NCBI RefSeq assembly: GCF_003626755.1
Contig: NZ_RBCJ01000003.1
Coordinates: 749,859-813,858 of the forward strand
Length of the DNA: 64,000 nucleotides
Source: Ulvibacterium marinum
GTDB lineage: Bacteria; Bacteroidota; Bacteroidia; Flavobacteriales; Flavobacteriaceae
Direction of reading: 5' to 3'
Part shown: one piece after another, positions 1 through 64,000 of the stretch
Layout: each line of letters opens with the position of its first letter
Position numbering within the stretch: position 1 is the stretch's first letter
Program-made: the position numbers and the translations under genes
The notes under the pieces: model-generated
The model's input: the letters and a program-made list of their open reading frames with translations, nothing else
Told to the model about the DNA's origin: nothing
Databases searched by the model: none

Positions 1-2
1 AT

Positions 3-383
3 CTAACGGTGACCCGGGTTTCGGACAAGAAACTTCCGCCCATGGATAAATCAGCGCGTATTCTGGAACGGGATACCTATTCCCATGAACAGATTAGTTT
101 TGGGTTTTGGGCAGGTGACGACAATATGCCGGAGCCCATGTATTATGCCTATACCTATCCCTCTCCGGAGGGCCTGGATGAAGAAACTTTGTTGCCGGAT
201 GCCGCAAAATGGGTAGAGAGCAATGGGAGCCCTATGGCCCTTTTGCGCTATGAAACGGTGAGGAATTCGGAAAATCCAAGGACCATGGTATTGGATTTTT
301 TGGAAAGTGCCTACCAAGCCGGTGCCAAACGGGCAAAATGGAATATTGCCGAATTAACGGTTCCTTCCTTGGAAGATATTTAA
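3..383 (+). CDS. DUF5996 family protein, C-terminal part (truncated by the window edge)
   Basis: The reading frame is open from the left edge, so the gene begins outside the window and only about the last 126 residues are seen. The GTG at 9 is in frame but is unlikely to be the true start. The segment with FGFWAGDD, PEPMYYAYTYPSPEG and FLESAYQAGAKRA resembles the C-terminal half of DUF5996 proteins, which are usually around 300 residues; their biochemical role is not known to me. It ends 52 bases before the AraC-type regulator on the same strand. The family call rests on motif memory, not on a search. Confidence 0.7.
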   Translation, partial: LTVTRVSDKKLPPMDKSARILERDTYSHEQISFGFWAGDDNMPEPMYYAYTYPSPEGLDEETLLPDAAKWVESNGSPMALLRYETVRNSENPRTMVLDFLESAYQAGAKRAKWNIAELTVPSLEDI

Positions 384-435
384 AACCAGCAACCGTTGAT
401 TTATAGTTTATGGCAGAGAAAATAGGCAGTTGTTC

Positions 436-1245
436 ATGAGGACCGCAATCAATACCTACAACAAGATTTCTCCATATGCCCATATAAAAATTGAGCCTTT
501 TGATGTCAATAAGCGGTATACCAAGCCCCACAGACACAATAAGTATTTGGAACTGGTTTATTTCAGGAAGGGTTCGGGTTTTCACCATATGGACCTTAAA
601 AGATACCGTATAGAACCGCCGGTAGTTTTTGTAATCCAAAAAGACCAGGTACACCATTGGGAAATCAATACCCTTCCCGAGGGATTCGTCATCATCATCA
701 AAGCGGAATTTTTGGAGAGGACCCTGGATAAAAAGATCAACCACCAACTTGGGCAGTTAAACCAGAAACAAGTTATTGATGTTGGGTCGGATCCTACCAT
801 CGATGGCCTCTTTGAACTACTGTGTCGGGAAACGAGGCAAAACACTTCAGGTCAAAACGAAGTAATCGAGGGATCCCTAAAGGCCTTATTGGCCAAGATA
901 CTGAGCTATGCCATAACGGAAAGCGCTCCCTCTATGGGAGACAAGCTATCCCAATTCAATGCCTATTTGGGAAAACAACTAAAAAACGACGTTTCGTACT
1001 ATGCTGAAATGCTCAATACGACTTCACAAAATTTAAATGCCCTTTGCCAAAAGGAATATTCAAAAACAGCCTCCAAGGTAATTGCCATACATATCATAAA
1101 AGAGGCAAAGCGCTTGTTGAACTTCACGGACCTTTCGGTTACCGAAATCGCTTTCAAATTAAATTTTAAGGATGTTTCCCATTTTGTGAAGTACTTTAAA
1201 CGGCACGAGGGCAAGACCCCGATTCAGTTCAAGAAACGGCAATGA
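436..1245 (+). CDS. AraC-family transcriptional regulator
   Basis: A 269-residue protein with an N-terminal cupin-like sensing half (HRHNKYLELVYFRKGSGFHH, then a segment about DQVHHW) and a C-terminal pair of helix-turn-helix motifs (about residues 185-268, ending SHFVKYFKRHEGKTPIQFKK). This layout is typical of AraC/XylS regulators that bind a small ligand. The ATG at 436 is preferred; an in-frame TTG at 430 would add only two residues. The gene lies 80 bases upstream of a large outer-membrane receptor on the same strand, so it may control that receptor, but no operator could be identified. Confidence 0.88.
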   Translation: MRTAINTYNKISPYAHIKIEPFDVNKRYTKPHRHNKYLELVYFRKGSGFHHMDLKRYRIEPPVVFVIQKDQVHHWEINTLPEGFVIIIKAEFLERTLDKKINHQLGQLNQKQVIDVGSDPTIDGLFELLCRETRQNTSGQNEVIEGSLKALLAKILSYAITESAPSMGDKLSQFNAYLGKQLKNDVSYYAEMLNTTSQNLNALCQKEYSKTASKVIAIHIIKEAKRLLNFTDLSVTEIAFKLNFKDVSHFVKYFKRHEGKTPIQFKKRQ

Positions 1246-1325
1246 TACCTTAACTTTTTCAAATACACCGTCAGACCTTATCGTCCTGGTGTAGCTTTGG
1301 CATTTAGCATACCTGTATTTTTCAA

Positions 1326-3800
1326 ATGAAGCTACGCCTGCGCATTCTGCCCATCTTACTTTTTATTTCACATTTTGCTTTTGCACAGATTACCGGAAAG
1401 ATTATTAACAGTGATAATGACAACCCTCTAGAATATGCTACAGCAGTTTTATATGATCAGGAAAATGGTGAACTGGTAACCGGGGTAATTACGGATGACG
1501 AAGGTGTCTTTACCCTAATCGACCTAAGAAGGGGCATGTACTATCTGGAGGTTTCCTTTATTGGCTTTGAAACCAAAACTATTCGTGATATACAATTCAA
1601 CGCCCGTACCGGTGTCAACAAACTTGGAATCATAACCCTTGACATTGGATCGAACCAATTAAATGAAGTGGTGGTACAGGCCGAAAGTGCCACGGTAATC
1701 AATAAGATAGATCGGCAGGTATTCGAGGCTTCCAAATTTCAGAACAGCCAAGGTGGAAATGTGACGGATGTGCTTAGAAACCTACCCTCGGTTGCCGTAA
1801 ATGGCTTGGGCGAGATCAGTGTACGCGGAAGTACCGGATTTGTACTATTGCTCAATGGAAAACCGATACAGGGTGATGCCACCGTTTTGTTAAATCAACT
1901 CCCAGCAAATTCGGTGGAAAGGGTAGAAGTGATTACAGCGCCCTCAGCGAAATATGACCCGGAGGGAAAAGCAGGCATCTTGAACATCATTATGCAAAAA
2001 GAGGCTGTGGCCGGTACTTTTACACAAATAAATATCAGGGCCGGTCTGCCCTCAATAGAACCCTATGATAACGCCGAATCCGCCCGACGCTATGGTTTGG
2101 ATGCTACCTACAATGTCCGAAAGGAAAAATGGAACTTTTCCTTTGGCGCCAACTATCAGCGAAACGATCTGGCCGGGAGACGGGAAGGGGATGTCTTTAC
2201 GATTATCAACGATACGCTTACCCGTTTTCCCTCCGATGGGGAACGCAGTTTTGATGAGATTAACTACAGCGGAAGATTTACGGTAGATTATCAGCCCGAT
2301 ACGCTCAATATAGTTTCCCTGGGATTTTATGCCGGAAAGCGGCAAAAGGACAGAACAGCGGATATCCTGTATTTTGATAACCATGCCATTACCCCTGCCA
2401 ATGGTACGGAGCGTTTGTATACCTTTCAATATTTCAATGAAAACCTTAGGGAACGAAAAGGGGACTTCATTTTGGGAAGTCTGGATTACGCACATACCTT
2501 TCAGGACCGCTCCAAATTATCGGCTTCACTATTATACGAATACACCTTATTGGGCGGGCCCACAAAGAATCGAAATTTGGGTTTTCCAAATACGGACTTT
2601 GTATATCAAGATGAATTTAATACCAATGACAACCCCTTAAACGGGTTTCGTTTTCAACTGGATTATGCCTGGAAACCCTTCGCTTTTGGAACTTTGGAAA
2701 CGGGATATCAGTATCGGATATTGGATCATACCGGGGATTTTGTCTATGAACGGCGTAATAACACTACTGGCGCGTTCGAACTGGTACCGGAATTCTCCAG
2801 CGAAGTGGATTTAACACGAAGTATTCACTCCACCTATGCCCAGCTTACCGGAAAAAAGGGAAAATGGGACTATGCCGCCGGAATTCGGATGGAGGCCATG
2901 GATCGCGATTTTGGCCTTAAGGACAAGAACAACACTATAGATACCACCTATACCTACAATTTTGTAAAACCCTTTCCTTCCGCCTCCCTACAATACGAGC
3001 TAAATGAACGCACTCATATCAAGGCGGCCTACAGCAAGCGCATTGAGCGGACCACTACCTTTAAAATGAACCCCTTTCCAGAAAGGGAGCACTCCGAGAC
3101 CCTGGAACAAGGTGATGCCACACTGCTCCCGGAGTTTATCGACTTGGTGGAACTGGGTGTCACCAAAAATTTTAAGGGTAATCATTCCCTGTTCGCTACG
3201 GCCTATTTTAGAAACGTGGAGAATTTAGTGAATCGGGTAAACACGGTTTTTAACGATACCATTTTAAACCGTATTTATTCCAATGTAGGACGAGGTCGTT
3301 CCGTGGGTATGGAAGTAGGCGGTCAATTTAAACCTACTAAAAATTGGTCCAACTTCGTCGGAGGTAATTTTTATAGCTATGATATCGCAGGCACCTTTGA
3401 TAACAGAGCGCTCAATACCAATAGCTTTGTCTATTCCATCAATGCGAATAGCACCTATACTTTCTCGTCCACCACATCGCTACAGTTTACCTTTAATTAT
3501 TTGTCGGCACAAAATACGGCTCAAGGTGAGGATTCCCGTTTTTATTCGCCTAATCTTACGTTTCGAAAAACCTTTTTGGACAATCGGTTGGTGGCCACGG
3601 TACAATGGCAAAATATGGATATGGGTCTCCTGGATACCAATGAACAACGCATTACGACCCAAAGGCCCGGGGAGTTTTTTACGACCACCAATTATGTTTA
3701 TGAAGTGGATATGATCTTGCTCAATCTAAGTTATTCCTTCAATAAGAATACCAACAAGGCCAAGTTCATTGAAAGTGAATTTGGCAAACGGGAGTTTTAG
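1326..3800 (+). CDS. Outer-membrane beta-barrel receptor (TonB-dependent receptor-like)
   Basis: An 824-residue protein with a signal peptide (MKLRLRILPILLFISHFAFA), a carboxypeptidase-regulatory-like beta-sandwich at about 20-105 (ITGKIINSDNDNPLEYA, then YYLEVSFIGFETK), a plug-like region at about 110-220 (NVTDVLRNLPSVAVNGLGEI, SVRGSTGFVLLLNGKPI, SVERVEVITAPSAKYDPEG) and a long beta-barrel with alternating aromatic strands to the C-terminus. This is the architecture of Bacteroidota outer-membrane beta-barrel family 3 / TonB-dependent receptors. No SusD-like partner follows, so a glycan-uptake role is not supported, and the substrate is unknown. A two-module ABC permease starts 109 bases downstream. 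Confidence 0.88.
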   Translation: MKLRLRILPILLFISHFAFAQITGKIINSDNDNPLEYATAVLYDQENGELVTGVITDDEGVFTLIDLRRGMYYLEVSFIGFETKTIRDIQFNARTGVNKLGIITLDIGSNQLNEVVVQAESATVINKIDRQVFEASKFQNSQGGNVTDVLRNLPSVAVNGLGEISVRGSTGFVLLLNGKPIQGDATVLLNQLPANSVERVEVITAPSAKYDPEGKAGILNIIMQKEAVAGTFTQINIRAGLPSIEPYDNAESARRYGLDATYNVRKEKWNFSFGANYQRNDLAGRREGDVFTIINDTLTRFPSDGERSFDEINYSGRFTVDYQPDTLNIVSLGFYAGKRQKDRTADILYFDNHAITPANGTERLYTFQYFNENLRERKGDFILGSLDYAHTFQDRSKLSASLLYEYTLLGGPTKNRNLGFPNTDFVYQDEFNTNDNPLNGFRFQLDYAWKPFAFGTLETGYQYRILDHTGDFVYERRNNTTGAFELVPEFSSEVDLTRSIHSTYAQLTGKKGKWDYAAGIRMEAMDRDFGLKDKNNTIDTTYTYNFVKPFPSASLQYELNERTHIKAAYSKRIERTTTFKMNPFPEREHSETLEQGDATLLPEFIDLVELGVTKNFKGNHSLFATAYFRNVENLVNRVNTVFNDTILNRIYSNVGRGRSVGMEVGGQFKPTKNWSNFVGGNFYSYDIAGTFDNRALNTNSFVYSINANSTYTFSSTTSLQFTFNYLSAQNTAQGEDSRFYSPNLTFRKTFLDNRLVATVQWQNMDMGLLDTNEQRITTQRPGEFFTTTNYVYEVDMILLNLSYSFNKNTNKAKFIESEFGKREF

Positions 3801-3909
3801 TTTCCAAATCCCGCCTTGCTCCGCTGTCTGAAATTCCTAAGCGTACCTTCGGTTCATATAGTTTGGAATTCGTAATTTAAAGGACCATAAACTTCAAAAT
3901 CCAAGGATT

Positions 3910-6258
3910 ATGATCAAGAATGGGTTTAGAATCGGTCTGCGTATTTTGTTCAAGTACCGACTCTATACGGGAATCAGTCTTGTTGGCTTGGCAATCGCCA
4001 TAGCCTCGGTTTGGTTCATAGCCAACTATGTCACCAACTCCTATGGATATGATGCGTATCAAAATAATGCCCATCGAATCCATAGGCTAAGCATGCAAAT
4101 TACCGCCGGGGGCAATACCGACCGTTATGCTACCACCGGAAAACCCTTGGGCAGTGTATTGGCGGAGAACTATTCTGGTATCGACAACCACGCGCGGCTG
4201 ACTTTTCAGGGGAATACGGTAGTGCGGGTGAACGATGAACTTTTTAAGGAAAATGGTTTTTTTAAAACTAACTCGGAGGCCTTGGAAGTATTTACTTTCG
4301 ACTTCATTTCAGGAAATACAAATACCCCGGTATTAGATCCAAATTCGATTCTGTTATCCAGGTCTTTGGCCGAAAAGTATTTTGGGGGTACTGAAGTTGT
4401 AAACAAACCGATTACAATCGAGGACCATGCCTATACTATACAAGGCGTGTATGAGGATTGGCCCAAGAATTCGCATGTGAATCCCAAGGCTTTATTGTAT
4501 TCGGAAGGCCTTGCGGCCGATTATGAACTACAGGAATGGTTTAATCTGGAGCATTATACCTATGTGCTTCTCGATGGTTCCATGGACCTGAAAGACTTGG
4601 ATAACCAACTGGCCCAGATGACCACCGAACATCTAAAACCGGGTCTGGAAGGATCCGGGGTGGATATACAATTCTTGGCCCAACCCCTTAAATGCCTTTA
4701 TTTTGCACCCGCATTGATTGATGATGTGCCCAAGGGCAACGCCAAATATGTCTATGCGCTTTTATTCGCGGGCGTTTTGGTGCTACTGATCGCCGGCCTT
4801 AATTCCATTAATCTGTCCCTGACGCAATCCACCCGACGTACCAAGGAGATTCAACTGAAAAAAATGCTCGGCATATCCCGCGGACAATTGGTATTGCAGA
4901 GCGCTATGGAATCCGGCATTATGACGGTGTTGGTGCTCTTGGTTGCCGGAATTCTGGTGCTGGCCTTTAACAACACCTATTTTCAATATTCGGGTTTTCA
5001 GGCTTTGGATGTAACCAACCAGTGGCTTCTTCTACTCTTTATTCCCTTGATTACCTTTGGTTTTGGATTATTGGGAACGAGTTACTCCGGGGTGTACCTA
5101 TCCTTTTCCAATACTTTGGTGAATACAAAGAAACCCTCGGTCAATACCTTTAAAAAAGTGCTGCTCGGATTTCAGTTTACCATAGCGTCGATTATCATTA
5201 TTGCAACGCTTACGATGAACCAGCAGATCGATTTTATGAAAAACAAGGATTTGGGTTTTTCCAAGGAACAGGTCATGATCGTTGACCTTCCAGGAAACGA
5301 AGAATTCAAAGACAAGCACATCCAATTTCGGGAACGGGTGAAGAGCTTTCCAACCATCCAAAGTGCCTCCTTGATTGGGGGTGGAGCCCTACCGGGCGAG
5401 GAGAACGGAAAGGAGATTTTTCAGGTAACCGTTGAGGGGAAAGAAGTGGAAAAGATCTTTAACTTTTATCGGGTGGATGAGAATTTTAGCGAGCTCCTGG
5501 AGCTCCAATTGGCCCTGGGCCGAAACTTTGAAGCCGACCGTCCCAGTGACCAAGAGGATGCCGTATTGATCAACCAGGCTTTGGCTCAATCGCTACAATG
5601 GGACAACCCCTTGGGCCAAACGATACAGTATTATGGTAAGCCCAGAACAGTGATCGGGGTGGTGCAAAATTTTCATAACACATCCCTTCATAATGCCATA
5701 GAGCCCATAGTGTTTATTTATGACGAGGCCTATGCCACCAAGTTGCTCGTAAAAACGGCCGTGGGCAACGTGGGTCTGGTGGAGACGGCCTGGACGGATT
5801 TTTTCCCCAATACCCCTTTTGCGCTGTCCCATTTTGATCAATTTATCGAGGCCATGTATACCCAGGAGGATGATTTGGCCAAGTTATTGGGCTTCTTTTC
5901 CTTGGTATCCCTGAGCCTTTGTTGTATGGGGCTTTTCGCCATTTTCTCCTTGCACTTGCTGCAAAAGACCAAGGAATTAAGTATCAGGAAAGTATTGGGG
6001 GCCAACGCCTGGCATCTCATACGGACTACGACCCAAAGTTATGTGGGGGTTGCTGTACTGGCTATGGCTACGGCAATACCAGTGGCTTGGTATCTTATGG
6101 AAAACTGGCTCAGCGGGTTTAGCTATCGGATATCCGTGGATGCCTTGGTCTTTATCGGGGCCGCTGTTTTGATTTTAGGCATGAGCGGACTTACATTGTT
6201 GTACCATATTTTGAAATCCGTCCGCGTGAATCCCGTAACGGCTTTACAATCCGAATAG
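3910..6258 (+). CDS. ABC transporter permease with two FtsX/MacB modules
   Basis: A 782-residue membrane protein with an N-terminal transmembrane helix (about 20-45), a periplasmic MacB core-like segment (about 50-265), three helices at about 280-395, then a second copy of the plan: a helix at about 415-440, a periplasmic segment to about 650, and three helices from about 670 to the end. The segment ELSIRKVLGANAWHLIR is the conserved cytoplasmic loop of FtsX-type permeases, and RTKEIQLKKMLGISRGQL is its counterpart in the first half. Such proteins work with a separate ATPase in mechanotransmission or efflux. No ATPase gene is adjacent, so the partner must be encoded elsewhere. Confidence 0.88.
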   Translation: MIKNGFRIGLRILFKYRLYTGISLVGLAIAIASVWFIANYVTNSYGYDAYQNNAHRIHRLSMQITAGGNTDRYATTGKPLGSVLAENYSGIDNHARLTFQGNTVVRVNDELFKENGFFKTNSEALEVFTFDFISGNTNTPVLDPNSILLSRSLAEKYFGGTEVVNKPITIEDHAYTIQGVYEDWPKNSHVNPKALLYSEGLAADYELQEWFNLEHYTYVLLDGSMDLKDLDNQLAQMTTEHLKPGLEGSGVDIQFLAQPLKCLYFAPALIDDVPKGNAKYVYALLFAGVLVLLIAGLNSINLSLTQSTRRTKEIQLKKMLGISRGQLVLQSAMESGIMTVLVLLVAGILVLAFNNTYFQYSGFQALDVTNQWLLLLFIPLITFGFGLLGTSYSGVYLSFSNTLVNTKKPSVNTFKKVLLGFQFTIASIIIIATLTMNQQIDFMKNKDLGFSKEQVMIVDLPGNEEFKDKHIQFRERVKSFPTIQSASLIGGGALPGEENGKEIFQVTVEGKEVEKIFNFYRVDENFSELLELQLALGRNFEADRPSDQEDAVLINQALAQSLQWDNPLGQTIQYYGKPRTVIGVVQNFHNTSLHNAIEPIVFIYDEAYATKLLVKTAVGNVGLVETAWTDFFPNTPFALSHFDQFIEAMYTQEDDLAKLLGFFSLVSLSLCCMGLFAIFSLHLLQKTKELSIRKVLGANAWHLIRTTTQSYVGVAVLAMATAIPVAWYLMENWLSGFSYRISVDALVFIGAAVLILGMSGLTLLYHILKSVRVNPVTALQSE

Positions 6259-6268
6259 AGATTACCCA

Positions 6269-6318
6269 CGGCATTCGTAAGGACAGGATATAGGATAATA
6301 AACAATTGTTGTACAACA
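6269..6318 (+). repeat. Intergenic repeat copy R5 (5'-truncated)
   Basis: Contains GCATTCGTAAGGACAGGATA followed by an AT-rich stretch and the end sequence AATTGTTGTACAAC. It matches the 3' half of the repeat family described at 8480-8613. It lies between the conserved permease gene and the first cassette-like gene, and the HAD-like gene starts seven bases after it. The 5' half found in full copies is missing. Confidence 0.7.
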
Positions 6319-6324
6319 TTTAAA

Positions 6325-6786
6325 ATGAACATAAGCTTTGACCTTGATAGTACATTAATTCCGAATGGAAAGGAATTCGAAACTGAGAAACTTGGTGGAT
6401 TTGCAAGACTGTTTGGAATTGAAGAAATACGGAAAGGAACAGCAGAATTAATTACGGAATTACAAAATCAGGGAAATAAGGTCCATATTTACACAACTTC
6501 ATTTCGGACCAAAGGAAAAATAAGACGGATTTTAAAATATTACGGAATAAAGGTTGACCGAATTGTTAATCAGGAGGAAAATCAACATGTTTTAAAATCT
6601 CGAAATATAAACGCGTCAAAGTATCCAACGGCTTTCGGGTTTGATATTCATATTGATGATTCAAAAGGTATTGAAATGGAATCTGAACGATATAACTTTA
6701 GAGTAATTATTGTTGAGCCGACAGACAAGAATTGGATTGATAAAATTAAAAACGAATTGAAAACGTTGCATGGAGCGATCGACTAA
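6325..6786 (+). CDS. HAD-like phosphatase, small
   Basis: A 153-residue protein beginning MNISFDLDSTLIP, which carries the HAD motif I (DxDxT/S) at residues 6-10. Motif II is plausibly in HIYTTSFR (Thr/Ser after a beta-strand), and the acidic motif IV is FDIHIDDSKG near residue 115. HAD enzymes form an aspartyl-phosphate intermediate and act on small phosphorylated compounds in the cytoplasm; the substrate cannot be inferred. The gene is AT-rich compared with the permease before it. Its stop codon lies inside the next repeat copy (R4), so its last residues are encoded by repeat sequence. Confidence 0.75.
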   Translation: MNISFDLDSTLIPNGKEFETEKLGGFARLFGIEEIRKGTAELITELQNQGNKVHIYTTSFRTKGKIRRILKYYGIKVDRIVNQEENQHVLKSRNINASKYPTAFGFDIHIDDSKGIEMESERYNFRVIIVEPTDKNWIDKIKNELKTLHGAID

Positions 6787-6850
6787 AAAAATACTACATT
6801 CGTAAGGATAGGATATATGATCAATGATCATATACAATTGTTATGGCGCA
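6774..6850 (+). repeat. Intergenic repeat copy R4 (5' end fused to a gene)
   Basis: Includes AGCGATCGACT, then ACTACATTCGTAAGGATAGG and a perfect palindrome, TATATGATC and GATCATATA separated by AAT, then ACAATTGTTATGGCGCA. It aligns along its whole length with the 3' two thirds of the full copies. The upstream HAD-like gene ends within it, and the upstream candidate ATG (6843) of the following lipoprotein gene lies in its terminal bases. Confidence 0.75.
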
Positions 6851-6857
6851 TTCAAAA

Positions 6858-7595
6858 ATGAGATTATCTTCCATCGTTCTAATCATTCTCGTTCTGATGA
6901 CAAGCGGTTGTGTTTCAGATAAAAAAAAATCTGACAACCACCCGTCAAGGTATTTCATTGAGAATAAGTTAAGTTTCTTTGACCCTTACGAAATAACTTA
7001 TGCTGACCACAAATATCGAGGCTACACCTACGAGACATGGCTGAGAAAGCCCAATAACTTGGAAATGCTCCATGAGACATTCAAAAAAATTGGCTATAAG
7101 AAACTTATATCCGACTACGACTTAACGTCAAATCCCTGCTTGCTTTGGAGTTATGTAAAGCGACCACTAAACCACATCATTGATAGTTTGGTCATCACTT
7201 ACCCTCTTGATATCATCGAAGCGAAGTATTATCGAGAGTTTTGGCAGCGCAGAAAAAAAGAGAATAATGACCAGGTTGTTTTTAAAATACTACAAGAACT
7301 AGCCGAAATCCTTCTTAAGGACAAACCTGTTGAATACAATAACGATTTGGTCAACGATACACTTTACAACTTGGTGTACATGGAGAGGGTTAGACAAAAC
7401 CCGACTGAAGAACAAGCCCGACAGGACTTCGATTACCTAAAGAAAATTGGAATGCACGGTTCGGCATACAACCTACTTTACGAGAATACGAGCTACAAGG
7501 AAATTGACTGGGACAAAGACAAACTTTCAAAAGAGTTGCAGACTGATAATAAACGATGTTGTCCAAGAGTATGGATTAGTGACAATACAAAATGA
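6858..7595 (+). CDS. Predicted lipoprotein of unknown function
   Basis: About 245 residues from the ATG at 6858, beginning with a lipoprotein signal (MRLSSIVLIILVLMTSGC; lipobox Cys at residue 18). An in-frame ATG at 6843 would add five residues, but it falls inside the end of repeat R4, so 6858 is preferred. The mature part is charged and mostly helical in appearance, with many Lys, Asp and Tyr, and no family was recognised. The stop TGA overlaps an ATG at 7592. The gene belongs to the AT-rich same-strand set separated by the repeat family. Confidence 0.7.
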   Translation: MRLSSIVLIILVLMTSGCVSDKKKSDNHPSRYFIENKLSFFDPYEITYADHKYRGYTYETWLRKPNNLEMLHETFKKIGYKKLISDYDLTSNPCLLWSYVKRPLNHIIDSLVITYPLDIIEAKYYREFWQRRKKENNDQVVFKILQELAEILLKDKPVEYNNDLVNDTLYNLVYMERVRQNPTEEQARQDFDYLKKIGMHGSAYNLLYENTSYKEIDWDKDKLSKELQTDNKRCCPRVWISDNTK

Positions 7596-7681
7596 CAGGA
7601 AAAAGCGACACCACAACAATAGCTATAATCCATCCCGAGTTTCAGGACAAAATCATAGACAAGGCCATCGGCAACAATTTA

Positions 7682-8473
7682 ATGAACCGAATACTGGGAT
7701 TCATATTACTTCTATTAATTTCAGTTTTGTCTTTTGGACAAGAAAAGGATTTCTACGATTTGGATAATTCGTATCACGAAATTTTTAAAAATAATAAAGT
7801 AAAATCATTAAAAGTTTTGCGAAAAGACTTTGATAAAATCGGAGATATAAAAGAAAAGTACATTGAGTTAATTCAAAACTTTGCTAGAAACGGAGATATT
7901 GTCTGGGAAAAAGAATTTTACGATGACTCAACTGCGGCTTGGGAAGTCAACTACAAGTATAATGAACAACATCAAACTACTCGAACTGAATGGACTTGGC
8001 TAGACGAAGATGACCAAGAACTTACCGAATATGAGTATGATTCCGATAATAGACTTATCAAAAGTCGAGATTATTATAAGAGTTCAAACTCAACTGAATT
8101 TATATTGGAAGAATGCCAAAACTATTTTTACAAAAACAATCGAATTAGCAAAGTAACTAACCTAGAGAACGAAATAGAATCCTATTACAAAAAGAAAGGA
8201 AAAGTGATATTTGGATATACGGCTGATAATAAACTAAAGTATAAATATAAAAATGGTGAATTTGTCTATCAAAATTTAGATTCAATCATTTTTCAATACA
8301 AAAGAAATAGAATTGGTCAGATTTTAAAGACCAGGAAAACAGATAAAACAGGTACTATTCTAAGCAACACTGCTTACGAATATTCAAATGGACTTTTAAT
8401 GAAAGTGGTAGCTAAAGATGGAAATGGAAATTTGATGCGAGAAGAGGAATATCATTATGAGTATTATAAATAA
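7682..8473 (+). CDS. Exported protein with YD/MORN-like repeats, function unknown
   Basis: The frame is open from an ATG at 7592, but the ATG at 7682 begins a clear signal peptide (MNRILGFILLLLISVLSFG), so that start is preferred and gives 263 residues. The mature part has repeating units of about 20-25 residues rich in Tyr, Asp, Asn and Lys (for example YEYDSDNRLIKSRDYY and YEYSNGLLMKVVAKDGNGN), similar to RHS/YD-type or MORN-like repeats in exported Bacteroidota proteins. It ends just before the full repeat copy R1. Its role is unknown. The 90 bases between the lipoprotein stop and this start carry no recognised repeat. Confidence 0.65.
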   Translation: MNRILGFILLLLISVLSFGQEKDFYDLDNSYHEIFKNNKVKSLKVLRKDFDKIGDIKEKYIELIQNFARNGDIVWEKEFYDDSTAAWEVNYKYNEQHQTTRTEWTWLDEDDQELTEYEYDSDNRLIKSRDYYKSSNSTEFILEECQNYFYKNNRISKVTNLENEIESYYKKKGKVIFGYTADNKLKYKYKNGEFVYQNLDSIIFQYKRNRIGQILKTRKTDKTGTILSNTAYEYSNGLLMKVVAKDGNGNLMREEEYHYEYYK

Positions 8474-8479
8474 AAAACT

Positions 8480-8613
8480 ACTGCCAACCATGGTAACCAT
8501 CGCCCAAAATGTAGATGTACCGGCTGGGGTAATCGACTGAAAAAATGTTACATTCGTGAGGATAAGATAATAGGGATATATGATAAATGATCATATGCAA
8601 TTGTGGTAAGCAA
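8480..8613 (+). repeat. Intergenic repeat copy R1 (full length)
   Basis: The reference copy of the repeat family. In order it has an outer end TGCCAACCA, a segment CGCCCAAAATGTAGATGTAC, GGCTGGGGTAATCGACTG, ACATTCGTGAGGATAAGATA, an AT-rich near-palindrome around ATAAATGATCATAT, and the closing end TGGTAAGCA. The two ends are imperfect inverted repeats of each other (7 of 9 positions). AATGTA and TACATT inside it can also pair. The serine hydrolase gene begins eight bases later. Confidence 0.8.
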
Positions 8614-8620
8614 TTAGATA

Positions 8621-9898
8621 ATGATTAGAAAATTTCATGCTAAAAGCTTTTTAGTTCTCAGTATTATCGTAATATCATGTACATCAAAAGAGGAATCAGA
8701 AAGATTCATAAAGGAAAAACTCGTACATGACATTATGGTACTTAAGGACTCCACACGACCCATAATCCGTAGAATCGACAGTACTGAAATTAGCGTCGTT
8801 AACCTTGAAGCCAGAATTCAATCGCTTATGAAGGAAGCGAAAGTAACCGGTCTCGCTATCTCCATACTCAATGAAAATCAGATTATCTATAGAAATGCCT
8901 TCGGTTATGCTAATTATGACCGAGAGACCACACTCCAAATAAATCACTCATTCTATGGTGCTTCCTTGAGCAAGGCGGTTTTTGGATACCTGATTTCGGT
9001 TTTAACAAGTGAAGAAGTCATCGACTTGGATAAACCACTTCAAACATACTTGGATTTCCCTTTATACAAGTTGAATTCGGAAACCAGACGGTATGGGTTT
9101 CAGGATTTGAAGAATGACAAACGTTACGAAAGTATTACAGCAAGAATGTGCCTTTCACATACCAGTGGCTTTCAAAATTGGAGATCGATACCCAGACCAG
9201 ATGATCCTGACAATAAAAGGACACTTAAAATTTACTCGAAACCTGGAACACAGTATTTTTATTCTGGAGAGGGGATGATGCTTTTGCAATATGTTATCGA
9301 ACATATAACGGGAAAGAAACTTGAAGAATTGGCGCAAGATTTAATCTTTAAACCCCTTCAAATGAATAATACAAGTTATGTATGGCAAGAGCGCTTTGAA
9401 AATAAATATTGCAACGGGCACTCACCAAAACAGTATGTTCGTAAAAAGGACAAAAGAGAAATAACCGCTGCCGCTCATTCTTTGGAAACCAATTTAATCG
9501 ATTACTCAATATTCGTTCAACATGTTATTAAATTGTACCATGAGAATTCAAAGGTTACCCAACACTTGTTCAAACCGAATTTCAGCATTCGTACTAAGGC
9601 ACAATTTGGACCTGGGTCTCTTCAAGAGTCAGATGAAAATGACCCTATTCAATTAAACTATGGATTGGGCTGGGGCTTGTTGCAAACACCATTTGGATTT
9701 GGAGCTTTCAAAGAAGGGCATGGTAACCGTTTTCAACATTATACGATTGTATTTCCTGAAACAGGGACCGGTGTCGTCATGATTTCAAACAGTGACAATG
9801 CAGAAAGCATATTCAAGGAACTATTGGAAATAACTATTGGCGATACTTACACACCATGGAAATGGCAAAATTATATTCCGTACGAAGCGAAGGAATAA
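8621..9898 (+). CDS. Serine hydrolase lipoprotein (beta-lactamase / DD-peptidase fold)
   Basis: A 425-residue protein with a lipoprotein signal (lipobox Cys at residue 20). It has the three motifs of the class C beta-lactamase/penicillin-binding fold: SxxK as SLSK at 115-118, the Tyr motif as YSG at about 214-216, and a final motif in EGHGN at about 365-369. Members of this broad family are esterases, peptidases or D-amino-acid hydrolases; sequence alone does not support beta-lactam resistance. The catalytic serine would acylate the substrate on the outer side of the inner membrane or in the periplasm. The gene is framed by repeat copies R1 and R2. Confidence 0.85.
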   Translation: MIRKFHAKSFLVLSIIVISCTSKEESERFIKEKLVHDIMVLKDSTRPIIRRIDSTEISVVNLEARIQSLMKEAKVTGLAISILNENQIIYRNAFGYANYDRETTLQINHSFYGASLSKAVFGYLISVLTSEEVIDLDKPLQTYLDFPLYKLNSETRRYGFQDLKNDKRYESITARMCLSHTSGFQNWRSIPRPDDPDNKRTLKIYSKPGTQYFYSGEGMMLLQYVIEHITGKKLEELAQDLIFKPLQMNNTSYVWQERFENKYCNGHSPKQYVRKKDKREITAAAHSLETNLIDYSIFVQHVIKLYHENSKVTQHLFKPNFSIRTKAQFGPGSLQESDENDPIQLNYGLGWGLLQTPFGFGAFKEGHGNRFQHYTIVFPETGTGVVMISNSDNAESIFKELLEITIGDTYTPWKWQNYIPYEAKE

Positions 9899-9901
9899 AA
9901 A

Positions 9902-10026
9902 CGTTGTAGAACAAGGGTAACCGTTACACAAAATGTAGGTGTGACGGCGGGGTATTCGCCCGAAAAATACAACAGTCGTTAGGACGGGATATCTAATCAT
10001 TGATCATATACCATTGTAGGCTACAA
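9902..10026 (+). repeat. Intergenic repeat copy R2 (full length)
   Basis: Begins just after the hydrolase stop with GTTGTAGAACAAGGGTAACC, continues with ACAAAATGTAGGTGTGACGG and GGGGTATTCGCCCG (GGCG and CGCC can pair), then CAGTCGTTAGGACGGGATAT, ATCATTGATCATATAC, and ends ATTGTAGGCTACAAT. The outer ends TTGTAG and CTACAA are inverted repeats but differ in sequence from the ends of R1, whereas the interior is conserved. Confidence 0.78.
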
Positions 10027-10051
10027 TACTACTCATTTGCTTTTGATGCGA

Positions 10052-10075
10052 TTTTGGTGTATTTTTACACCAAAA
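10052..10075. promoter_or_regulatory. Perfect inverted repeat, probable ParD operator
   Basis: The arms TTTTGGTGTA and TACACCAAAA are perfectly complementary and separated by TTTT. The site lies eight bases upstream of the parD ATG. ParD-type ribbon-helix-helix antitoxins normally repress their own operon by binding palindromes at the promoter, so this is the expected place for autoregulation. The position and symmetry are seen; the binding is inferred. Confidence 0.65.
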
Positions 10076-10083
10076 GATACCAT

Positions 10084-10323
10084 ATGGCGCGACAAAGTAT
10101 ATCCCTAACGGAACCCAATGATCAATGGTTAAAGTCTCAAGTAGATAGCAAAGAATACTCCAGTAAAAGTGAACTTGTTAATGATTTGATAAGGCAGGCC
10201 AGAAATCAACAAATTGAAATTGATTGGATTAGGGCTAAGCTGAAGAAAGCCGAAGAAAGTGGATTTACGACGGACAGCAAACAGGACATCCTAGCACAAT
10301 CTAAATCTTCCTTTAATGGCTAG
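10084..10323 (+). CDS. parD: ParD-like antitoxin (ribbon-helix-helix)
   Basis: A 79-residue protein starting MARQSISLTEPNDQWLKSQV, a ribbon-helix-helix N-terminus followed by SKSELVNDLIRQAR, the helix typical of ParD antitoxins. The C-terminal half is charged (KKAEESGFTTDSKQDILAQS) and would wrap the toxin. In type II systems this protein neutralises ParE and, alone or with it, represses the operon. The start at 10084 directly follows a perfect inverted repeat; an upstream in-frame ATG at 10000 would run through the repeat and operator and was rejected. The stop overlaps the toxin start by eight bases. Confidence 0.88.
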   Translation: MARQSISLTEPNDQWLKSQVDSKEYSSKSELVNDLIRQARNQQIEIDWIRAKLKKAEESGFTTDSKQDILAQSKSSFNG

Positions 10324-10600
10324 CTACCGGTTGAGCAACCAAGCTAAAAAAGACTTGATCCGAATTCATCACTATGGTATCCATAAGTTTGGAATGGCCC
10401 AAGCGGATGCATACTTTGAAACTTTCTTCGAATATTTTGACCTCATTGCACAACGCCCATTTTCTTTTGAATCCGTCGATTTTGTCAAAAAAGGATATCG
10501 ACGCTGTGTATGTGGAGCGGATAGTATTTACTACAGAATTCAGAATGATACTGTTGAAATAATGACTATACTAGGACGGCAAGACCCGACCAATATTTAA
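10316..10600 (+). CDS. parE: ParE-like toxin (RelE/ParE superfamily)
   Basis: A 94-residue protein with the ParE layout: SYRLSNQAKKDLIRIHHYGI at the N-terminus, a helical stretch with the conserved aromatic residues, then GYRRCVCGADSIYYRI and a closing EIMTILGRQDP. ParE toxins in the characterised families inhibit DNA gyrase, but members of this fold can act on other targets, so the target here is an assumption. It is translated with parD through an eight-base overlap. The pair sits between repeat copies R2 and R3. Confidence 0.88.
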   Translation: MASYRLSNQAKKDLIRIHHYGIHKFGMAQADAYFETFFEYFDLIAQRPFSFESVDFVKKGYRRCVCGADSIYYRIQNDTVEIMTILGRQDPTNI

Positions 10601-10607
10601 AAAAATC

Positions 10608-10727
10608 GTAGTCAATAACAGTACCTGTCTCCCAAAATGCAAGTGTATCGGCCGGGGTTAACGATCTTAAATGCTACATGCGAAAGGATGGGATAATGGG
10701 TTGTGATCTATATTAGCACCTGCGGCC
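10608..10727 (+). repeat. Intergenic repeat copy R3 (right end of the array)
   Basis: Contains CCCAAAATGCAAGTGTATCG, GCCGGGGTTAACGAT (ATCG and CGAT can pair around it), GCTACATGCGAAAGGATGGG and TGTGATCTATAT. It aligns with R1 and R2, although its 3' end has diverged and no longer pairs well with the 5' end. It follows the toxin gene and is the last copy of the 6.3-10.7 kb array. No gene follows it on the same strand. Confidence 0.7.
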
Positions 10728-10768
10728 AAAAGAATCTGGACACCATACATTCATCCATTTCATCTTGA

Positions 10769-11383
10769 TCAATCCAACAGCTTTTCCCAGGTTTTCATTT
10801 CAGTAGGATGCAGGTAGGGTAGCCATAATCTAAAAAGGAGCTTGGCATAGTACGCAAACGATACCTTATCCGGGTTATAGTCCTTGACATTTAACCAGGA
10901 TTGTATGTTGAAGATAAATTGTTCCGCCAGAAATTCAACCTGTCTGGCACTGATTTCTTCCCTGAACTTTCCTTCCTTTTTGTATAACTCTATAAGGGCC
11001 AGAATTTCGGACTGCTTGGTCTGGAACAACAGCGTCATGACCTCCTTAATTTCCGGTAGCCTTCTCCAGATCACATCATTTTGTTGAAAGAATAGGCGAT
11101 ACGAATACATGATTTTAAAGTTATCCGTCATGGATAGGAGCATCTGTTGCGGATCTAAAGGCTTATCCTCAATGATTCGCTCTGCGCTCTTCAATGCAGT
11201 GAGCATGTCACTAAATAGCGTTTCAAGCAGTTTGTCCTTATTCGGATAATGATAATGCAAGTTGCCCTGACTGATACCGAGTTCCTTCGCAATATGGCGG
11301 GTCGTGATGTTCTCCACCCCACTTCGATTGAACAGGTCAAGGGACATAGCGATGATTTTTTCTTTGGTAGATGTTTGGTTCAT
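10769..11383 (-). CDS. TetR-family transcriptional repressor
   Basis: A 204-residue protein. The N-terminal DNA-binding domain (residues 5-50) carries the TetR pattern: TKEKIIAMSLDLFNRSGVEN, then TTRHIAKELGISQGNLHYHY and PNKDKLLETLF. The C-terminal ligand/dimer domain is helical and not assignable to a ligand. It is divergent from a methyltransferase gene. Two identical palindromes sit between them, one over this gene's own start codon, so autoregulation together with control of the methyltransferase is likely. Confidence 0.9.
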   Translation of the reverse strand: MNQTSTKEKIIAMSLDLFNRSGVENITTRHIAKELGISQGNLHYHYPNKDKLLETLFSDMLTALKSAERIIEDKPLDPQQMLLSMTDNFKIMYSYRLFFQQNDVIWRRLPEIKEVMTLLFQTKQSEILALIELYKKEGKFREEISARQVEFLAEQFIFNIQSWLNVKDYNPDKVSFAYYAKLLFRLWLPYLHPTEMKTWEKLLD

Positions 11384-11389
11384 TTGAAC
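11378..11389. promoter_or_regulatory. Probable TetR operator 1
   Basis: GTTCATTTGAAC: arms GTTC and GAAC around ATTT, extended on the right by TAA. It covers the start codon of the TetR gene (CAT at 11381-11383). An identical 12-mer lies exactly 36 bases away. Confidence 0.6.
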
Positions 11390-11413
11390 TAATTAATATC
11401 TTCGCAAAGAATA

Positions 11414-11425
11414 GTTCATTTGAAC
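11414..11425. promoter_or_regulatory. Probable TetR operator 2
   Basis: A second copy of GTTCATTTGAAC, here within the longer palindrome TAGTTC and GAACTA around ATTT. It lies between the divergent TetR and methyltransferase genes. The 36-base spacing puts the two sites on nearly the same DNA face only approximately (about 3.4 turns). Confidence 0.6.
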
Positions 11426-11437
11426 TAATCTAGATTA

Positions 11438-12244
11438 TTGTACAATATTCAGCATAAAATAGCAAAAGAAATGGGAAGATTGCAACTATTTGAATTTGAA
11501 GATCAAAAGTGGTTTCCAGCATTTTTAAGAAATTACGGCACGGACTTTTTGCAGTTTCTGTCGAACGCAACAAAAATGTACAAACCAATTATTCCAGTCA
11601 TCAAGAAAGGACTTCAAAAAAGCGGAAGCAACCAAATAATAGACCTTGGGTCCGGTGGTGGGGGTGGACTTGTTTGGTTGAACTCGGAATTGAAGAAAGA
11701 CGTACCAGGCCTTAAAATACTGTTGACCGACTTCTATCCGAACATACCTGCTTTCCGATTAACAAAGGAAAAGGCAGATAATTTTGACTATGTGAAAACT
11801 CCGGTTGATGCAAGGGACATACCCGAAGATTTCATAGGATTGCGAACCCAATTCCTATCATTGCACCATTTTAAACCAAACGATGCCAAACGAATTCTTC
11901 AGAACGCCATCAATACGAACAGTCCGATAGCCATATTTGAAGGACAGGAAAGAAGTTTGCCCAGCATTTTGGCCATGTTGTTTTCACCCATAAGCGTTTT
12001 ACTTACCACACCCTTTATAAGGCCATTTAAATTCGGACGGATTATTTTCACCTATCTTATTCCCATTGTACCCTTATTTGTGCTTTGGGACGGTGTGGTT
12101 TCTTCATTGAGGACGTATTCGGTCAAGGAAATGAATGGACTTGTTAAAGATTTGAACGGAACGGAGCATTACAACTGGGAAATAGATAGAGTGAAATCAG
12201 GGCCAAGTGTTATTTTATACTTATTAGGGACTAAAAAAGAGTAA
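11438..12244 (+). CDS. Class I SAM-dependent methyltransferase-like protein
   Basis: From a TTG at 11438 the protein has 268 residues; an ATG at 11471 gives 257. The TTG form keeps a helical N-terminus (HKIAKEMGRLQLFEFEDQ) that seems part of the domain, so it is listed, with the ATG as alternative. The glycine-rich SAM-binding motif I is IIDLGSGGGGGLVWL, followed by an acidic residue after LKILLTD. A hydrophobic segment near residues 180-215 suggests membrane association. The substrate is unknown. It is divergent from TetR and shares its operator region, which suggests ligand-induced expression. Confidence 0.75.
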   Translation: MYNIQHKIAKEMGRLQLFEFEDQKWFPAFLRNYGTDFLQFLSNATKMYKPIIPVIKKGLQKSGSNQIIDLGSGGGGGLVWLNSELKKDVPGLKILLTDFYPNIPAFRLTKEKADNFDYVKTPVDARDIPEDFIGLRTQFLSLHHFKPNDAKRILQNAINTNSPIAIFEGQERSLPSILAMLFSPISVLLTTPFIRPFKFGRIIFTYLIPIVPLFVLWDGVVSSLRTYSVKEMNGLVKDLNGTEHYNWEIDRVKSGPSVILYLLGTKKE

Positions 12245-12270
12245 GCAGGCTTACTATACCAAAGCGAACC

Positions 12271-12394
12271 ATGAAAACCTACAATACAACACAATCGGGT
12301 CATCCTTATATTGGTCATCCTAAATTTTAGCGCTTTAGCACAAGACCCGATTTATATAAACAAAAGATTCCCGACTACTGGGAATGAAAAATAA
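12271..12394 (+). pseudogene. Remnant of an exported-protein gene with a frameshift
   Basis: An ATG at 12271 opens a short frame (MKTYNTTQS). One base out of frame, from 12299, the sequence reads VILILVILNFSALAQDPIY, a clear signal peptide with an Ala-x-Ala-like cleavage region followed by about 17 mature residues and a stop at 12392. A single-base shift near 12298 would join them into one N-terminus. Nothing that continues the protein follows. It looks like the decayed start of a secreted-protein gene. Confidence 0.5.
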
Positions 12395-12442
12395 GCGATA
12401 TGATATGCAGTCTCATTTCAGGATCAAAAGGAATTATCAACT

Positions 12443-12475
12443 TAAAAAGGCTTCTTTACTTCGGTAAAAAAGCCT
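12443..12475 (-). terminator. Intrinsic terminator
   Basis: AGGCTTCTTTAC and GTAAAAAAGCCT pair (one mismatch) around a TTCG loop. Read on the minus strand, the stem is followed by a short U tract. It lies 26 bases past the stop of the minus-strand TonB-C-like gene. Confidence 0.7.
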
Positions 12476-12500
12476 ATAATCCTAAGAGGTATCGGTACGT

Positions 12501-13037
12501 TTAACAACCCGTAGGTCCCAACGCAACCACCTGTTCCTGATCCACTTTTTCGCCTTTGGAGTTTTCGGCCGGTTGCCATTTTCCAGGCGCTTCTAGGATG
12601 AGGTCGATCATTCTATAATCTATGGCAAAGTAACCCGAAGTGCCATCCAGTTTAACATTCTCCACGGTCCCCTTTTTGGTCACGGTAAACACCAACTTAA
12701 AAGGTTGTAGTTTGTCCATTTCCTGCCCGGCCCGAGCTTCCTTACTATTTTCTTCTAGGTATTTCATAAGAGCCTCCATTCCGCCTTCATATGTCGCTTC
12801 CTTTATAAGGTCAACGGGAAGGTATGGCCCCAATTGGCTGGTTTCCCACGCTGGGCCTGTAGCATTGCAAAAGCTACTCGCATTAATTTTCCCGCTTACC
12901 GGCTTGTTGATGGCATTGGCCTCGGTAACCGATGTGGCTACCCGATCCGTCTCGGAATCGTTCCCCTCCATAAAACCAAAGGCCTGTACCCCAAAAGCGG
13001 CAAGTGCCAGACAAAAAATGATACTGTTCTTTTTCAT
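12501..13037 (-). CDS. Exported TonB C-terminal-like protein
   Basis: A 178-residue protein with a signal peptide (MKKNSIIFCLALAAFGVQAF) and a C-terminal region (about 85-178) resembling the TonB C-terminal fold used in Bacteroidota exported proteins: KLVFTVTKKGTVENVKLDG, then the helix with MIDLILEAPGKWQPAENSKG. There is no N-terminal membrane anchor of the usual TonB type apart from the signal, so energy transduction is doubtful and a periplasmic binding or signalling role is as likely. It is divergent from a membrane-anchored winged-helix regulator 135 bases away, and the pair may be one regulatory unit. Confidence 0.6.
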   Translation of the reverse strand: MKKNSIIFCLALAAFGVQAFGFMEGNDSETDRVATSVTEANAINKPVSGKINASSFCNATGPAWETSQLGPYLPVDLIKEATYEGGMEALMKYLEENSKEARAGQEMDKLQPFKLVFTVTKKGTVENVKLDGTSGYFAIDYRMIDLILEAPGKWQPAENSKGEKVDQEQVVALGPTGC

Positions 13038-13172
13038 ATCAGAATTGATTTAAAGATTAATTGCTATCAAATCTAACGGGGACAGTCGCTTCAACAGGTA
13101 AATCAACTGTAAAATGATGTAAATTTTGTGTAAAAGAACTTAAACTTTTACAGATATAAATAGTTTTGTAGC

Positions 13173-14066
13173 ATGAACCCAAGACCGTTTAAAATTTTTA
13201 TATGCCTATTGCTATTTGTTTCAAAGAGCAACGCCCAATTTATGCAGGACGAAAGGCATTTGGAAGTAGCATTGCGAATGATCGGACATCAGGTAATGCT
13301 CAGTTCGGGGGATAGTATCTCCCGGGTATTACCGATCCAAAAGGAAGAGGATGGTCGCTATAGCATTCTATTCGATTCTGAATTTGAATTCTCCCCGGAA
13401 GAACTGGTCACTACAATTAATGAAGTGGTCCACGAAACCCGTATGTCTAGGCATTTTATCGTGGAGGTGGAGCAGTGCGAAACGGGTGAGGTGGTCTATA
13501 GTTACGAAATGAACCTTTTGGAACACAAGGACCTGATTCCCTGCAAGGCCAGAAGGTTACCCAAAGCCTGCTATCAGCTCTTCTTCACCTTGCTGGATTC
13601 CGGTAAACCCCTAGTGACATCGCAAGACGTTACCCCAGCACCTTCCAACGAATGGTTGTCCGGACCAGGTGCAGTGCTGTATTCTACACTATCGGTACTA
13701 TTCGTTCTCCTGCTTGGGGTCTTTGTTTTTCTGTGGAGGAGAAGACGTAATTCCAGGGTGGATCCGAATGTAATCTCCTTGGGGGAATACCGGTTCGACA
13801 AACGGAATACGGAACTCGTATTGGGAGATCAACGAACGGAGTTAACGGGCAAAGAAGCAGATCTACTGCTTTTATTGTACAAAGCGGCCAACACCAATGT
13901 TGCACGAGAGGTAATCCTAAACAAGGTCTGGGGTGACCAGGGCGATTATGTAGGCCGGACGCTGGATGTTTTCATATCGAAATTGCGCAAGAAATTCCAA
14001 GCCGATCCAAAGGTGAAGATTGTAAACATCCGAGGGGTAGGGTATAAGCTTGTGATAGGGGTTTAG
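13173..14066 (+). CDS. Membrane-anchored winged-helix regulator (inverted ToxR-like)
   Basis: A 297-residue protein: signal peptide (about 1-21), periplasmic domain of about 140 residues with four Cys, a transmembrane helix at about 170-190 (LYSTLSVLFVLLLGVFVFLW) followed by RRRRN, then a cytoplasmic OmpR/PhoB-type winged helix at about 205-295 (ELTGKEADLLLLLYKAANTN, VGRTLDVFISKLRKKF, IRGVGYKLV). The order is the reverse of ToxR, whose DNA-binding domain is N-terminal. It would sense a periplasmic signal and bind DNA directly from the membrane with no kinase. The adjacent divergent exported protein is a candidate target or partner. Confidence 0.85.
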   Translation: MNPRPFKIFICLLLFVSKSNAQFMQDERHLEVALRMIGHQVMLSSGDSISRVLPIQKEEDGRYSILFDSEFEFSPEELVTTINEVVHETRMSRHFIVEVEQCETGEVVYSYEMNLLEHKDLIPCKARRLPKACYQLFFTLLDSGKPLVTSQDVTPAPSNEWLSGPGAVLYSTLSVLFVLLLGVFVFLWRRRRNSRVDPNVISLGEYRFDKRNTELVLGDQRTELTGKEADLLLLLYKAANTNVAREVILNKVWGDQGDYVGRTLDVFISKLRKKFQADPKVKIVNIRGVGYKLVIGV

Positions 14067-14200
14067 GGGTAACCTGCTGAAATAGGCGTCGATATCCTGG
14101 CCAAAATGGGTCAATTTTTAGAGGGTAATCATCATTGCATAAAATAGTGGTACAAGTAATGATATTTATTCCTATGTTACCATCAATTAGAGCAAACATA

Positions 14201-15334
14201 ATGAACATAGATATTATTGGAGCCGGAATAGGTGGATTGACAACCGCCATAGCGCTTCAACAAAAAGGAGTGAAAGTTCGGATTTATGAGCAAACGGACG
14301 AATTAAAACCCGTTGGCGCAGGAATACTATTGGCAAACAATGCCATGCAAGTTTATCAAAAAATGGGACTTAAGCCTCAAATCGAAAAATTTGGAAATCC
14401 AATATCCTTAGTGAATATCACAACCAAGGATTTGACTGTATTATCAAGTGCCGACCTGAAACATTTTGAAACCAGGTACAACTGCCAAAACGTAGCTATC
14501 CACCGGGCAACCCTGCAAAGGATACTAACGGAGCACATGCAACCCAACACCTTGAATTTAGGGTATAAACTTGCCGAAATAGAAACCTACGACAACAAGA
14601 ACCTTTTGCGATTTGAAAATGGAGAAGAAATAACCTCTAGAATTACATTGGGGGCCGATGGACTTAACTCAACGGTTAGAAAACAGGTGTTCCCGAACAC
14701 GAAAATCCGAACGGCCCATCAAATTTGTTGGCGTGGCATGGTCAATATTTCCCTACCCCAAAAATTTCAAAAAGAACTCAATGAAGCCTGGGGTAATGGT
14801 GACAGGTTTGGGTTTGTTCAAATTGCTCCGGGCAAAGTGTACTGGTACGCTTTGAAATCATTTAATAAACAAAACAACGCGTATTCAATTGAAAGGTTAT
14901 CCAACTATTTCTCGAACTACAACGAAGTAATCAAGAACATAATACATCAGACCCCTACCGAAACTATTCATACTGCAACCATTGAGGACCTAAAATCGAT
15001 AAAAAGCTGGTTTAAGGGGAATGTCTGCCTTCTTGGTGACGCAGCCCACGCAACAACGCCGAATATGGGACAAGGGGCTTGTCAGGCGATTGAAGATGCG
15101 TACATACTGGGAGAATGTTTAGATAAATTTACAATCGAAACGGCATTTTCGACTTTTCAAAAACTGAGAACCCCTAAGGTTAAAAAGGTTGTGAATACAA
15201 GTTGGCAAATTGGAAAAATGGCCCATTGGAAAAACCCGATAGCCACAGGCTTAAGAAATCAAGTTATCAAAATGGCACCAAAACACATGGGCAGAAAGCA
15301 ATCGGAAAAAATATTTGAACTTGAAACCGTATGA
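14201..15334 (+). CDS. FAD-dependent aromatic-type monooxygenase
   Basis: A 377-residue protein beginning MNIDIIGAGIGGLTTAIALQ, the GxGxxG dinucleotide-binding motif at residues 8-13. A second FAD motif GADGLNSTVRKQV (about 155-167) and the third, LGDAAHATTPNMGQGACQAI (about 284-303), identify a class A flavoprotein monooxygenase. These use NAD(P)H and oxygen to hydroxylate or epoxidise a small substrate. The start at 14201 is chosen because the FAD motif begins there; an upstream in-frame ATG-like start at 14135 adds an unlikely leader. The substrate cannot be deduced. A different cassette-like intergenic segment follows. Confidence 0.88.
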   Translation: MNIDIIGAGIGGLTTAIALQQKGVKVRIYEQTDELKPVGAGILLANNAMQVYQKMGLKPQIEKFGNPISLVNITTKDLTVLSSADLKHFETRYNCQNVAIHRATLQRILTEHMQPNTLNLGYKLAEIETYDNKNLLRFENGEEITSRITLGADGLNSTVRKQVFPNTKIRTAHQICWRGMVNISLPQKFQKELNEAWGNGDRFGFVQIAPGKVYWYALKSFNKQNNAYSIERLSNYFSNYNEVIKNIIHQTPTETIHTATIEDLKSIKSWFKGNVCLLGDAAHATTPNMGQGACQAIEDAYILGECLDKFTIETAFSTFQKLRTPKVKKVVNTSWQIGKMAHWKNPIATGLRNQVIKMAPKHMGRKQSEKIFELETV

Positions 15335-15339
15335 TAAAA

Positions 15340-15449
15340 AGTAACAGGTGGCAACAATGTGTACGGAATCTTAGCCGCCTTTGGGCAGGCTGCATTTCAT
15401 TTACTAACCTTTGCCCGCAATGGCGCAAGGCTTTATACACTAAGGACCA
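15340..15449 (+). repeat. Possible second-type intergenic element (R9)
   Basis: Between the FAD monooxygenase and the Crp-like gene. It opens with AGGTGGCAACAATGTGTACG and closes with GCAAGGCTTTATACACT; GTGTA near the start and TACAC near the end are complementary. The pattern 'GGCAACAATGTGTA ... TACAC' resembles intergenic sequences I associate with accessory genes in other flavobacteria. It does not align with the R1-R5 family. Low certainty. Confidence 0.35.
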
Positions 15450-16037
15450 ATGAGCAAAGACCAACTTAGAACATATATACAAAGCTTTGTTGTTTTGAGC
15501 AATGAGGAAATGGAACAATTCTTGTCCAGCTTTGAGGAGGTCAAGGTCAAAAAACGACAATTCATTGTTCAGCCCAACTTTATAAACCAATACCGGACCT
15601 TTGTAGTAAAAGGTGCCTTTAGGACGTATGCCGTAGCAGATAACGGACAGGAACATACCCTTCAATTTGCCATTGAAAACTGGTGGGTTTCGGATTTCAA
15701 CAGTTACATATACCAACATCCCGCAACCCTTTTTGTTGTGGCGTTGGAGGACAGTACCATTCTTCAGCTCGCATTTAACAAAGAGCAGGCACTGAAAAAG
15801 GCGAATCATAAATTTGAGACTTTTTTTAGGATAATGGCCGAAAAGGGGCTTGCCTTTGAACATCGAAGAATTCTTTTTGATCTAACGCATTCCGCAGAAG
15901 CACGCTACGAGAATTTTTTATTGAACTTTCCAAATTTCGTCCAACGTGTTCCACAGTATGCCCTGGCTTCCTACCTAGGCATGACCACGGAGTTTTTATC
16001 GAGAATACGCAATAAGAGAACGCGGAAAAAAAGTTGA
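15450..16037 (+). CDS. Crp/Fnr-family transcriptional regulator
   Basis: A 195-residue protein with an N-terminal cyclic-nucleotide-binding-like beta-barrel (about 20-115; FVVKGAFRTYAVADNGQEHT and FAIENWWVSDFNSY) and a C-terminal helix-turn-helix (VPQYALASYLGMTTEFLSRI, about 168-187). The size and sequence fit the short Crp-like regulators common in Bacteroidota, which generally lack the residues needed for classical cAMP binding. It reads toward an NTF2-like gene and a small membrane protein on the same strand, which are plausible targets. Confidence 0.88.
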   Translation: MSKDQLRTYIQSFVVLSNEEMEQFLSSFEEVKVKKRQFIVQPNFINQYRTFVVKGAFRTYAVADNGQEHTLQFAIENWWVSDFNSYIYQHPATLFVVALEDSTILQLAFNKEQALKKANHKFETFFRIMAEKGLAFEHRRILFDLTHSAEARYENFLLNFPNFVQRVPQYALASYLGMTTEFLSRIRNKRTRKKS

Positions 16038-16138
16038 ACTACATCAACCTTTTTTCTTGATCTGCTTCATTTTTATTGCTTTTGAATTGCCGGACTTTTA
16101 CCCTGTCAATATTGACACACAATTCAAAAACATAAAAA

Positions 16139-16492
16139 ATGGAACAATCATTAAATGAAATCTTCTCGGCAAAGAACGAGATGGTAAAAAAAGGGCAAAT
16201 CGTAAAAGCGACGGAAAAGTATTTTGCCTCGGATGCCAAGACCCATGATTTTGATGGTACGGTAACCGTTGGGAAATCAGAAATGCTGGCCAAGATGCAG
16301 GGTTTTGCGGATGCCATAAACAAAGTAAACGGTATTACGCTACACAATGCGTCATTACATGGGGATATTTCTTTTGCAGAGTTCACCTTTGACTTTGACA
16401 TGAAAGACGGAAGCAAAGTTTTATGGCACGAGATACTCCGCACGGTTTGGGAAAACGGGCAGATCGTGGAAGAACAATACTTTAAAGCTTAA
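16139..16492 (+). CDS. NTF2/SnoaL-like small protein
   Basis: A 117-residue cytoplasmic protein with the alpha+beta cone pattern of the NTF2/SnoaL fold: N-terminal helix with KKGQIVKATEKYFASDAKTH, then DFDGTVTVGKSEML, and C-terminal strands ending WENGQIVEEQYFKA. Members are enzymes or ligand-binding proteins with varied substrates, so no activity is assigned. It is followed four bases later by a small membrane protein gene, suggesting co-translation, and is downstream of a Crp-like regulator. Confidence 0.7.
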   Translation: MEQSLNEIFSAKNEMVKKGQIVKATEKYFASDAKTHDFDGTVTVGKSEMLAKMQGFADAINKVNGITLHNASLHGDISFAEFTFDFDMKDGSKVLWHEILRTVWENGQIVEEQYFKA

Positions 16493-16496
16493 AATT

Positions 16497-16856
16497 ATGG
16501 GATTCGTAACCAAAAAAATGCATGCCTATCTGGATTATCCAGTAGCTGTGGCACTTATTGTTTTACCCTTTGTACTGGAGCTGGGAGATTCCAATCCTTT
16601 GGCCTTGCAACTCTCTGTGATTACAGGGATTGCAGCCTTTATTCTTACAGTCTTAACCGATCATCAGTTCGGTATATATCGCATAGTTTCCTATAAAGGA
16701 CATTTAATTGTCGATGCCCTGGTGGGAGCCGTATTTGTAATAGCTCCTTTCGCGTTTTCGTTTGAAGGTTTGGACGCCTATTTCTATTGGATAAACGGTG
16801 CCGCGGTCTTGGCCGTAGTCAGTTTACATAAACCGGAAATGGCGATACATTCATAA
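16497..16856 (+). CDS. Small four-helix membrane protein (SPW-repeat-like)
   Basis: A 119-residue protein with four predicted transmembrane segments (about 10-27, 33-52, 69-90 and 94-110). Two similar halves each have an acidic residue before a hydrophobic helix and a proline (LDYPVAVALIVLPFVLEL; VDALVGAVFVIAPFAFSF), as in SPW-repeat membrane proteins. It has no catalytic motif. It is probably in one operon with the NTF2-like gene. Function unknown. Confidence 0.6.
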   Translation: MGFVTKKMHAYLDYPVAVALIVLPFVLELGDSNPLALQLSVITGIAAFILTVLTDHQFGIYRIVSYKGHLIVDALVGAVFVIAPFAFSFEGLDAYFYWINGAAVLAVVSLHKPEMAIHS

Positions 16857-16901
16857 TTGATTCCAAGTAATCGTACCAGTAGTTGATTTTCCTGTCACAT
16901 C

Positions 16902-16943
16902 GAGCGCAGTCGAGATGTAATTGCCGACCTTTCGACTGCGCTC
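16902..16943. repeat. REP-like palindromic element
   Basis: GAGCGCAGTCGA at 16902-16913 and its perfect reverse complement TCGACTGCGCTC at 16932-16943 flank an 18-base loop. The composition is more GC-rich than the surroundings. Such palindromes are scattered as REP-like elements in many flavobacterial genomes. It may also act as a transcription end signal for the preceding genes. Confidence 0.6.
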
Positions 16944-17061
16944 AAGGGGACAAAAAGCGTGAATTTCGATTATAAAATTTAAATACTGGCACAATTACGG
17001 ATATACATGTTTATACAATCAAAACAATTCATTAATACTATTAAAATTTAAAATAATAATC

Positions 17062-17520
17062 ATGAAATCATTATCAATACTAGTAGCTATGCTATTCATT
17101 TCATCATTTGGTTTAGCACAAAACCTTAAAACCGCAATTAATACGGATGACAGTAAAATAGCCCTACACGGGTATAGTCCGGTATCCTATCTAGATCTGG
17201 GCATTGCCCAAAAGGGATTAAAGGAATATCAGGTTACCCATAACGGTATAAAATATTACTTCACCAGTATGGAACAAAAAAAATCCTTTGAAGCAAATCC
17301 TGAAAAGTATTTGCCAGAATATGGGGGGTATTGTGCTTTTGGGGTTTCCGTCGGGGCAAAGTTTAGAATAGATCCCAATAAATTTGTAGCAAAAGACGGA
17401 AAGTACTATTTGTTCCTTTATGATTTGGAGGTAGATGCACAGCAGTTATGGTTGGCCGGGAACCATGAGGAACTGGTAACAAAAGCGGATACCAATTGGA
17501 AAAAGTTACGTACAAAATAA
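17062..17520 (+). CDS. Exported YHS-domain protein
   Basis: A 152-residue protein with a signal peptide (MKSLSILVAMLFISSFGLAQ) and a YHS-type domain (about 32-100): ALHGYSPVSYLDLG, then YYFTSMEQKKSFEANPEKYL and YGGYCAFGVS. The single Cys in GGYCAFG is conserved in this group and the domain is thought to bind metal or a related ligand. The mature protein would be periplasmic or surface-associated. It has its own strong terminator and appears monocistronic. The metal is not predictable. Confidence 0.82.
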   Translation: MKSLSILVAMLFISSFGLAQNLKTAINTDDSKIALHGYSPVSYLDLGIAQKGLKEYQVTHNGIKYYFTSMEQKKSFEANPEKYLPEYGGYCAFGVSVGAKFRIDPNKFVAKDGKYYLFLYDLEVDAQQLWLAGNHEELVTKADTNWKKLRTK

Positions 17521-17539
17521 TACCGGTACCTTTAAAACC

Positions 17540-17573
17540 AAAACACCTGAAGCTTCAGCTTCAGGTGTTTTTA
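17540..17573 (+). terminator. Intrinsic terminator after the YHS gene
   Basis: AACACCTGAAGC and GCTTCAGGTGTT form a long stem with a short loop, followed by TTTT. It also has a run of A on the other side, so it could serve transcription from both sides. Confidence 0.8.
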
Positions 17574-17638
17574 CTATTTGTAACAAATGTCCAAGTTTCC
17601 GATCCAACATCCATGCAGGGCATATTGCAAAGTGGCCT

Positions 17639-18973
17639 TTATTTTCCCATCCTTGCATTCTGATCGGTTCTTCCGCTGTCATAGAGCCCCTTTAGTCCCG
17701 TTACTTTTCCATTTTCCTTCAACATTTCAATACGAAATGCAGGAACTTCCGCTATCCGAAACTTATTTTGGGACATGGGGATAAGTCGGTACTCCGTGTT
17801 TCCCTCCCTTTGGTAGTAGAGTGCACCCTCTTTGTAATAAATCTTCCTGGGACCATAATCGCCGGCATAGGATTTCAAAATCTTTTGATCCACGGTAACA
17901 GGTTCCATTTGGGATTGAATACCTTCCATGGCCCATTTGAGGAAAAAAGCGCCCTCTTTTCCCTCATTCTTTTTTAATAGCATCTCCAAGGCCTTTAGCT
18001 TGGCCGTTTCAAGGGCATCTTTGGCCGATACCTTGATGTGGGGCTCTACTCCGGTACCTTCCCAATTGGTCTCGGTAATGGGGTTAATGGCCCTGCCGTC
18101 CGGGACAAAAATGGCAAAACGTTCCGTAGCAATTTGTGTTCCCCCGGGATGTGCGCCACCTCCGGTAACCTCCCCGATCAAGGTGGCCCGTTCCAGGTTG
18201 CGAAGGTTATAGCTAAACTCCTCGGCCGCGGAGAACGTACTGCTACTGGTAAGTACGTAAACCGGTACGTCCGGTCTGCGTTTTCCGGGTACGTAAGGTA
18301 AGGTCCAGGTTTGCGTCTGCTCATCGTCGGCCCTATTGTAAAAATTGTTCAGATGAACCGGTTCCGGCCCGTACAAATAACTGGTGATCAGCTGGATCAT
18401 GGCCGGGCTCCCACCCCCGTTCCGGCGAAGGTCAATGATCAGGGCATCCGTATTGCTCAAGAAATTCATGGTTGCCGCCGCTGCCGCACCAGCCTCCTCG
18501 CTCACACCAAAAAAACCGGTAAGGTTCAAATACCCGATGTTTCCGTCCAGAATCTTTGCTTCCCGAAACCCGTAGTTGGAGCGTCTGTTGTTACGTAGAC
18601 GGCGTTCCGCGAGGGCAATGCTGTCCACTGCCGAGAGTTCGGCGTTTCGTCTTCGGGCAATACCTTCCGGATCAAATCGTACCCTTAGGTGGAGATCCTT
18701 ACTGACGGACTGGATATCCTCGGTAAGCTTCTGGGCGAATTCTTGGGCGTCCTTAATCCCGTCATATTTGTTGTCTTGAAGCTGGATTTTGAGAAAATCG
18801 GTCATTTTAAGGGCTACTTCCGGAAAAACGTAACTGGACTCCAAAATTGTTGAAATGGAATCGATGACCTGCTTTTTTTCTTGGGCGGATATGCCGCTGT
18901 TGTCGTTTTGGGCCGGACAGGCCAGGACCATTCCAACAAGGAATGGGAGAAGGAGGGTTCGGATTTGTTTCAT
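17639..18973 (-). CDS. S41-family (C-terminal processing) peptidase, lipoprotein
   Basis: A 444-residue protein from the ATG at 18973, with a lipoprotein signal (MKQIRTLLLPFLVGMVLAC). It has an N-terminal helical segment, then the tail-specific protease core: NTDALIIDLRRNGGGSPAMI, then VYVLTSSSTFSAAEEFSYNL, where the Ser of TFSAAEEF is the likely nucleophile, and GEVTGGGAHPGG. No PDZ domain is obvious. A C-terminal domain of about 80 residues follows. The start overlaps the stop of the upstream MarR gene (ATGA), so the two are co-translated. It probably degrades or processes exported polypeptides, substrate unknown. Confidence 0.85.
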   Translation of the reverse strand: MKQIRTLLLPFLVGMVLACPAQNDNSGISAQEKKQVIDSISTILESSYVFPEVALKMTDFLKIQLQDNKYDGIKDAQEFAQKLTEDIQSVSKDLHLRVRFDPEGIARRRNAELSAVDSIALAERRLRNNRRSNYGFREAKILDGNIGYLNLTGFFGVSEEAGAAAAATMNFLSNTDALIIDLRRNGGGSPAMIQLITSYLYGPEPVHLNNFYNRADDEQTQTWTLPYVPGKRRPDVPVYVLTSSSTFSAAEEFSYNLRNLERATLIGEVTGGGAHPGGTQIATERFAIFVPDGRAINPITETNWEGTGVEPHIKVSAKDALETAKLKALEMLLKKNEGKEGAFFLKWAMEGIQSQMEPVTVDQKILKSYAGDYGPRKIYYKEGALYYQREGNTEYRLIPMSQNKFRIAEVPAFRIEMLKENGKVTGLKGLYDSGRTDQNARMGK

Positions 18974-19443
18974 GATTGTTTCGATTTTTGATTTGTATTT
19001 TGACAATTTTCGGTGATGCGTTGTAATAGATTTCGTAGCGAAGCTACTTCATCGGCATTAAGACCTTCAAGGGCGGTAGCCCTGTTTTGCATGATAATCG
19101 GTATAGATTCCTGCTGTGCCTTTTTTCCCATCGCGGTGAGTTCCAAGGTGTATCGGCGACGATCGTCCGGATGCGGGAATCTTTCAATAAAACCCTTAGT
19201 TACCAGAAGGTCGATCATCCGGGTAATGGAGGCGTGATCTTTGAACACCCGCTCCGCGATTTCCCGCTGTGTCAACTTGGGATTATCATGTAGGGTTTTT
19301 AAGATTAACCATTGGTCTATGGTCAGGTCCTGGTTCAAGGTGTTCAGATTACGTTGGGCAAATTGCCGGTAGGATTTAATGGTTTTTTCCATCACGTAAA
19401 AAAGCACGCTTTCCAACCGGGGTGAAGAATCCATATTTTTCAT
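18970..19443 (-). CDS. MarR-family transcriptional regulator
   Basis: About 157 residues from the ATG at 19443. The winged helix occupies about residues 40-110: LTIDQWLILKTLHDNPKLTQ, REIAERVFKDHASITRMIDL and the wing GFIERFPHPDDRRRYTLELT with the DxR pattern of MarR proteins. A longer reading frame exists upstream to 19512, but it would run through the operator-like palindrome, so the shorter start is preferred. It forms an operon with the S41 protease through a four-base overlap. Autoregulation is likely from the palindrome just upstream. Confidence 0.88.
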   Translation of the reverse strand: MKNMDSSPRLESVLFYVMEKTIKSYRQFAQRNLNTLNQDLTIDQWLILKTLHDNPKLTQREIAERVFKDHASITRMIDLLVTKGFIERFPHPDDRRRYTLELTAMGKKAQQESIPIIMQNRATALEGLNADEVASLRNLLQRITENCQNTNQKSKQS

Positions 19444-19453
19444 TGATACAAAT

Positions 19454-19473
19454 ATAATTGATATATCAGTTAT
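19454..19473. promoter_or_regulatory. Probable MarR operator
   Basis: A 20-bp near-perfect palindrome: a perfect core TGATATATCA at 19459-19468, flanked by ATAA and TTAT with one mismatched pair between. It lies 10 bases upstream of the MarR start codon, where a MarR dimer would block the promoter. Confidence 0.6.
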
Positions 19474-19551
19474 ATACAATAATTTTCTTTTTTCGAATTC
19501 AAATGCTTGCATAGGCTATAGGACGAGTCGTTTATGGAAATACCAAAACGG

Positions 19552-19632
19552 ATTTAAAAAATGCTACATTCGTATTACCCATACAGAAGATATAGATTAG
19601 ATGGTCTATCTCCCTACGTTGGGTATAATAAA
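19552..19632 (+). repeat. Divergent copy of the intergenic repeat (R6)
   Basis: Contains TTTAAAAAATGCTACATTCG, matching the ACTACATTCGTAAGG part of R4, then GATATAGATTAGATGGTCTA, an imperfect palindrome in the same place as that of R1-R4. It lies immediately before the amino-acid permease gene, about 9 kb from the main array. The 3' part differs from the others. Confidence 0.5.
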
Positions 19633-19641
19633 TAGGCACAA

Positions 19642-20931
19642 GTGAATAATAAAATAGGATTGAAAGAAACCATGTCTATCGGAATCGGAGGAATGGTAGG
19701 TGGAGGAATCTTTGCTGTATTGGGGTTGGCGGTTTCGCTAGCTCAAGGAGGAACGCCAATTGCCTTTTTATTCGCTGGAATTTTGGCCCTAATTACATCT
19801 TATAGCTATGTAAAACTCTCTTTGACTTACCCTGACCGCGGCGGAACGGTAAAATTTATCAATCAAGGTTTTGGAAGAACCATATTTAGCGGAGGAGTAA
19901 ATAACCTTTTATGGGTAAGCTATATCATTATGCTTTCCTTATACGCTTCGGCTTTTGGTTCGTATGCACCCAATCTATTTTCCATCATCAATACATTAAC
20001 CGATTTCCACATTTATTCAAGTCTGATTATCATTTTAGCAACGGCAATCAATTATTACAGCATTAAGGTCGTCGGTAAAATCGAGTCCTACGCTGTTGTA
20101 ATAAAACTTGTGATACTACTTTCGTTTGTGCTAATCGGAATTTACGGCCTGATTGGAAATCCAAATCTTTCTCAACTTTCCATTTCAAATTGGGAAGCGC
20201 CTGTAAAATTACTGACAGGAGGGATGGTAATTTTCGTGGCATATGAAGGATTTGAATTAATAGCAAATGCAGCACCCGATATTGAAAATCCAAAAAATAA
20301 CATCCCCAAGGCCTACTACTACTCTGTAATATTTGTCATTTTACTATATATAGTCATTGCGTGGGTAACAGTTGGTTCCCTACCATTTAAGGAAATAGCC
20401 ACAGCACAAGATTATGTGTTGGCCGAAGCGGCAAAACCAATGCTTGGAAAAGTCGGATTTACCATTATTACGATTGCTGCATTAATATCAACATTTTCGG
20501 CTATTAACGCCTCGCTTTTAGGAGGTAGCAGAGTAAGCTATGAGATAGCCAAAGATGATGAGTTGCCCCATCATCTGACCAGTAAATTGTGGAATCAACC
20601 TATTGGGTTAATGATAACAGCGGTTGCCACTTTAATCGTTGCAAATCTCTTGAATCTTGAAAGTATTTCAACAGCGGGAAGTATCGGTTTTCTATTGATT
20701 TTTGCGATTGTAAATTATGTTGGATTTAAGTTACACGCTGAGGTTAAAGGAAATAAAATCATTCCACTTTTGGGATTTCTGCTGTGTACAATAGCTCTTA
20801 TAATTCTTATAAGTCAGCAATTTTCAACCAATAAAACAGGGGTGATAGTTGCTATATCAATTGTTGCCCTATGTTTTATAATAGAATGGATATACAAAAA
20901 AACCACGCCCGGTACGATGCATAGACAATAG
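19642..20931 (+). CDS. APC-superfamily amino-acid permease
   Basis: A 429-residue membrane protein with about 12 hydrophobic helices. The first helix carries the APC glycine-rich motif SIGIGGMVGGGIFAVLGLAV, used for substrate binding, and the loop near KLSLTYPDRGGTVKFINQGF is typical of the family. It would import an amino acid or related amine with a cation. The start codon is GTG at 19642; no better ATG is near. AT-rich codon use and a repeat copy just upstream suggest it belongs with the accessory cassette-like genes. Confidence 0.85.
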   Translation: MNNKIGLKETMSIGIGGMVGGGIFAVLGLAVSLAQGGTPIAFLFAGILALITSYSYVKLSLTYPDRGGTVKFINQGFGRTIFSGGVNNLLWVSYIIMLSLYASAFGSYAPNLFSIINTLTDFHIYSSLIIILATAINYYSIKVVGKIESYAVVIKLVILLSFVLIGIYGLIGNPNLSQLSISNWEAPVKLLTGGMVIFVAYEGFELIANAAPDIENPKNNIPKAYYYSVIFVILLYIVIAWVTVGSLPFKEIATAQDYVLAEAAKPMLGKVGFTIITIAALISTFSAINASLLGGSRVSYEIAKDDELPHHLTSKLWNQPIGLMITAVATLIVANLLNLESISTAGSIGFLLIFAIVNYVGFKLHAEVKGNKIIPLLGFLLCTIALIILISQQFSTNKTGVIVAISIVALCFIIEWIYKKTTPGTMHRQ

Positions 20932-21031
20932 CGACTTGCGGAATACGGTGCGATTTTCCGGCTTGTAACAAATTTGGAAAAGTTCGGTCTATAATGTTTA
21001 GGGGGCCGTTGCGTCACATTTAGAGATAAAA

Positions 21032-22072
21032 ATGAAGCGAATTACTACCCTATTATTGCTATTTCTAGTTGGACTTGTCTCAAAGGCCCAGATCAAAAAG
21101 GAAATCCTGGATTTTGAATTTGAGGGAGTCACATTAAATGGTGTGCTAAATACTCCTGAAAACATCGACTCCAAAGGAATTGTACTTATCGTCCATGGTT
21201 CCGGAAGAACTAACGCCGTTGCCCAGGAATGGTATTCCGATGTACGGGAAACGATTGGAAGGTCGGGTTATGCCACCTATATGTGGGATAAAATGGGGTG
21301 TGGCAAAAGTGGTGGAACTTTCAATTACAATCAATCTGTGCAAAATAGTGCTTTGGAGGTAATAGCGGCCATCCATAGCTTAAAAAAGAAGCAAACACCC
21401 GGTTCGGATAAAATTGGTTTATGGGGTATTAGTAGGGCCGGGTGGATAAATCCAATAGTGATCAACCAGTACAGGGACATTGCATTTTGGATTTCGGTAA
21501 GTGGGGTGGATGGGAAGGAAAACTTCAAATATCTACTCCAAGAGAACCTACGCATTAATGGACTGCCTAAAGATTCTGTAGATGTAATCGTAGGTGAGTG
21601 GCTAGAGAGCGTTAGGATCAGTCATTCAGGGGGAAGTTTTAAAGCCTACCAAGATGCTACACCCAACCTTGGGAAAAATCCCTTTTGGCTAAGATTTACC
21701 CAAGGAGGAATTACGGAAGAGGGGTATTATGCATACCAACCCACTTTTATGGAGGAAAAACTTGATGAAGAGACTGGGTTACAGGTATATGTTAAGGATT
21801 TTGATTCCATCCTATCTCGTATAGACTGTCCAGTTTTGGCCTTGTTCGGGGAAAATGATATGAATGTGGATTGGCAAAAAACCAAAGCTTTATACGAAAG
21901 GACACTGGCACCCCATACAGACTTGACCATTAAATCGTTTCCTGATTGTAACCATAATCTATTCGAATGCAAAACAGGAGGCTTTTATGAGATTCAAGAT
22001 AGCGATTTACCTTTTAAAAGATGTGAAGGTTTTCTCCATGCCATGTCCGATTGGTTAAAGGAAAAAGAATAA
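21032..22072 (+). CDS. Exported alpha/beta hydrolase
   Basis: A 346-residue protein with a signal peptide (MKRITTLLLLFLVGLVSKAQ). The hydrolase core has the oxyanion segment LIVHGSGRTN (about 52-61), the nucleophile elbow GISRAG (GxSxG, about 132-137), a late acidic residue in LALFGENDMNVDW and the catalytic His in FPDCNHNLFE. The family includes esterases and peptidase-like enzymes, and the substrate is unknown. The next gene starts 20 bases later on the same strand, so a small operon is possible with a four-helix membrane protein and a TIM-barrel protein. Confidence 0.85.
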   Translation: MKRITTLLLLFLVGLVSKAQIKKEILDFEFEGVTLNGVLNTPENIDSKGIVLIVHGSGRTNAVAQEWYSDVRETIGRSGYATYMWDKMGCGKSGGTFNYNQSVQNSALEVIAAIHSLKKKQTPGSDKIGLWGISRAGWINPIVINQYRDIAFWISVSGVDGKENFKYLLQENLRINGLPKDSVDVIVGEWLESVRISHSGGSFKAYQDATPNLGKNPFWLRFTQGGITEEGYYAYQPTFMEEKLDEETGLQVYVKDFDSILSRIDCPVLALFGENDMNVDWQKTKALYERTLAPHTDLTIKSFPDCNHNLFECKTGGFYEIQDSDLPFKRCEGFLHAMSDWLKEKE

Positions 22073-22092
22073 GTACACTGTAAATAATAATA

Positions 22093-22530
22093 ATGAATTC
22101 ATTAAAAATAGGTTCAATAGTTCTTAGTATTTGGAGTAGTCTAAATTTTTTCCCATCACTATATGTGGTGGTAAGTATTCTTTTTCTGGACAAGCATCCA
22201 CCCGGATTATACGCCATACTAAATGCAGGGGATATCCAATCCATGAGCCCTAAAATGCTGGCTACCGTGGATTCTATCGGCCTTTTTGCCAATTTATCCG
22301 TAGCAGCTTTGAATGCATTGATTCTAATTGCTATTTGGAAAGGGTTGACCAACAGAATAGTTTGGGTCTATTGGGCTTTGTTGACAGCATCTATTTTTGC
22401 GCTATTGGCAGGAGTAGCTGCCGACTATGCGGTTAATTTTGCCTTTCCCGAAGTTAATATGATATCGGCTTTGATTTTGGCCATAGGTTTTATATTTTCC
22501 GGAATCGGACTTTTTAAACCAAGTAAATGA
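22093..22530 (+). CDS. Four-helix membrane protein of unknown function
   Basis: A 145-residue protein with about four transmembrane helices (about 5-30, 60-85, 92-112 and 120-140) and a short loop after the first (FLDKHPPGLYAILNAGDIQS). No family was recognised. It lies 20 bases after the alpha/beta hydrolase and 13 bases before a TIM-barrel gene, which suggests one transcript. Confidence 0.65.
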   Translation: MNSLKIGSIVLSIWSSLNFFPSLYVVVSILFLDKHPPGLYAILNAGDIQSMSPKMLATVDSIGLFANLSVAALNALILIAIWKGLTNRIVWVYWALLTASIFALLAGVAADYAVNFAFPEVNMISALILAIGFIFSGIGLFKPSK

Positions 22531-22543
22531 AAATACGTTAAAG

Positions 22544-23398
22544 TTGAAAGGGCCAACACTGCTACTCCTAGTTTTACTGGTTGTTTTTTACAAAAACGAA
22601 GTAATGGCACAAGACATCGGTATGGATAACATTTATGCTTGGTGTATTGTTCCGTATGATAGTTTGGAGCGATCTCCACAGGCCAGAATAGCCATGCTCA
22701 AAAAGATGGGGATTACAAAATATGCCTATGATTGGCGGCAGGAACATCTTTCCCAGATGGCAAAAGAATTACAATGGGCCAAAAAGCAGGGTGTTACGGT
22801 CATATCGGTTTGGATGTGGATAGATGGGCATGGGGACGCTTTGGGAAATTTAAGCGACTCCAACGAAAAGGTTTTTGAAGTTGTCGAGGAAGTTGGTTAT
22901 ACAGGACAAATTTGGGTAAGTTTCGCCGCCAATTTTTTTGAAGATCTATCCGATACTGCAGCTGTAGCAAAAGGAGCGGAAATGATAGCTTTCTTGAGTA
23001 AAAGGGCAGCCGCTTTGGGCTGTAAGATAGGTCTGTACAATCACGGTGATTGGTTTGGGGAGCCAAAGAATCAGATTCAGATCATCAAGGCCTTGCCGAA
23101 TGAGGATTTGGGTCTGGTCTATAACTTCCATCATGCACACCACCAAATAGATGCGTTCCCGGAGATGGTAGACACCATGCTGCCTTACCTATGGTATGTA
23201 AACCTGAGTGGCCTTAGAAAGGAAGGGCCTAAAATTCTCACCATAGGGGAGGGGAATTACGAAAAAGAAATGATCCAACTATTGTTGGAAAAAGGATATA
23301 CAGGGGATTTCGGTATACTCGGGCATGTAGCCGAAAAGGATGTGGAGAGGGTCCTGAAGGCAAATTTGAACGGTTTAAGAAAAATGCATATTAAATAG
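22544..23398 (+). CDS. Exported TIM-barrel protein (sugar-isomerase/epimerase-like)
   Basis: A 284-residue protein from a TTG start, chosen because it gives a complete signal peptide (MKGPTLLLLVLLVVFYKNEV). The mature part has the repeating beta/alpha pattern of xylose-isomerase-like TIM barrels: GITKYAYDWRQEH, VTVISVWMWIDGHG, GCKIGLYNHGDWFGEP, LGLVYNFHHAHHQI and the last strand YTGDFGILGHVAEKDVERVL. Conserved His, Asp and Glu positions could bind a divalent metal. Exported versions in Bacteroidota often act on sugars, but the substrate here is not defined. Confidence 0.75.
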   Translation: MKGPTLLLLVLLVVFYKNEVMAQDIGMDNIYAWCIVPYDSLERSPQARIAMLKKMGITKYAYDWRQEHLSQMAKELQWAKKQGVTVISVWMWIDGHGDALGNLSDSNEKVFEVVEEVGYTGQIWVSFAANFFEDLSDTAAVAKGAEMIAFLSKRAAALGCKIGLYNHGDWFGEPKNQIQIIKALPNEDLGLVYNFHHAHHQIDAFPEMVDTMLPYLWYVNLSGLRKEGPKILTIGEGNYEKEMIQLLLEKGYTGDFGILGHVAEKDVERVLKANLNGLRKMHIK

Positions 23399-23474
23399 GT
23401 ATCCTTCCTGGGATGCAATATGGATATAAAAATCAATCAGAATCAGTAAACATGGGATTAAGTATCTTTTGAAA

Positions 23475-24299
23475 ATGAAGCCGGCGGTGAAAGAGTTTGA
23501 ATCCATAAAAAAACTGTACAGGCCGGTACAGCCCACTATTCTCCCTTCGTTTAAAATTGTTTCCTATCGCGAGATTTTACCCGATCCCACTTTGCGGAAC
23601 GTTATCTATTGTTATTGGCAGCTAAAGACTCTGGAGCCACTTGCCCATCAATTCAATTACCGGGTGGTGGCGGATGGTTGTATCGATATTTTTTTCAACA
23701 ATCAAAATATTTCCGAAAGTTTCATCATGGGTTTTTGTAAAAAATACACGGAATTTCCCCTGGAGAACACCTTTGATTATGTGGGCATTCGATTTTTTCC
23801 CTCTATGGTGCCACAATTGTTTGAGGTCAACGCTTGGGAATTGAGTGATAAAGCTGAAAATCTGGAACTAGTACTACCAAAAATTGCCAAACGCCTAACG
23901 GAAAGCATTTCCCCTAACATGGATTTGAATTTGGTTGCAATCCATCTGGACCGGATTATAGGCAACGTTTTTAGCGCTGCAGAATTTGACAAGGATTATC
24001 GATTGTACAAGGCATTGCATCTTATTTTAAAAAATTGGGGCACTATTGAAACGGAATCGGAATTGGATATAGGGATAAGTCCAAGGCAATTAAGACGGAT
24101 ATTTAATCACTATATCGGCACAACGCCCAAGACCTTTAGCAAAGTGGTGCGTTTTCAAAATATTCTTAATGCCAAACCTTCCCAACAAAACCTTACCCAA
24201 AACAAGTTGTTCTATGATGTGGGCTTCTATGACCAATCACATTTCATAAAGGATTTCAAGAATTTCTACGGCGTAACGCCTACCAGGGCATTTCGTTAA
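23475..24299 (+). CDS. AraC-family transcriptional regulator
   Basis: A 274-residue protein. The N-terminal ligand-sensing half is of the DUF6597 type (IYCYWQLKTLEPLAHQF, RVVADGCIDIFFNN, FDYVGIRFFPSMVPQLF), and the C-terminal half has paired helix-turn-helices ending LFYDVGFYDQSHFIKDFKNF and YGVTPTRAFR. The ATG at 23475 is preferred to a TTG two codons upstream. A VOC-family gene starts 69 bases after its stop on the same strand, a common pairing, so that gene may be its target. Confidence 0.85.
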   Translation: MKPAVKEFESIKKLYRPVQPTILPSFKIVSYREILPDPTLRNVIYCYWQLKTLEPLAHQFNYRVVADGCIDIFFNNQNISESFIMGFCKKYTEFPLENTFDYVGIRFFPSMVPQLFEVNAWELSDKAENLELVLPKIAKRLTESISPNMDLNLVAIHLDRIIGNVFSAAEFDKDYRLYKALHLILKNWGTIETESELDIGISPRQLRRIFNHYIGTTPKTFSKVVRFQNILNAKPSQQNLTQNKLFYDVGFYDQSHFIKDFKNFYGVTPTRAFR

Positions 24300-24368
24300 T
24301 ATGTCCGATTTTTACAATGGTACCCCAAACCTCTCCGATACATTTGTTCCAAACAAAAAATAGAACGC

Positions 24369-24833
24369 ATGAAAACCCTAATCACTTTACTGTTTGTGGG
24401 AGCCGTAAGCATCGGATTTTCCCAAACACAACACAAAAATGATCATACTATGAAACTAAACGCAGGAGTAATTACCGAGAAATTGGCCGAAACAAAGGAT
24501 TTTTATACCAATAATCTCAACTTTGGGGTAACTTTTGAAAATGAATTTTATCTGCTTTTACATACCCCGAACAAACAGGCGGAACTAAGTTTTTTGAAAC
24601 CCAACCATCCTACCCAACAACCTCTATTTCAAAGTGCCTTCAATGGAAAAGGCATGTACCTGACTATTGAGGTGGAGGACGTAGATGAACTCTACAAAAA
24701 GATCAAGGATAAAGGAGTGCACATAGCCATAGCGTTAAGGGATGAACCTTGGGGGGATCGGCACTTTGCGGTTGTTGACCCCAATGGTATTGGAATTGAC
24801 TTGGTTACCTTTACCCGACCGACCGTGGAATAA
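24369..24833 (+). CDS. VOC-superfamily protein (glyoxalase-like), exported form
   Basis: A 154-residue protein with a signal peptide-like N-terminus (MKTLITLLFVGAVSIGFSQT) followed by a single VOC domain: AGVITEKLAETKDFYTNNLN, FENEFYLLLHTPN, MYLTIEVEDVDELYKKIKDK and HFAVVDPNGIGIDLV. An internal ATG at about 24450 (MKLNAG) would give a cytosolic form. VOC proteins are metal-dependent lyases, dioxygenases or binding proteins; nothing here identifies a substrate or a resistance function. It lies downstream of the AraC gene. Confidence 0.8.
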   Translation: MKTLITLLFVGAVSIGFSQTQHKNDHTMKLNAGVITEKLAETKDFYTNNLNFGVTFENEFYLLLHTPNKQAELSFLKPNHPTQQPLFQSAFNGKGMYLTIEVEDVDELYKKIKDKGVHIAIALRDEPWGDRHFAVVDPNGIGIDLVTFTRPTVE

Positions 24834-24862
24834 AAACCGAAACCAACAATGATAACCATAAA

Positions 24863-24888
24863 AAAAGGGGGCGAGAGCCCCCTTTTAG
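24863..24888 (-). terminator. Strong intrinsic terminator, best read on the minus strand
   Basis: GGGGGC and GCCCCC pair around a four-base loop and extend with A-T pairs. The minus-strand read ends in about eight U, while the plus read has only four. It therefore fits termination of a minus-strand transcript coming from 24.9-25.0 kb, and it may also stop the VOC gene from the other side. Confidence 0.8.
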
Positions 24889-24899
24889 AGTAACAATTC

Positions 24900-25022
24900 T
24901 TAAGAAAACCGTATTAGCGCCAATGTGGTATGCCTACGGTGATTTCTCCAGCTTTCGTGACGGGTCAATAACCTGTCTGCAACTGTGTTGTTCTCCTTGC
25001 GTTGTTTCTTTGTATGTTTCAT
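24900..25022 (-). CDS. Candidate small basic protein (40 residues)
   Basis: A short open frame from ATG at 25022 to TAA at 24900, starting MKHTKKQRKE and ending TLALIRFS. It has many Lys, Arg and His residues (about a third of the total), no signal peptide and no membrane helix. It ends 12 bases before a hairpin whose U tract lies on the same strand, which is the best argument that it is transcribed. No family was recognised and the ribosome binding site is weak. It could equally be part of a non-coding RNA. Confidence 0.4.
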   Translation of the reverse strand: MKHTKKQRKENNTVADRLLTRHESWRNHRRHTTLALIRFS

Positions 25023-25297
25023 TGTTTTACTTCTTTAATTTGGTGTGATGGGCGCAATAGGCGTCCCTTTTTACACATACAATGAGACGTACAAAAGCCG
25101 ATAATCTTACAGGTTTAAGAAGAGTTTAACACCTCAGGAGGCCCTATAGAATGGGAGTTGAGGACGATTTGGTGAAGCTGCGTTTTGACTCCGCCTTTCT
25201 AAGGCAAGTACTCTTCAAAAACCTCAAAATGCCATACAAGTAGTATCTGCTCTTAGAATTACGCTTTGGTGCTTTAAATATCAATTCATGCATTGAA
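25023..25297. other. Gene-poor stretch
   Basis: No supported gene. A perfect inverted repeat, TCAATTCA and TGAATTGA around TGCAT, lies at 25281-25301. A 49-codon minus-strand frame (25144-25293) has no signal supporting it. The minus strand would also hold the promoter of the small basic ORF at 24900-25022. Confidence 0.4.
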
Positions 25298-25576
25298 TTG
25301 ACTTTGCAAAAGGCAGAAAAAGAATATTATCCTGAAACTTGGAATATTTTGTTAAAAATCCGTTTTAAAGGTATTTCCATTCTCCAACAATCTTCTTTTG
25401 TCCGTTCTGTGGAGCAAGATATAGGCAGAAATTCAATACAAAAAGTTAACTTGGGCCTAACCAAAGATTCTCGGATTGCCGGAGAGGTAATCGAACCATT
25501 ACAAGCAAATACGGATGGTATAAAATGCTTCAGGCTTGAATCATTGGAATCGATTAAAAATAAACCTTACAACTAG
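25298..25576 (+). CDS. Hypothetical ORF, possibly a gene remnant
   Basis: A 92-codon frame starting at TTG with no ATG start and no recognised domain. The composition is plausible for a soluble protein (GISILQQSSFVRSVEQDIGR, IAGEVIEPLQANTDGIKCFR), and the stop lies five bases before the next gene. The start falls inside a palindrome. It may be the 3' end of a decayed gene or spurious. Confidence 0.3.
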   Translation: MTLQKAEKEYYPETWNILLKIRFKGISILQQSSFVRSVEQDIGRNSIQKVNLGLTKDSRIAGEVIEPLQANTDGIKCFRLESLESIKNKPYN

Positions 25577-25581
25577 CTAAC

Positions 25582-26490
25582 ATGAGGTATTTTAAGGGAT
25601 CTATAATTTTATCTTTCCTTATTTTGTTATCCTGTAATGAAAGAAAAAACCACCAAATGAAGGGTATGTATAAAATTCATGAGAACATTTCTACCCTCCC
25701 CAATATTGCTTACAAAACAATTGATTCCTTAACTCTTGAACTGGATATACACATTCCCGTTCTAAAACTTGGGGAAGAACCTTGGGATGTTCTATCGGAA
25801 CAATTAAAACCAACATTGATATATTTTCATGGTGGTGGTTGGGTAGAGGAGGAAAGGACCTCAAGATTTTTAGGCCTGCTACCTTACTTGGAAAGGGGTT
25901 GGTGTGTGGTAAACGTTGATTATAGGTTATTGGATAAGACCAATCTTATGGGTTGTTTGGATGATTGTAATGATGCCATAAATTGGGTTTTGGAAAATTC
26001 GCTGAAATACAAGTTTGATCCTGACCGTTTGTATTTATCCGGAGAATCAGCTGGAGGACACCTGGCCTTGTTAACTGGTATGATGGACCAAAGCACAAGA
26101 AAAAATGTCCTGTCCAATCCGAAAGATCGAAATATAGCCGGAATAATCAATTGGTACGGTATTACCGATATACCGCAAGCAATCAAATTTTGGAACGACT
26201 CGTCCTATAACAAAATGATTTCCGATAAATGGGAGGGCGATTTGGAAATGTATTATGACTTAACTTCGCCCATAAACTATGTCTCACAACATACCCCACC
26301 CATACTAAGCATTCATGGAGACGCCGATGTAAATGTGGAAATAGAGCAATCCATTGCCTTGCACAAGCGCTTGGACGTTGAAAAAATTAAAAATCGCCTG
26401 ATTAAGGTCCCTGGTAAAAAACATGGTAATTTTTCCTCGGAAGAATTGGCATCGATATTTGAGAGTATTTGGGCCTTTCTTGAACCATAG
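25582..26490 (+). CDS. Alpha/beta hydrolase lipoprotein (esterase-like)
   Basis: A 302-residue protein with a lipoprotein signal (MRYFKGSIILSFLILLSC). Motifs are those of the hormone-sensitive-lipase/carboxylesterase-like group: YFHGGGWVEEE (oxyanion hole HGGG), then YLSGESAGGHLAL (nucleophile in GESAG), a late Asp in ILSIHGDADVNVE and the catalytic His in PGKKHGNFS. It probably hydrolyses an ester or acylated sugar at the cell envelope. The substrate is unknown. Confidence 0.85.
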   Translation: MRYFKGSIILSFLILLSCNERKNHQMKGMYKIHENISTLPNIAYKTIDSLTLELDIHIPVLKLGEEPWDVLSEQLKPTLIYFHGGGWVEEERTSRFLGLLPYLERGWCVVNVDYRLLDKTNLMGCLDDCNDAINWVLENSLKYKFDPDRLYLSGESAGGHLALLTGMMDQSTRKNVLSNPKDRNIAGIINWYGITDIPQAIKFWNDSSYNKMISDKWEGDLEMYYDLTSPINYVSQHTPPILSIHGDADVNVEIEQSIALHKRLDVEKIKNRLIKVPGKKHGNFSSEELASIFESIWAFLEP

Positions 26491-26533
26491 TGGAAGTGGT
26501 TCAAAAGGAGGAAATCGACTAAATAAATTGAAA

Positions 26534-27046
26534 ATGTATTCAACTGCCCTATTACTCAGAATCGCAAAAGTTGTTTCAATATTTGCGATAGGTATGATGG
26601 CTTTTATCATCGTAATTGGAAATACGACCGATTATTACACCAACTACTATTTTGTGGAACATGTCCTTAAAATGGATACTATTTTCCCTGAAAGCAATAT
26701 TCAATATCGAGATATAAATAACCCCATACTGATACATGCCGGGTACATTTTGCTTATTATCCTAGAGGCAATAATGGCATTCTGTTGTTTAAAAGGAAGT
26801 TGGATTCTCTTTAAAAACCTAAAAAGTGATGCCACAACTTTTCACGCAGCCAAGAAATGGTCAATTGCGGGACTTATTGTTGGAATAATCATTTGGTTTT
26901 TCGGTTTTGAGGTAATTGGCGGGGAATGGTTCGCCATGTGGCAAAGTTCTGTTTGGAATGGATTGGGTAGTGCCGAAAGAATCGTAACGTTTATGGTTTT
27001 AACACTAATTTTATTGCATCTTAAAGATGAAGAACTTGAAAATTAG
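26534..27046 (+). CDS. DUF2165-like small integral membrane protein
   Basis: A 170-residue protein from the ATG at 26534; a longer frame upstream overlaps the esterase gene and is unlikely. It has four transmembrane segments (about 5-30, 67-95, 110-130 and 145-165). NTTDYYTNYYFVEHVLKMDT between the first two and GGEWFAMWQSSVWNG before the last match what I recall of DUF2165 family membrane proteins. Function unknown. Confidence 0.7.
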   Translation: MYSTALLLRIAKVVSIFAIGMMAFIIVIGNTTDYYTNYYFVEHVLKMDTIFPESNIQYRDINNPILIHAGYILLIILEAIMAFCCLKGSWILFKNLKSDATTFHAAKKWSIAGLIVGIIIWFFGFEVIGGEWFAMWQSSVWNGLGSAERIVTFMVLTLILLHLKDEELEN

Positions 27047-27105
27047 CGCAGAACCCTCTATGGTATAAATGAATAATCACTAAATAGTATAAAAATCGAG
27101 TGGGA

Positions 27106-27453
27106 ATGGATATAAAGGATAGTCACATTAACTACGTTGAATTCAAAGCGAAAGACCTTGAAGAAATAAAGGGATTCTATACCGCCTCTTTTGGTTGGAC
27201 TTTTAAAGATTACGGCCCAACCTATACTGCCTTTTCAGATAGTGGACTTGAGGGAGGCTTTGAAAAAAGGGATACAGAAATTATAAATGGGGTATTAGTC
27301 GTTTTGTATCATAGAAATCTCGATCTTATAAAGAACAGAATTATCAAGGCCGGTGGAAAAATCACAAAGGAGATTTTTTCCTTTCCGGGGGGTCGCAGAT
27401 TTCATTTTGCCGATCCTTCCGGAAATGAATTGGCCGTTTGGTCCGATAAATAA
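27106..27453 (+). CDS. VOC-superfamily protein, single domain
   Basis: A 115-residue cytosolic protein from ATG 27106 (a GTG two codons earlier is possible). The VOC motifs are HINYVEFKAKDLEEIKGFYT, FGWTFKDYGPTYTAF and FHFADPSGNELAVWS. The His, Glu pattern of metal-binding VOC enzymes is partly present (HINYVEF; GNELAVW). Substrate unknown. It is convergent with the ftsE gene, whose stop is only five bases away. Confidence 0.8.
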   Translation: MDIKDSHINYVEFKAKDLEEIKGFYTASFGWTFKDYGPTYTAFSDSGLEGGFEKRDTEIINGVLVVLYHRNLDLIKNRIIKAGGKITKEIFSFPGGRRFHFADPSGNELAVWSDK

Positions 27454-27458
27454 TCGCA

Positions 27459-28142
27459 TTAAACCGCCCGTTGTACCACTTCAAAAACACGGTTGCTATC
27501 GCACTTAAGGGTCTTTGATGGAAATTTTAGGATCAAGGCATAATCGTGGGTGGCCATGAGGATTGTGCGCCCGGATTTATTGATGTCCTGCAATACCTTC
27601 ATCACCTCTACACTCGTCTGGGGATCCAAGTTTCCCGTTGGTTCGTCTGCCAGGATAAGTTCCGGATCATTGAGTAGGGCCCGGGCAATAGCGATACGTT
27701 GTTGCTCCCCTCCGGAAATTTCATGCGGAAATTTAAACCCCTTGGTCTTCATGCCAACCTTGTCCAGAACCTCTTCGATCTGCTTGTCCATTTTTATTGG
27801 GTCTTTCCAGCCGGTGGCTTTTAGTACAAAAAGTAGGTTGTTTTTAATATTCCTGTCGGGTAGCAATTTAAAATCCTGAAAAACAATGCCTAGTTTTCTG
27901 CGCAAATAAGGGATGTCCTTTTCTTTTAGCAGTTTTAGGTCATAACCTACAATGGTTCCATTGCCCTGTCGGAGTGGAATATCGGCATATAGGGTTTTCA
28001 TAAAACTACTTTTTCCACTTCCTGTCTTCCCGATAAGGTATACGAATTCGCCTTTATGCACTTCCAGGTTTACCTCGGCAAGGATCAGACTTTCCTTTTG
28101 AAAAATGGAAGCCTCTTTCAATTCCAATATCGTTTCTGACAT
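27459..28142 (-). CDS. ftsE: FtsE, cell-division ABC ATPase
   Basis: A 227-residue ABC ATPase with Walker A GKTGSGKSS (about 38-46), Q-loop VFQDFKLLPDR (about 87-98), signature SGGEQQR (143-149), Walker B LILADEPT (162-169) and the H-switch ATHD. The sequence around the Q-loop (FQDFKLLPDRNIKNNL) is typical of FtsE, which with FtsX couples cytoplasmic ATP use to peptidoglycan hydrolases at the septum. No ftsX gene is adjacent in this window; it may be elsewhere, as in other Bacteroidota. Confidence 0.88.
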   Translation of the reverse strand: MSETILELKEASIFQKESLILAEVNLEVHKGEFVYLIGKTGSGKSSFMKTLYADIPLRQGNGTIVGYDLKLLKEKDIPYLRRKLGIVFQDFKLLPDRNIKNNLLFVLKATGWKDPIKMDKQIEEVLDKVGMKTKGFKFPHEISGGEQQRIAIARALLNDPELILADEPTGNLDPQTSVEVMKVLQDINKSGRTILMATHDYALILKFPSKTLKCDSNRVFEVVQRAV

Positions 28143-28385
28143 TTTGTTTGCGTTAATAGGTTATTGGATCTGGGTTGGATGAAACGGATAGTCCTTCAAA
28201 TTTCGCAATTGTATTTTGAACCTTTCTTTGCAACTTCCTTTGTTGATATAAAAGTAATAAGTTCCAATGGAAAAGGAATACATCGTTTTTAAAAATCTTT
28301 TTCTTTGAAGGTTAGGATATACTTAGGAACGATATTTGTCGTTACTGTATATAACATCCGGTTATCGATAAATAGTTAGAACACT

Positions 28386-31300
28386 ATGTTGAAAAAAAAT
28401 ACCGCTTTTTTCCCCATTTTTCTGGGGATGTTTTGTTTGGGAATCGCCCAAGAGACCAAAATCTACACCCACGACAAAAAGGACTATCAAGATGCCTTGG
28501 CTTTGTACAACAATGAGCAGTACCAAGCGGCACAGACCATTTTTGCCAAAGTAAAGAACAACACTGCAGATTTGGAAACCAAGGCCAACAGTGCTTATTA
28601 TGAGGCCAATGCCGCAGTACGCTTAAACCAATATGGGGCGGACCGGCTCATGGAGGATTTTGTGGAAAAATATCCTACCTCCACCAAACGGAATTCGGCT
28701 TTCGCCGATGTGGCCGAATACTATTTTGAAACAGGAAAGTACCCCTACGCCCTAAAATGGTATAAAAAGGTTGACCAAAGTGCACTTTCTCGAAATGAGA
28801 TGGACAAGTTCAACTTTAACTATGGCTATTCCTTGTTTTCCTCTAAAAAGCCCAAGGATGCCGAACGCTACTTAAGCAAAGTGACCAATTCTCCGGTCTA
28901 TGCATCCCAGGCCAAATATTATTTGGGCTACATCTCCTATCAACAGGACGACTATGAAACGGCCAACGAGCGTTTTGACGAGATTACCGATCAAGAGGTG
29001 TTGGAAGACAAACTCTCCTACTATCAGGCGGATATGAACTTTAAATTGGGCAAGTTCGAGGAGGCCATTGCCTTGGCCAAGAAGCAATTGCCCAAATCCA
29101 ACCGAAAGGAAGTTTCCGAACTTAACAAAATAATCGGGGAGGGCTATTTCAATTTAGGCCAATATGCCAACGCCATTCCCTATTTGGAAGAATATAAGGG
29201 CAAGCGTGGGAAATGGAGCAATACGGACTATTATCTATTAGGCTATTGCTATTACAAGCAGGGTGATTTTGCCAATGCCATTCAACAATTCAATAAAATT
29301 ATTGGAGGCACTAATAGCGTTTCCCAAAACGCCTATTATCATTTGGCCGAATGCTATTTGAACCTGGAAAAAAAGCCCGAGGCGCTGAACGCCTTTAGAA
29401 ATGCTTCCCAAATGGATTTTTCACCGGAAATCCAGAAAGATGCCTATTTGAACTATGCCCGGCTGAGTTATGAAATTGGGAATGCTTATGAACCTGTTCC
29501 ACAAGTTATTTCCAATTACTTGGAACTTTATCCTAATGATGCGCATACCAAGGAAATGCAGGAGCTTTTGGTAGATTCATATATCTCCTCAAAGAACTTC
29601 AGGGGCGCTATGGAGCTTTTGGAAAAAAACCGAGGTTTTGCGAGTAAGGCGACCTATCAGAAAGTAGCCTTCTATCTTGGAACGGAACTTTTTATTGATG
29701 GAGATTATGGAGCTGCTGCCGAGACTTTTGACAAGTCGTTGGGTAGTGCCGAGGATGCCTTGTATGAGGCAAGGGCCAGTTACTGGAAGGCCGAATCGCT
29801 ATATCTGCTCAACCGTTTTGATGATGCCTTGTCCAGCTACATACAATTTAAGCAAAACCCCAGTGCCAAACTCACGGAGGAATATAAGGATATGGACTAT
29901 AATCTGGGCTATGCTTATTTTAAGTTAAAGGATTACGGGAATACTATTTCCAGCTTTAACGCCTATGCGAACTCTAGTCCTTCGGACACGCAAAAACTGT
30001 ACGATGCCTATTTGCGTTTGGGGGACAGTTATTTTGTGACCAGCAAATACTGGCCGGCAATCGAAACCTATAACAAGGCCTTGGCCTTGACCGGACCACA
30101 GAAGGATTATGCCGCTTATCACAAGGCATTGAGTTATGGTTTTATTGGACGGGGAAATACCAAGATAGAAGAACTTAATTCCTTTGTAGAGAGGTATCCA
30201 AAATCAACTTTAAAGGACGACGCGCTTTTTGAACTGGGCAATACCTATATAACTTCGGGTCAAGAGCAAAAAGGTCTGCAGAGCTATAATCGGCTCATCA
30301 ATGAGTATCGGGGAAGCTCCTTGGTTCCCCAGGCCATGATGCGGCAGGGATTGGTACATTACAACGCCAACCGAAACGATCAGGCCTTGGGCAAATTCAA
30401 GTCGGTCGTTAGGGATTATCCCAATACACAGGAAGCCGTACAGGCGGTGGCTACCGCCAAATTGATTTATGTGGATATGGGTCGCGTGGACGAATATGCG
30501 GCTTGGGTAGAGAACCTGGATTTCGTAGAGGTCACGGATTCCGAATTGGACAACGCTACTTTTGAATCCGCCAACAAACAAAATCTGGAGGGCAAAAAGG
30601 ACGCGGCCATCAAAGGTTATGAAAAATATGTGAAGCAATTTCCCAATGGGCTACATGCGGCACAGGCCAATTTTAATCTGGCACAACTCTACTTTGCCAA
30701 GGGAGAAAAAGAAAAAGCCTTGCCATATTATGTGTTTGTTGCGGACAAGGGCGGAAGTGAATATGGCGAACAAGCGCTGACGCGGGTATGCGAGATCTAT
30801 ATCGGGGAAAAGGATTATGATAAGGCACTTCCCTACTTGGAACGCTTGGAAAGTGTGGCGAACATTCAGCAAAACCGAACTTTTGCACAGTCGAATTTAA
30901 TGAAGGGCTACTACGGTCAGAAGAATTACCCAAAGACTTTAGAGTATGCGGACAAGGTATTGGCCAATGGCACTATTGACAATCGTATCAAAAGTGATGC
31001 CCAAATCATGATCGCGCGCTCGGCCATGGCCACAGGCGATGAGGCAAAAGCCGAATCCGCGTACAAGGACGTACTGAAAATTGCCTCCGGTGCTACTGCG
31101 GCAGAGGCCCTGTATTATGATGCTTATTTTAAAAATAAGTCCGGCGATCACGAGACCTCCAATACAGCTGTACAAAAATTGGCAAAGGACTACGCGGCCT
31201 ATAAGGAATGGGGAGGTAAGGGCCTTATCATTATGGCCAAAAACTTTTATGCCCTGGATGATGCCTATCAAGCCACTTATATTTTGGATAGCGTAATCGC

Positions 31301-31409
31301 CAATTTTGCCCAATTTCCAGAAATTGTGACCGAGGCAAAAGGTGAGCTGGCTATTATCAAGGCCAAGGAAGCACAAAGCAATTCTTCAATAAATACCGAC
31401 GGCAATTAA
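28386..31409 (+). CDS. Large exported TPR-repeat protein
   Basis: A 1007-residue protein with a signal peptide (about 1-21) and roughly 25 TPR units running almost the whole length, shown by recurring ALxxYxxxxY and A-x-YxLGxxYY patterns (for example WYKKVDQSALSRNEMDKFNF, AIQQFNKIIGGTNSVSQNAY, YHLAECYLNLEKKPEALNAF). It has no transmembrane helix. Long exported TPR proteins act as assembly scaffolds in the periplasm. The gene is followed one base later by a beta-barrel protein, so the two probably form an envelope complex. Function not known to me. Confidence 0.85.
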   Translation: MLKKNTAFFPIFLGMFCLGIAQETKIYTHDKKDYQDALALYNNEQYQAAQTIFAKVKNNTADLETKANSAYYEANAAVRLNQYGADRLMEDFVEKYPTSTKRNSAFADVAEYYFETGKYPYALKWYKKVDQSALSRNEMDKFNFNYGYSLFSSKKPKDAERYLSKVTNSPVYASQAKYYLGYISYQQDDYETANERFDEITDQEVLEDKLSYYQADMNFKLGKFEEAIALAKKQLPKSNRKEVSELNKIIGEGYFNLGQYANAIPYLEEYKGKRGKWSNTDYYLLGYCYYKQGDFANAIQQFNKIIGGTNSVSQNAYYHLAECYLNLEKKPEALNAFRNASQMDFSPEIQKDAYLNYARLSYEIGNAYEPVPQVISNYLELYPNDAHTKEMQELLVDSYISSKNFRGAMELLEKNRGFASKATYQKVAFYLGTELFIDGDYGAAAETFDKSLGSAEDALYEARASYWKAESLYLLNRFDDALSSYIQFKQNPSAKLTEEYKDMDYNLGYAYFKLKDYGNTISSFNAYANSSPSDTQKLYDAYLRLGDSYFVTSKYWPAIETYNKALALTGPQKDYAAYHKALSYGFIGRGNTKIEELNSFVERYPKSTLKDDALFELGNTYITSGQEQKGLQSYNRLINEYRGSSLVPQAMMRQGLVHYNANRNDQALGKFKSVVRDYPNTQEAVQAVATAKLIYVDMGRVDEYAAWVENLDFVEVTDSELDNATFESANKQNLEGKKDAAIKGYEKYVKQFPNGLHAAQANFNLAQLYFAKGEKEKALPYYVFVADKGGSEYGEQALTRVCEIYIGEKDYDKALPYLERLESVANIQQNRTFAQSNLMKGYYGQKNYPKTLEYADKVLANGTIDNRIKSDAQIMIARSAMATGDEAKAESAYKDVLKIASGATAAEALYYDAYFKNKSGDHETSNTAVQKLAKDYAAYKEWGGKGLIIMAKNFYALDDAYQATYILDSVIANFAQFPEIVTEAKGELAIIKAKEAQSNSSINTDGN

Positions 31410-31419
31410 GATGATGACC

Positions 31420-33201
31420 CGAGTTTCTAAGACGAAAGAACACATGATACAAAAACAGATTGCTTTAAGCCTTGTACTATTCTTGGGAGTTTACCTTGCC
31501 GTTTTTGGACAGGAAGAAGACCAAGATGATATTGGAACCGAAACCGTAACAGTTACCAAAGCGTATACACCTACTATTTCGGACGCCTTTAAGATTAAAT
31601 CTGTTCCCCAGTTCGGTGATTCCATTGCGCTGCAGAAGAAGGATATAACCTATAGCATCAACTCGGTCCCTGTGGCCTCTACCTTTACGCCGGCCAAGGG
31701 ACAGGCATCCAGGGTAAAGAAGACCCCGCCACCGGTATTGTTCAATTCCTATGCTTCGGCGGGAGGCGGAAATCCAGCCAATTTAATGGCCAAGTTCTAT
31801 ACCAGTAGAACTATTGATAGGGAGTCGGGATTTACCTTGGGGCTGGACCATAATTCCTCTAGAGGGGATATAGATGGAGTAGTGCTGGACAATATCTACT
31901 CGGATACCGAGTTGGAAGCAGCCTATAAAAAGAGGGACCGTGATTTGGATTGGGGCGTGGACCTGGGTGTGCAACATCAGCTCTACAATTGGTATGGCTT
32001 GCCCATAGGTGTTTTTGATGAGGCTACGGTAAATGCCATTGATGAAAAACAAAATTACTACATGGCCGAAGTATCCGGACATGTTAATCTTGAAGATTCC
32101 TTTTTTAAGAATGCATCGTTGGAATATCGTCGATTTTGGGATGCCATAAAATCCGGAGAGAACAGGGCCGTTTTCCAAACAGGTTTTGAATTTCCCTTAA
32201 ACGAGGAGTCCTTAGGCATTAACGCAAAGATTGATTATGTAAACGGGAATTTTGAAAATGCCGATATCAATAGCACAACCAATATTAACGGGATAAATTA
32301 TAGCCAGTTCCAGGTGGGCATCAATCCCAGCTTGACCATGCTTCGGGACGATTTGTCCTTAAACCTCGGGGTAAATTTGGTCTACGGCTTGGATACCGAA
32401 CGCAGTGATAGCAATTTTTATATCTATCCCGCTGTAACGGCCTCTTATCGTTTGCTGGACGAGGTGGCCATTGTCTATGGTGGTATTGAAGGAGAGCTAA
32501 GGCAAAATTCCTATTACGGTTTTGTAGAGGACAATCCTTTTGTGTCACCAACTTTGACCATTGTTCCTACAGATAGGCAGTACGATGCCTACTTAGGATT
32601 ACGAGGGCAATTGTTGCCTAACTTAAGCTATAATATCAAAGGCTCCTATACGGCGGAGAATCGAAGTCCTTTGTTCAAACTAAACCCGCAAAACACATTT
32701 AGGACCGATGAGAAGGGGTACTATTATGGTAACTCTTTTGAAGTGTTTTATGATGACATAAAGACCATTGGCGTATTTGGTGAATTGAATGTGGATGTAA
32801 ACCGAAATTTTACCTTGGGCATTAATGCCGAAATATATGATTACGATACTGAAACTGATAATCCGGCTTGGAACCTTCCCAATATAAAAGGCTCACTTTT
32901 TATGGATTACCAAATTGGCGAAAAGTGGTATATGGGAGCCAATCTGTTCTATGTGGGGGAGAGGGAAGACGTGGCGACTGTGGCGGTTGTAAATGTGCAA
33001 CCTTCCGAATTTCCGGCAACCATACTTACCTTGGATGGTTTCTTTGATGCCAATGCCCATGTAGGCCACCGATTGAACGATCAATTATCAGTTTTTGTAC
33101 GTGCCGCTAACATCGCGAATAACAATTACCAGCGGTGGGCCAACTTTCCGGTGCAGGGCTTCCAGATTTTGGGTGGAGCCACCTATAAGTTCGATTTCTA
33201 G
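31420..33201 (+). CDS. Outer-membrane beta-barrel protein (TonB-dependent receptor-like, no plug)
   Basis: The frame is open from an ATG pair at 31411/31414 just after the TPR gene; a clean signal peptide begins at the ATG at 31444 (MIQKQIALSLVLFLGVYLAV), so the true start is uncertain. The mature protein begins with an acidic stretch and TETVTVTKAYTPTISDAFKI, then consists of amphipathic beta strands with a C-terminal aromatic residue (GGATYKFDF), as in TonB-dependent receptor barrels, but the plug is too short for a full receptor. It is probably co-transcribed with the TPR gene and works with it in the envelope. Confidence 0.75.
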   Translation, partial: RVSKTKEHMIQKQIALSLVLFLGVYLAVFGQEEDQDDIGTETVTVTKAYTPTISDAFKIKSVPQFGDSIALQKKDITYSINSVPVASTFTPAKGQASRVKKTPPPVLFNSYASAGGGNPANLMAKFYTSRTIDRESGFTLGLDHNSSRGDIDGVVLDNIYSDTELEAAYKKRDRDLDWGVDLGVQHQLYNWYGLPIGVFDEATVNAIDEKQNYYMAEVSGHVNLEDSFFKNASLEYRRFWDAIKSGENRAVFQTGFEFPLNEESLGINAKIDYVNGNFENADINSTTNINGINYSQFQVGINPSLTMLRDDLSLNLGVNLVYGLDTERSDSNFYIYPAVTASYRLLDEVAIVYGGIEGELRQNSYYGFVEDNPFVSPTLTIVPTDRQYDAYLGLRGQLLPNLSYNIKGSYTAENRSPLFKLNPQNTFRTDEKGYYYGNSFEVFYDDIKTIGVFGELNVDVNRNFTLGINAEIYDYDTETDNPAWNLPNIKGSLFMDYQIGEKWYMGANLFYVGEREDVATVAVVNVQPSEFPATILTLDGFFDANAHVGHRLNDQLSVFVRAANIANNNYQRWANFPVQGFQILGGATYKFDF

Positions 33202-33320
33202 GCTAGGCCACTTCAGATGTAGGCAAATCTGTTTTGAACAACCGAGAACCCTGCCTTTAATCGATATCAATCCAAAGAGATTGACTAAATGCTTAATTTA
33301 GAATTGGTTAAATAAAAGAA

Positions 33321-34445
33321 TTGGATTTGTATCGGATTTCTGGATTTGGAATCATCCTGACGTATATTTCTAGCATTGGTTTTATGTTTTCCCAAAATTT
33401 GGTAAAAAACCCAAGTTTTGAGACCTATAACAATTGTCCTAAACGATTGGGTAATTTCAACGATGACGTCTCATCTTGGTCTACGCCCTCAAAAGGCTCT
33501 ACGGATTATTTTAATGGCTGTAGTTCGGCCATGGGAACACCGAAGAATTTCAATGGTGATCAACCTGCGGATTTTGGCAAAGGCTATGCAGGCTTGTACG
33601 TATATGCCCCTGAGGATTACCGGGAATATCTTCAAGGGGAGCTTTCTCGGACTTTGGAACCTGGAAGGAAGTATCACATTTCATTTTATGTTAGCCTAGC
33701 CGAACAGTCGGACTTTGCCGTAAAGGAATTTAGTGTGGTGTTTTCAAAGAACAAATTAGAATTCACCACAAAAAAGGAACTTTCCAAAGGAGTACTCTAC
33801 AAGAATAAGGAAAACAAGTATCGCACTTTGGAAATCGGTTATGCCGATTTTTACTCAGATACCCAAGATTGGGTCTTGGTGCATACGGATTTTGTAGCCA
33901 AAGGATGGGAAAGATTCATGACCATCGGAAACTTTAAGAAGAATGCCCAGACCCGGTTGTTCAAAACCAAACGCAGTGCCAAAAAGGGAGCCTATTACTA
34001 TATAGATATGGTGAAAGTTGAATCCACCAAAAAAATAGATACGGAAGAGCATTTTGTAGGCAATGATGTTAATGATAAAATAGAGGGTATTGAATTGGGT
34101 CAACTCCATGTTTTTGAAAATGTGCTTTTTGAGTTTGATAGGTTTCAATTGTTGGATAGGGAAAAGGTGGAACTACGGAAAATTTTCCAATATCTAGAAA
34201 ATGATACTGCCCTCAAAATACATATTCACGGACATACGGATACTATAGGTTCCATAACCTACAATCAAAACCTGTCCAATGAAAGAGCTAAATCCGTGGC
34301 GGATTATCTCATACATTTAGGGCTGCCCCAGAAAAGAATACTATGGAACGGGCATGGTGGTACAAAACCGGTTGCTGATAATGCAACGGAAGCGGGGCGC
34401 AAACAAAACCGGCGGGTGGAGTTCGTGATTTCCAGGCAAGAATAA
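33321..34445 (+). CDS. Exported OmpA-domain protein
   Basis: A 374-residue protein from a TTG start that gives a signal peptide (MDLYRISGFGIILTYISSIG). The N-terminal part (about 25-235) is a beta-rich domain beginning NLVKNPSFETYNNCP, a carbohydrate-binding-like or exported-domain opening. The C-terminal 100 residues form an OmpA peptidoglycan-binding domain: NVLFEFDRFQLLDREK, IHIHGHTDTIGS and LSNERAKSVADYLI, then GRKQNRRVEF. The domain would anchor the protein to peptidoglycan. An ATG at 33382 is the alternative start. Confidence 0.85.
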   Translation: MDLYRISGFGIILTYISSIGFMFSQNLVKNPSFETYNNCPKRLGNFNDDVSSWSTPSKGSTDYFNGCSSAMGTPKNFNGDQPADFGKGYAGLYVYAPEDYREYLQGELSRTLEPGRKYHISFYVSLAEQSDFAVKEFSVVFSKNKLEFTTKKELSKGVLYKNKENKYRTLEIGYADFYSDTQDWVLVHTDFVAKGWERFMTIGNFKKNAQTRLFKTKRSAKKGAYYYIDMVKVESTKKIDTEEHFVGNDVNDKIEGIELGQLHVFENVLFEFDRFQLLDREKVELRKIFQYLENDTALKIHIHGHTDTIGSITYNQNLSNERAKSVADYLIHLGLPQKRILWNGHGGTKPVADNATEAGRKQNRRVEFVISRQE

Positions 34446-34506
34446 TCTTGTATTTGTTTTTATTTGGTAGTAAACCCCGTACTTTGTACAAAATCAGAAG
34501 ATAGTT

Positions 34507-35259
34507 ATGGATGTTAAACTGGCCGTATTAATAGATGGTGATAATATACCTGCCGGGTATGTTAAGGAAATGATGGAGGAAATCGCAAAATACGGGAATC
34601 CTACGATTAAACGTATTTATGGGGATTGGACCAATCCCCGCTTGGGAAAATGGAAAAACGTACTTCTTGAAAATGCCATTACCCCCATTCAACAATATGG
34701 GTACACCACCGGAAAGAATGCCACGGATTCTGCCATGATAATCGATGCCATGGATATTCTATATTCAGGTAAGGTAAATGGGTTTTGCTTGGTAAGTAGT
34801 GATAGCGATTTTACTCGTTTGGCCACTAGGCTTCGCGAAGCGGGAATGCAAGTATTCGGAATTGGGGAAAAGAAAACACCCGATCCCTTTATTGTGGCCT
34901 GTGATCGTTTCATTTACCTCGAAATCTTAAAGGACCAGTCCGAAGAAGATACGCCGGATGCTACCACACGGAAGTCCAAATCCAAAGCTAATTTGGATAA
35001 AATAGGGCCCAAGGTAATCAAGCTGATCTCCACCACTATAGATGATGTAGCCGATGATGATGGGTGGGCTTTTTTAGGTGATGTCGGTAGCTTGCTCCAA
35101 AAAAAACAACCCAATTTCGATTCCCGTAACTACGGTTTTCAAAAACTTACTCCATTAATTGCATCATTGTCCAATTTTGAGGTTGAACGCCGTGAGGATT
35201 CGCGAGGTAAGAAGAAATTGATTTATGTAAAGATCAAGGAAAAAACAAAACCTCGTTAA
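34507..35259 (+). CDS. NYN-domain RNase-like protein with C-terminal OST-HTH/LOTUS domain
   Basis: A 250-residue protein. Residues 1-145 form a NYN (PIN-like) domain with the acidic metal-binding residues in LAVLIDGDNIP, DSAMIIDAMDIL and CLVSSDSDFTRLA. Residues about 165-245 resemble an OST-HTH/LOTUS domain (KVIKLISTTIDDVADDDGWA, LLQKKQPNFDSRNYGFQKLT), an RNA-binding fold. Such proteins are predicted RNA-processing endonucleases of the LabA/DUF88 type. It lies between the OmpA-domain gene and a small exported protein, with no obvious functional link. Confidence 0.85.
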   Translation: MDVKLAVLIDGDNIPAGYVKEMMEEIAKYGNPTIKRIYGDWTNPRLGKWKNVLLENAITPIQQYGYTTGKNATDSAMIIDAMDILYSGKVNGFCLVSSDSDFTRLATRLREAGMQVFGIGEKKTPDPFIVACDRFIYLEILKDQSEEDTPDATTRKSKSKANLDKIGPKVIKLISTTIDDVADDDGWAFLGDVGSLLQKKQPNFDSRNYGFQKLTPLIASLSNFEVERREDSRGKKKLIYVKIKEKTKPR

Positions 35260-35326
35260 ACCTAAAGAACAATTTATTTTTGTATTTTGTAACAATACAA
35301 AGCACAATCCCTTTAAAACGTTACAA

Positions 35327-35770
35327 ATGAAAAATCAATTGAACCCTATCAAAGGAATTTTTAGCATATTTGTCGTTATAGCATTTAGTTTTTGCTTTGT
35401 TGGACATGCAACCGTACCTTCAAAAGAGATTGTCCTCCTAAAGGACAAAAACATAACCACAATGGTTGGTGACAATTTAGTAGGAGGTTGGGAGTATACC
35501 GCCCAAGGTGCTCCAGAAGGCTACGATAAAGGTCTTTTGTTGATTGTTGGACAAGATGGTAAGTACCAGGTCCAGGTACAGACAGGTGCTGGGACCTTTG
35601 TAGGGGAGAATGTCACCGTAAAAAAGAACACCATTAGCTTCTCATTAATGATAGAAGGGGGGCTGGTTACAGTTAACCTGACTGCTAACGGAAGCAAAAT
35701 TTCTGGAAAAAGCTCATCTCCAGAAGGAGATTATGTTATTGAAGGAGTGAAGAGTATTTCACCGGAATAG
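35327..35770 (+). CDS. Small exported beta-rich protein of unknown function
   Basis: A 147-residue protein with a signal peptide (about 1-28, ending SFCFVGHAT) and a beta-rich mature part: GGWEYTAQGAPEGYDKGLLL, GKYQVQVQTGAGTF, NTISFSLMIEGGLVTVNLTA and SPEGDYVIEGVKS. Short strands with glycines resemble a lipocalin-like sheet, but no family is claimed. It is on the same strand as its neighbours with ordinary spacing. Confidence 0.65.
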   Translation: MKNQLNPIKGIFSIFVVIAFSFCFVGHATVPSKEIVLLKDKNITTMVGDNLVGGWEYTAQGAPEGYDKGLLLIVGQDGKYQVQVQTGAGTFVGENVTVKKNTISFSLMIEGGLVTVNLTANGSKISGKSSSPEGDYVIEGVKSISPE

Positions 35771-35918
35771 ACCCATTTTCATTCCCTCCAGATACCATTG
35801 AAAGAGCCTGGAAGCCCCATTTTGTTCTACTATAGGTATTGAAGATTCCCCCTTACAAACATTTTGGATCATTGCCGGAACATACATCCGTTTTTTGCTT
35901 TGGTTGTATTTAAGCACT

Positions 35919-37550
35919 ATGAGAAAATTGATATGTTTATTGGTGTTGATGCTATCCAGTTGCGAACTGCTAAAGGAAAAGGTGGATTTTGTAATCTTGA
36001 ACGCTAATGTGTACAAGGTCGATGATAATTTTTCCAAGGCTGAGGCTTTTGCGGTTAATAAAGGAAAATTTGTGGCAATTGGAAGTACAAAGGAAATCCA
36101 AGACAACTATACCGCAGAATCAATAATAGATGCCGATGGACGTACCATTACTCCAGGATTCATAGATGCCCATTGTCATTTTTACCGCTTAGGAATAAAC
36201 CAACAGGTGGTTGACCTTTCCGGGACCAAAAGTTATGAAGAGGTTTTGGAACGCGTATTGGCATTTCAAAATGAAAACCCCAAGGATTTTATTTTGGGCA
36301 GGGGTTGGGATCAGAATGATTGGGAGGTCAAGGAATTTCCGACCAAAAAGGAGCTGGATACCTTGTTTCCTGATACCCCTGTAGCTCTGAGAAGAATCGA
36401 CGGTCACGCTTTATTGGTCAACCAAAAAGCGCTGGACATGGCCGGAATTGATTGGAGCACCAAAGTAGAAGGAGGGGAGATCGTTAAAAAATGGAATAGT
36501 GAAATTCAAGGTATCACCGGGGTTTTAATAGACAACCCCATGCGTCTTATCGATTCAATAATCCCTCCACCAACCTTGGAAACAAAGATTCAGGCTTTAA
36601 AGGATGCCCAACAGATTTGTTTCGTTAATGGTCTTACTACAGTAAACGATGCAGGTCTTGATCGGGAAATCATAGAGCTTATGGATAGTTTGCAACGGAC
36701 TGGGGAGATTTCCATTCGGGTTTATGCCATGATAAGCAATACTCCGGAAAACCTAAACCATTATTTGTATCGGGCACCTTTTAAGACCGATCGCTTAAAT
36801 GTTCGTTCCGTAAAAGTGTACGGTGATGGAGCCTTAGGTTCCAGAGGGGCAGCATTAAAACGACCCTATTCGGATTTGCCAGAACATTATGGGGCCATGG
36901 TGACCCCAGTTGATGAAATTGAGGATTTGGCAAGGAGAATCGCCATTTCGGAATATCAAATGAATACACACGCCATAGGTGACTCGGCCAATGCCGTGGT
37001 ACTTAGGTCCTACAAAAAGTTTCTTCAGGGAGAGGAGGACCGGCGTTGGAAAATAGAGCACGCCCAGGTTTTGGACTCCATGGATTTTGATTATTTTGAA
37101 GATGGTATTATCCCTTCTGTGCAACCCACTCATGTCACGAGCGATATGTATTGGGCCGAGGAACGTTTGGGTAAAGAACGTATTCCCGGGGCTTATGCTT
37201 TCAAAACCTTATTGGATAAGGCCGGATTGGTAGCTTTGGGCACCGACTTTCCCGTAGAAAAAGTAAGTCCCTTCCTAACTTTTTATGCGGCAGTTGCTCG
37301 TAAAGATCTTGACGATTATCCGGAAGGCGGTTTTCAGATCAAGGATGCCCTAACCAGGGAAGATGCTTTACGCGGAATGACCATCTGGGCAGCTTACTCC
37401 AATTTTGAGGAAAAAGAAAAGGGAAGTATTGAAGTTGGTAAATTTGCCGATTTTGTAATACTAAGCGATGATATTATGACAGTTTCGCTAGAACAAATTC
37501 CGAATCTTAGGGCCGAACAGACTTTTATCGGCGGGGATATAGCTGAGTAA
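35919..37550 (+). CDS. Amidohydrolase-family lipoprotein (YtcJ-like)
   Basis: A 543-residue protein with a lipoprotein signal (MRKLICLLVLMLSSC). It is an amidohydrolase-3 type enzyme: metal-ligand motif ITPGFIDAHCHF (HxH), then RIDGHALLVNQKALD, MNTHAIGDSANAVV, KIEHAQVLDSMDF and LGTDFPVEKVSPFLTFYAAV, with the C-terminal composite domain ending GSIEVGKFADFVILSDDI. These enzymes hydrolyse amide or imine bonds of exo-facing compounds using a divalent metal. The substrate is unknown. It is convergent with the DUF2911 gene over a shared terminator. Confidence 0.88.
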   Translation: MRKLICLLVLMLSSCELLKEKVDFVILNANVYKVDDNFSKAEAFAVNKGKFVAIGSTKEIQDNYTAESIIDADGRTITPGFIDAHCHFYRLGINQQVVDLSGTKSYEEVLERVLAFQNENPKDFILGRGWDQNDWEVKEFPTKKELDTLFPDTPVALRRIDGHALLVNQKALDMAGIDWSTKVEGGEIVKKWNSEIQGITGVLIDNPMRLIDSIIPPPTLETKIQALKDAQQICFVNGLTTVNDAGLDREIIELMDSLQRTGEISIRVYAMISNTPENLNHYLYRAPFKTDRLNVRSVKVYGDGALGSRGAALKRPYSDLPEHYGAMVTPVDEIEDLARRIAISEYQMNTHAIGDSANAVVLRSYKKFLQGEEDRRWKIEHAQVLDSMDFDYFEDGIIPSVQPTHVTSDMYWAEERLGKERIPGAYAFKTLLDKAGLVALGTDFPVEKVSPFLTFYAAVARKDLDDYPEGGFQIKDALTREDALRGMTIWAAYSNFEEKEKGSIEVGKFADFVILSDDIMTVSLEQIPNLRAEQTFIGGDIAE

Positions 37551-37563
37551 AAATTTAAATAAA

Positions 37564-37592
37564 AAAACCCGAAGCAGAAAAGCTTCGGGTTT
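37564..37592. terminator. Bidirectional intrinsic terminator
   Basis: AAACCCGAAGC and GCTTCGGGTTT pair around a short loop with A tracts before and T tracts after. It lies between the convergent amidohydrolase and DUF2911 genes and can serve both. Confidence 0.85.
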
Positions 37593-37614
37593 TAAATTAT
37601 TTAGTCAAACAACC

Positions 37615-38154
37615 TTACATAGTTATTGGCACTGCCACTCGAGTCTTGTCCCAGCCCATGACCATATGTGTCCCATTGTCCACTTCCTTAAAGGCTATGG
37701 AAAAGGCATCCAGAGAAGAACTATCGGAAGCTGCAGGTACGGCAACCCTCGCTACATCGCCTGCTTCATCATAGGAATAGGCTCCCCACTGATTTAGGTT
37801 TTTGTTGAGCACAACAGTCCATTCGTCCTTGCCGGGAATAGTAAATAGGGCATACGTGCCAGCGGAAATAGCCTTGCCACCAAAATTCACGTTCTTATAA
37901 AAAGTGATTTCTGCTGCTTCGTTGGCACCGGTGCGCCAAACTTTTCCGGCAGGGGCAAGCTCTGATAAAGAGCGACCCTTTAACTGCGGGCGGCTGTAAA
38001 TAATCCGTATCGCTTTATCGGAAACCCGATAACTGGACGGGTAAGCGGCCATGTCCATTGGGCTCTTATCAAGTCCATCAAATTTCTGGGCCAAAGCTTC
38101 GGAGGAAAATACAATTGCCAATACCAAAAGGGCAAGAGAGCATAATTTTTTCAT
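37615..38154 (-). CDS. DUF2911-family exported protein
   Basis: About 179 residues from ATG 38154, with a signal peptide (MKKLCSLALLVLAIVFSSEA). The mature part matches DUF2911: LDKSPMDMAAYPSS, SRPQLKGRSLSELAPAGKVW, RTGANEAAEITFYKNVNFGG and GTYALFTIPGKDEWTVVLN. It is a beta-sandwich-like envelope protein common in Bacteroidota; its function is unknown. It is divergent from asnB. Confidence 0.82.
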   Translation of the reverse strand: MKKLCSLALLVLAIVFSSEALAQKFDGLDKSPMDMAAYPSSYRVSDKAIRIIYSRPQLKGRSLSELAPAGKVWRTGANEAAEITFYKNVNFGGKAISAGTYALFTIPGKDEWTVVLNKNLNQWGAYSYDEAGDVARVAVPAASDSSSLDAFSIAFKEVDNGTHMVMGWDKTRVAVPITM

Positions 38155-38397
38155 GTTTGTTTTTGTTTTTAGTGTGTTCAAAGCTAGTTAGTAATCCATT
38201 TATAGACTTATAAAAAGTCGTTAAAATTTATGCAGCTTACAAAGCGTCCCATTTTTCTTTCAAATTACTTTTAATTATTACAGTATTCATTTAAAAATAT
38301 ATTTTAAATATAAATTAGTAATCAAAACTAGTTTTATTGTTTTTTTTAGGCATATTATGTACATCTTTGCTTTTAAATTGATATAACTTAAATTGAT
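38155..38397. other. AT-rich divergent intergenic region
   Basis: Separates the divergent DUF2911 and asnB genes, and must hold both promoters. It is very AT-rich (long runs of T and A at 38270-38390). No clear TAnnTTTG element or operator was identified. Confidence 0.5.
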
Positions 38398-40068
38398 ATG
38401 TGTGGAATTGTTTGTGCGTTCGATGTGAAGGAAAGTACCGAAGCCCTGAGGCCCCAGCTTTTGGAAATGTCCAAGAAAGTAAGGCATAGAGGGCCGGATT
38501 GGAGTGGGATCTATTCGGACGATAAGGCTATTTTGGCCCATGAAAGATTGGCCATTGTAGATCCGGTTTCCGGTAAGCAGCCCTTGTTCAGTGCCGATGG
38601 AAAGTTGGTTTTGGCCGCTAATGGGGAAATATATAATCATAGGGAATTACGAAAGCAATTTGAAGGAAAATATAATTTCCAGACCCAATCCGATTGTGAG
38701 GTCATTTTGGCTTTGTATCAAAAGAAGGGCGCCGACTTTTTGGATGAAATGAACGGTATTTTTGGTTTTGCCATCTATGATGCCGATAAAGAAGAGTATT
38801 TTGTGGCCAGGGACCATATGGGAATTATTCCTTTATATATGGGCTGGGACCAGAATGGCACCTTTTATGTCGCATCCGAGTTAAAGGCCTTGGAAGGTAC
38901 GTGTACCAAAATAGAACTTTTTCCACCCGGTCATTATTTACATAGCAAGGATGGGGAACTAAGAAGATGGTATACCCGGGATTGGATGGAGTACGATGCG
39001 GTAAAGGAAAATGAGACCAGTATCAAAGAAATTCAAGAAGCTTTGGAGGCGGCTGTCCATCGTCAATTAATGTCGGATGTTCCGTATGGGGTATTGCTGT
39101 CCGGTGGATTGGATTCTTCTGTCACTTCGGCCGTTGCCAAAAAATATGCCCAAAAACGAATAGAATCGGATGATACCAAAGAGGCCTGGTGGCCCCAATT
39201 GCATTCGTTTTCCGTGGGATTGGAAGGCTCCCCCGATTTGGCAGCTGCCCAAAAGGTAGCCGATCATATTGGAACGGTGCATCATGAAATAAAATTCACG
39301 ATTCAAGAAGGATTGGATGCCATCAAGGATGTTATCTATAATTTGGAAACATATGATATTACTACTATACGGGCCTCTACGCCCATGTACCTTATGGCAA
39401 GGGTTATAAAATCCATGGGAATAAAAATGGTATTGTCCGGCGAGGGTGCCGATGAGCTTTTTGGCGGCTACCTGTACTTTCATAAGGCACCAAGCCCAAA
39501 GGATTTTCACGAGGAAACGGTTCGGAAACTGGATAAATTACACATGTATGATTGTCTTAGGGCCAACAAGTCTTTGGCGGCCTGGGGTATCGAAGGGCGT
39601 GTACCATTTTTGGACAAGGAGTTTATGGATGTGGCCATGCGCATCAATCCCAAGGATAAAATGATCAATGGGGAACGCATGGAGAAATGGGTAGTCCGTA
39701 AAGCTTTTGAGGACTATTTGCCGGAAAGTGTGGCATGGAGACAAAAAGAGCAGTTTTCCGATGGGGTAGGTTATAGTTGGATTGATACCCTAAAAGAATT
39801 AGTGGAGGAAAAAGTTTCCGATGAGCAATTGGCCAATGCCAAGTTCCGGTTCCCGTTACAAACTCCGACAACGAAAGAGGAGTTTTATTATCGGTCCATT
39901 TTTGAGGGACATTTTCCCTCGGATGCCGCAGCATTATGTGTTCCACAGGAACCATCGGTAGCTTGTAGCACCAAGATTGCCCTGGAATGGGATGAGGCAT
40001 TTAAGAATATGAACGACCCCTCAGGTAGGGCGGTAGCCAATGTACATGACGATGCCTATGTAAAATGA
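38398..40068 (+). CDS. asnB: Asparagine synthetase B (glutamine-hydrolysing)
   Basis: A 556-residue protein starting MCGIVCAFD, with the catalytic Cys at position 2 of the class II glutaminase domain (about 1-190; VRHRGPDWSG, AHERLAIVDP, AANGEIYNHR). The synthetase domain follows with the PP-loop LLSGGLDSSVTSAVA at about 233-246, VLSGEGADELFGGYLYF and EGRVPFLDKEFMD. It converts aspartate and ATP to asparagine using glutamine-derived ammonia. The full length matches AsnB. Two stem-loops and a tandem repeat array follow. Confidence 0.97.
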   Translation: MCGIVCAFDVKESTEALRPQLLEMSKKVRHRGPDWSGIYSDDKAILAHERLAIVDPVSGKQPLFSADGKLVLAANGEIYNHRELRKQFEGKYNFQTQSDCEVILALYQKKGADFLDEMNGIFGFAIYDADKEEYFVARDHMGIIPLYMGWDQNGTFYVASELKALEGTCTKIELFPPGHYLHSKDGELRRWYTRDWMEYDAVKENETSIKEIQEALEAAVHRQLMSDVPYGVLLSGGLDSSVTSAVAKKYAQKRIESDDTKEAWWPQLHSFSVGLEGSPDLAAAQKVADHIGTVHHEIKFTIQEGLDAIKDVIYNLETYDITTIRASTPMYLMARVIKSMGIKMVLSGEGADELFGGYLYFHKAPSPKDFHEETVRKLDKLHMYDCLRANKSLAAWGIEGRVPFLDKEFMDVAMRINPKDKMINGERMEKWVVRKAFEDYLPESVAWRQKEQFSDGVGYSWIDTLKELVEEKVSDEQLANAKFRFPLQTPTTKEEFYYRSIFEGHFPSDAAALCVPQEPSVACSTKIALEWDEAFKNMNDPSGRAVANVHDDAYVK

Positions 40069-40161
40069 AATTTATGGAATTCCTCGCCTAAAGAGGCTGT
40101 TGATGGTCTTTGATTGAAAACATGGTATTTGTATCATGGACCCAACAAACATAGTTCTGTT

Positions 40162-40195
40162 TTGCCCATCAGCCGTGATGGGGCTCAGTTTTTTA
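40162..40195 (+). terminator. Intrinsic terminator after asnB
   Basis: GCCCATCA and TGATGGGGC form a stem around GCCG, followed a few bases later by TTTTTTATTTT. It is the first good terminator after the asnB stop. Confidence 0.7.
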
Positions 40196-40210
40196 TTTTA
40201 ATTAGTCCTT

Positions 40211-40235
40211 AACCCCGCCTAAGGCGGGGTTTTGT
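40211..40235. terminator. Second GC-rich stem-loop after asnB
   Basis: AACCCCGCC and GGCGGGGTT pair around TAA, followed by TTGTT. It sits 16 bases past the first terminator and just before the tandem repeat. Confidence 0.6.
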
Positions 40236-40241
40236 TAATGA

Positions 40242-40764
40242 GGCCCAAGTTTTGGAGAAACTTGTTGGCCGAATTAACCCCGAGCTTGCCGAAGGGTCCG
40301 TTCGAGGCAGTCCCCTGACCTTGGCCCAAGTTTTGGAGAAACTTGTTGGCCGAATTGACCCGAGCTTGCCGAAGGGTCCGTTCGAGGCAGTCCCCTGACC
40401 TTGGCCCAAGTTTTGGAAAAACTTGTAGGCCGAATTGACCCGAGCTTGCCGAAGGGTCCGTTCGAAGCAGTCCCCTGACCTTGGCCCAAGTTTTGGAGAA
40501 ACTTGTTGGCCGAATTAACCCCGAGCTTGCCGAAGGGTCCGTTCGAAGCAGTCCACTGACCTTGGCCCAAGTTTTGGAGAAACTTGTTGGCCGAATTAAC
40601 CCCGAGCTTGCCGAAGGGTCCGTTCGAAGCAGTCCACTGACCTTGGCCCAAGTTTTGGAGAAACTTGTTGGCCGAATTAACCCCGAGCTTGCCGAAGGGT
40701 CCGTTCGAAGCAGTCCCCTGACCGTGGCCCAAGTTTTGGAGAAACTTGTAGGCCGAATTGACCC
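40242..40764. repeat. Seven-copy tandem repeat of 80-81 bp
   Basis: Copies begin (GGCCCAAGTTTTGGA) at 40242, 40323, 40403, 40483, 40564, 40645 and 40726, the last being partial. Each has an inverted repeat CAAGTTT and AAACTTG around TGGAG, then GAGCTTGCCGAAGGGTCCG. Copies 2 and 3 are 80 bp because GAATTGACCCG replaces GAATTAACCCCG. Units differ at only a few bases. The repeat fills the gap between asnB and gyrB and does not interrupt a recognisable gene. Confidence 0.9.
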
Positions 40765-43013
<2,249 letters not shown>

Positions 43014-43031
43014 GAATTGGCACTTCACAAC

Positions 43032-43062
43032 AAAAACCCTGACAGTTATGTCGGGGTTTTTT
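43032..43062 (+). terminator. Intrinsic terminator after gyrB
   Basis: ACCCTGACA and TGTCGGGGT pair (one G-T) around GTTA, followed by TTTTTT. It lies 19 bases past the gyrB stop. Confidence 0.8.
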
Positions 43063-43084
43063 AGTTTTAAGGAAAAATCATATA

Positions 43085-44101
43085 ATGAAAACTGTAGTTT
43101 CCTTAGTTCTAGCCCTATTCGGGTTTCAAGTAATCCTTTCACAGTCCAATATCAATGATTTACTGGCGGCCGGTCTGGAGGATGCTGAACGGTATACCAA
43201 TGATTATCTGGCGCCAGTTTCCGAAGGGGCAATGCACAGCATCTCCAATGGATGGTATAACTCGGGAGAGTCCAAACCCTTAGGTGGTTTTGAAATTTCA
43301 ATTATTGGCAATGTATCTTCCTTCAAGAATAAGGATGATAAAAAGGCGTTTACTTTAGACACGGCCGATTATGAAAACCTTCAATTTGTTGACGGCAGTA
43401 CGGCCAGACCTGTTTCAACGGCATTGGGCGACCTAGATGGTGTACGCGTCTTCGTTGAAGCAGAAATAGCCCCTGGTATAACTGAACGTGAAGAATTTGA
43501 ACTGCCCTCGGGACTTGCTTCCGAGGACATCAATGTTATTCCTTCGGCTTTTTTGCAAGCAAGTGTTGGGTTGTTCAAGGGAACTGAGGTAAAAGCCCGT
43601 TTTTTTCCCAAAATCAATACGGATGATATTGCGGCAGGGCTCTATGGTTTTGGCCTTCAGCATGAATTTACAAGTCATCTACCTGCGGAAAGGCTATTTC
43701 CATTGGCCATTTCAGGTGTTATTGGATATACTCATTTGGACGCTACCTATGATTTCAGTACTACGGATATCATAGCGGGTCAAAACCAAAGAATAGATGT
43801 GGTCATGAATACTTGGGTCTTTCAGGCAATTGCCTCTACCAAGCTTCCCGTTATCAACTTTTATGGTGGAATAGGATATATGACCGGTAAATCCTCTACG
43901 GATATTTTGGGTACCTACATCGTACAATCAGGCCCTTTTCAACAAACGTATACTGATCCTTTTTCAGTAGAACAGGACGCCAGTGGTGTTAGGGCCAATA
44001 TCGGAACAAAGTTAAAACTGGGATTCTTTAGATTAAATGTAGATTATACCTTGGCCGAATTCAATAATCTTGCTGTAGGCATAAATTTCGGCTTTAGATA
44101 A
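43085..44101 (+). CDS. DUF6588-like exported protein, predicted outer-membrane barrel
   Basis: A 338-residue protein with a signal peptide (about 1-20). The mature protein begins NINDLLAAGLEDAERYTNDY, then APVSEGAMHSISNGWYN, continues with amphipathic strands and ends LAVGINFGFR, with a terminal aromatic residue typical of outer-membrane barrels. It resembles DUF6588 proteins in my memory; the function is unknown. It sits between gyrB and the small lipoprotein gene upstream of mdh. Confidence 0.65.
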   Translation: MKTVVSLVLALFGFQVILSQSNINDLLAAGLEDAERYTNDYLAPVSEGAMHSISNGWYNSGESKPLGGFEISIIGNVSSFKNKDDKKAFTLDTADYENLQFVDGSTARPVSTALGDLDGVRVFVEAEIAPGITEREEFELPSGLASEDINVIPSAFLQASVGLFKGTEVKARFFPKINTDDIAAGLYGFGLQHEFTSHLPAERLFPLAISGVIGYTHLDATYDFSTTDIIAGQNQRIDVVMNTWVFQAIASTKLPVINFYGGIGYMTGKSSTDILGTYIVQSGPFQQTYTDPFSVEQDASGVRANIGTKLKLGFFRLNVDYTLAEFNNLAVGINFGFR

Positions 44102-44112
44102 TGGAACATAAT

Positions 44113-44152
44113 GAAAAGACCATTGGTACATTGATCGCACCAACGGTCTTTT
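44113..44152. terminator. Intrinsic terminator, bidirectional
   Basis: AAAAGACCATTGGT and ACCAACGGTCTTTT pair with one mismatch. The site lies between the convergent DUF6588-like and lipoprotein genes and has A/T runs on both sides. Confidence 0.8.
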
Positions 44153-44174
44153 ATTGTGTATCAACCTTCTATTT

Positions 44175-44546
44175 TTATTCCCTGATTGCAAAGGGATTTC
44201 CGTTCATATCTTCCAACATACTTCCGTCCTGGGATTCTTTTAGGATTACGAGGTCGTCACCTCTATCCAATCCAGGATAGGAAATAGTGTATACACCATC
44301 GTCCTGACTCCACTTAAAGTCAGTTTTAATGGTAATCTTACCATTTTCTATACCGTGATATCTGCCAAGATAGGCATCATTAAAAATCCATTCCTCGCGG
44401 AAAGTTTGGTTTTGTGTCTTGCCTGTGGATATTTCTGCGATATTGGACCAAATTCCAATAACTTGATCGTTATTCTCGGCTATTCGGGAACAATTGCTAA
44501 CGGAGATAATGGCTATGATCGCGAGAAATGAAAAAAGCTTTTTCAT
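44175..44546 (-). CDS. Small predicted lipoprotein, function unknown
   Basis: A 123-residue protein with a lipoprotein signal (lipobox SVSNC, Cys at residue 19). The mature part is beta-rich, opening NDQVIGIWSNIAEISTGK with later EEWIFNDAYLGRYHG and WSQDDGVYTISYP, which suggests a lipocalin-like fold such as is common among flavobacterial lipoproteins. No family is claimed. Confidence 0.65.
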   Translation of the reverse strand: MKKLFSFLAIIAIISVSNCSRIAENNDQVIGIWSNIAEISTGKTQNQTFREEWIFNDAYLGRYHGIENGKITIKTDFKWSQDDGVYTISYPGLDRGDDLVILKESQDGSMLEDMNGNPFAIRE

Positions 44547-44759
44547 TTTGTAGGTTTTCTGATTCGGGGTTTGGTATATCTGAGAACGCTCAATGAACCA
44601 TTGATATTGCTAAAATTCGATGTACGGCACTATAATATGTTTTTCTTCGTTGAACGGTCATTTTTTTTAACAACCTTTAATTGATTTATAGGTTTTGAAA
44701 ACATTAAAAACAACATGGATTAAACTGATTTTTGTCATTTTTTATCAAGGTAGAATCCC

Positions 44760-44767
44760 TACTTTTG
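44760..44767 (+). promoter_or_regulatory. Probable mdh promoter -7 element
   Basis: TACTTTTG matches TAnnTTTG. A TTTG at 44731-44734 lies 25 bases upstream, slightly more than the usual 19-21. The mdh ATG is 34 bases downstream. Confidence 0.5.
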
Positions 44768-44801
44768 CAGTGTTAAAGAACAACTAATAAATTATACGAA
44801 T

Positions 44802-45728
44802 ATGAAAGTTACCGTAGTAGGGGCAGGTGCCGTAGGCGCTAGTTGCGCGGAGTACATTGCCATAAAGGATTTTGCATCGGAAGTAGTATTGTTGGATATT
44901 AAGGAAGGGTATGCCGAGGGCAAGGCCATGGATTTAATGCAGACCGCTTCCCTTAATGGTTTTGATACCAAAATAACCGGTATAACCAATGATTACTCCA
45001 AAACTGCGGGAAGCGATATTGCGGTCATAACATCAGGGGTTCCAAGAAAACCCGGTATGACCCGTGAAGAACTCATAGGAATTAATGCAGGAATCGTCAA
45101 GACCGTCTCCTCCAACTTATTGGAACATTCCCCCAATGCCATTTTAATTGTGGTAAGTAATCCTATGGATACCATGACCTATTTGGTTCACAAGTCCACG
45201 GACCTTCCCAAGAACAAGATTATTGGAATGGGAGGCGCTTTGGATAGTGCACGGTTTAAATATAGACTTGCGGAGGCTTTGGAAGCCCCGATTTCCGATA
45301 TTGATGGCATGGTAATCGGTGGTCATAGTGATACTGGCATGGTACCTTTAGCTTCGCATGCGACTAGAAATAGTATTAATGTAACCGAGTTTTTAACGGA
45401 GGAAAGACTCTCCCAAGTGGTAGAGGATACAAAAGTGGGGGGTGCCACATTGACCAAACTTTTAGGAACCAGTGCATGGTATGCTCCAGGGGCCGCCGTT
45501 TCTAGCTTGGTACAGGCCATTGCCTGCGATCAACAGAAAATGTTTCCTTGCTCTACGTATTTGGAAGGTGAATATGGCCTTGAAGATATTTGTATAGGAG
45601 TGCCTGTGCTATTGGGCAAAAACGGGATAGAGGAAATTGTGAACGTTCCTTTGAGCGAAGCTGAAAAAAACAAAATGAAGGAAAGCGCCGCGGGAGTCTC
45701 CAAAACCAATGGATTGTTGGAACTTTAG
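44802..45728 (+). CDS. mdh: Malate dehydrogenase
   Basis: A 308-residue NAD-dependent enzyme of the lactate/malate dehydrogenase family. It starts MKVTVVGAGAVGASCAEYIA (Rossmann GAGAVG at 7-12), has the substrate-loop GVPRKPGMTREELIGINAGI (Arg residues bind malate/oxaloacetate), VVSNPMDTMTYLVHK, and the catalytic His in GGHSDTGMVP. It interconverts malate and oxaloacetate in the TCA cycle. Length and motifs are complete, and it has its own promoter and terminator. Confidence 0.97.
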   Translation: MKVTVVGAGAVGASCAEYIAIKDFASEVVLLDIKEGYAEGKAMDLMQTASLNGFDTKITGITNDYSKTAGSDIAVITSGVPRKPGMTREELIGINAGIVKTVSSNLLEHSPNAILIVVSNPMDTMTYLVHKSTDLPKNKIIGMGGALDSARFKYRLAEALEAPISDIDGMVIGGHSDTGMVPLASHATRNSINVTEFLTEERLSQVVEDTKVGGATLTKLLGTSAWYAPGAAVSSLVQAIACDQQKMFPCSTYLEGEYGLEDICIGVPVLLGKNGIEEIVNVPLSEAEKNKMKESAAGVSKTNGLLEL

Positions 45729-45758
45729 ACACCTCTCTAGGAGTAAAATACATATAAA

Positions 45759-45792
45759 GCCTCCTGCCGATGACAATCGGTAGGAGGTTTTC
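45759..45792 (+). terminator. Intrinsic terminator after mdh
   Basis: CCTCCTGCCGAT and ATCGGTAGGAGG pair around GACA, followed by TTTTCG. It is about 30 bases past the mdh stop. Confidence 0.85.
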
Positions 45793-45817
45793 GTTTTTAC
45801 AATTACTCATAAATATA

Positions 45818-45848
45818 TTGCCAAATCCTAGTGTAAATCATATATTTG
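45818..45848 (+). promoter_or_regulatory. secDF promoter (TTG, 20 bases, TAnnTTTG)
   Basis: TTG at 45818-45820 and TATATTTG at 45841-45848 with exactly 20 bases between, the best match to the Bacteroidota housekeeping promoter in this window. Transcription would start about 45854, some 30 bases before the secDF ATG. Confidence 0.7.
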
Positions 45849-45886
45849 CACGCTGTTACAAAAAGCATTCACAAAACACTTAATCA

Positions 45887-48862
45887 ATGCAAAATAAAGG
45901 ACTTATAAAACTTTTTGCTTTTTTGTTTGGGTTGGTAAGCATCTACCAATTATCCTACACGTTCATCACCGGTAAGGTTGAAAAAGAAGCAGAAGTTTTT
46001 GCCGAGAATCAGATATCGGAAGCTGAGGACGATTACGTAGCAAAGCGTGAAACGTTGGAGGCCAGATATTTGGATTCCATTGGTGGGAACCCGATTTTAG
46101 GATATACCTCGTATGACGATGCCAAGAAGAAGGAACTAAATAAAGGTTTGGACCTTAAGGGTGGTATAAACGTAACCCTCCAAATTTCCGTAAAGGATAT
46201 TTTAAAAGGACTGGCGAATAACACCAAAAATCCAATTTTCAATAAGGCCTTGGCAGACGCCGATGCTGCTTCCAAAAGCAGTGACGATACCTATTTGGAA
46301 TTGTTTTTTGATGCTTTTGATCAGATAAAAGGGGACACCCAATTAGCCTCTCCAGATATTTTTGCGAACAAAGGGTTAAGCGATGAAATTAATTTTCAGA
46401 TGACAGATGATGAGGTAAAACCCATCATTAGAAGGAAAATTGACGAATCGATCGTTTCCGCATTTGAGGTGCTTCGCGAAAGGATTGATGGATTTGGAGT
46501 TACCCAGCCCAATATCCAGAGGGAAGGGAATTCTGGGCGAATCTTGGTGGAACTTCCTGGAGCAAAGGATATTGCAAGGGCACAAGATCTTCTTTCCAGT
46601 ACGGCCCAGTTAGAGTTCTGGGAGACCTACAGCCCTAGCAATCAAAGTATTTCCCAATTCTTTATTGCTGCCAATGAACGATTGAAATCTTTGGTGGATA
46701 CCACTTCGATTGAAGAGCCTGTAAAGGAAGAATCTGAACTGGATTCCCTGCTATCCGATGTTGCTGAGGATTCCTTGGATATTGCCAATCAAATAAATCC
46801 GGTCTTCGATTTAATCGCCGGACCCGGAAGTGGTTATGCCATTGCAAAGGTGGCCATAAAGGATACTGCCAAATTTGGAGGTTATTTGCGAATGCCGGAG
46901 ACACGTAGATTGTTGCCTGCGGATATACGCTTTACTAAATTTTTGTGGGAACGGCCTTCTGTCGAAAATGCAGAAGTAGTGGATTTATACGCACTTAAAT
47001 CCAACCGTGATGCAGTTCCAAGAATAAGCGGGGATGTCGTTAGTGATGCGCGTGATGATTTTGACCAGTTTGGAAAACCGGCAGTTACCATGACCATGAA
47101 CACCAAGGGAGCCAAGGAATGGGAAAAACTGACTGGGGATGCCTTTACGAATCAAACGGGTATTGCTATTGTCCTGGATAACAAAGTATATACGGCACCG
47201 GGGGTATCTTCCGGACCTATTTCCGGGGGACGTTCTGAAATTACGGGAACCTTTACCGTGAATGAGACCAAAGATATCTCCAATGTGTTACGCGCTGGAA
47301 AGTTACCTGCATCCGCTGAAATTATTCAATCTGAAATTGTAGGTCCTTCTTTGGGGCAAGAGGCTATAGATAGTGGTTTTATGTCCTTTATGATCGCCAT
47401 GTCCATTGTTTTGATATGGATGGTTTTCTACTACGGAAAAGCAGGGATATTTGCGGATATAGCATTGCTGTTGAATATCCTTTTGATTTTTGGGGTACTT
47501 ACCAGTTTGGGAGCCGTACTTACTTTACCGGGTATTGCCGGTATCGTATTGACCATTGGGATGTCCGTGGATGCCAACGTACTTATTTTTGAACGTATAA
47601 AGGAAGAACTGGCTAAAGGAAAGGGTAAAGGAGAGGCTGTAGCCGATGGATTTAGCAATGCACTGTCTTCCATTTTGGATGCCAATGTTACGACCGGTCT
47701 TACGGCCATTATACTATTTGTATTTGGCTCCGGTCCCATCAAGGGTTTCGCGACCACGCTTTTAATCGGTATTCTTACCTCCTTGTTCACTGCTATCTTC
47801 ATTACCCGTCTATTGGTAGATTGGTACATAAGTGGAAAAGGTAGGACGCTTGATTTCTCTACCGCAATTACTAAAAACTTGTTCAAGAACATCAATATTA
47901 ATTTCTTGGGCAAGCGAAAAATAGCCTATGTTATTTCCTTGATATTACTGGGTATCGGGATTTTTTCCCTAGCTACACAAAGTTTGCAGCAAGGTGTTGA
48001 TTTTATCGGTGGCCGTTCTTACCAAATTCGTTTTGAACAGGCAGTCAATCCGTCAGAAATTGCATCTGAACTTAATACAGTATTTGGAAGTGGTACCAAT
48101 GTAAAGACTTTTGGGGAAGCCAATCAGATAAAAGTGACCACACCATACAAAGTAGACGTAGAGGGAATTGAGGTAGATAATGAAATCCAGACCAAATTAT
48201 ACACTTCACTACAAAAATATTTGCCCGATGGTACCAGTATGGATGACTTTAGAGTGGGAAGTGGAGAAAAGTCCATTGGTATTTTGCAGTCCATAAAAGT
48301 TGGCCCTACCATAGCGGATGATATAAAAAACAATGCCTTCTTGGCCATTATTGGTTCCTTGGCCGTAGTGTTTCTATATATTTTGCTTCGATTTAGGAGA
48401 TGGCAGTTTTCATTGGGTGCTGTCGTCGCCGTATTCCATGATGTCATGATCGTTCTTGGAGTATTTTCGTTGTTCGGCACGATTATGCCTTTTAACATGG
48501 AAATTGACCAAGCCTTTATTGCTGCCATACTAACCGTGATCGGTTATTCCCTAAATGATACCGTGGTGGTCTTTGACCGAATCCGGGAGATTATTGGCGA
48601 GCGGGGCTGGAAGGCCGGGGAAAACATTAATTTAGCCGTAAACAGCACATTAAGCCGAACGTTAAATACATCCCTAACCACCTTAATTGTGTTATTGGCC
48701 ATTTTCATCTTCGGTGGTGAATCGCTTCGCGGCTTTATGTTTGCTATGATCATTGGGGTCATAGTAGGTACTTATTCCTCTGTTTTTATCGCAACGCCTA
48801 TTATGTTCGATACCATACGGAAGAAAATATTGAAGCCCAAAGCCGAAAAGGCGATGGCCTAG
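45887..48862 (+). CDS. secDF: SecDF, fused protein-translocase auxiliary subunits
   Basis: A 991-residue membrane protein joining SecD (about 1-650) and SecF (about 660-991), as usual in Bacteroidota. SecD has its first helix at about 5-25, then a large periplasmic region with the P1 head including DGFGVTQPNIQREGNSG, and a helix bundle (about 500-650) with GMSVDANVLIFERIKEE. SecF repeats the pattern with GVDFIGGRSYQIRF, periplasmic region and helices with GYSLNDTVVVFDRIREII. It uses the proton motive force to help SecYEG export. Its own promoter is well formed. Confidence 0.97.
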   Translation: MQNKGLIKLFAFLFGLVSIYQLSYTFITGKVEKEAEVFAENQISEAEDDYVAKRETLEARYLDSIGGNPILGYTSYDDAKKKELNKGLDLKGGINVTLQISVKDILKGLANNTKNPIFNKALADADAASKSSDDTYLELFFDAFDQIKGDTQLASPDIFANKGLSDEINFQMTDDEVKPIIRRKIDESIVSAFEVLRERIDGFGVTQPNIQREGNSGRILVELPGAKDIARAQDLLSSTAQLEFWETYSPSNQSISQFFIAANERLKSLVDTTSIEEPVKEESELDSLLSDVAEDSLDIANQINPVFDLIAGPGSGYAIAKVAIKDTAKFGGYLRMPETRRLLPADIRFTKFLWERPSVENAEVVDLYALKSNRDAVPRISGDVVSDARDDFDQFGKPAVTMTMNTKGAKEWEKLTGDAFTNQTGIAIVLDNKVYTAPGVSSGPISGGRSEITGTFTVNETKDISNVLRAGKLPASAEIIQSEIVGPSLGQEAIDSGFMSFMIAMSIVLIWMVFYYGKAGIFADIALLLNILLIFGVLTSLGAVLTLPGIAGIVLTIGMSVDANVLIFERIKEELAKGKGKGEAVADGFSNALSSILDANVTTGLTAIILFVFGSGPIKGFATTLLIGILTSLFTAIFITRLLVDWYISGKGRTLDFSTAITKNLFKNININFLGKRKIAYVISLILLGIGIFSLATQSLQQGVDFIGGRSYQIRFEQAVNPSEIASELNTVFGSGTNVKTFGEANQIKVTTPYKVDVEGIEVDNEIQTKLYTSLQKYLPDGTSMDDFRVGSGEKSIGILQSIKVGPTIADDIKNNAFLAIIGSLAVVFLYILLRFRRWQFSLGAVVAVFHDVMIVLGVFSLFGTIMPFNMEIDQAFIAAILTVIGYSLNDTVVVFDRIREIIGERGWKAGENINLAVNSTLSRTLNTSLTTLIVLLAIFIFGGESLRGFMFAMIIGVIVGTYSSVFIATPIMFDTIRKKILKPKAEKAMA

Positions 48863-48887
48863 TATGCCAAGCGTATTGATAGATTTT

Positions 48888-48915
48888 AAAAAGGCCGTCC
48901 TAGGACGGCTTTTTA
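48888..48915. terminator. Intrinsic terminator, overlapping a gene end
   Basis: AAGCCGTCC/GGACGGCTT arms meet at CCTAGG with an A tract before and T tract after, serving both the secDF gene and the convergent ABC gene. The stop codon of the ABC gene (minus strand) and its last few codons lie inside the stem. Confidence 0.8.
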
Positions 48916-50153
48916 GTTCCCCTTGATCCCTTAGGTGTCATTTGTAGTTCATAGACAAAGTCTGGATTTAGGCCTGGTTCTTTTCTATGGGATACAAATA
49001 TGATGGCCGTATCGCTTTCACTTGCCATTTTATTGACCAAGGCGACCAATAAGTCTGCGGAGGTATCGTCCAATCCAGCTGTGGGCTCATCCAGGATTAG
49101 TAGAAGCGGATGTTTGACCATGGCCCTTACTGTCATGATAAGACGTTGTTGCCCCATGGTCAGGTTATGAAAATGTGTGTCCTTTATGTCCCACAACCCA
49201 ATTAATTGTAACCATTCCGCGGCCAGACGCAATTGGGCCTCCGTTGGTCTTGTGTATAACCCAATGGAATCGGTAAGCCCGGAAACAATCATATGTTCCA
49301 AGGTATGATAACCAGTAAACTTATCTGTCATCGCCGGCGTAAAATACCCCATTTTCTCCTTTAGCTCCCATACACTCTCCCCACTTCCCTTTTTATGGCC
49401 AAAAATATAGAGTTCTTGCCCGTACCCTTTTGGGTTTTCTCCTGTAATCATGGAAAGAATCGTGGTCTTGCCACTTCCGTTTTTTCCCATCAACTGCCAA
49501 AACTCCCCCTTTTCGATTTTCCAATCTATCGCGTCGAGCACCCTTTTGTCTCCAAATTGCACACTTACATTTTTTAAATCTACCAATACCTTCGGCTTAT
49601 ATTGCCATGATTGCAATGGTGCCGGAATATCTCCCAGGCTTGGGATGTGTCTATTTATAGAAGTGGGTATTGGGTTTTCATGGACCCGTAAGTCCCTTTT
49701 TTTAAGACTGGAATAGTGTGTTACAAATGGGAGAAGGTCTTTTCTCCTGCTCAGTATTTGAATAATAGTTGTTCTAGCGGATATTTTTTCAAGCCGTTTT
49801 GCTAGTTCCTCCTGTGATTCGGTATCCAAATTGTCAAAGGGATTGTCCAGAACAATAAAATCTGGAATACCATTCAAGATATATTTCAACAGTGCTTTTT
49901 TTTGTTCCCCACTGGAATGGGATCGAAGGCTTTGGGAAACCCCGTGGGTAAGCACTTTTATATCGTGCCGGTCTTCTTCCAGCATAAATTGCTCCAAGGC
50001 CAGTTTCGAAAATAGAGCTCCTTTTTGCTCTTTTAGGTTAGATAGTTCGGACGGGGGATTTCCATCTAATACTGATTCAATGAAATGGGTCTTGTCCGAG
50101 GAATTATCAATAAAAATGGCCCAGTGTACTTTTTTGGCTGAAGTAGGATTCAT
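48900..50153 (-). CDS. Tandem ABC ATPase with degenerate first domain (ModF-like)
   Basis: A 417-residue soluble protein with two nucleotide-binding domains. The first (about 1-160) lacks the Walker A glycines (IDNSSDKTHF at 15-24, only KT kept), keeps a signature SSGEQKK (80-86), and has VLDNPFDNLD (101-110) with Asn in place of the catalytic Glu. The second (about 188-410) is complete: GKNGSGKTT at 223-231 and LLILDEPTAGLD, signature-like LTMGQQRL. This fits ModF-type ABC proteins. No membrane partner is adjacent. The final residues are encoded within the terminator stem. Function is not established. Confidence 0.8.
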   Translation of the reverse strand: MNPTSAKKVHWAIFIDNSSDKTHFIESVLDGNPPSELSNLKEQKGALFSKLALEQFMLEEDRHDIKVLTHGVSQSLRSHSSGEQKKALLKYILNGIPDFIVLDNPFDNLDTESQEELAKRLEKISARTTIIQILSRRKDLLPFVTHYSSLKKRDLRVHENPIPTSINRHIPSLGDIPAPLQSWQYKPKVLVDLKNVSVQFGDKRVLDAIDWKIEKGEFWQLMGKNGSGKTTILSMITGENPKGYGQELYIFGHKKGSGESVWELKEKMGYFTPAMTDKFTGYHTLEHMIVSGLTDSIGLYTRPTEAQLRLAAEWLQLIGLWDIKDTHFHNLTMGQQRLIMTVRAMVKHPLLLILDEPTAGLDDTSADLLVALVNKMASESDTAIIFVSHRKEPGLNPDFVYELQMTPKGSRGTKKPS

Positions 50154-50385
50154 AGTCTGCTAAGATATGGTTTGTTGGGTAATGCTTCAAAAGGACGTAT
50201 GTACTTTGAAAGTATCTTGAAATTGATATCAACGCAATTGACAAGTGCAATACAGGACTTGGGCCTCAAACATCAATTTGAACAAATTGTTATTTTTTTC
50301 AATTTTAAAAGGAGTTGCGCTTTTTTAATCGTTGCTTGTAAAGTATTTTTCCAGAAATTTTCAAAAAACCATTTAATACGGACGC

Positions 50386-53154
50386 ATGGCAGAAGGGATT
50401 ACTCTTAAGAAAGTAGAAAAAGAAATTGGAAAGGCGTATATAGATCTCAGATTCTTATTGGAAGCCCTTTATGAAGTTCTCGTTGAAAATGGGGAGGAGG
50501 GCATTGCCGATGGTATTCCATGGATTCAAGAAGGTACCTCTAAGGATGTTTCGATTACTCCAAAGGTTGTACAACTCTATTCCTTGGTATTTCAATTAGT
50601 GAATATGGTTGAGATCAACAGTGCCGTTCAAAATAGGAGGAAGCTGGAAGAGGACGATTTTGCGGGGGTCAATGGCCTTTGGGCATGGAATTTAAAGTCT
50701 TTAAAGGAGCAGGGCTTTACCCAAAGGGAGATTTTGGACACCATGGGGAAATTATCCGTAGAACCCGTATTGACCGCACACCCTACGGAGGCCAAACGGG
50801 CAACCGTTTTGGAGCACCATAGAGAACTGTATCTATTGTTGGTGCAGTTGGAAAATACGATGTATTCCAATCATGAGAAGGAAAGAATTCGGGAGACCAT
50901 TAAATTGACCCTTTACCGCTTGTGGAAAACTGGGGAAATCTATTTGGAAAAACCGGACGTAGACTCGGAATTCAGAAACATATTGCATTATTTGGTGAAC
51001 GTTTTCCCGCAGGTTATTTCCATTGTTGATAACCGTTTGGAACATGCCCTGTCCATCGTTGGGTTCAATAGCGAAACTTTGAGATCCCATCATTTTTACC
51101 CTCATATTTCTTTTGGGAATTGGGTAGGGGGCGATCGTGACGGCCATCCATTGGTGACCGCGGAGGTAACCCGGCATACGTTACTTCAATTACGTCTCAA
51201 TGCCTTCGTAGTCATCCGTAGAAAACTTAACGCATTGGTGAGACGGCTGAGCTTGACCCATAGTTTGAAGAACTGTAGTACGGAATATCAAGGAAGGCTT
51301 CAGGAAATGAGCGCCGATCTAGGTGACAAAGGCCCTGAGGCGCTAAACCGGAATAAAGGGGAAGCCTTTAGACAAATGGTTTCCCTAATGATCGCCAAAT
51401 TGCCAGTAGATACGGAAAGAGGCCATGCGACCAAGCTCTCCGAAGTGCAAGGGGCTTATATACATTCTTCACAATTACGTAATGACCTACTGATTTTACA
51501 GAAGGAGTTGTTACATTTTGGAGCCAAATCCATGGCCTATGGCGATATTACAGGAGCAATACGTATCGTTGAGGTGTTCGGCTTTCATCTAGCGGCTTTG
51601 GATATCAGGCAAAACAGCGCATTTCATGATAAGGCGGTTTCTCAATTATTAAAGGCTGCCCAATTGGAAGAATACTCCTTTGGCGACTGGGACGAGGATA
51701 AAAGAACCCGGTTCCTATTAGATGAATTGCAGCATGCCCGACCTTTTGTTCATCCCAAGACCCCATTGGAAAACGAGGCCCAGACTGTGATGGAATGTTA
51801 TCGTGCTGTAGAGGCCCATACGGCCAAATATGGGTTTAATTGTATCGGCTCCTTTATTGTTAGCATGACACGCTCCTTTTCCGATTTGTTAACAGTGTAT
51901 CTGTTGGCCAAGGAAGCTGGTCTTACCTTTATGGCCGATGAAGGATTGGTCTGTAAAGTTCATGTAGTACCTCTATTGGAAACCATTGAGGATTTGGAAA
52001 ATGGCCCTTCTATCTTGAAAGAATATCTTGGTAATTCCATGGTGATGCGATCCTTGGAATATGAACAACGACAGAAGAAGCTCGCACGTCCAAGGCAACA
52101 GATTATGGTCGGTTATAGTGATAGCAACAAAGATGGCGGTATTATGGCAAGTCAATGGAATTTATACAAAGCCCAATATAGGCTTGCGCAGGTTGGTAAG
52201 GACTTTGGTGTGGATATTCGATTCTTCCATGGGAAGGGAGGGTCTATAAGTCGCGGCTCGGGACCGACACATTATTTTATTCAGGCCCTATCTTTCGGTT
52301 CTCCAAATGGAGACATTCGATTAACGGAACAGGGGGAAACCATTGCCCAGAAATATGCCAATAGGGTAAACGCAGCCTATAATATAGAATTGCTGGTGGC
52401 CAATACCCTGAGTAAGACGTTATTGGAACAGAGTAAGGAAAAAACCTTTCATAAACATGCAAAAATCATAGAGTGGCTGGCCAATGAAAGTAAGGAACGG
52501 TATGGAGAACTGATACGATCGGAAGGTTTTATTGCATTTTTTAGAACGGCAACTCCAATAGATGCCATAGAAACCAGTAAAATAGGGTCAAGGCCCGCTA
52601 AACGGACCGGCGCCAGTTCCCTGGAGGACCTTAGGGCGATACCATGGGTATTCTCTTGGAGTCAGGCCAGATATCATATGACTAGTTGGTACGGTCTTGG
52701 AACTGCACTTAAAAATTTGAAGTCGTCCCATTCGGAGGATTACGGTAAATTGAAGGAAGCGTTGAAGGAAGATCCCTTTTTACGATACGTTTTTACCAAT
52801 GTGGATAGCAGCCTGGCCGCTACTGATGAAGAAATAATGAGTATGTATGCAGAATTGGTGCCGGATACCGATATTAGGAAAGCGTTCCTATCCAAATTTC
52901 TGGAAGAGTTAAAGTCCATGCGCGATCACTTGTACGATCTTTTGGAAAAGGACATCAAAGAAAGACGAAAGAACCATTATTATTCCAATCAGCTTCGTAC
53001 AACACTTATGACCTCGTTGCATAAAAAACAGATAGAACTTCTGGGAAAATGGCGGGAAGAGCGTAAGCAAAATTCAAAAGCAGCAGAGAAAACCCAAACA
53101 GAATTGATGTTGACCATTAACGCCATTGCCAGTGCAAACCGAAATACGGGTTAG
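50386..53154 (+). CDS. ppc: Phosphoenolpyruvate carboxylase
   Basis: A 922-residue enzyme, the usual length. Active-site motifs: VLTAHPTEAKR (about 128-138, His for the carboxyphosphate step), NWVGGDRDGHPLVT, FHGKGGSISRGSGPTHYF (a divergent version of FHGRGGxxGRGG), and GYSDSNKDGGIMASQW. The C-terminus ends LMLTINAIASANRNTG, close to the canonical QNTG tail. It makes oxaloacetate from PEP and bicarbonate to replenish the TCA cycle. It lies after the convergent ABC gene with about 230 bases between. Confidence 0.96.
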   Translation: MAEGITLKKVEKEIGKAYIDLRFLLEALYEVLVENGEEGIADGIPWIQEGTSKDVSITPKVVQLYSLVFQLVNMVEINSAVQNRRKLEEDDFAGVNGLWAWNLKSLKEQGFTQREILDTMGKLSVEPVLTAHPTEAKRATVLEHHRELYLLLVQLENTMYSNHEKERIRETIKLTLYRLWKTGEIYLEKPDVDSEFRNILHYLVNVFPQVISIVDNRLEHALSIVGFNSETLRSHHFYPHISFGNWVGGDRDGHPLVTAEVTRHTLLQLRLNAFVVIRRKLNALVRRLSLTHSLKNCSTEYQGRLQEMSADLGDKGPEALNRNKGEAFRQMVSLMIAKLPVDTERGHATKLSEVQGAYIHSSQLRNDLLILQKELLHFGAKSMAYGDITGAIRIVEVFGFHLAALDIRQNSAFHDKAVSQLLKAAQLEEYSFGDWDEDKRTRFLLDELQHARPFVHPKTPLENEAQTVMECYRAVEAHTAKYGFNCIGSFIVSMTRSFSDLLTVYLLAKEAGLTFMADEGLVCKVHVVPLLETIEDLENGPSILKEYLGNSMVMRSLEYEQRQKKLARPRQQIMVGYSDSNKDGGIMASQWNLYKAQYRLAQVGKDFGVDIRFFHGKGGSISRGSGPTHYFIQALSFGSPNGDIRLTEQGETIAQKYANRVNAAYNIELLVANTLSKTLLEQSKEKTFHKHAKIIEWLANESKERYGELIRSEGFIAFFRTATPIDAIETSKIGSRPAKRTGASSLEDLRAIPWVFSWSQARYHMTSWYGLGTALKNLKSSHSEDYGKLKEALKEDPFLRYVFTNVDSSLAATDEEIMSMYAELVPDTDIRKAFLSKFLEELKSMRDHLYDLLEKDIKERRKNHYYSNQLRTTLMTSLHKKQIELLGKWREERKQNSKAAEKTQTELMLTINAIASANRNTG

Positions 53155-53175
53155 TGTTCAACGGGCCTGAAAATT

Positions 53176-53715
53176 TCAATTCTGGGAAATCGTAAAAGGA
53201 GACCGTATTCTATAAATTTGAACCGGGTTGTCCTTGTATATGGTGGTTTTATCCAGATGCATCCCATTATTTAGTGCTACTTTTTGGGAAGGTTTATTAT
53301 CCACATGTATGATGGAAATTAAGGAATCCGCCAATTTATTTTTAAACGCATATTCCCTGCATTTTACCGCCGCTTCTGTGGCGTAACCTTGTTTCCAGTA
53401 TTCAGGAAGGATGGAGTAGCCTATTTCCAATTCTTGTAGCCCATCTACAGTTTGTATCAATAGGCCACAAATTCCAATTAGGTTTCCATCGGATTTAAGA
53501 ATTAGGGCGTTCATTCCTCCTAATTTTTTTTCGTAGCGTTCAAATACTCTATCGAACTGTTCTCGGCAAGCTGTCTGAGGGTCTTTAGGTAGCCCCTCCC
53601 AATATTGGGTACTTCGCGGATCTTTGTGAAATGGGAGCCAGGCCTCAAAATCCATGGACAATAAATTTCGAAATTTCAATCTTTTTGTCTCCTCCCCATT
53701 TAGAAGTAACCCCAT
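53176..53715 (-). CDS. GNAT-family N-acetyltransferase (RimJ/RimL-like)
   Basis: A 179-residue protein with the RimJ/RimL-type pattern: LKFRNLLSMDFEAWLPFHKD at the N-terminus, LIGICGLLIQTVDGLQELEI, GYSILPEYWKQGYATEAAVK (acetyl-CoA-binding helix, partial QxxGxA) and DNKPSQKVALNNGMHL. It would acetylate an amine on a protein terminus or small molecule; the target is unknown. It starts five bases after the stop of the DUF192 gene on the minus strand, so they are co-transcribed. Confidence 0.85.
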   Translation of the reverse strand: MGLLLNGEETKRLKFRNLLSMDFEAWLPFHKDPRSTQYWEGLPKDPQTACREQFDRVFERYEKKLGGMNALILKSDGNLIGICGLLIQTVDGLQELEIGYSILPEYWKQGYATEAAVKCREYAFKNKLADSLISIIHVDNKPSQKVALNNGMHLDKTTIYKDNPVQIYRIRSPFTISQN

Positions 53716-53720
53716 TTTGC

Positions 53721-54209
53721 CTACAATCTGTTAAAGGCGATGCTATCACCAACTTTCAATCCCCATTTTTGGACCAGACCGGCATTCAATTCCAAAACAT
53801 ATTGTACGGGAACTTTGGAGGGCAAACTTTTTTCATCCAAAGGTTGGGCATTTTCTTGAAAACTGGCAATAGTCATGTTATCCTTAACGTAGACAATGTC
53901 AAGAGGAAATTCAGTATTCTTCATATAAAAATTGTGCAAGCGCACATCTTCAAAGATGAATAGCATACCTTGATGCTCTTCCATGCCTTTACGGTACATG
54001 AGTCCGGTTTCCGTTTCATAGCTGGTCTCCGCAATTTCAATATCAATCTTGGTCAGGATGGAATCTGTCTCCATATTAAAAATTTGGAGTTCTCCTTCCT
54101 TGGTAAAAACTACGGGTTCGGTTTTAATGACCTTTTTGGATTCTTCCTTACAGGATTGGAGGATCAAGAAGCCGACAAAAAGGTAAATTATAAATCTATG
54201 GGATTTCAT
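53721..54209 (-). CDS. DUF192-family lipoprotein
   Basis: About 162 residues from ATG 54209, with a lipoprotein signal (MKSHRFIIYLFVGFLILQSC). The mature part matches DUF192: IDIEIAETSYETETGLMYRK, GMLFIFEDVRLHNFYMKNTE, FPLDIVYVKDNMTIASF and VLELNAGLVQKWGLKVGDSI. The fold is a small beta-barrel of unknown function; members are often exported. An upstream in-frame start at 54242 would precede the signal and is less likely. It lies between lgt and the GNAT gene. Confidence 0.85.
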   Translation of the reverse strand: MKSHRFIIYLFVGFLILQSCKEESKKVIKTEPVVFTKEGELQIFNMETDSILTKIDIEIAETSYETETGLMYRKGMEEHQGMLFIFEDVRLHNFYMKNTEFPLDIVYVKDNMTIASFQENAQPLDEKSLPSKVPVQYVLELNAGLVQKWGLKVGDSIAFNRL

Positions 54210-54328
54210 TATTTTGAAAATTAAAAGAAGAATGTGGAACACTAAACTTTACTATGGTATCTCCAAGTTTGTAAAAAGTATAAGTAGAACATGATATGAT
54301 ACCTTAGGTTTTCCCAATTGAACATTGC

Positions 54329-55297
54329 TCAATGTTTACTGACCTTTGGTCTTAGCATAAAATACAATCCTATTAAAACAAATGGGATACTTAACCATTG
54401 TCCTGTGGATAAAAGCCCAAGAGACTCTTCAAAACCACCCTGACTTTTTTTCACGAATTCCACAAAGAAGCGGATGGTCCAGAGTAATACCAAAAAGAGC
54501 CCGAACAAATAGCCCGTTTTGTTTTTCTTATCCGTTTTCCAATATAAATAGTACAACAAGAGAAAAACGAAAATGTAGGCGACACCTTCATAGAGCTGGG
54601 CCGGATGCCGATAGGGGATTTGATTTAAATATTCCGAAAACTGTGGATTGTTTACCAAGGCACTATAGGCTTCATTAACAGATTGTTCCTGGGTTACGGC
54701 CATTGCCTTGGAGGGATGCATGTCATCCGAATCGCGAACAAATTTGGTGGCAAAAATAAAGGATTCATCAGTAACTTTCCCATTGATTTCGGAATTGAAA
54801 AAATTTCCCAAACGCACACAAAAAGCGCCAATTGAAAAGGGAACCACCATTCTATCCAACAACCATAATAAATTAAACTCGGGATATTTACGCTTGTAGA
54901 GGTACATGCCTATGATAACCCCTATTGTAGCACCATGGCTGGCCAATCCAGTGAACCCGGTAAATTCATAGCCCTTGATGAAACCTAGTAAGCTGCCATT
55001 GGCATTTTCACGAATGGGTAGTAATATCTCTAGCAGATGATTTTGATAATAGGGCCAATCATAGAAGAATACATGGCCCAGGCGGGCTCCCAGCATGGTA
55101 GCCAGTAAAGTATAAATAAGCAGGGAATCCAATTGTTCCACTGTTTTTTTTTCTTGGAGAAAAATTCGTTTCATGATGAACCATCCCAGGGCAAAGGCTA
55201 CGATCCACAGTAGATTGTAATATTTGATTTGTATGGGCCCAAGATTAAAAAGTGTCTCGTTCGGATTCCAGATGATACCTAAAAAGTACATATACAT
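54329..55297 (-). CDS. lgt: Prolipoprotein diacylglyceryl transferase
   Basis: A 322-residue inner-membrane protein with seven helices. Conserved motifs are MLGARLGHVFFYDW (includes the essential Arg/His region), GLASHGATIGVIIG, CVRLGNFFNSEINGK (RxGNxxNxE-type signature) and YRHPAQLYEG. It transfers diacylglycerol to the lipobox cysteine of prolipoproteins, the first step of lipoprotein maturation. The genome here encodes many lipoproteins. A start at ATG 55291 is the alternative. Confidence 0.96.
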   Translation of the reverse strand: MYMYFLGIIWNPNETLFNLGPIQIKYYNLLWIVAFALGWFIMKRIFLQEKKTVEQLDSLLIYTLLATMLGARLGHVFFYDWPYYQNHLLEILLPIRENANGSLLGFIKGYEFTGFTGLASHGATIGVIIGMYLYKRKYPEFNLLWLLDRMVVPFSIGAFCVRLGNFFNSEINGKVTDESFIFATKFVRDSDDMHPSKAMAVTQEQSVNEAYSALVNNPQFSEYLNQIPYRHPAQLYEGVAYIFVFLLLYYLYWKTDKKNKTGYLFGLFLVLLWTIRFFVEFVKKSQGGFEESLGLLSTGQWLSIPFVLIGLYFMLRPKVSKH

Positions 55298-55475
55298 TAT
55301 TTTGAAGGGCTAAGATAAAAAATAGAAACTAGACCACTTCGGTTTTTGGAAACTAGAATACAGATAAACGAAGTATGTTTTTTTCGATTGATTTACCTTT
55401 TTTAGAAAGTAGACAAGCTACATTTTCGCTATTGATTACCAACTTGATTCTTGAACTTGTACGTTAATTTGAAGC

Positions 55476-55697
55476 CTATGGTACGGGATCATATCCTTTT
55501 CCACCCCAAGGATGGCAGCTAAAAATTCTTTTTATGGATAACCATCCTCCTTTAAAAAGACCATGTTTTTGCAATGCTTCCAAAGTATACTGTGAACAAG
55601 TAGGGGAGTAACGGCAAGTAGCCGGGGTGTAAGGGGAGATTGCAGTTTGATAAAACCGTACAAGGAGAACAAATGGGGCTATCAATATTTTTTTCAT
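55476..55697 (-). CDS. yidD: YidD, membrane protein insertion efficiency factor
   Basis: About 73 residues from ATG 55697; the longer frame to 55724 is less likely. The YidD signature is complete: [53 protein letters not shown], with the four Cys of the family. It is thought to help YidC insert membrane proteins. It lies between cysS and lgt on the minus strand. Confidence 0.95.
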
Positions 55698-55793
55698 AAG
55701 TGCCGAAATTGTTTCGGTGACCATAGCATTTGTTTCCCTGCAAGGATGAGGTTGCTTTGGATAATGACTGGTTTCCTAAGGGCATGTATGGCT

Positions 55794-57275
55794 TCAAGAA
55801 ATACTAAATGTAGTACCTTCTTTGCCATCCTTTAATTGAATTCCCAAAGCTGCCAATTGATCTCGAATAGTGTCCGAAGTGGCAAAATCCCTGTTAGATC
55901 GTGCTTCGTTACGTAATTGGATCAACAATTCCACAACGCCCTCAAGTTTATCGGAATCCTTGTTGTTATCCGAATTTTGTTCCAAGCCCAAGATATCAAA
56001 AACAAAGGAATGCATGCTTTGTTGCAAAGCTTGTTTATGTTCCGAGGTAATACTTTCCTTCCCGTCCTTTATAAGGTTAATGTGTTTTACCACATCAAAA
56101 AGGTGGGCAATAAGGATCGGCGTATTAAAATTATCGTTCATGGCATCATAACATTGCTGTTTCCATGCGTTGAAATCAAAATCCGTTGATTCCTTGGTTT
56201 CTAATTTGGCAAGGGTATCCATTGCCTCGATTAGACGATTAAAGCCTTTTTCAGAGGCCAAAAGCGCTTCATTGCTCAAATCCAAAATACTGGCATAATG
56301 GGCCTGCATCATAAAAAAACGCACAACTGACGGCGAGAATGGTTTACTCAGGATGTTATTCTCACCTGAGAAAATTTCTCCCGGCAGGATATTATTTCCG
56401 GTAGATTTTGCCATCTTTTTGCCATTCAGAGTCAGCATGTTAGCATGTAGCCAATATTTTACAGGAGAAAGTCCGTTACTTGCTTCGGCCTGGGCAATCT
56501 CACATTCGTGGTGCGGAAATTTCAAGTCCATTCCACCACCGTGAATATCAAAAGTCTCACCTAGGTATTTGGTGCTCATGGCGGTACACTCCAAATGCCA
56601 ACCTGGAAAACCATCGCCCCAAGGAGAAGGCCAACGCATTATATGTTGTGGCTCCGCTTTTTTCCAAAGTGCAAAATCTTGTGGGCTTTTTTTCTCATCC
56701 TGTGCCGTAAGTTCACGGGTATTGGCAATCATATCCTCCAATTTTCTTCCGCTCAATTTTCCGTATTCATGAGAGTCGTTAAATTTACTTACATCAAAAT
56801 AGACTGAACTATTTATCTCGTAGGCATACCCTTTTTTAATAATATCCTTAATAATTTCTATTTGTTCTATAATGTGCCCGGTTGCCGTAGGTTCTATACT
56901 GGGGGGCAGAAAATTGAATTTTTCTAGAATATTGTGAAAATCTACGGTGTAGCGTTGTACCACTTCCATGGGCTCCAATTGCTCCAAACGTGCCTTTTTT
57001 GCAATTTTATCTTCTCCATCTTCAGCATCATCTACCAAATGCCCTGCATCGGTAATATTCCTAACATATCTAACTTTGTAACCTAAATGCCTCAGATACC
57101 TGAAAATCATATCGAAAGACATAAAGGTTCTGCAATTTCCCAAATGCACATTGCTATATACCGTTGGTCCACATACATACATACCAATATGCCCTTCGTT
57201 CAAGGGTTTAAAAACTTCTTTTTTTCCGGAAAGTGAGTTATGGACCTTTAAGTTCTGGCTTTTGTACAATTGCAT
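55794..57275 (-). CDS. cysS: Cysteinyl-tRNA synthetase
   Basis: A 493-residue class I synthetase. It has the HIGH-like motif in [15 protein letters not shown], the Zn-binding residues ([21 protein letters not shown]), the KMSKS-like KMAKSTGN and the C-terminal anticodon-binding helices. It attaches cysteine to tRNA-Cys. It is 12 bases from the folE stop and probably in its transcript. Confidence 0.97.
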
Positions 57276-57287
57276 ACGTTGGCAGGG

Positions 57288-57971
57288 CTATTCAAAATGG
57301 GTATCCAGATTAATATAATCCAAAAATTCACGACGTGTTGCCTCTTCCTTAAATTTTCCGCCATATTCCGCCGTTACCGTACTACTATCAACATCCCTGA
57401 TTCCCCTGGAATTTACACAAAGATGTTTGGCATCTATTACACAGGCTACATCTTCCGTTCCCAACACATTTTGAAGTTCCTTTACGATTTGGATGTTCAT
57501 CCGTTCCTGGACCTGTGGCCTTTTGGCATAATAGTCTACAATACGGTTCATTTTAGAGAGTCCCACTACCGTTCCATTGGAAATATAGGCTACATGCGCC
57601 TTACCCACAATAGGCAATAAATGATGCTCACATGTGGAGTAGAGGGTTATATTTTTTTCTACCAACATCTCCCCGTATTTGTACTTGTTCTCAAACGTAG
57701 AGGATTTTGGCTTTCGATCAGGATGCAGACCACTGAAGATTTCATTGACAAACATTTTGGCAACTCTATTGGGTGTTCCTTTTAGGCTATCATCGTCAAG
57801 GTCCAGTCCCAAGGTGAGCATTATATCCCTAATACTCTGCTGTATTCTTTCGATCTTTTCCCCATCTTCTAAAATAAAAGCGTCTTTCCGCAAAGGGGTT
57901 TCTTCGGAAGCGGAAACATGGTCGTCTCCCATCTCCTCAAAATGCTCTTCCAATGTGCTGTCCATTTTCAT
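57288..57971 (-). CDS. folE: GTP cyclohydrolase I
   Basis: About 227 residues from ATG 57971; the frame is open to 58007 but that region lacks family similarity. Motifs are complete: VNEIFSGLHPDRKP, YSTCEHHLLPIVGKAHVAYI (zinc ligands), LSKMNRIVDYYAKRPQVQER, and AKHLCVNSRGIRD. It converts GTP to dihydroneopterin triphosphate, the first step of folate/pterin synthesis. It heads the minus-strand run folE-cysS-yidD-lgt-DUF192-GNAT. Confidence 0.96.
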   Translation of the reverse strand: MKMDSTLEEHFEEMGDDHVSASEETPLRKDAFILEDGEKIERIQQSIRDIMLTLGLDLDDDSLKGTPNRVAKMFVNEIFSGLHPDRKPKSSTFENKYKYGEMLVEKNITLYSTCEHHLLPIVGKAHVAYISNGTVVGLSKMNRIVDYYAKRPQVQERMNIQIVKELQNVLGTEDVACVIDAKHLCVNSRGIRDVDSSTVTAEYGGKFKEEATRREFLDYINLDTHFE

Positions 57972-58107
57972 TTTGCCGTGGCTTGTTCGAAGCGCAAAGA
58001 TATACATAAAATGGCACTTTACGCTCTATTTGTCCTTCTACACAACATAAATTAGTGTTAACACAAACCCCTTTTTAAATTTATAAATTCCAGAATTATA
58101 CCTACCT

Positions 58108-59913
58108 ATGAGATGTATTGTAGCCATCTTGGCCTTGGTCTTTTTTATGAGGGTTCAAAATGCAGTGGCTCAGGTTTCTCCGGATTGTAGCAATGCCATA
58201 CCCATTTGCAATAACACTCCCGTAAACGGGGGTACCAATGGATTTGGTCTAGATGATTTCAATGGGGCCGCTACAAGCGGATGTTTGGAGGAAGCCTTGG
58301 TCGGAGCCATTGAATCCAACTCCGCTTGGTACCGTTTTAGAACAGGAGCCAGCGGGCAATTAGGAATAAACATCGGAATAGATAGCAATGAAGATTGGGA
58401 TTTTGCCCTATACCAAACCAGTGATTGTAACAATTTAGGCGATCCGATCCGGTGCAATTTTTTTGACAATCAAGACGCGAATACGTTTATAGGCATAGGA
58501 GAGGATCCTTCTGGAGATACCACCAATGTGCAATATGAAGATTGGATTCAGGTAACATCTGGGCAGGATTATTATCTACTCATCAATAATTTTAGCAACA
58601 ACAACTCTGGATTTTCTATTCAATTCTCGGGGCAGATTTTTGTTACAAATCCCTATGATGCCTTGGATTGTTCCATTATTGACAACTTATTGGGACCTCC
58701 TATATCCGCTTGTGAAAATGATACCGTACTATTGGATGCAACTACTTCGAATGCAACAAATTATGAATGGTTTATAGACGGTGGAAATGGTTTTCAGCTT
58801 ATATCTGGGGAGAACAATGCCACATTGCAGGTGACCAATTCGGCATTATATAGGACAAGGGTCTCCTTGCCTTCCGGTAGTACAATAATAAGTGAGGTAC
58901 AAGTTGCATTTTCTGCCCTTCCCATGTCCTTTCCAATATCTGATGATACAATTTGTTCGGACTTGGGGGGCTATAACCTTTCCCAAAAGAATAACCAGGT
59001 ATTGGGAAGTCAGGATCCACAGGAATTTCGAGTTAGTTACTATACGAGTTATTCTGATGCTGTGAATGGTATGAATGTCCTTCCTGAACAGTATATTCCG
59101 GGAATAGGGGCACAGACTATTTATGTTAGGGTCAGTTCTTTGGAGAACCCAAGATGTTTTGATGTGTCCCAGCAATTCCAATTAACGGTTTTGCAAACCC
59201 CGGTGTTAGACTTTCCTACGGAGGTAGAGATTTGTGAGGATAATTCAGGAATAGCTATAGGAGATCCGTTTCCAAACGTCGGGTTCCATTACTTATGGAG
59301 TTCCGGAGAGGCAACCTCTTCCATTATAGTATCACAGGAAGGCACGTATACTCTTACCGCTACGAACTCACAGAACGGTGAAACCTGTACAAGTTCCTTG
59401 ACCGTAAGAGTCAGGGTCTCTCGACCACCGGAAATAACGGATATTATCATAGAAGATGTGCAAAATAACAATTCCGTAACGGTAATCACCAATGTTGAAG
59501 GTGACTTTGAATACCGTTTGGATGATGGGCCATATCAATCCGCAAATGTCTTTTCAGAAGTACTTCCGGGAATGCATAGCGTTACTGTAAATAATCGATC
59601 CGGTTGTGGTGCCGTAACGGAAAATATAGTCGTGGTAGGCTTCCCTAAATTTTTCACGCCCAATGGGGACAATATAAATGATGATTGGCACATCATCGGA
59701 ATATCAAACCTTCAAAACCCTGTTATTTCTATTTTTGACCGTTTTGGCAAACTTCTAAAGAGTTTGGATTCCAACACCATTGGTTGGGATGGTAGGTTCA
59801 ATGGTCAGGAGGTGCCATCATCGGATTACTGGTTTAGGCTTACCTACGTGGACGCTAACGGCGAGCTAACAACTGCTAAATATATAAATAACCACTTTTC
59901 ATTGCGTCGCTAA
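58108..59913 (+). CDS. Secreted protein with type IX (type B) sorting domain
   Basis: A 601-residue protein with a signal peptide (about 1-21). The N-terminal domain (about 22-190) has SPDCSNAIPICNNTPVNGGT, SAWYRFRTGASGQLGINIGI, DEDWDFALYQTSDC-like and IQVTSGQDYYLLINNFS. Ig-like or PKD-like modules lie between about 200 and 470. The C-terminus (about 510-601) is the gliding-motility-associated sorting domain: GFPKFFTPNGDNINDDWHI, ISIFDRFGKLLKSLDSNTIG, FNGQEVPSSDYWFRLTY. It would be secreted by the type IX system, probably to the cell surface. A paralogue follows. Confidence 0.9.
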   Translation: MRCIVAILALVFFMRVQNAVAQVSPDCSNAIPICNNTPVNGGTNGFGLDDFNGAATSGCLEEALVGAIESNSAWYRFRTGASGQLGINIGIDSNEDWDFALYQTSDCNNLGDPIRCNFFDNQDANTFIGIGEDPSGDTTNVQYEDWIQVTSGQDYYLLINNFSNNNSGFSIQFSGQIFVTNPYDALDCSIIDNLLGPPISACENDTVLLDATTSNATNYEWFIDGGNGFQLISGENNATLQVTNSALYRTRVSLPSGSTIISEVQVAFSALPMSFPISDDTICSDLGGYNLSQKNNQVLGSQDPQEFRVSYYTSYSDAVNGMNVLPEQYIPGIGAQTIYVRVSSLENPRCFDVSQQFQLTVLQTPVLDFPTEVEICEDNSGIAIGDPFPNVGFHYLWSSGEATSSIIVSQEGTYTLTATNSQNGETCTSSLTVRVRVSRPPEITDIIIEDVQNNNSVTVITNVEGDFEYRLDDGPYQSANVFSEVLPGMHSVTVNNRSGCGAVTENIVVVGFPKFFTPNGDNINDDWHIIGISNLQNPVISIFDRFGKLLKSLDSNTIGWDGRFNGQEVPSSDYWFRLTYVDANGELTTAKYINNHFSLRR

Positions 59914-60042
59914 AGCTCTTGAACTTTCCACTTCTTAAGCAGTTCATCGATAAACGGCAGAAATCTTCGTTCAAAATATACTAAATCTAACCTATCCGAG
60001 TTATTCTTAGTGATTAATAGTGTAACGTAAGCCCCATACCCT

Positions 60043-61488
60043 ATGCGAACACTTTTTTTTGCTATTTGTGCCCTATTTCTAGCTACTTCGGAAATACAGG
60101 CACAAAACTCACCGGACTGTAGAACTGCTATTCCCGTATGTGCCGATCAAGGTCCTTTATTCTTTGAGGCAGACGGTAGTGGTGACATCGATGATTTTGA
60201 TCCCGATATCATTCGAAGATCTGGTTGTTTGGAAAAAGGAAGTGTGGCCTCCGCAAACATAGAAAACAATACTTCTTGGTTCGTATTTAGGGCTGGAACC
60301 GGAGGACAAGTAGGTTTTGATATCGAAGCATTGCCGGTAGGAGGTTCCGGAACGGTCACCGCTGAGTGGGATTTTGCCGTTTATGGTCCTGATGTGGATT
60401 GCGCGGATATAAGTAATGGTACTGCAGAACCTATTCGGTGTAACTATGAGGTAAATGATACGAATTTTACAGGAATTGGGGTTAACCCGGAAAATGGACA
60501 ACAGGGAGCTCCCTTTTTGATAGGCAGCCAAAATACATACGATGAGTGGTTGGATGTACAGCCTGGAGAAATCTATTACATTCTTATAAATAATTTCAAT
60601 ACTAATTTTGATGGAGATCCAGAACCTTATTCTATTGTTTTTACCGGTACTTCCGTAGAGGATGACCAAAATACTGCGCTGGATTGTACGTTGCGAGATG
60701 AATTTCTAGGATTGGACATCATTGCTTGTGAAGGTGACCCGGATATAACGCTTAGTGCATTGAACTCTCCGGCAGGTGCCGATATTGCCAATGTAGCTTG
60801 GACGGTGGACTACGAAGATGACGGGGTTATTGACGATGCCTTGACCGGTACCGGGCCATTTGGTGCCGAATTGATCGTTGCCAGTCCGAACTCCGGGCGC
60901 TATTTCGCAGAAATTACTACAATTACAGGTACGCCACCAACCGTTGCCGATGTTGGAGGAATTCTTATTACATTCTATGGAATTCCCGTCTTGGACCGGG
61001 TAGAAATCTTGGATACGAATTTATCCGAGGATCCTGACATGAACAACATTGAAATCTTTGTAGACGGGGACGGGGATTATGAATATGCCATTAATGGAGG
61101 CGAGTTTCAGGACGATCCGGTTTTTAGGGATATTCCGCCGGGCTTAAATACACTGATCATCAATGACAAGAATGGATGTGGTACTACGGAGCCTCTGGAA
61201 TTTCTAGTTGTAGGTTATCCCAAATTCTTTACACCCAATGGGGACGGAATTCATGATGCATGGAACGTACTTGGAATAGAGACCTTGAATGATCCGTCAG
61301 TATTTATATTTGATCGTTACGGCAAGCTTTTAAAACAATTAAATGCTGCTACGATCGGATGGGACGGTACCTTTAATGGAAGGCCCATGCCTTCTTCGGA
61401 TTATTGGTTTAGGTTTGAATACTCTGAAGACGAGGAAGGGTTGGTGGTAGCAAAGACCAGGAAAACACATTTTACATTAAAGCGATAA
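60043..61488 (+). CDS. Secreted protein with type IX (type B) sorting domain, paralogue
   Basis: A 481-residue protein with a signal peptide (about 1-20) and the same plan as the gene before it: NSPDCRTAIPVCADQGPLFF, SWFVFRAGTGGQVGFDIE, WLDVQPGEIYYILINNFN and the C-terminal YPKFFTPNGDGIHDAWNVLG, SVFIFDRYGKLLKQLNAATI, NGRPMPSSDYWFRFEY. It is shorter because the middle module set is reduced. It probably arose by tandem duplication. The two begin with a shared N-terminal domain. Confidence 0.9.
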   Translation: MRTLFFAICALFLATSEIQAQNSPDCRTAIPVCADQGPLFFEADGSGDIDDFDPDIIRRSGCLEKGSVASANIENNTSWFVFRAGTGGQVGFDIEALPVGGSGTVTAEWDFAVYGPDVDCADISNGTAEPIRCNYEVNDTNFTGIGVNPENGQQGAPFLIGSQNTYDEWLDVQPGEIYYILINNFNTNFDGDPEPYSIVFTGTSVEDDQNTALDCTLRDEFLGLDIIACEGDPDITLSALNSPAGADIANVAWTVDYEDDGVIDDALTGTGPFGAELIVASPNSGRYFAEITTITGTPPTVADVGGILITFYGIPVLDRVEILDTNLSEDPDMNNIEIFVDGDGDYEYAINGGEFQDDPVFRDIPPGLNTLIINDKNGCGTTEPLEFLVVGYPKFFTPNGDGIHDAWNVLGIETLNDPSVFIFDRYGKLLKQLNAATIGWDGTFNGRPMPSSDYWFRFEYSEDEEGLVVAKTRKTHFTLKR

Positions 61489-61490
61489 AA

Positions 61491-61518
61491 AATGGCGACC
61501 ATTTGGCCGCCATAACTA
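61491..61518 (-). terminator. Intrinsic terminator of the OMPP1-type gene
   Basis: On the minus strand, ATGGCG and CGCCAT pair around a loop and are followed by TTTTTT. It lies about 25 bases past the minus-strand gene's stop and abuts the end of the plus-strand secreted-protein gene. Confidence 0.7.
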
Positions 61519-61541
61519 CTATTTATTAGTTCTTATATTTC

Positions 61542-63047
61542 TTAAAAATTCAAGGTAAAGCCTAAGGTTACATTTGTATTTAATCGGTTTACGGCAGCCG
61601 GAGTCGTAAGGCCCGTATCAAAAAGAAATTCTGCCACGTCCCGTTCCGTTCTGTTTACGGCAAGATCAATTCTACTTGCACCAAAGCTATAGCCAATACC
61701 ACCTGATATTCCCTCCAGATCTCCTACAATATTCCCATCTTCATATGGACTTTGTTCAAAGCGGTATCCTCCCCTAAGGCTAAATCGCTCAATTCTATAT
61801 TCCCCACCGACCCTAAATGAGGAAACCGTACCTAATTGGTTTGAAATATCTGTATTTACCACAGTAAAGCTGGGGTCGTTGTCAGGTCTTAACTCAGCTT
61901 GTGACATATCTTGATAGCCATAGTCAAAGCTTAGCAAACCGTTCTTTCCGAAAACTAGCGCCAAACTTCCCGTAATCTTTCCCGGGGTTTTAATTCTGTA
62001 TACCTCAAATAGATTGACTACATTGAAATTAATAAAATTGATATCATCATCGGCAAGGTCGGAGTTGATTCGTTGAGATAGATCATCCGTTAATCGGTAC
62101 CATGTCGGGGATTGATAACTTCCTCCGATTCTTATGAACTCGTTTAATTTTGCGATAGCGCCTAAGCTGAACGAAAAACCGGTACCCTCGGTGTGCAAAA
62201 GATTATCAAAAGTAGTGAACTGGATTTCGGAATCGGCATCATATCCGTTTTCTGTAAATTGATCATATCTATCATAAACCAAATTATGGAAATTCACTGA
62301 AGCGCCAAGATAAAGCGTTTCCCGATATTGGGAAGCGACATTCAAGGTAAATCGGCTATTGTAACCGGAAGTACTTCTCAAGAATTCCTGATTAACAGAG
62401 CTATAGTCCGCATTACTGATGTATGTAGTGTTGGCATCCTCTAATTCTGCTGGATCAATTATTCCACCATAATAGCCTAGAAATGCCTGCTGATCTCCAA
62501 AACCTTGTACAGCACCAATATCCAAATACGCTTCCTCCAGGAACTCACCATCTTGCAACAATATTGAACCGAAAGGAACGCCTTGTGCAAAATCCAGGAA
62601 GTAATTATCTATACCCTGGTTGCTGTTACCGGCAACGAAAAACTCGTTGTCAAAATTTTCCACCACGTCGTAGTTGACGGCAAGCGAGAATTTTTTCCAA
62701 TCTGAATTGGCATCGGTGTTTTTAAAAACAAATACACCTCCCAATTGGTTCAGATCAACATCATGTGTTGTAGTTCCATTTGTACCATTAAAATAATTGG
62801 CTGTATTGTCCATAGTATAGTGGGTGCCGGAAACCGAGAACAAACTATTGTTAAAAACCGCCGAACCGGCAGGATTGGTATTTAAGGCGGACAAGTCTCC
62901 GCCTAGAGCCCCAAAGGCTCCTCCCATTCCCTGAAAGCGAGCGGTTCCCTGAATATTTTCTGTACTATAGCGCAATACATCGCTGATGTTCTGGGCACTG
63001 GTTACTGCACATGCCAATAGCATGATGAAAGTTAAATGACTTTTCAT
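61542..63047 (-). CDS. OMPP1/FadL/TodX-type outer-membrane transporter
   Basis: A 501-residue protein with a signal peptide (about 1-18). It opens QNISDVLRYSTENIQGTARF, then GMGGAFGALGGDLSALNTNP and AGSAVF, the conserved N-terminal region of the FadL family, whose N-terminus plugs a long-chain hydrophobic-ligand barrel. The rest alternates amphipathic strands and ends VTLGFTLNF, typical of outer-membrane barrels. It would let hydrophobic compounds cross the outer membrane. A Gly/Trp-rich protein gene lies upstream on the same strand. Confidence 0.88.
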   Translation of the reverse strand: MKSHLTFIMLLACAVTSAQNISDVLRYSTENIQGTARFQGMGGAFGALGGDLSALNTNPAGSAVFNNSLFSVSGTHYTMDNTANYFNGTNGTTTHDVDLNQLGGVFVFKNTDANSDWKKFSLAVNYDVVENFDNEFFVAGNSNQGIDNYFLDFAQGVPFGSILLQDGEFLEEAYLDIGAVQGFGDQQAFLGYYGGIIDPAELEDANTTYISNADYSSVNQEFLRSTSGYNSRFTLNVASQYRETLYLGASVNFHNLVYDRYDQFTENGYDADSEIQFTTFDNLLHTEGTGFSFSLGAIAKLNEFIRIGGSYQSPTWYRLTDDLSQRINSDLADDDINFINFNVVNLFEVYRIKTPGKITGSLALVFGKNGLLSFDYGYQDMSQAELRPDNDPSFTVVNTDISNQLGTVSSFRVGGEYRIERFSLRGGYRFEQSPYEDGNIVGDLEGISGGIGYSFGASRIDLAVNRTERDVAEFLFDTGLTTPAAVNRLNTNVTLGFTLNF

Positions 63048-63089
63048 GATCGAAAATTTAGTACTAAAGTTCTTGATGATTTTATGGGC

Positions 63090-64000
63090 TTAATTTCTTC
63101 TACCTCCACTACTTCTACCTGAAGACCGACCACCTCCGGATGACCTACCTCCGCCAGAGGACCTATACGATCCCCCTGAGCTTCTATAGCTTCCCCCGGA
63201 GCTTCTGGAACTGCCTCCAGAGCGGTAGCTTCCACTGCTCCTTGAGCTTGAACTTCGACTTCCTGAGGAGCGATAACTGCCCGTTCTGGGTGACGAACTT
63301 CTATAGGACTGATTGCTTCTGGAGCTTGAACCTCTGTAAGCACTGCTACTTCTTGTGCGACTTCCTGAACTGTAGCCCGAACTTCTTGGTGCAGTAGTCC
63401 TAGATCCGCTCCTATAGGTGCCGTTTCTGGCCGTTCCGTTTCTATAACTTTGACTTCTGGAAGAGCTGTTGTACCTGGGCACGGCCCGAGTACTCCTACT
63501 TGTTCTATAAGCTCTATTTCTGTCTACGCCTACGGTTCTTCTGGCCGTAGTTCCGCTTCTATAATTTCTTGAATTTCGGGTCGTGCCATTTCGCGTCACG
63601 GCAGATCTAGATCTTGCCGTATTGCTTCTATACCTGGGTGATGTACCTCTATTCCTCACATTGGACGTCCTAGTTCGCAAATTACTTCTACCGGTACCGG
63701 CAACGGCATTCCTATTATAGTAGCCACGCCTACCTCTATTTAGGGCAAAGCTTCTGTTACGACCATAGTAGCCACCCCAACCCCAGTTGTTCCAGCCCCA
63801 GCCGTAGCCTCCGCCCCAACCCCAGTTGTTCCAGCCCCAGCCGCCGCCCCAGCCCCAACGGTTCCATCTCCATGGGTTGTTCCAGCCCCAACCCCAAGCT
63901 CCTCCGCCCCAGCCGTTCCAGAGCCATGGATCGTTCCAACCCCAGCCAAAGCCTCCGCCCCAGCCCCAGGCGCCGCCCCAGCCCCAGTTGTTGTCATATA
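63090..64000 (-). CDS. Gly/Trp- and Arg/Ser-rich protein, C-terminal part (runs off the right edge)
   Basis: The minus-strand frame is open from the window edge to a stop at 63090-63092, at least 303 codons, with no start inside. Toward the edge it is built of repeats such as WGWGGGWGWNNW and GWNDPWLWNGWGG, then GYYGRNRSFALNRG, then an Arg/Ser/Gly/Thr/Tyr-rich tail (TSRSTRAVPRYNSSSRSQSY, SYRSSGGSYRSSGGG) ending SSGGRRN. No family was assigned; the low complexity makes prediction unreliable. The gene lies upstream of the FadL-type gene with 42 bases between them, so they may be co-transcribed. Confidence 0.7.
   Translation of the reverse strand, partial: YDNNWGWGGAWGWGGGFGWGWNDPWLWNGWGGGAWGWGWNNPWRWNRWGWGGGWGWNNWGWGGGYGWGWNNWGWGGYYGRNRSFALNRGRRGYYNRNAVAGTGRSNLRTRTSNVRNRGTSPRYRSNTARSRSAVTRNGTTRNSRNYRSGTTARRTVGVDRNRAYRTSRSTRAVPRYNSSSRSQSYRNGTARNGTYRSGSRTTAPRSSGYSSGSRTRSSSAYRGSSSRSNQSYRSSSPRTGSYRSSGSRSSSSRSSGSYRSGGSSRSSGGSYRSSGGSYRSSGGGRSSGGGRSSGRSSGGRRN

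Follow-up and report, generated by a model that had tools for sequence, protein, structure and literature searches.

The window analysed here, a stretch of 64,000 nucleotides from the genome of Ulvibacterium marinum, holds five copies of one repeat family, all on the + strand and each lying between + strand genes. Three are full copies (R1, 8479–8612; R2, 9903–10025; R3, 10607–10735) and two correspond to the 3' part of the repeat (R4, about 6770–6849; R5, about 6258–6319). When a sequence model of the family was run on the bacterium's own genome, the full copies gave E-values of 5e-27 to 8e-21 (R1 1e-26, R2 5e-27, R3 8e-21), R4 2e-16 and R5 9e-4. On the left the array is bounded by the gene for a MacB/FtsX-type permease (3910–6258, + strand; Pfam PF12704 and PF02687), which is conserved in two congeners; both have full repeat copies behind this gene, which in the window precedes R5, a partial copy with a crossover-type GTT at 6308 (GTTGTACAACAT). 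Cassette 1 follows as a + strand ORF of 153 aa (6325–6786) that has no Pfam match and looks HAD-like by eye, and a search of viral contigs with its protein found no relative. R4, with its GTT at 6840 and a 3' half similar to the attI of locus L142, leads into cassette 2 (6843–7595, + strand; 250 aa), lipoprotein-like by eye and also without a Pfam match. Judging by the pattern in related arrays, positions 7608–7680 of the + strand likely hold a degenerate attC of a widespread type (ACACCACAACAATAGCTATAAT ... CATCGGCAACAATTTAATG), which would be the boundary of cassettes 2 and 3. Cassette 3 is a + strand ORF of about 263 aa (7682–8473), its true start probably at 7682 (MNRILGFILL).

The right part of the array contains the full copies. 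R1 begins with its left end, here called R'' (8479–8488, TACTGCCAAC), and on its right side the next cassette starts at 8603 (GTGGTAAGCA). This is cassette 4 (8621–9898, + strand), encoding a serine hydrolase of beta-lactamase fold (PF00144, E 1e-40), a type also present as a cassette in congener locus L064. R2 has its R'' at 9903–9912 (GTTGTAGAAC) and the start of the next cassette at 10016 (GTAGGCTACA), and the genes that follow encode a ParD antitoxin (cassette 5a, 10084–10323, + strand; PF03693) and a ParE toxin (cassette 5b, 10316–10600, + strand; PF05016). R3, the last repeat, has an R'' at 10607–10616 (CGTAGTCAAT) and a degenerate 3' half. Outside the array, a conserved TetR-family gene on the - strand (10769–11383) forms the right flank, as it does in congener locus L016. 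Searches of the window against Rfam and for tRNAs returned no match and no tRNA, respectively.

The ends of the repeats vary between copies while the interior is conserved, as an earlier note on this DNA had described, and the strings that it quoted sit where it placed them. It had also held that the two ends of each copy remain complementary to one another. In the window this complementarity does not exceed chance: R1 forms 7 of 9 pairs and R2 7 of 11, and when 20-nt pieces were drawn at random from the window and compared two by two, 13.8% of the combinations offered 7 or more pairs in some 9-nt register; the quoted 3' ends of R2 and R5 (GTAGGCTACAA and GTTGTACAAC) are moreover largely self-palindromic. 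DNA folds of R1–R3 are no better than those of shuffles (z about -2 to +1.5). A candidate inner stem of the window repeats, AATGTAG/CTACATT, was dropped as inconsistent between copies.

With the sequence model, the family is strong in only three genomes of a single genus (Ulvibacterium, including Ulvibacterium sp. IP29b_bin.135), at one locus each and always behind the same FtsX-type gene, and outside the genus the model gave only weak matches. A DNA search of 249 genomes with one repeat likewise returned only congeners and short attI-like pieces. Across the three congeners the flanks are 83–95% identical and the genes in between are different. Cassette 1 is common to the window and L016 (94% identity over 400 nt), yet in L016 it is preceded by a very different attC type and the identity with the window starts at the GTT, the trace expected from cassette exchange with crossover at GTT. 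Identical or near-identical cassettes in differing contexts also start at C|GTT in relatives, for example in the attI and attC contexts of L077 (100% identity over 401 nt). One attC copy of congener G299 (L064:11250–11430) is split by a dispersed repeat that contains the palindrome GAGCGCAGTCGA, and an inverted repeat similar to that element lies in the window at 16893–16952.

In the related arrays, R'' read as its reverse complement reproduces the opening ~10 nt of the cassette upstream of the site, a match to be expected of a circular cassette under the integron model. We examined 169 cassettes whose sites had been detected by their inner arms and GTT only, the letters of R'' beyond the AAC core being unused: at least 6 of the 7 variable positions matched the cassette's own start in 95 cases, compared with 11 for the other end of the same copy and a shuffled expectation of 3.8. 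With one cassette taken per array, the counts were 23/41 against 2/41. Mutual information per position came to 0.20–0.68 bits for the own start; for the other end of the same copy it equalled that of shuffles, so the covariation of an outer stem that the earlier note would predict across many copies is absent from these arrays. Cassettes lacking a match are probably for the most part those in which a further site in between went undetected. An alignment of 36 sites of ~135 nt shows 93% pairing in the inner stems, with changes in both partners of 11 of the 12 pairs; at the outer variable positions, pairing is 45.8% within the array copy and 95.4% once the own start is substituted, though these 36 sites were selected by own-start match, and the unbiased figures are the 169-cassette counts and the mutual information. 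Compensating change is thus real, as had been supposed, but its partner is the start of the same cassette and not the other end of the same copy. The AAC/GTT core is conserved in these sites, as it is in classical attC. Among 152 chained cassettes, the longest ORF (at least 60 aa) lies on the + strand in 112 and on the other strand in 3. Site lengths in L084, L090, L100, L101, L106 and L114 fall into two classes, ~130–140 and 195–205 nt, sometimes within one array.

Folding follows the same division between the related arrays and the window. Folded as DNA, the related arrays gave z-scores of -5.6 for the bottom strand in circular form, -3.7 for the bottom strand in the array and -4.3 for the circular top strand, against 0.05 for a cassette-body control, and a single-strand fold with a conserved stem and a bottom-strand preference, found there, was not seen in R1–R3. 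The suggestion that folding of the strand is under selection therefore holds for the related arrays, where 12 of 16 predicted pairs are compensated, but not for the outer stem in which it had been placed; the comparison with folded recombination sites was right in kind, the sites being of attC type.

Within the genus, the reverse complement of R'' matches the own start at 6/7 and 7/7 positions in L016, at 7/7, 5/7 and 7/7 in L064 and at 7/7 in L068, compared with only 1–3/7 for the other end of the same copy. Complementarity of R'' to the own cassette start, together with a G|TT crossover, is thus found in relatives, with genus copies at 5–7/7. In the window itself, R3 and R1 reach 5/7 (R1 with a mutated start), in registers picked by eye assuming decay or shifted registers, and R2 only 2/7; to judge from the sequences, decay probably obscures the own-start match in these copies. 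The right half of the window repeat aligned with the attI of an Arenibacter recombinase with a score of 29, against a shuffled maximum of 16. It may be, then, that the window copies, which resemble the left half of an attC fused to an attI-like right half, are hybrid, attI-like or decaying sites. Since this 3' half is like attI and unlike an ordinary attC L' arm, the repeat subfamily of the window may recombine differently or be decaying. The stretches of 3' half that match attI are 6784–6844, 8550–8607 and 9973–10020, and the matching Arenibacter loci are L142 and L121.

A recombinase heads the related arrays. Scanning 84,980 genomes, we found 74 Bacteroidota loci, nearly all from Flavobacteriaceae, in which a gene for a 375-aa tyrosine recombinase lies upstream of a palindromic attI and cassette arrays and is co-directional with the cassettes; the enzyme occurs in 72 of 397 Flavobacteriaceae species sampled (about 18%). 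In these relatives, attI adjoins the recombinase gene where the cassettes start. In most loci, a palindrome whose letters vary and a start reading GTTR come 15–60 nt past the recombinase stop codon; the attI motif was placed in 64 of the 74 loci, a few at the wrong GTT by the script, and 47 of the 64 palindromes lie above the shuffled 95th percentile. Behind the recombinase of congener G299 (L068) there come in order a palindrome, CCTAC, GTTGGCTGTAATT, an ORF and a site starting TACAGCCAAC ACGGGTAACCGTTGCGCAA. The R'' of this attC is an exact reverse complement of the cassette start (10/10), and its remainder is the 5' motif of the window repeats. The 375-aa recombinase gene was searched for in the window's genome and is absent; the window array is therefore an orphan, CALIN-like array. 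As candidates for the integrase, we also weighed recombinases of 403–407 aa encoded near L017 and ~50 kb away from the array of the window; they were rejected as arm-type enzymes common in the family, with 43–45 bits to the integron model. Solitary attI-like sites (ATATGATCAATGATCATAT, a spacer and GTT) were seen in three other genera (L017:6798–6850, L018:6583–6627, L019:6842–6885), with A+T-rich sequence before them, cassette-like ORFs after them and no 375-aa recombinase nearby.

The enzyme scores above the NF040815 (XerA-like) family cut-off, and its members group in the tree as a separate clade (100/98) next to IntI (95/87), although this apparent sister position depends on long branches. 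The spacing from KGxKxR to HxLRHSFA is 58–59 aa in 63 of these enzymes, compared with 100 aa in 19 IntI of the phylum and 60–66 in XerA/XerD. Ahead of the core-binding domain there is an N-terminal part of ~100 residues. In 73 of the 74 loci, a divergent gene upstream of the recombinase encodes a zinc-ribbon protein of ~128 aa, possibly a regulator or accessory factor. The structural model of one example (L021:1324–1707; model mcefc8d585905, pLDDT 88) has a long helix and a beta domain.

We therefore read the window as holding a small array of gene cassettes in which the repeats serve as joints of attC type, belonging to an integron-like system, and we give this reading a probability of about 0.85. 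At the level of sequence, this is supported by the array itself, the covariation of R'' with the own start, the hairpin covariation in related arrays, the GTT crossover and the linkage of recombinase, attI and array. In the proposed mechanism, a cassette would consist of one gene or operon and one site. As a circular intermediate, its site would be complete, R'' (...AAC) pairing with R' (GTT...) at its own start, and the tyrosine recombinase would cut at or beside G|TT and integrate the circle into attI or a further site, presumably by single-strand chemistry on the bottom strand and with some part played by the zinc-ribbon protein. Each arrayed site would then take its right end from the cassette that follows, and for that reason its two ends may be mismatched. 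In classical integrons, too, the R' of an array copy derives from the next cassette.

Other explanations have to account for the same observations. If the repeats were folded RNA or DNA elements with an outer stem covarying within the copy, as first proposed, the partial complementarity of the R1 and R2 strings would be expected, and covariation of the inner stem is in fact found at the sites of related arrays; yet the outer positions of one copy share no mutual information and are paired at the 45.8% given above, and the window copies have fold z-scores of about 0 and no Rfam match, all of which makes this reading very improbable. Even harder to credit is a set of dispersed palindromic or MITE-like repeats spread by an unrelated transposase, with the intervening genes there by accident. 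The repeats are indeed short, multiple and confined to the genus, and one congener copy is itself interrupted by a dispersed repeat. The copies nonetheless share one slot and one orientation with one gene or operon between neighbours, the identity of shared cassettes starts exactly at GTT, and transposition leaves the match of R'' to the own start unexplained.

The possibility of a canonical integron whose IntI has diverged, or of a cassette cluster (CALIN) mobilised by an IntI of that sort, deserves somewhat more weight, but we still hold it to be unlikely. The cassette logic, the AAC/GTT boxes, the folded attC and the attI adjoining a tyrosine recombinase are as in a canonical integron, the recombinase clade neighbours IntI in the tree, and a canonical IntI is present in 105 of the 395 genomes sampled from the phylum. 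Against this, none of the canonical matches (E <= 1e-70) in the sample came from the window's family, the IntI-specific additional domain is missing from all 63 enzymes measured, scores with TIGR02249 are 210–214 bits against a cut-off of 265, and the recombinase is extended by an N-terminal domain and accompanied by a partner gene that is divergently oriented and conserved.

To judge from its sequence, then, the array is integron-like and not a canonical integron, because the IntI-specific insert, a defining feature, is missing. The system shares with integrons the co-oriented one-gene cassettes, the AAC/GTT core, an R'' matching its own cassette start, an attI adjoining a tyrosine recombinase and the existence of orphan arrays and, in related arrays, a folded site with a conserved inner stem whose bottom strand folds better. 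It differs in its recombinase, which is without the IntI additional domain, has the ~100-aa N-terminal extension, is encoded in the direction of the cassettes, ahead of a palindromic attI, and is accompanied by the divergent zinc-ribbon neighbour. The IntI additional domain is regarded as necessary for integron recombination. XerA-type recombinases (NF040815; PDB 4a8e, 5hxy) provide the best family match above cut-off and a similar spacing of catalytic motifs, but XerA lacks the N-terminal extension of the Flavobacteriaceae enzyme. XerA works on dif-like sites, and we know of no cassette array associated with it.

That the recombinase at the head of the related arrays is not IntI suggests that Bacteroidota have a second kind of integron, one that has been largely overlooked. 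We lean towards a fuller form of this proposal, in which the second kind is independent and has a XerA-like recombinase that lacks the IntI domain, is extended at its N-terminus and is partnered by a zinc-ribbon protein; its cassettes would be captured at a palindromic attI via folded attC, it would occur in about a fifth of Flavobacteriaceae species and on plasmids, and the gut rAID arrays would be one branch of it. If confirmed, it would mean that folded-site cassette capture is possible with a different enzyme plan, and named genes (the recombinase and its zinc-ribbon neighbour) and sites (attI and attC) are now available for direct testing. The additional domain serves for recognising IntI (PMC9024848, PMC9668308). 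Because current integron searches rely on it, a class without it would escape them. In a 2021 classification of tyrosine recombinases, the integron-specific insertion was not fully conserved in an 'integron-like' subgroup (PMC8138268), so single members of the present class may have been noticed earlier without their arrays. Our literature search on Flavobacteriaceae integrons found nothing among openly licensed papers, which is weak evidence.

The recombinase-associated acquired interbacterial defence (rAID) arrays of Bacteroidales, known from gut members of this order and defined by orphan immunity cargo, also begin with a tyrosine recombinase, behind which lie short co-oriented genes with conserved motifs in the spaces between them, and their biogenesis is stated as open in a preprint (PMC12247911). 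This recombinase-headed architecture is present in congeners and relatives, and the window's genome is without the recombinase. On Bacteroides ovatus and Parabacteroides plasmids (L173, L174), a homologue heads co-oriented immunity genes, the B. ovatus plasmid protein being 40% identical to the Flavobacteriaceae enzyme. Complementarity of a gene's own ends reached 9/9 in 4 of 13 rAID-type genes, compared with 0.7% of unrelated pairs and 0 of 11 same-copy pairs; given the small sample, we treat this only as a lead. The intergenic sites of L173 and L174 are ~65 nt long, with ends (CCATTANNNN / NNNNTAAC) complementary within the gene unit. Sites in the Flavobacteriaceae arrays examined are longer, at 130–200 nt against the ~65 nt of the rAID plasmids read here, and the window cargo lacks an immunity family, consisting by Pfam of a beta-lactamase fold, ParDE and unknown proteins. 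If confirmed, the proposed system would supply a concrete mechanism for the rAID defence arrays of the human gut (PMC12247911). Homologues 40–44% identical are also carried by Persicobacter and Chryseobacterium plasmids, where the same attI/R'' pattern is recognisable by eye, and the plasmid-borne version in Chryseobacterium (L172) suggests mobile platforms. In L172, one long hairpin sequence is repeated in two sites.
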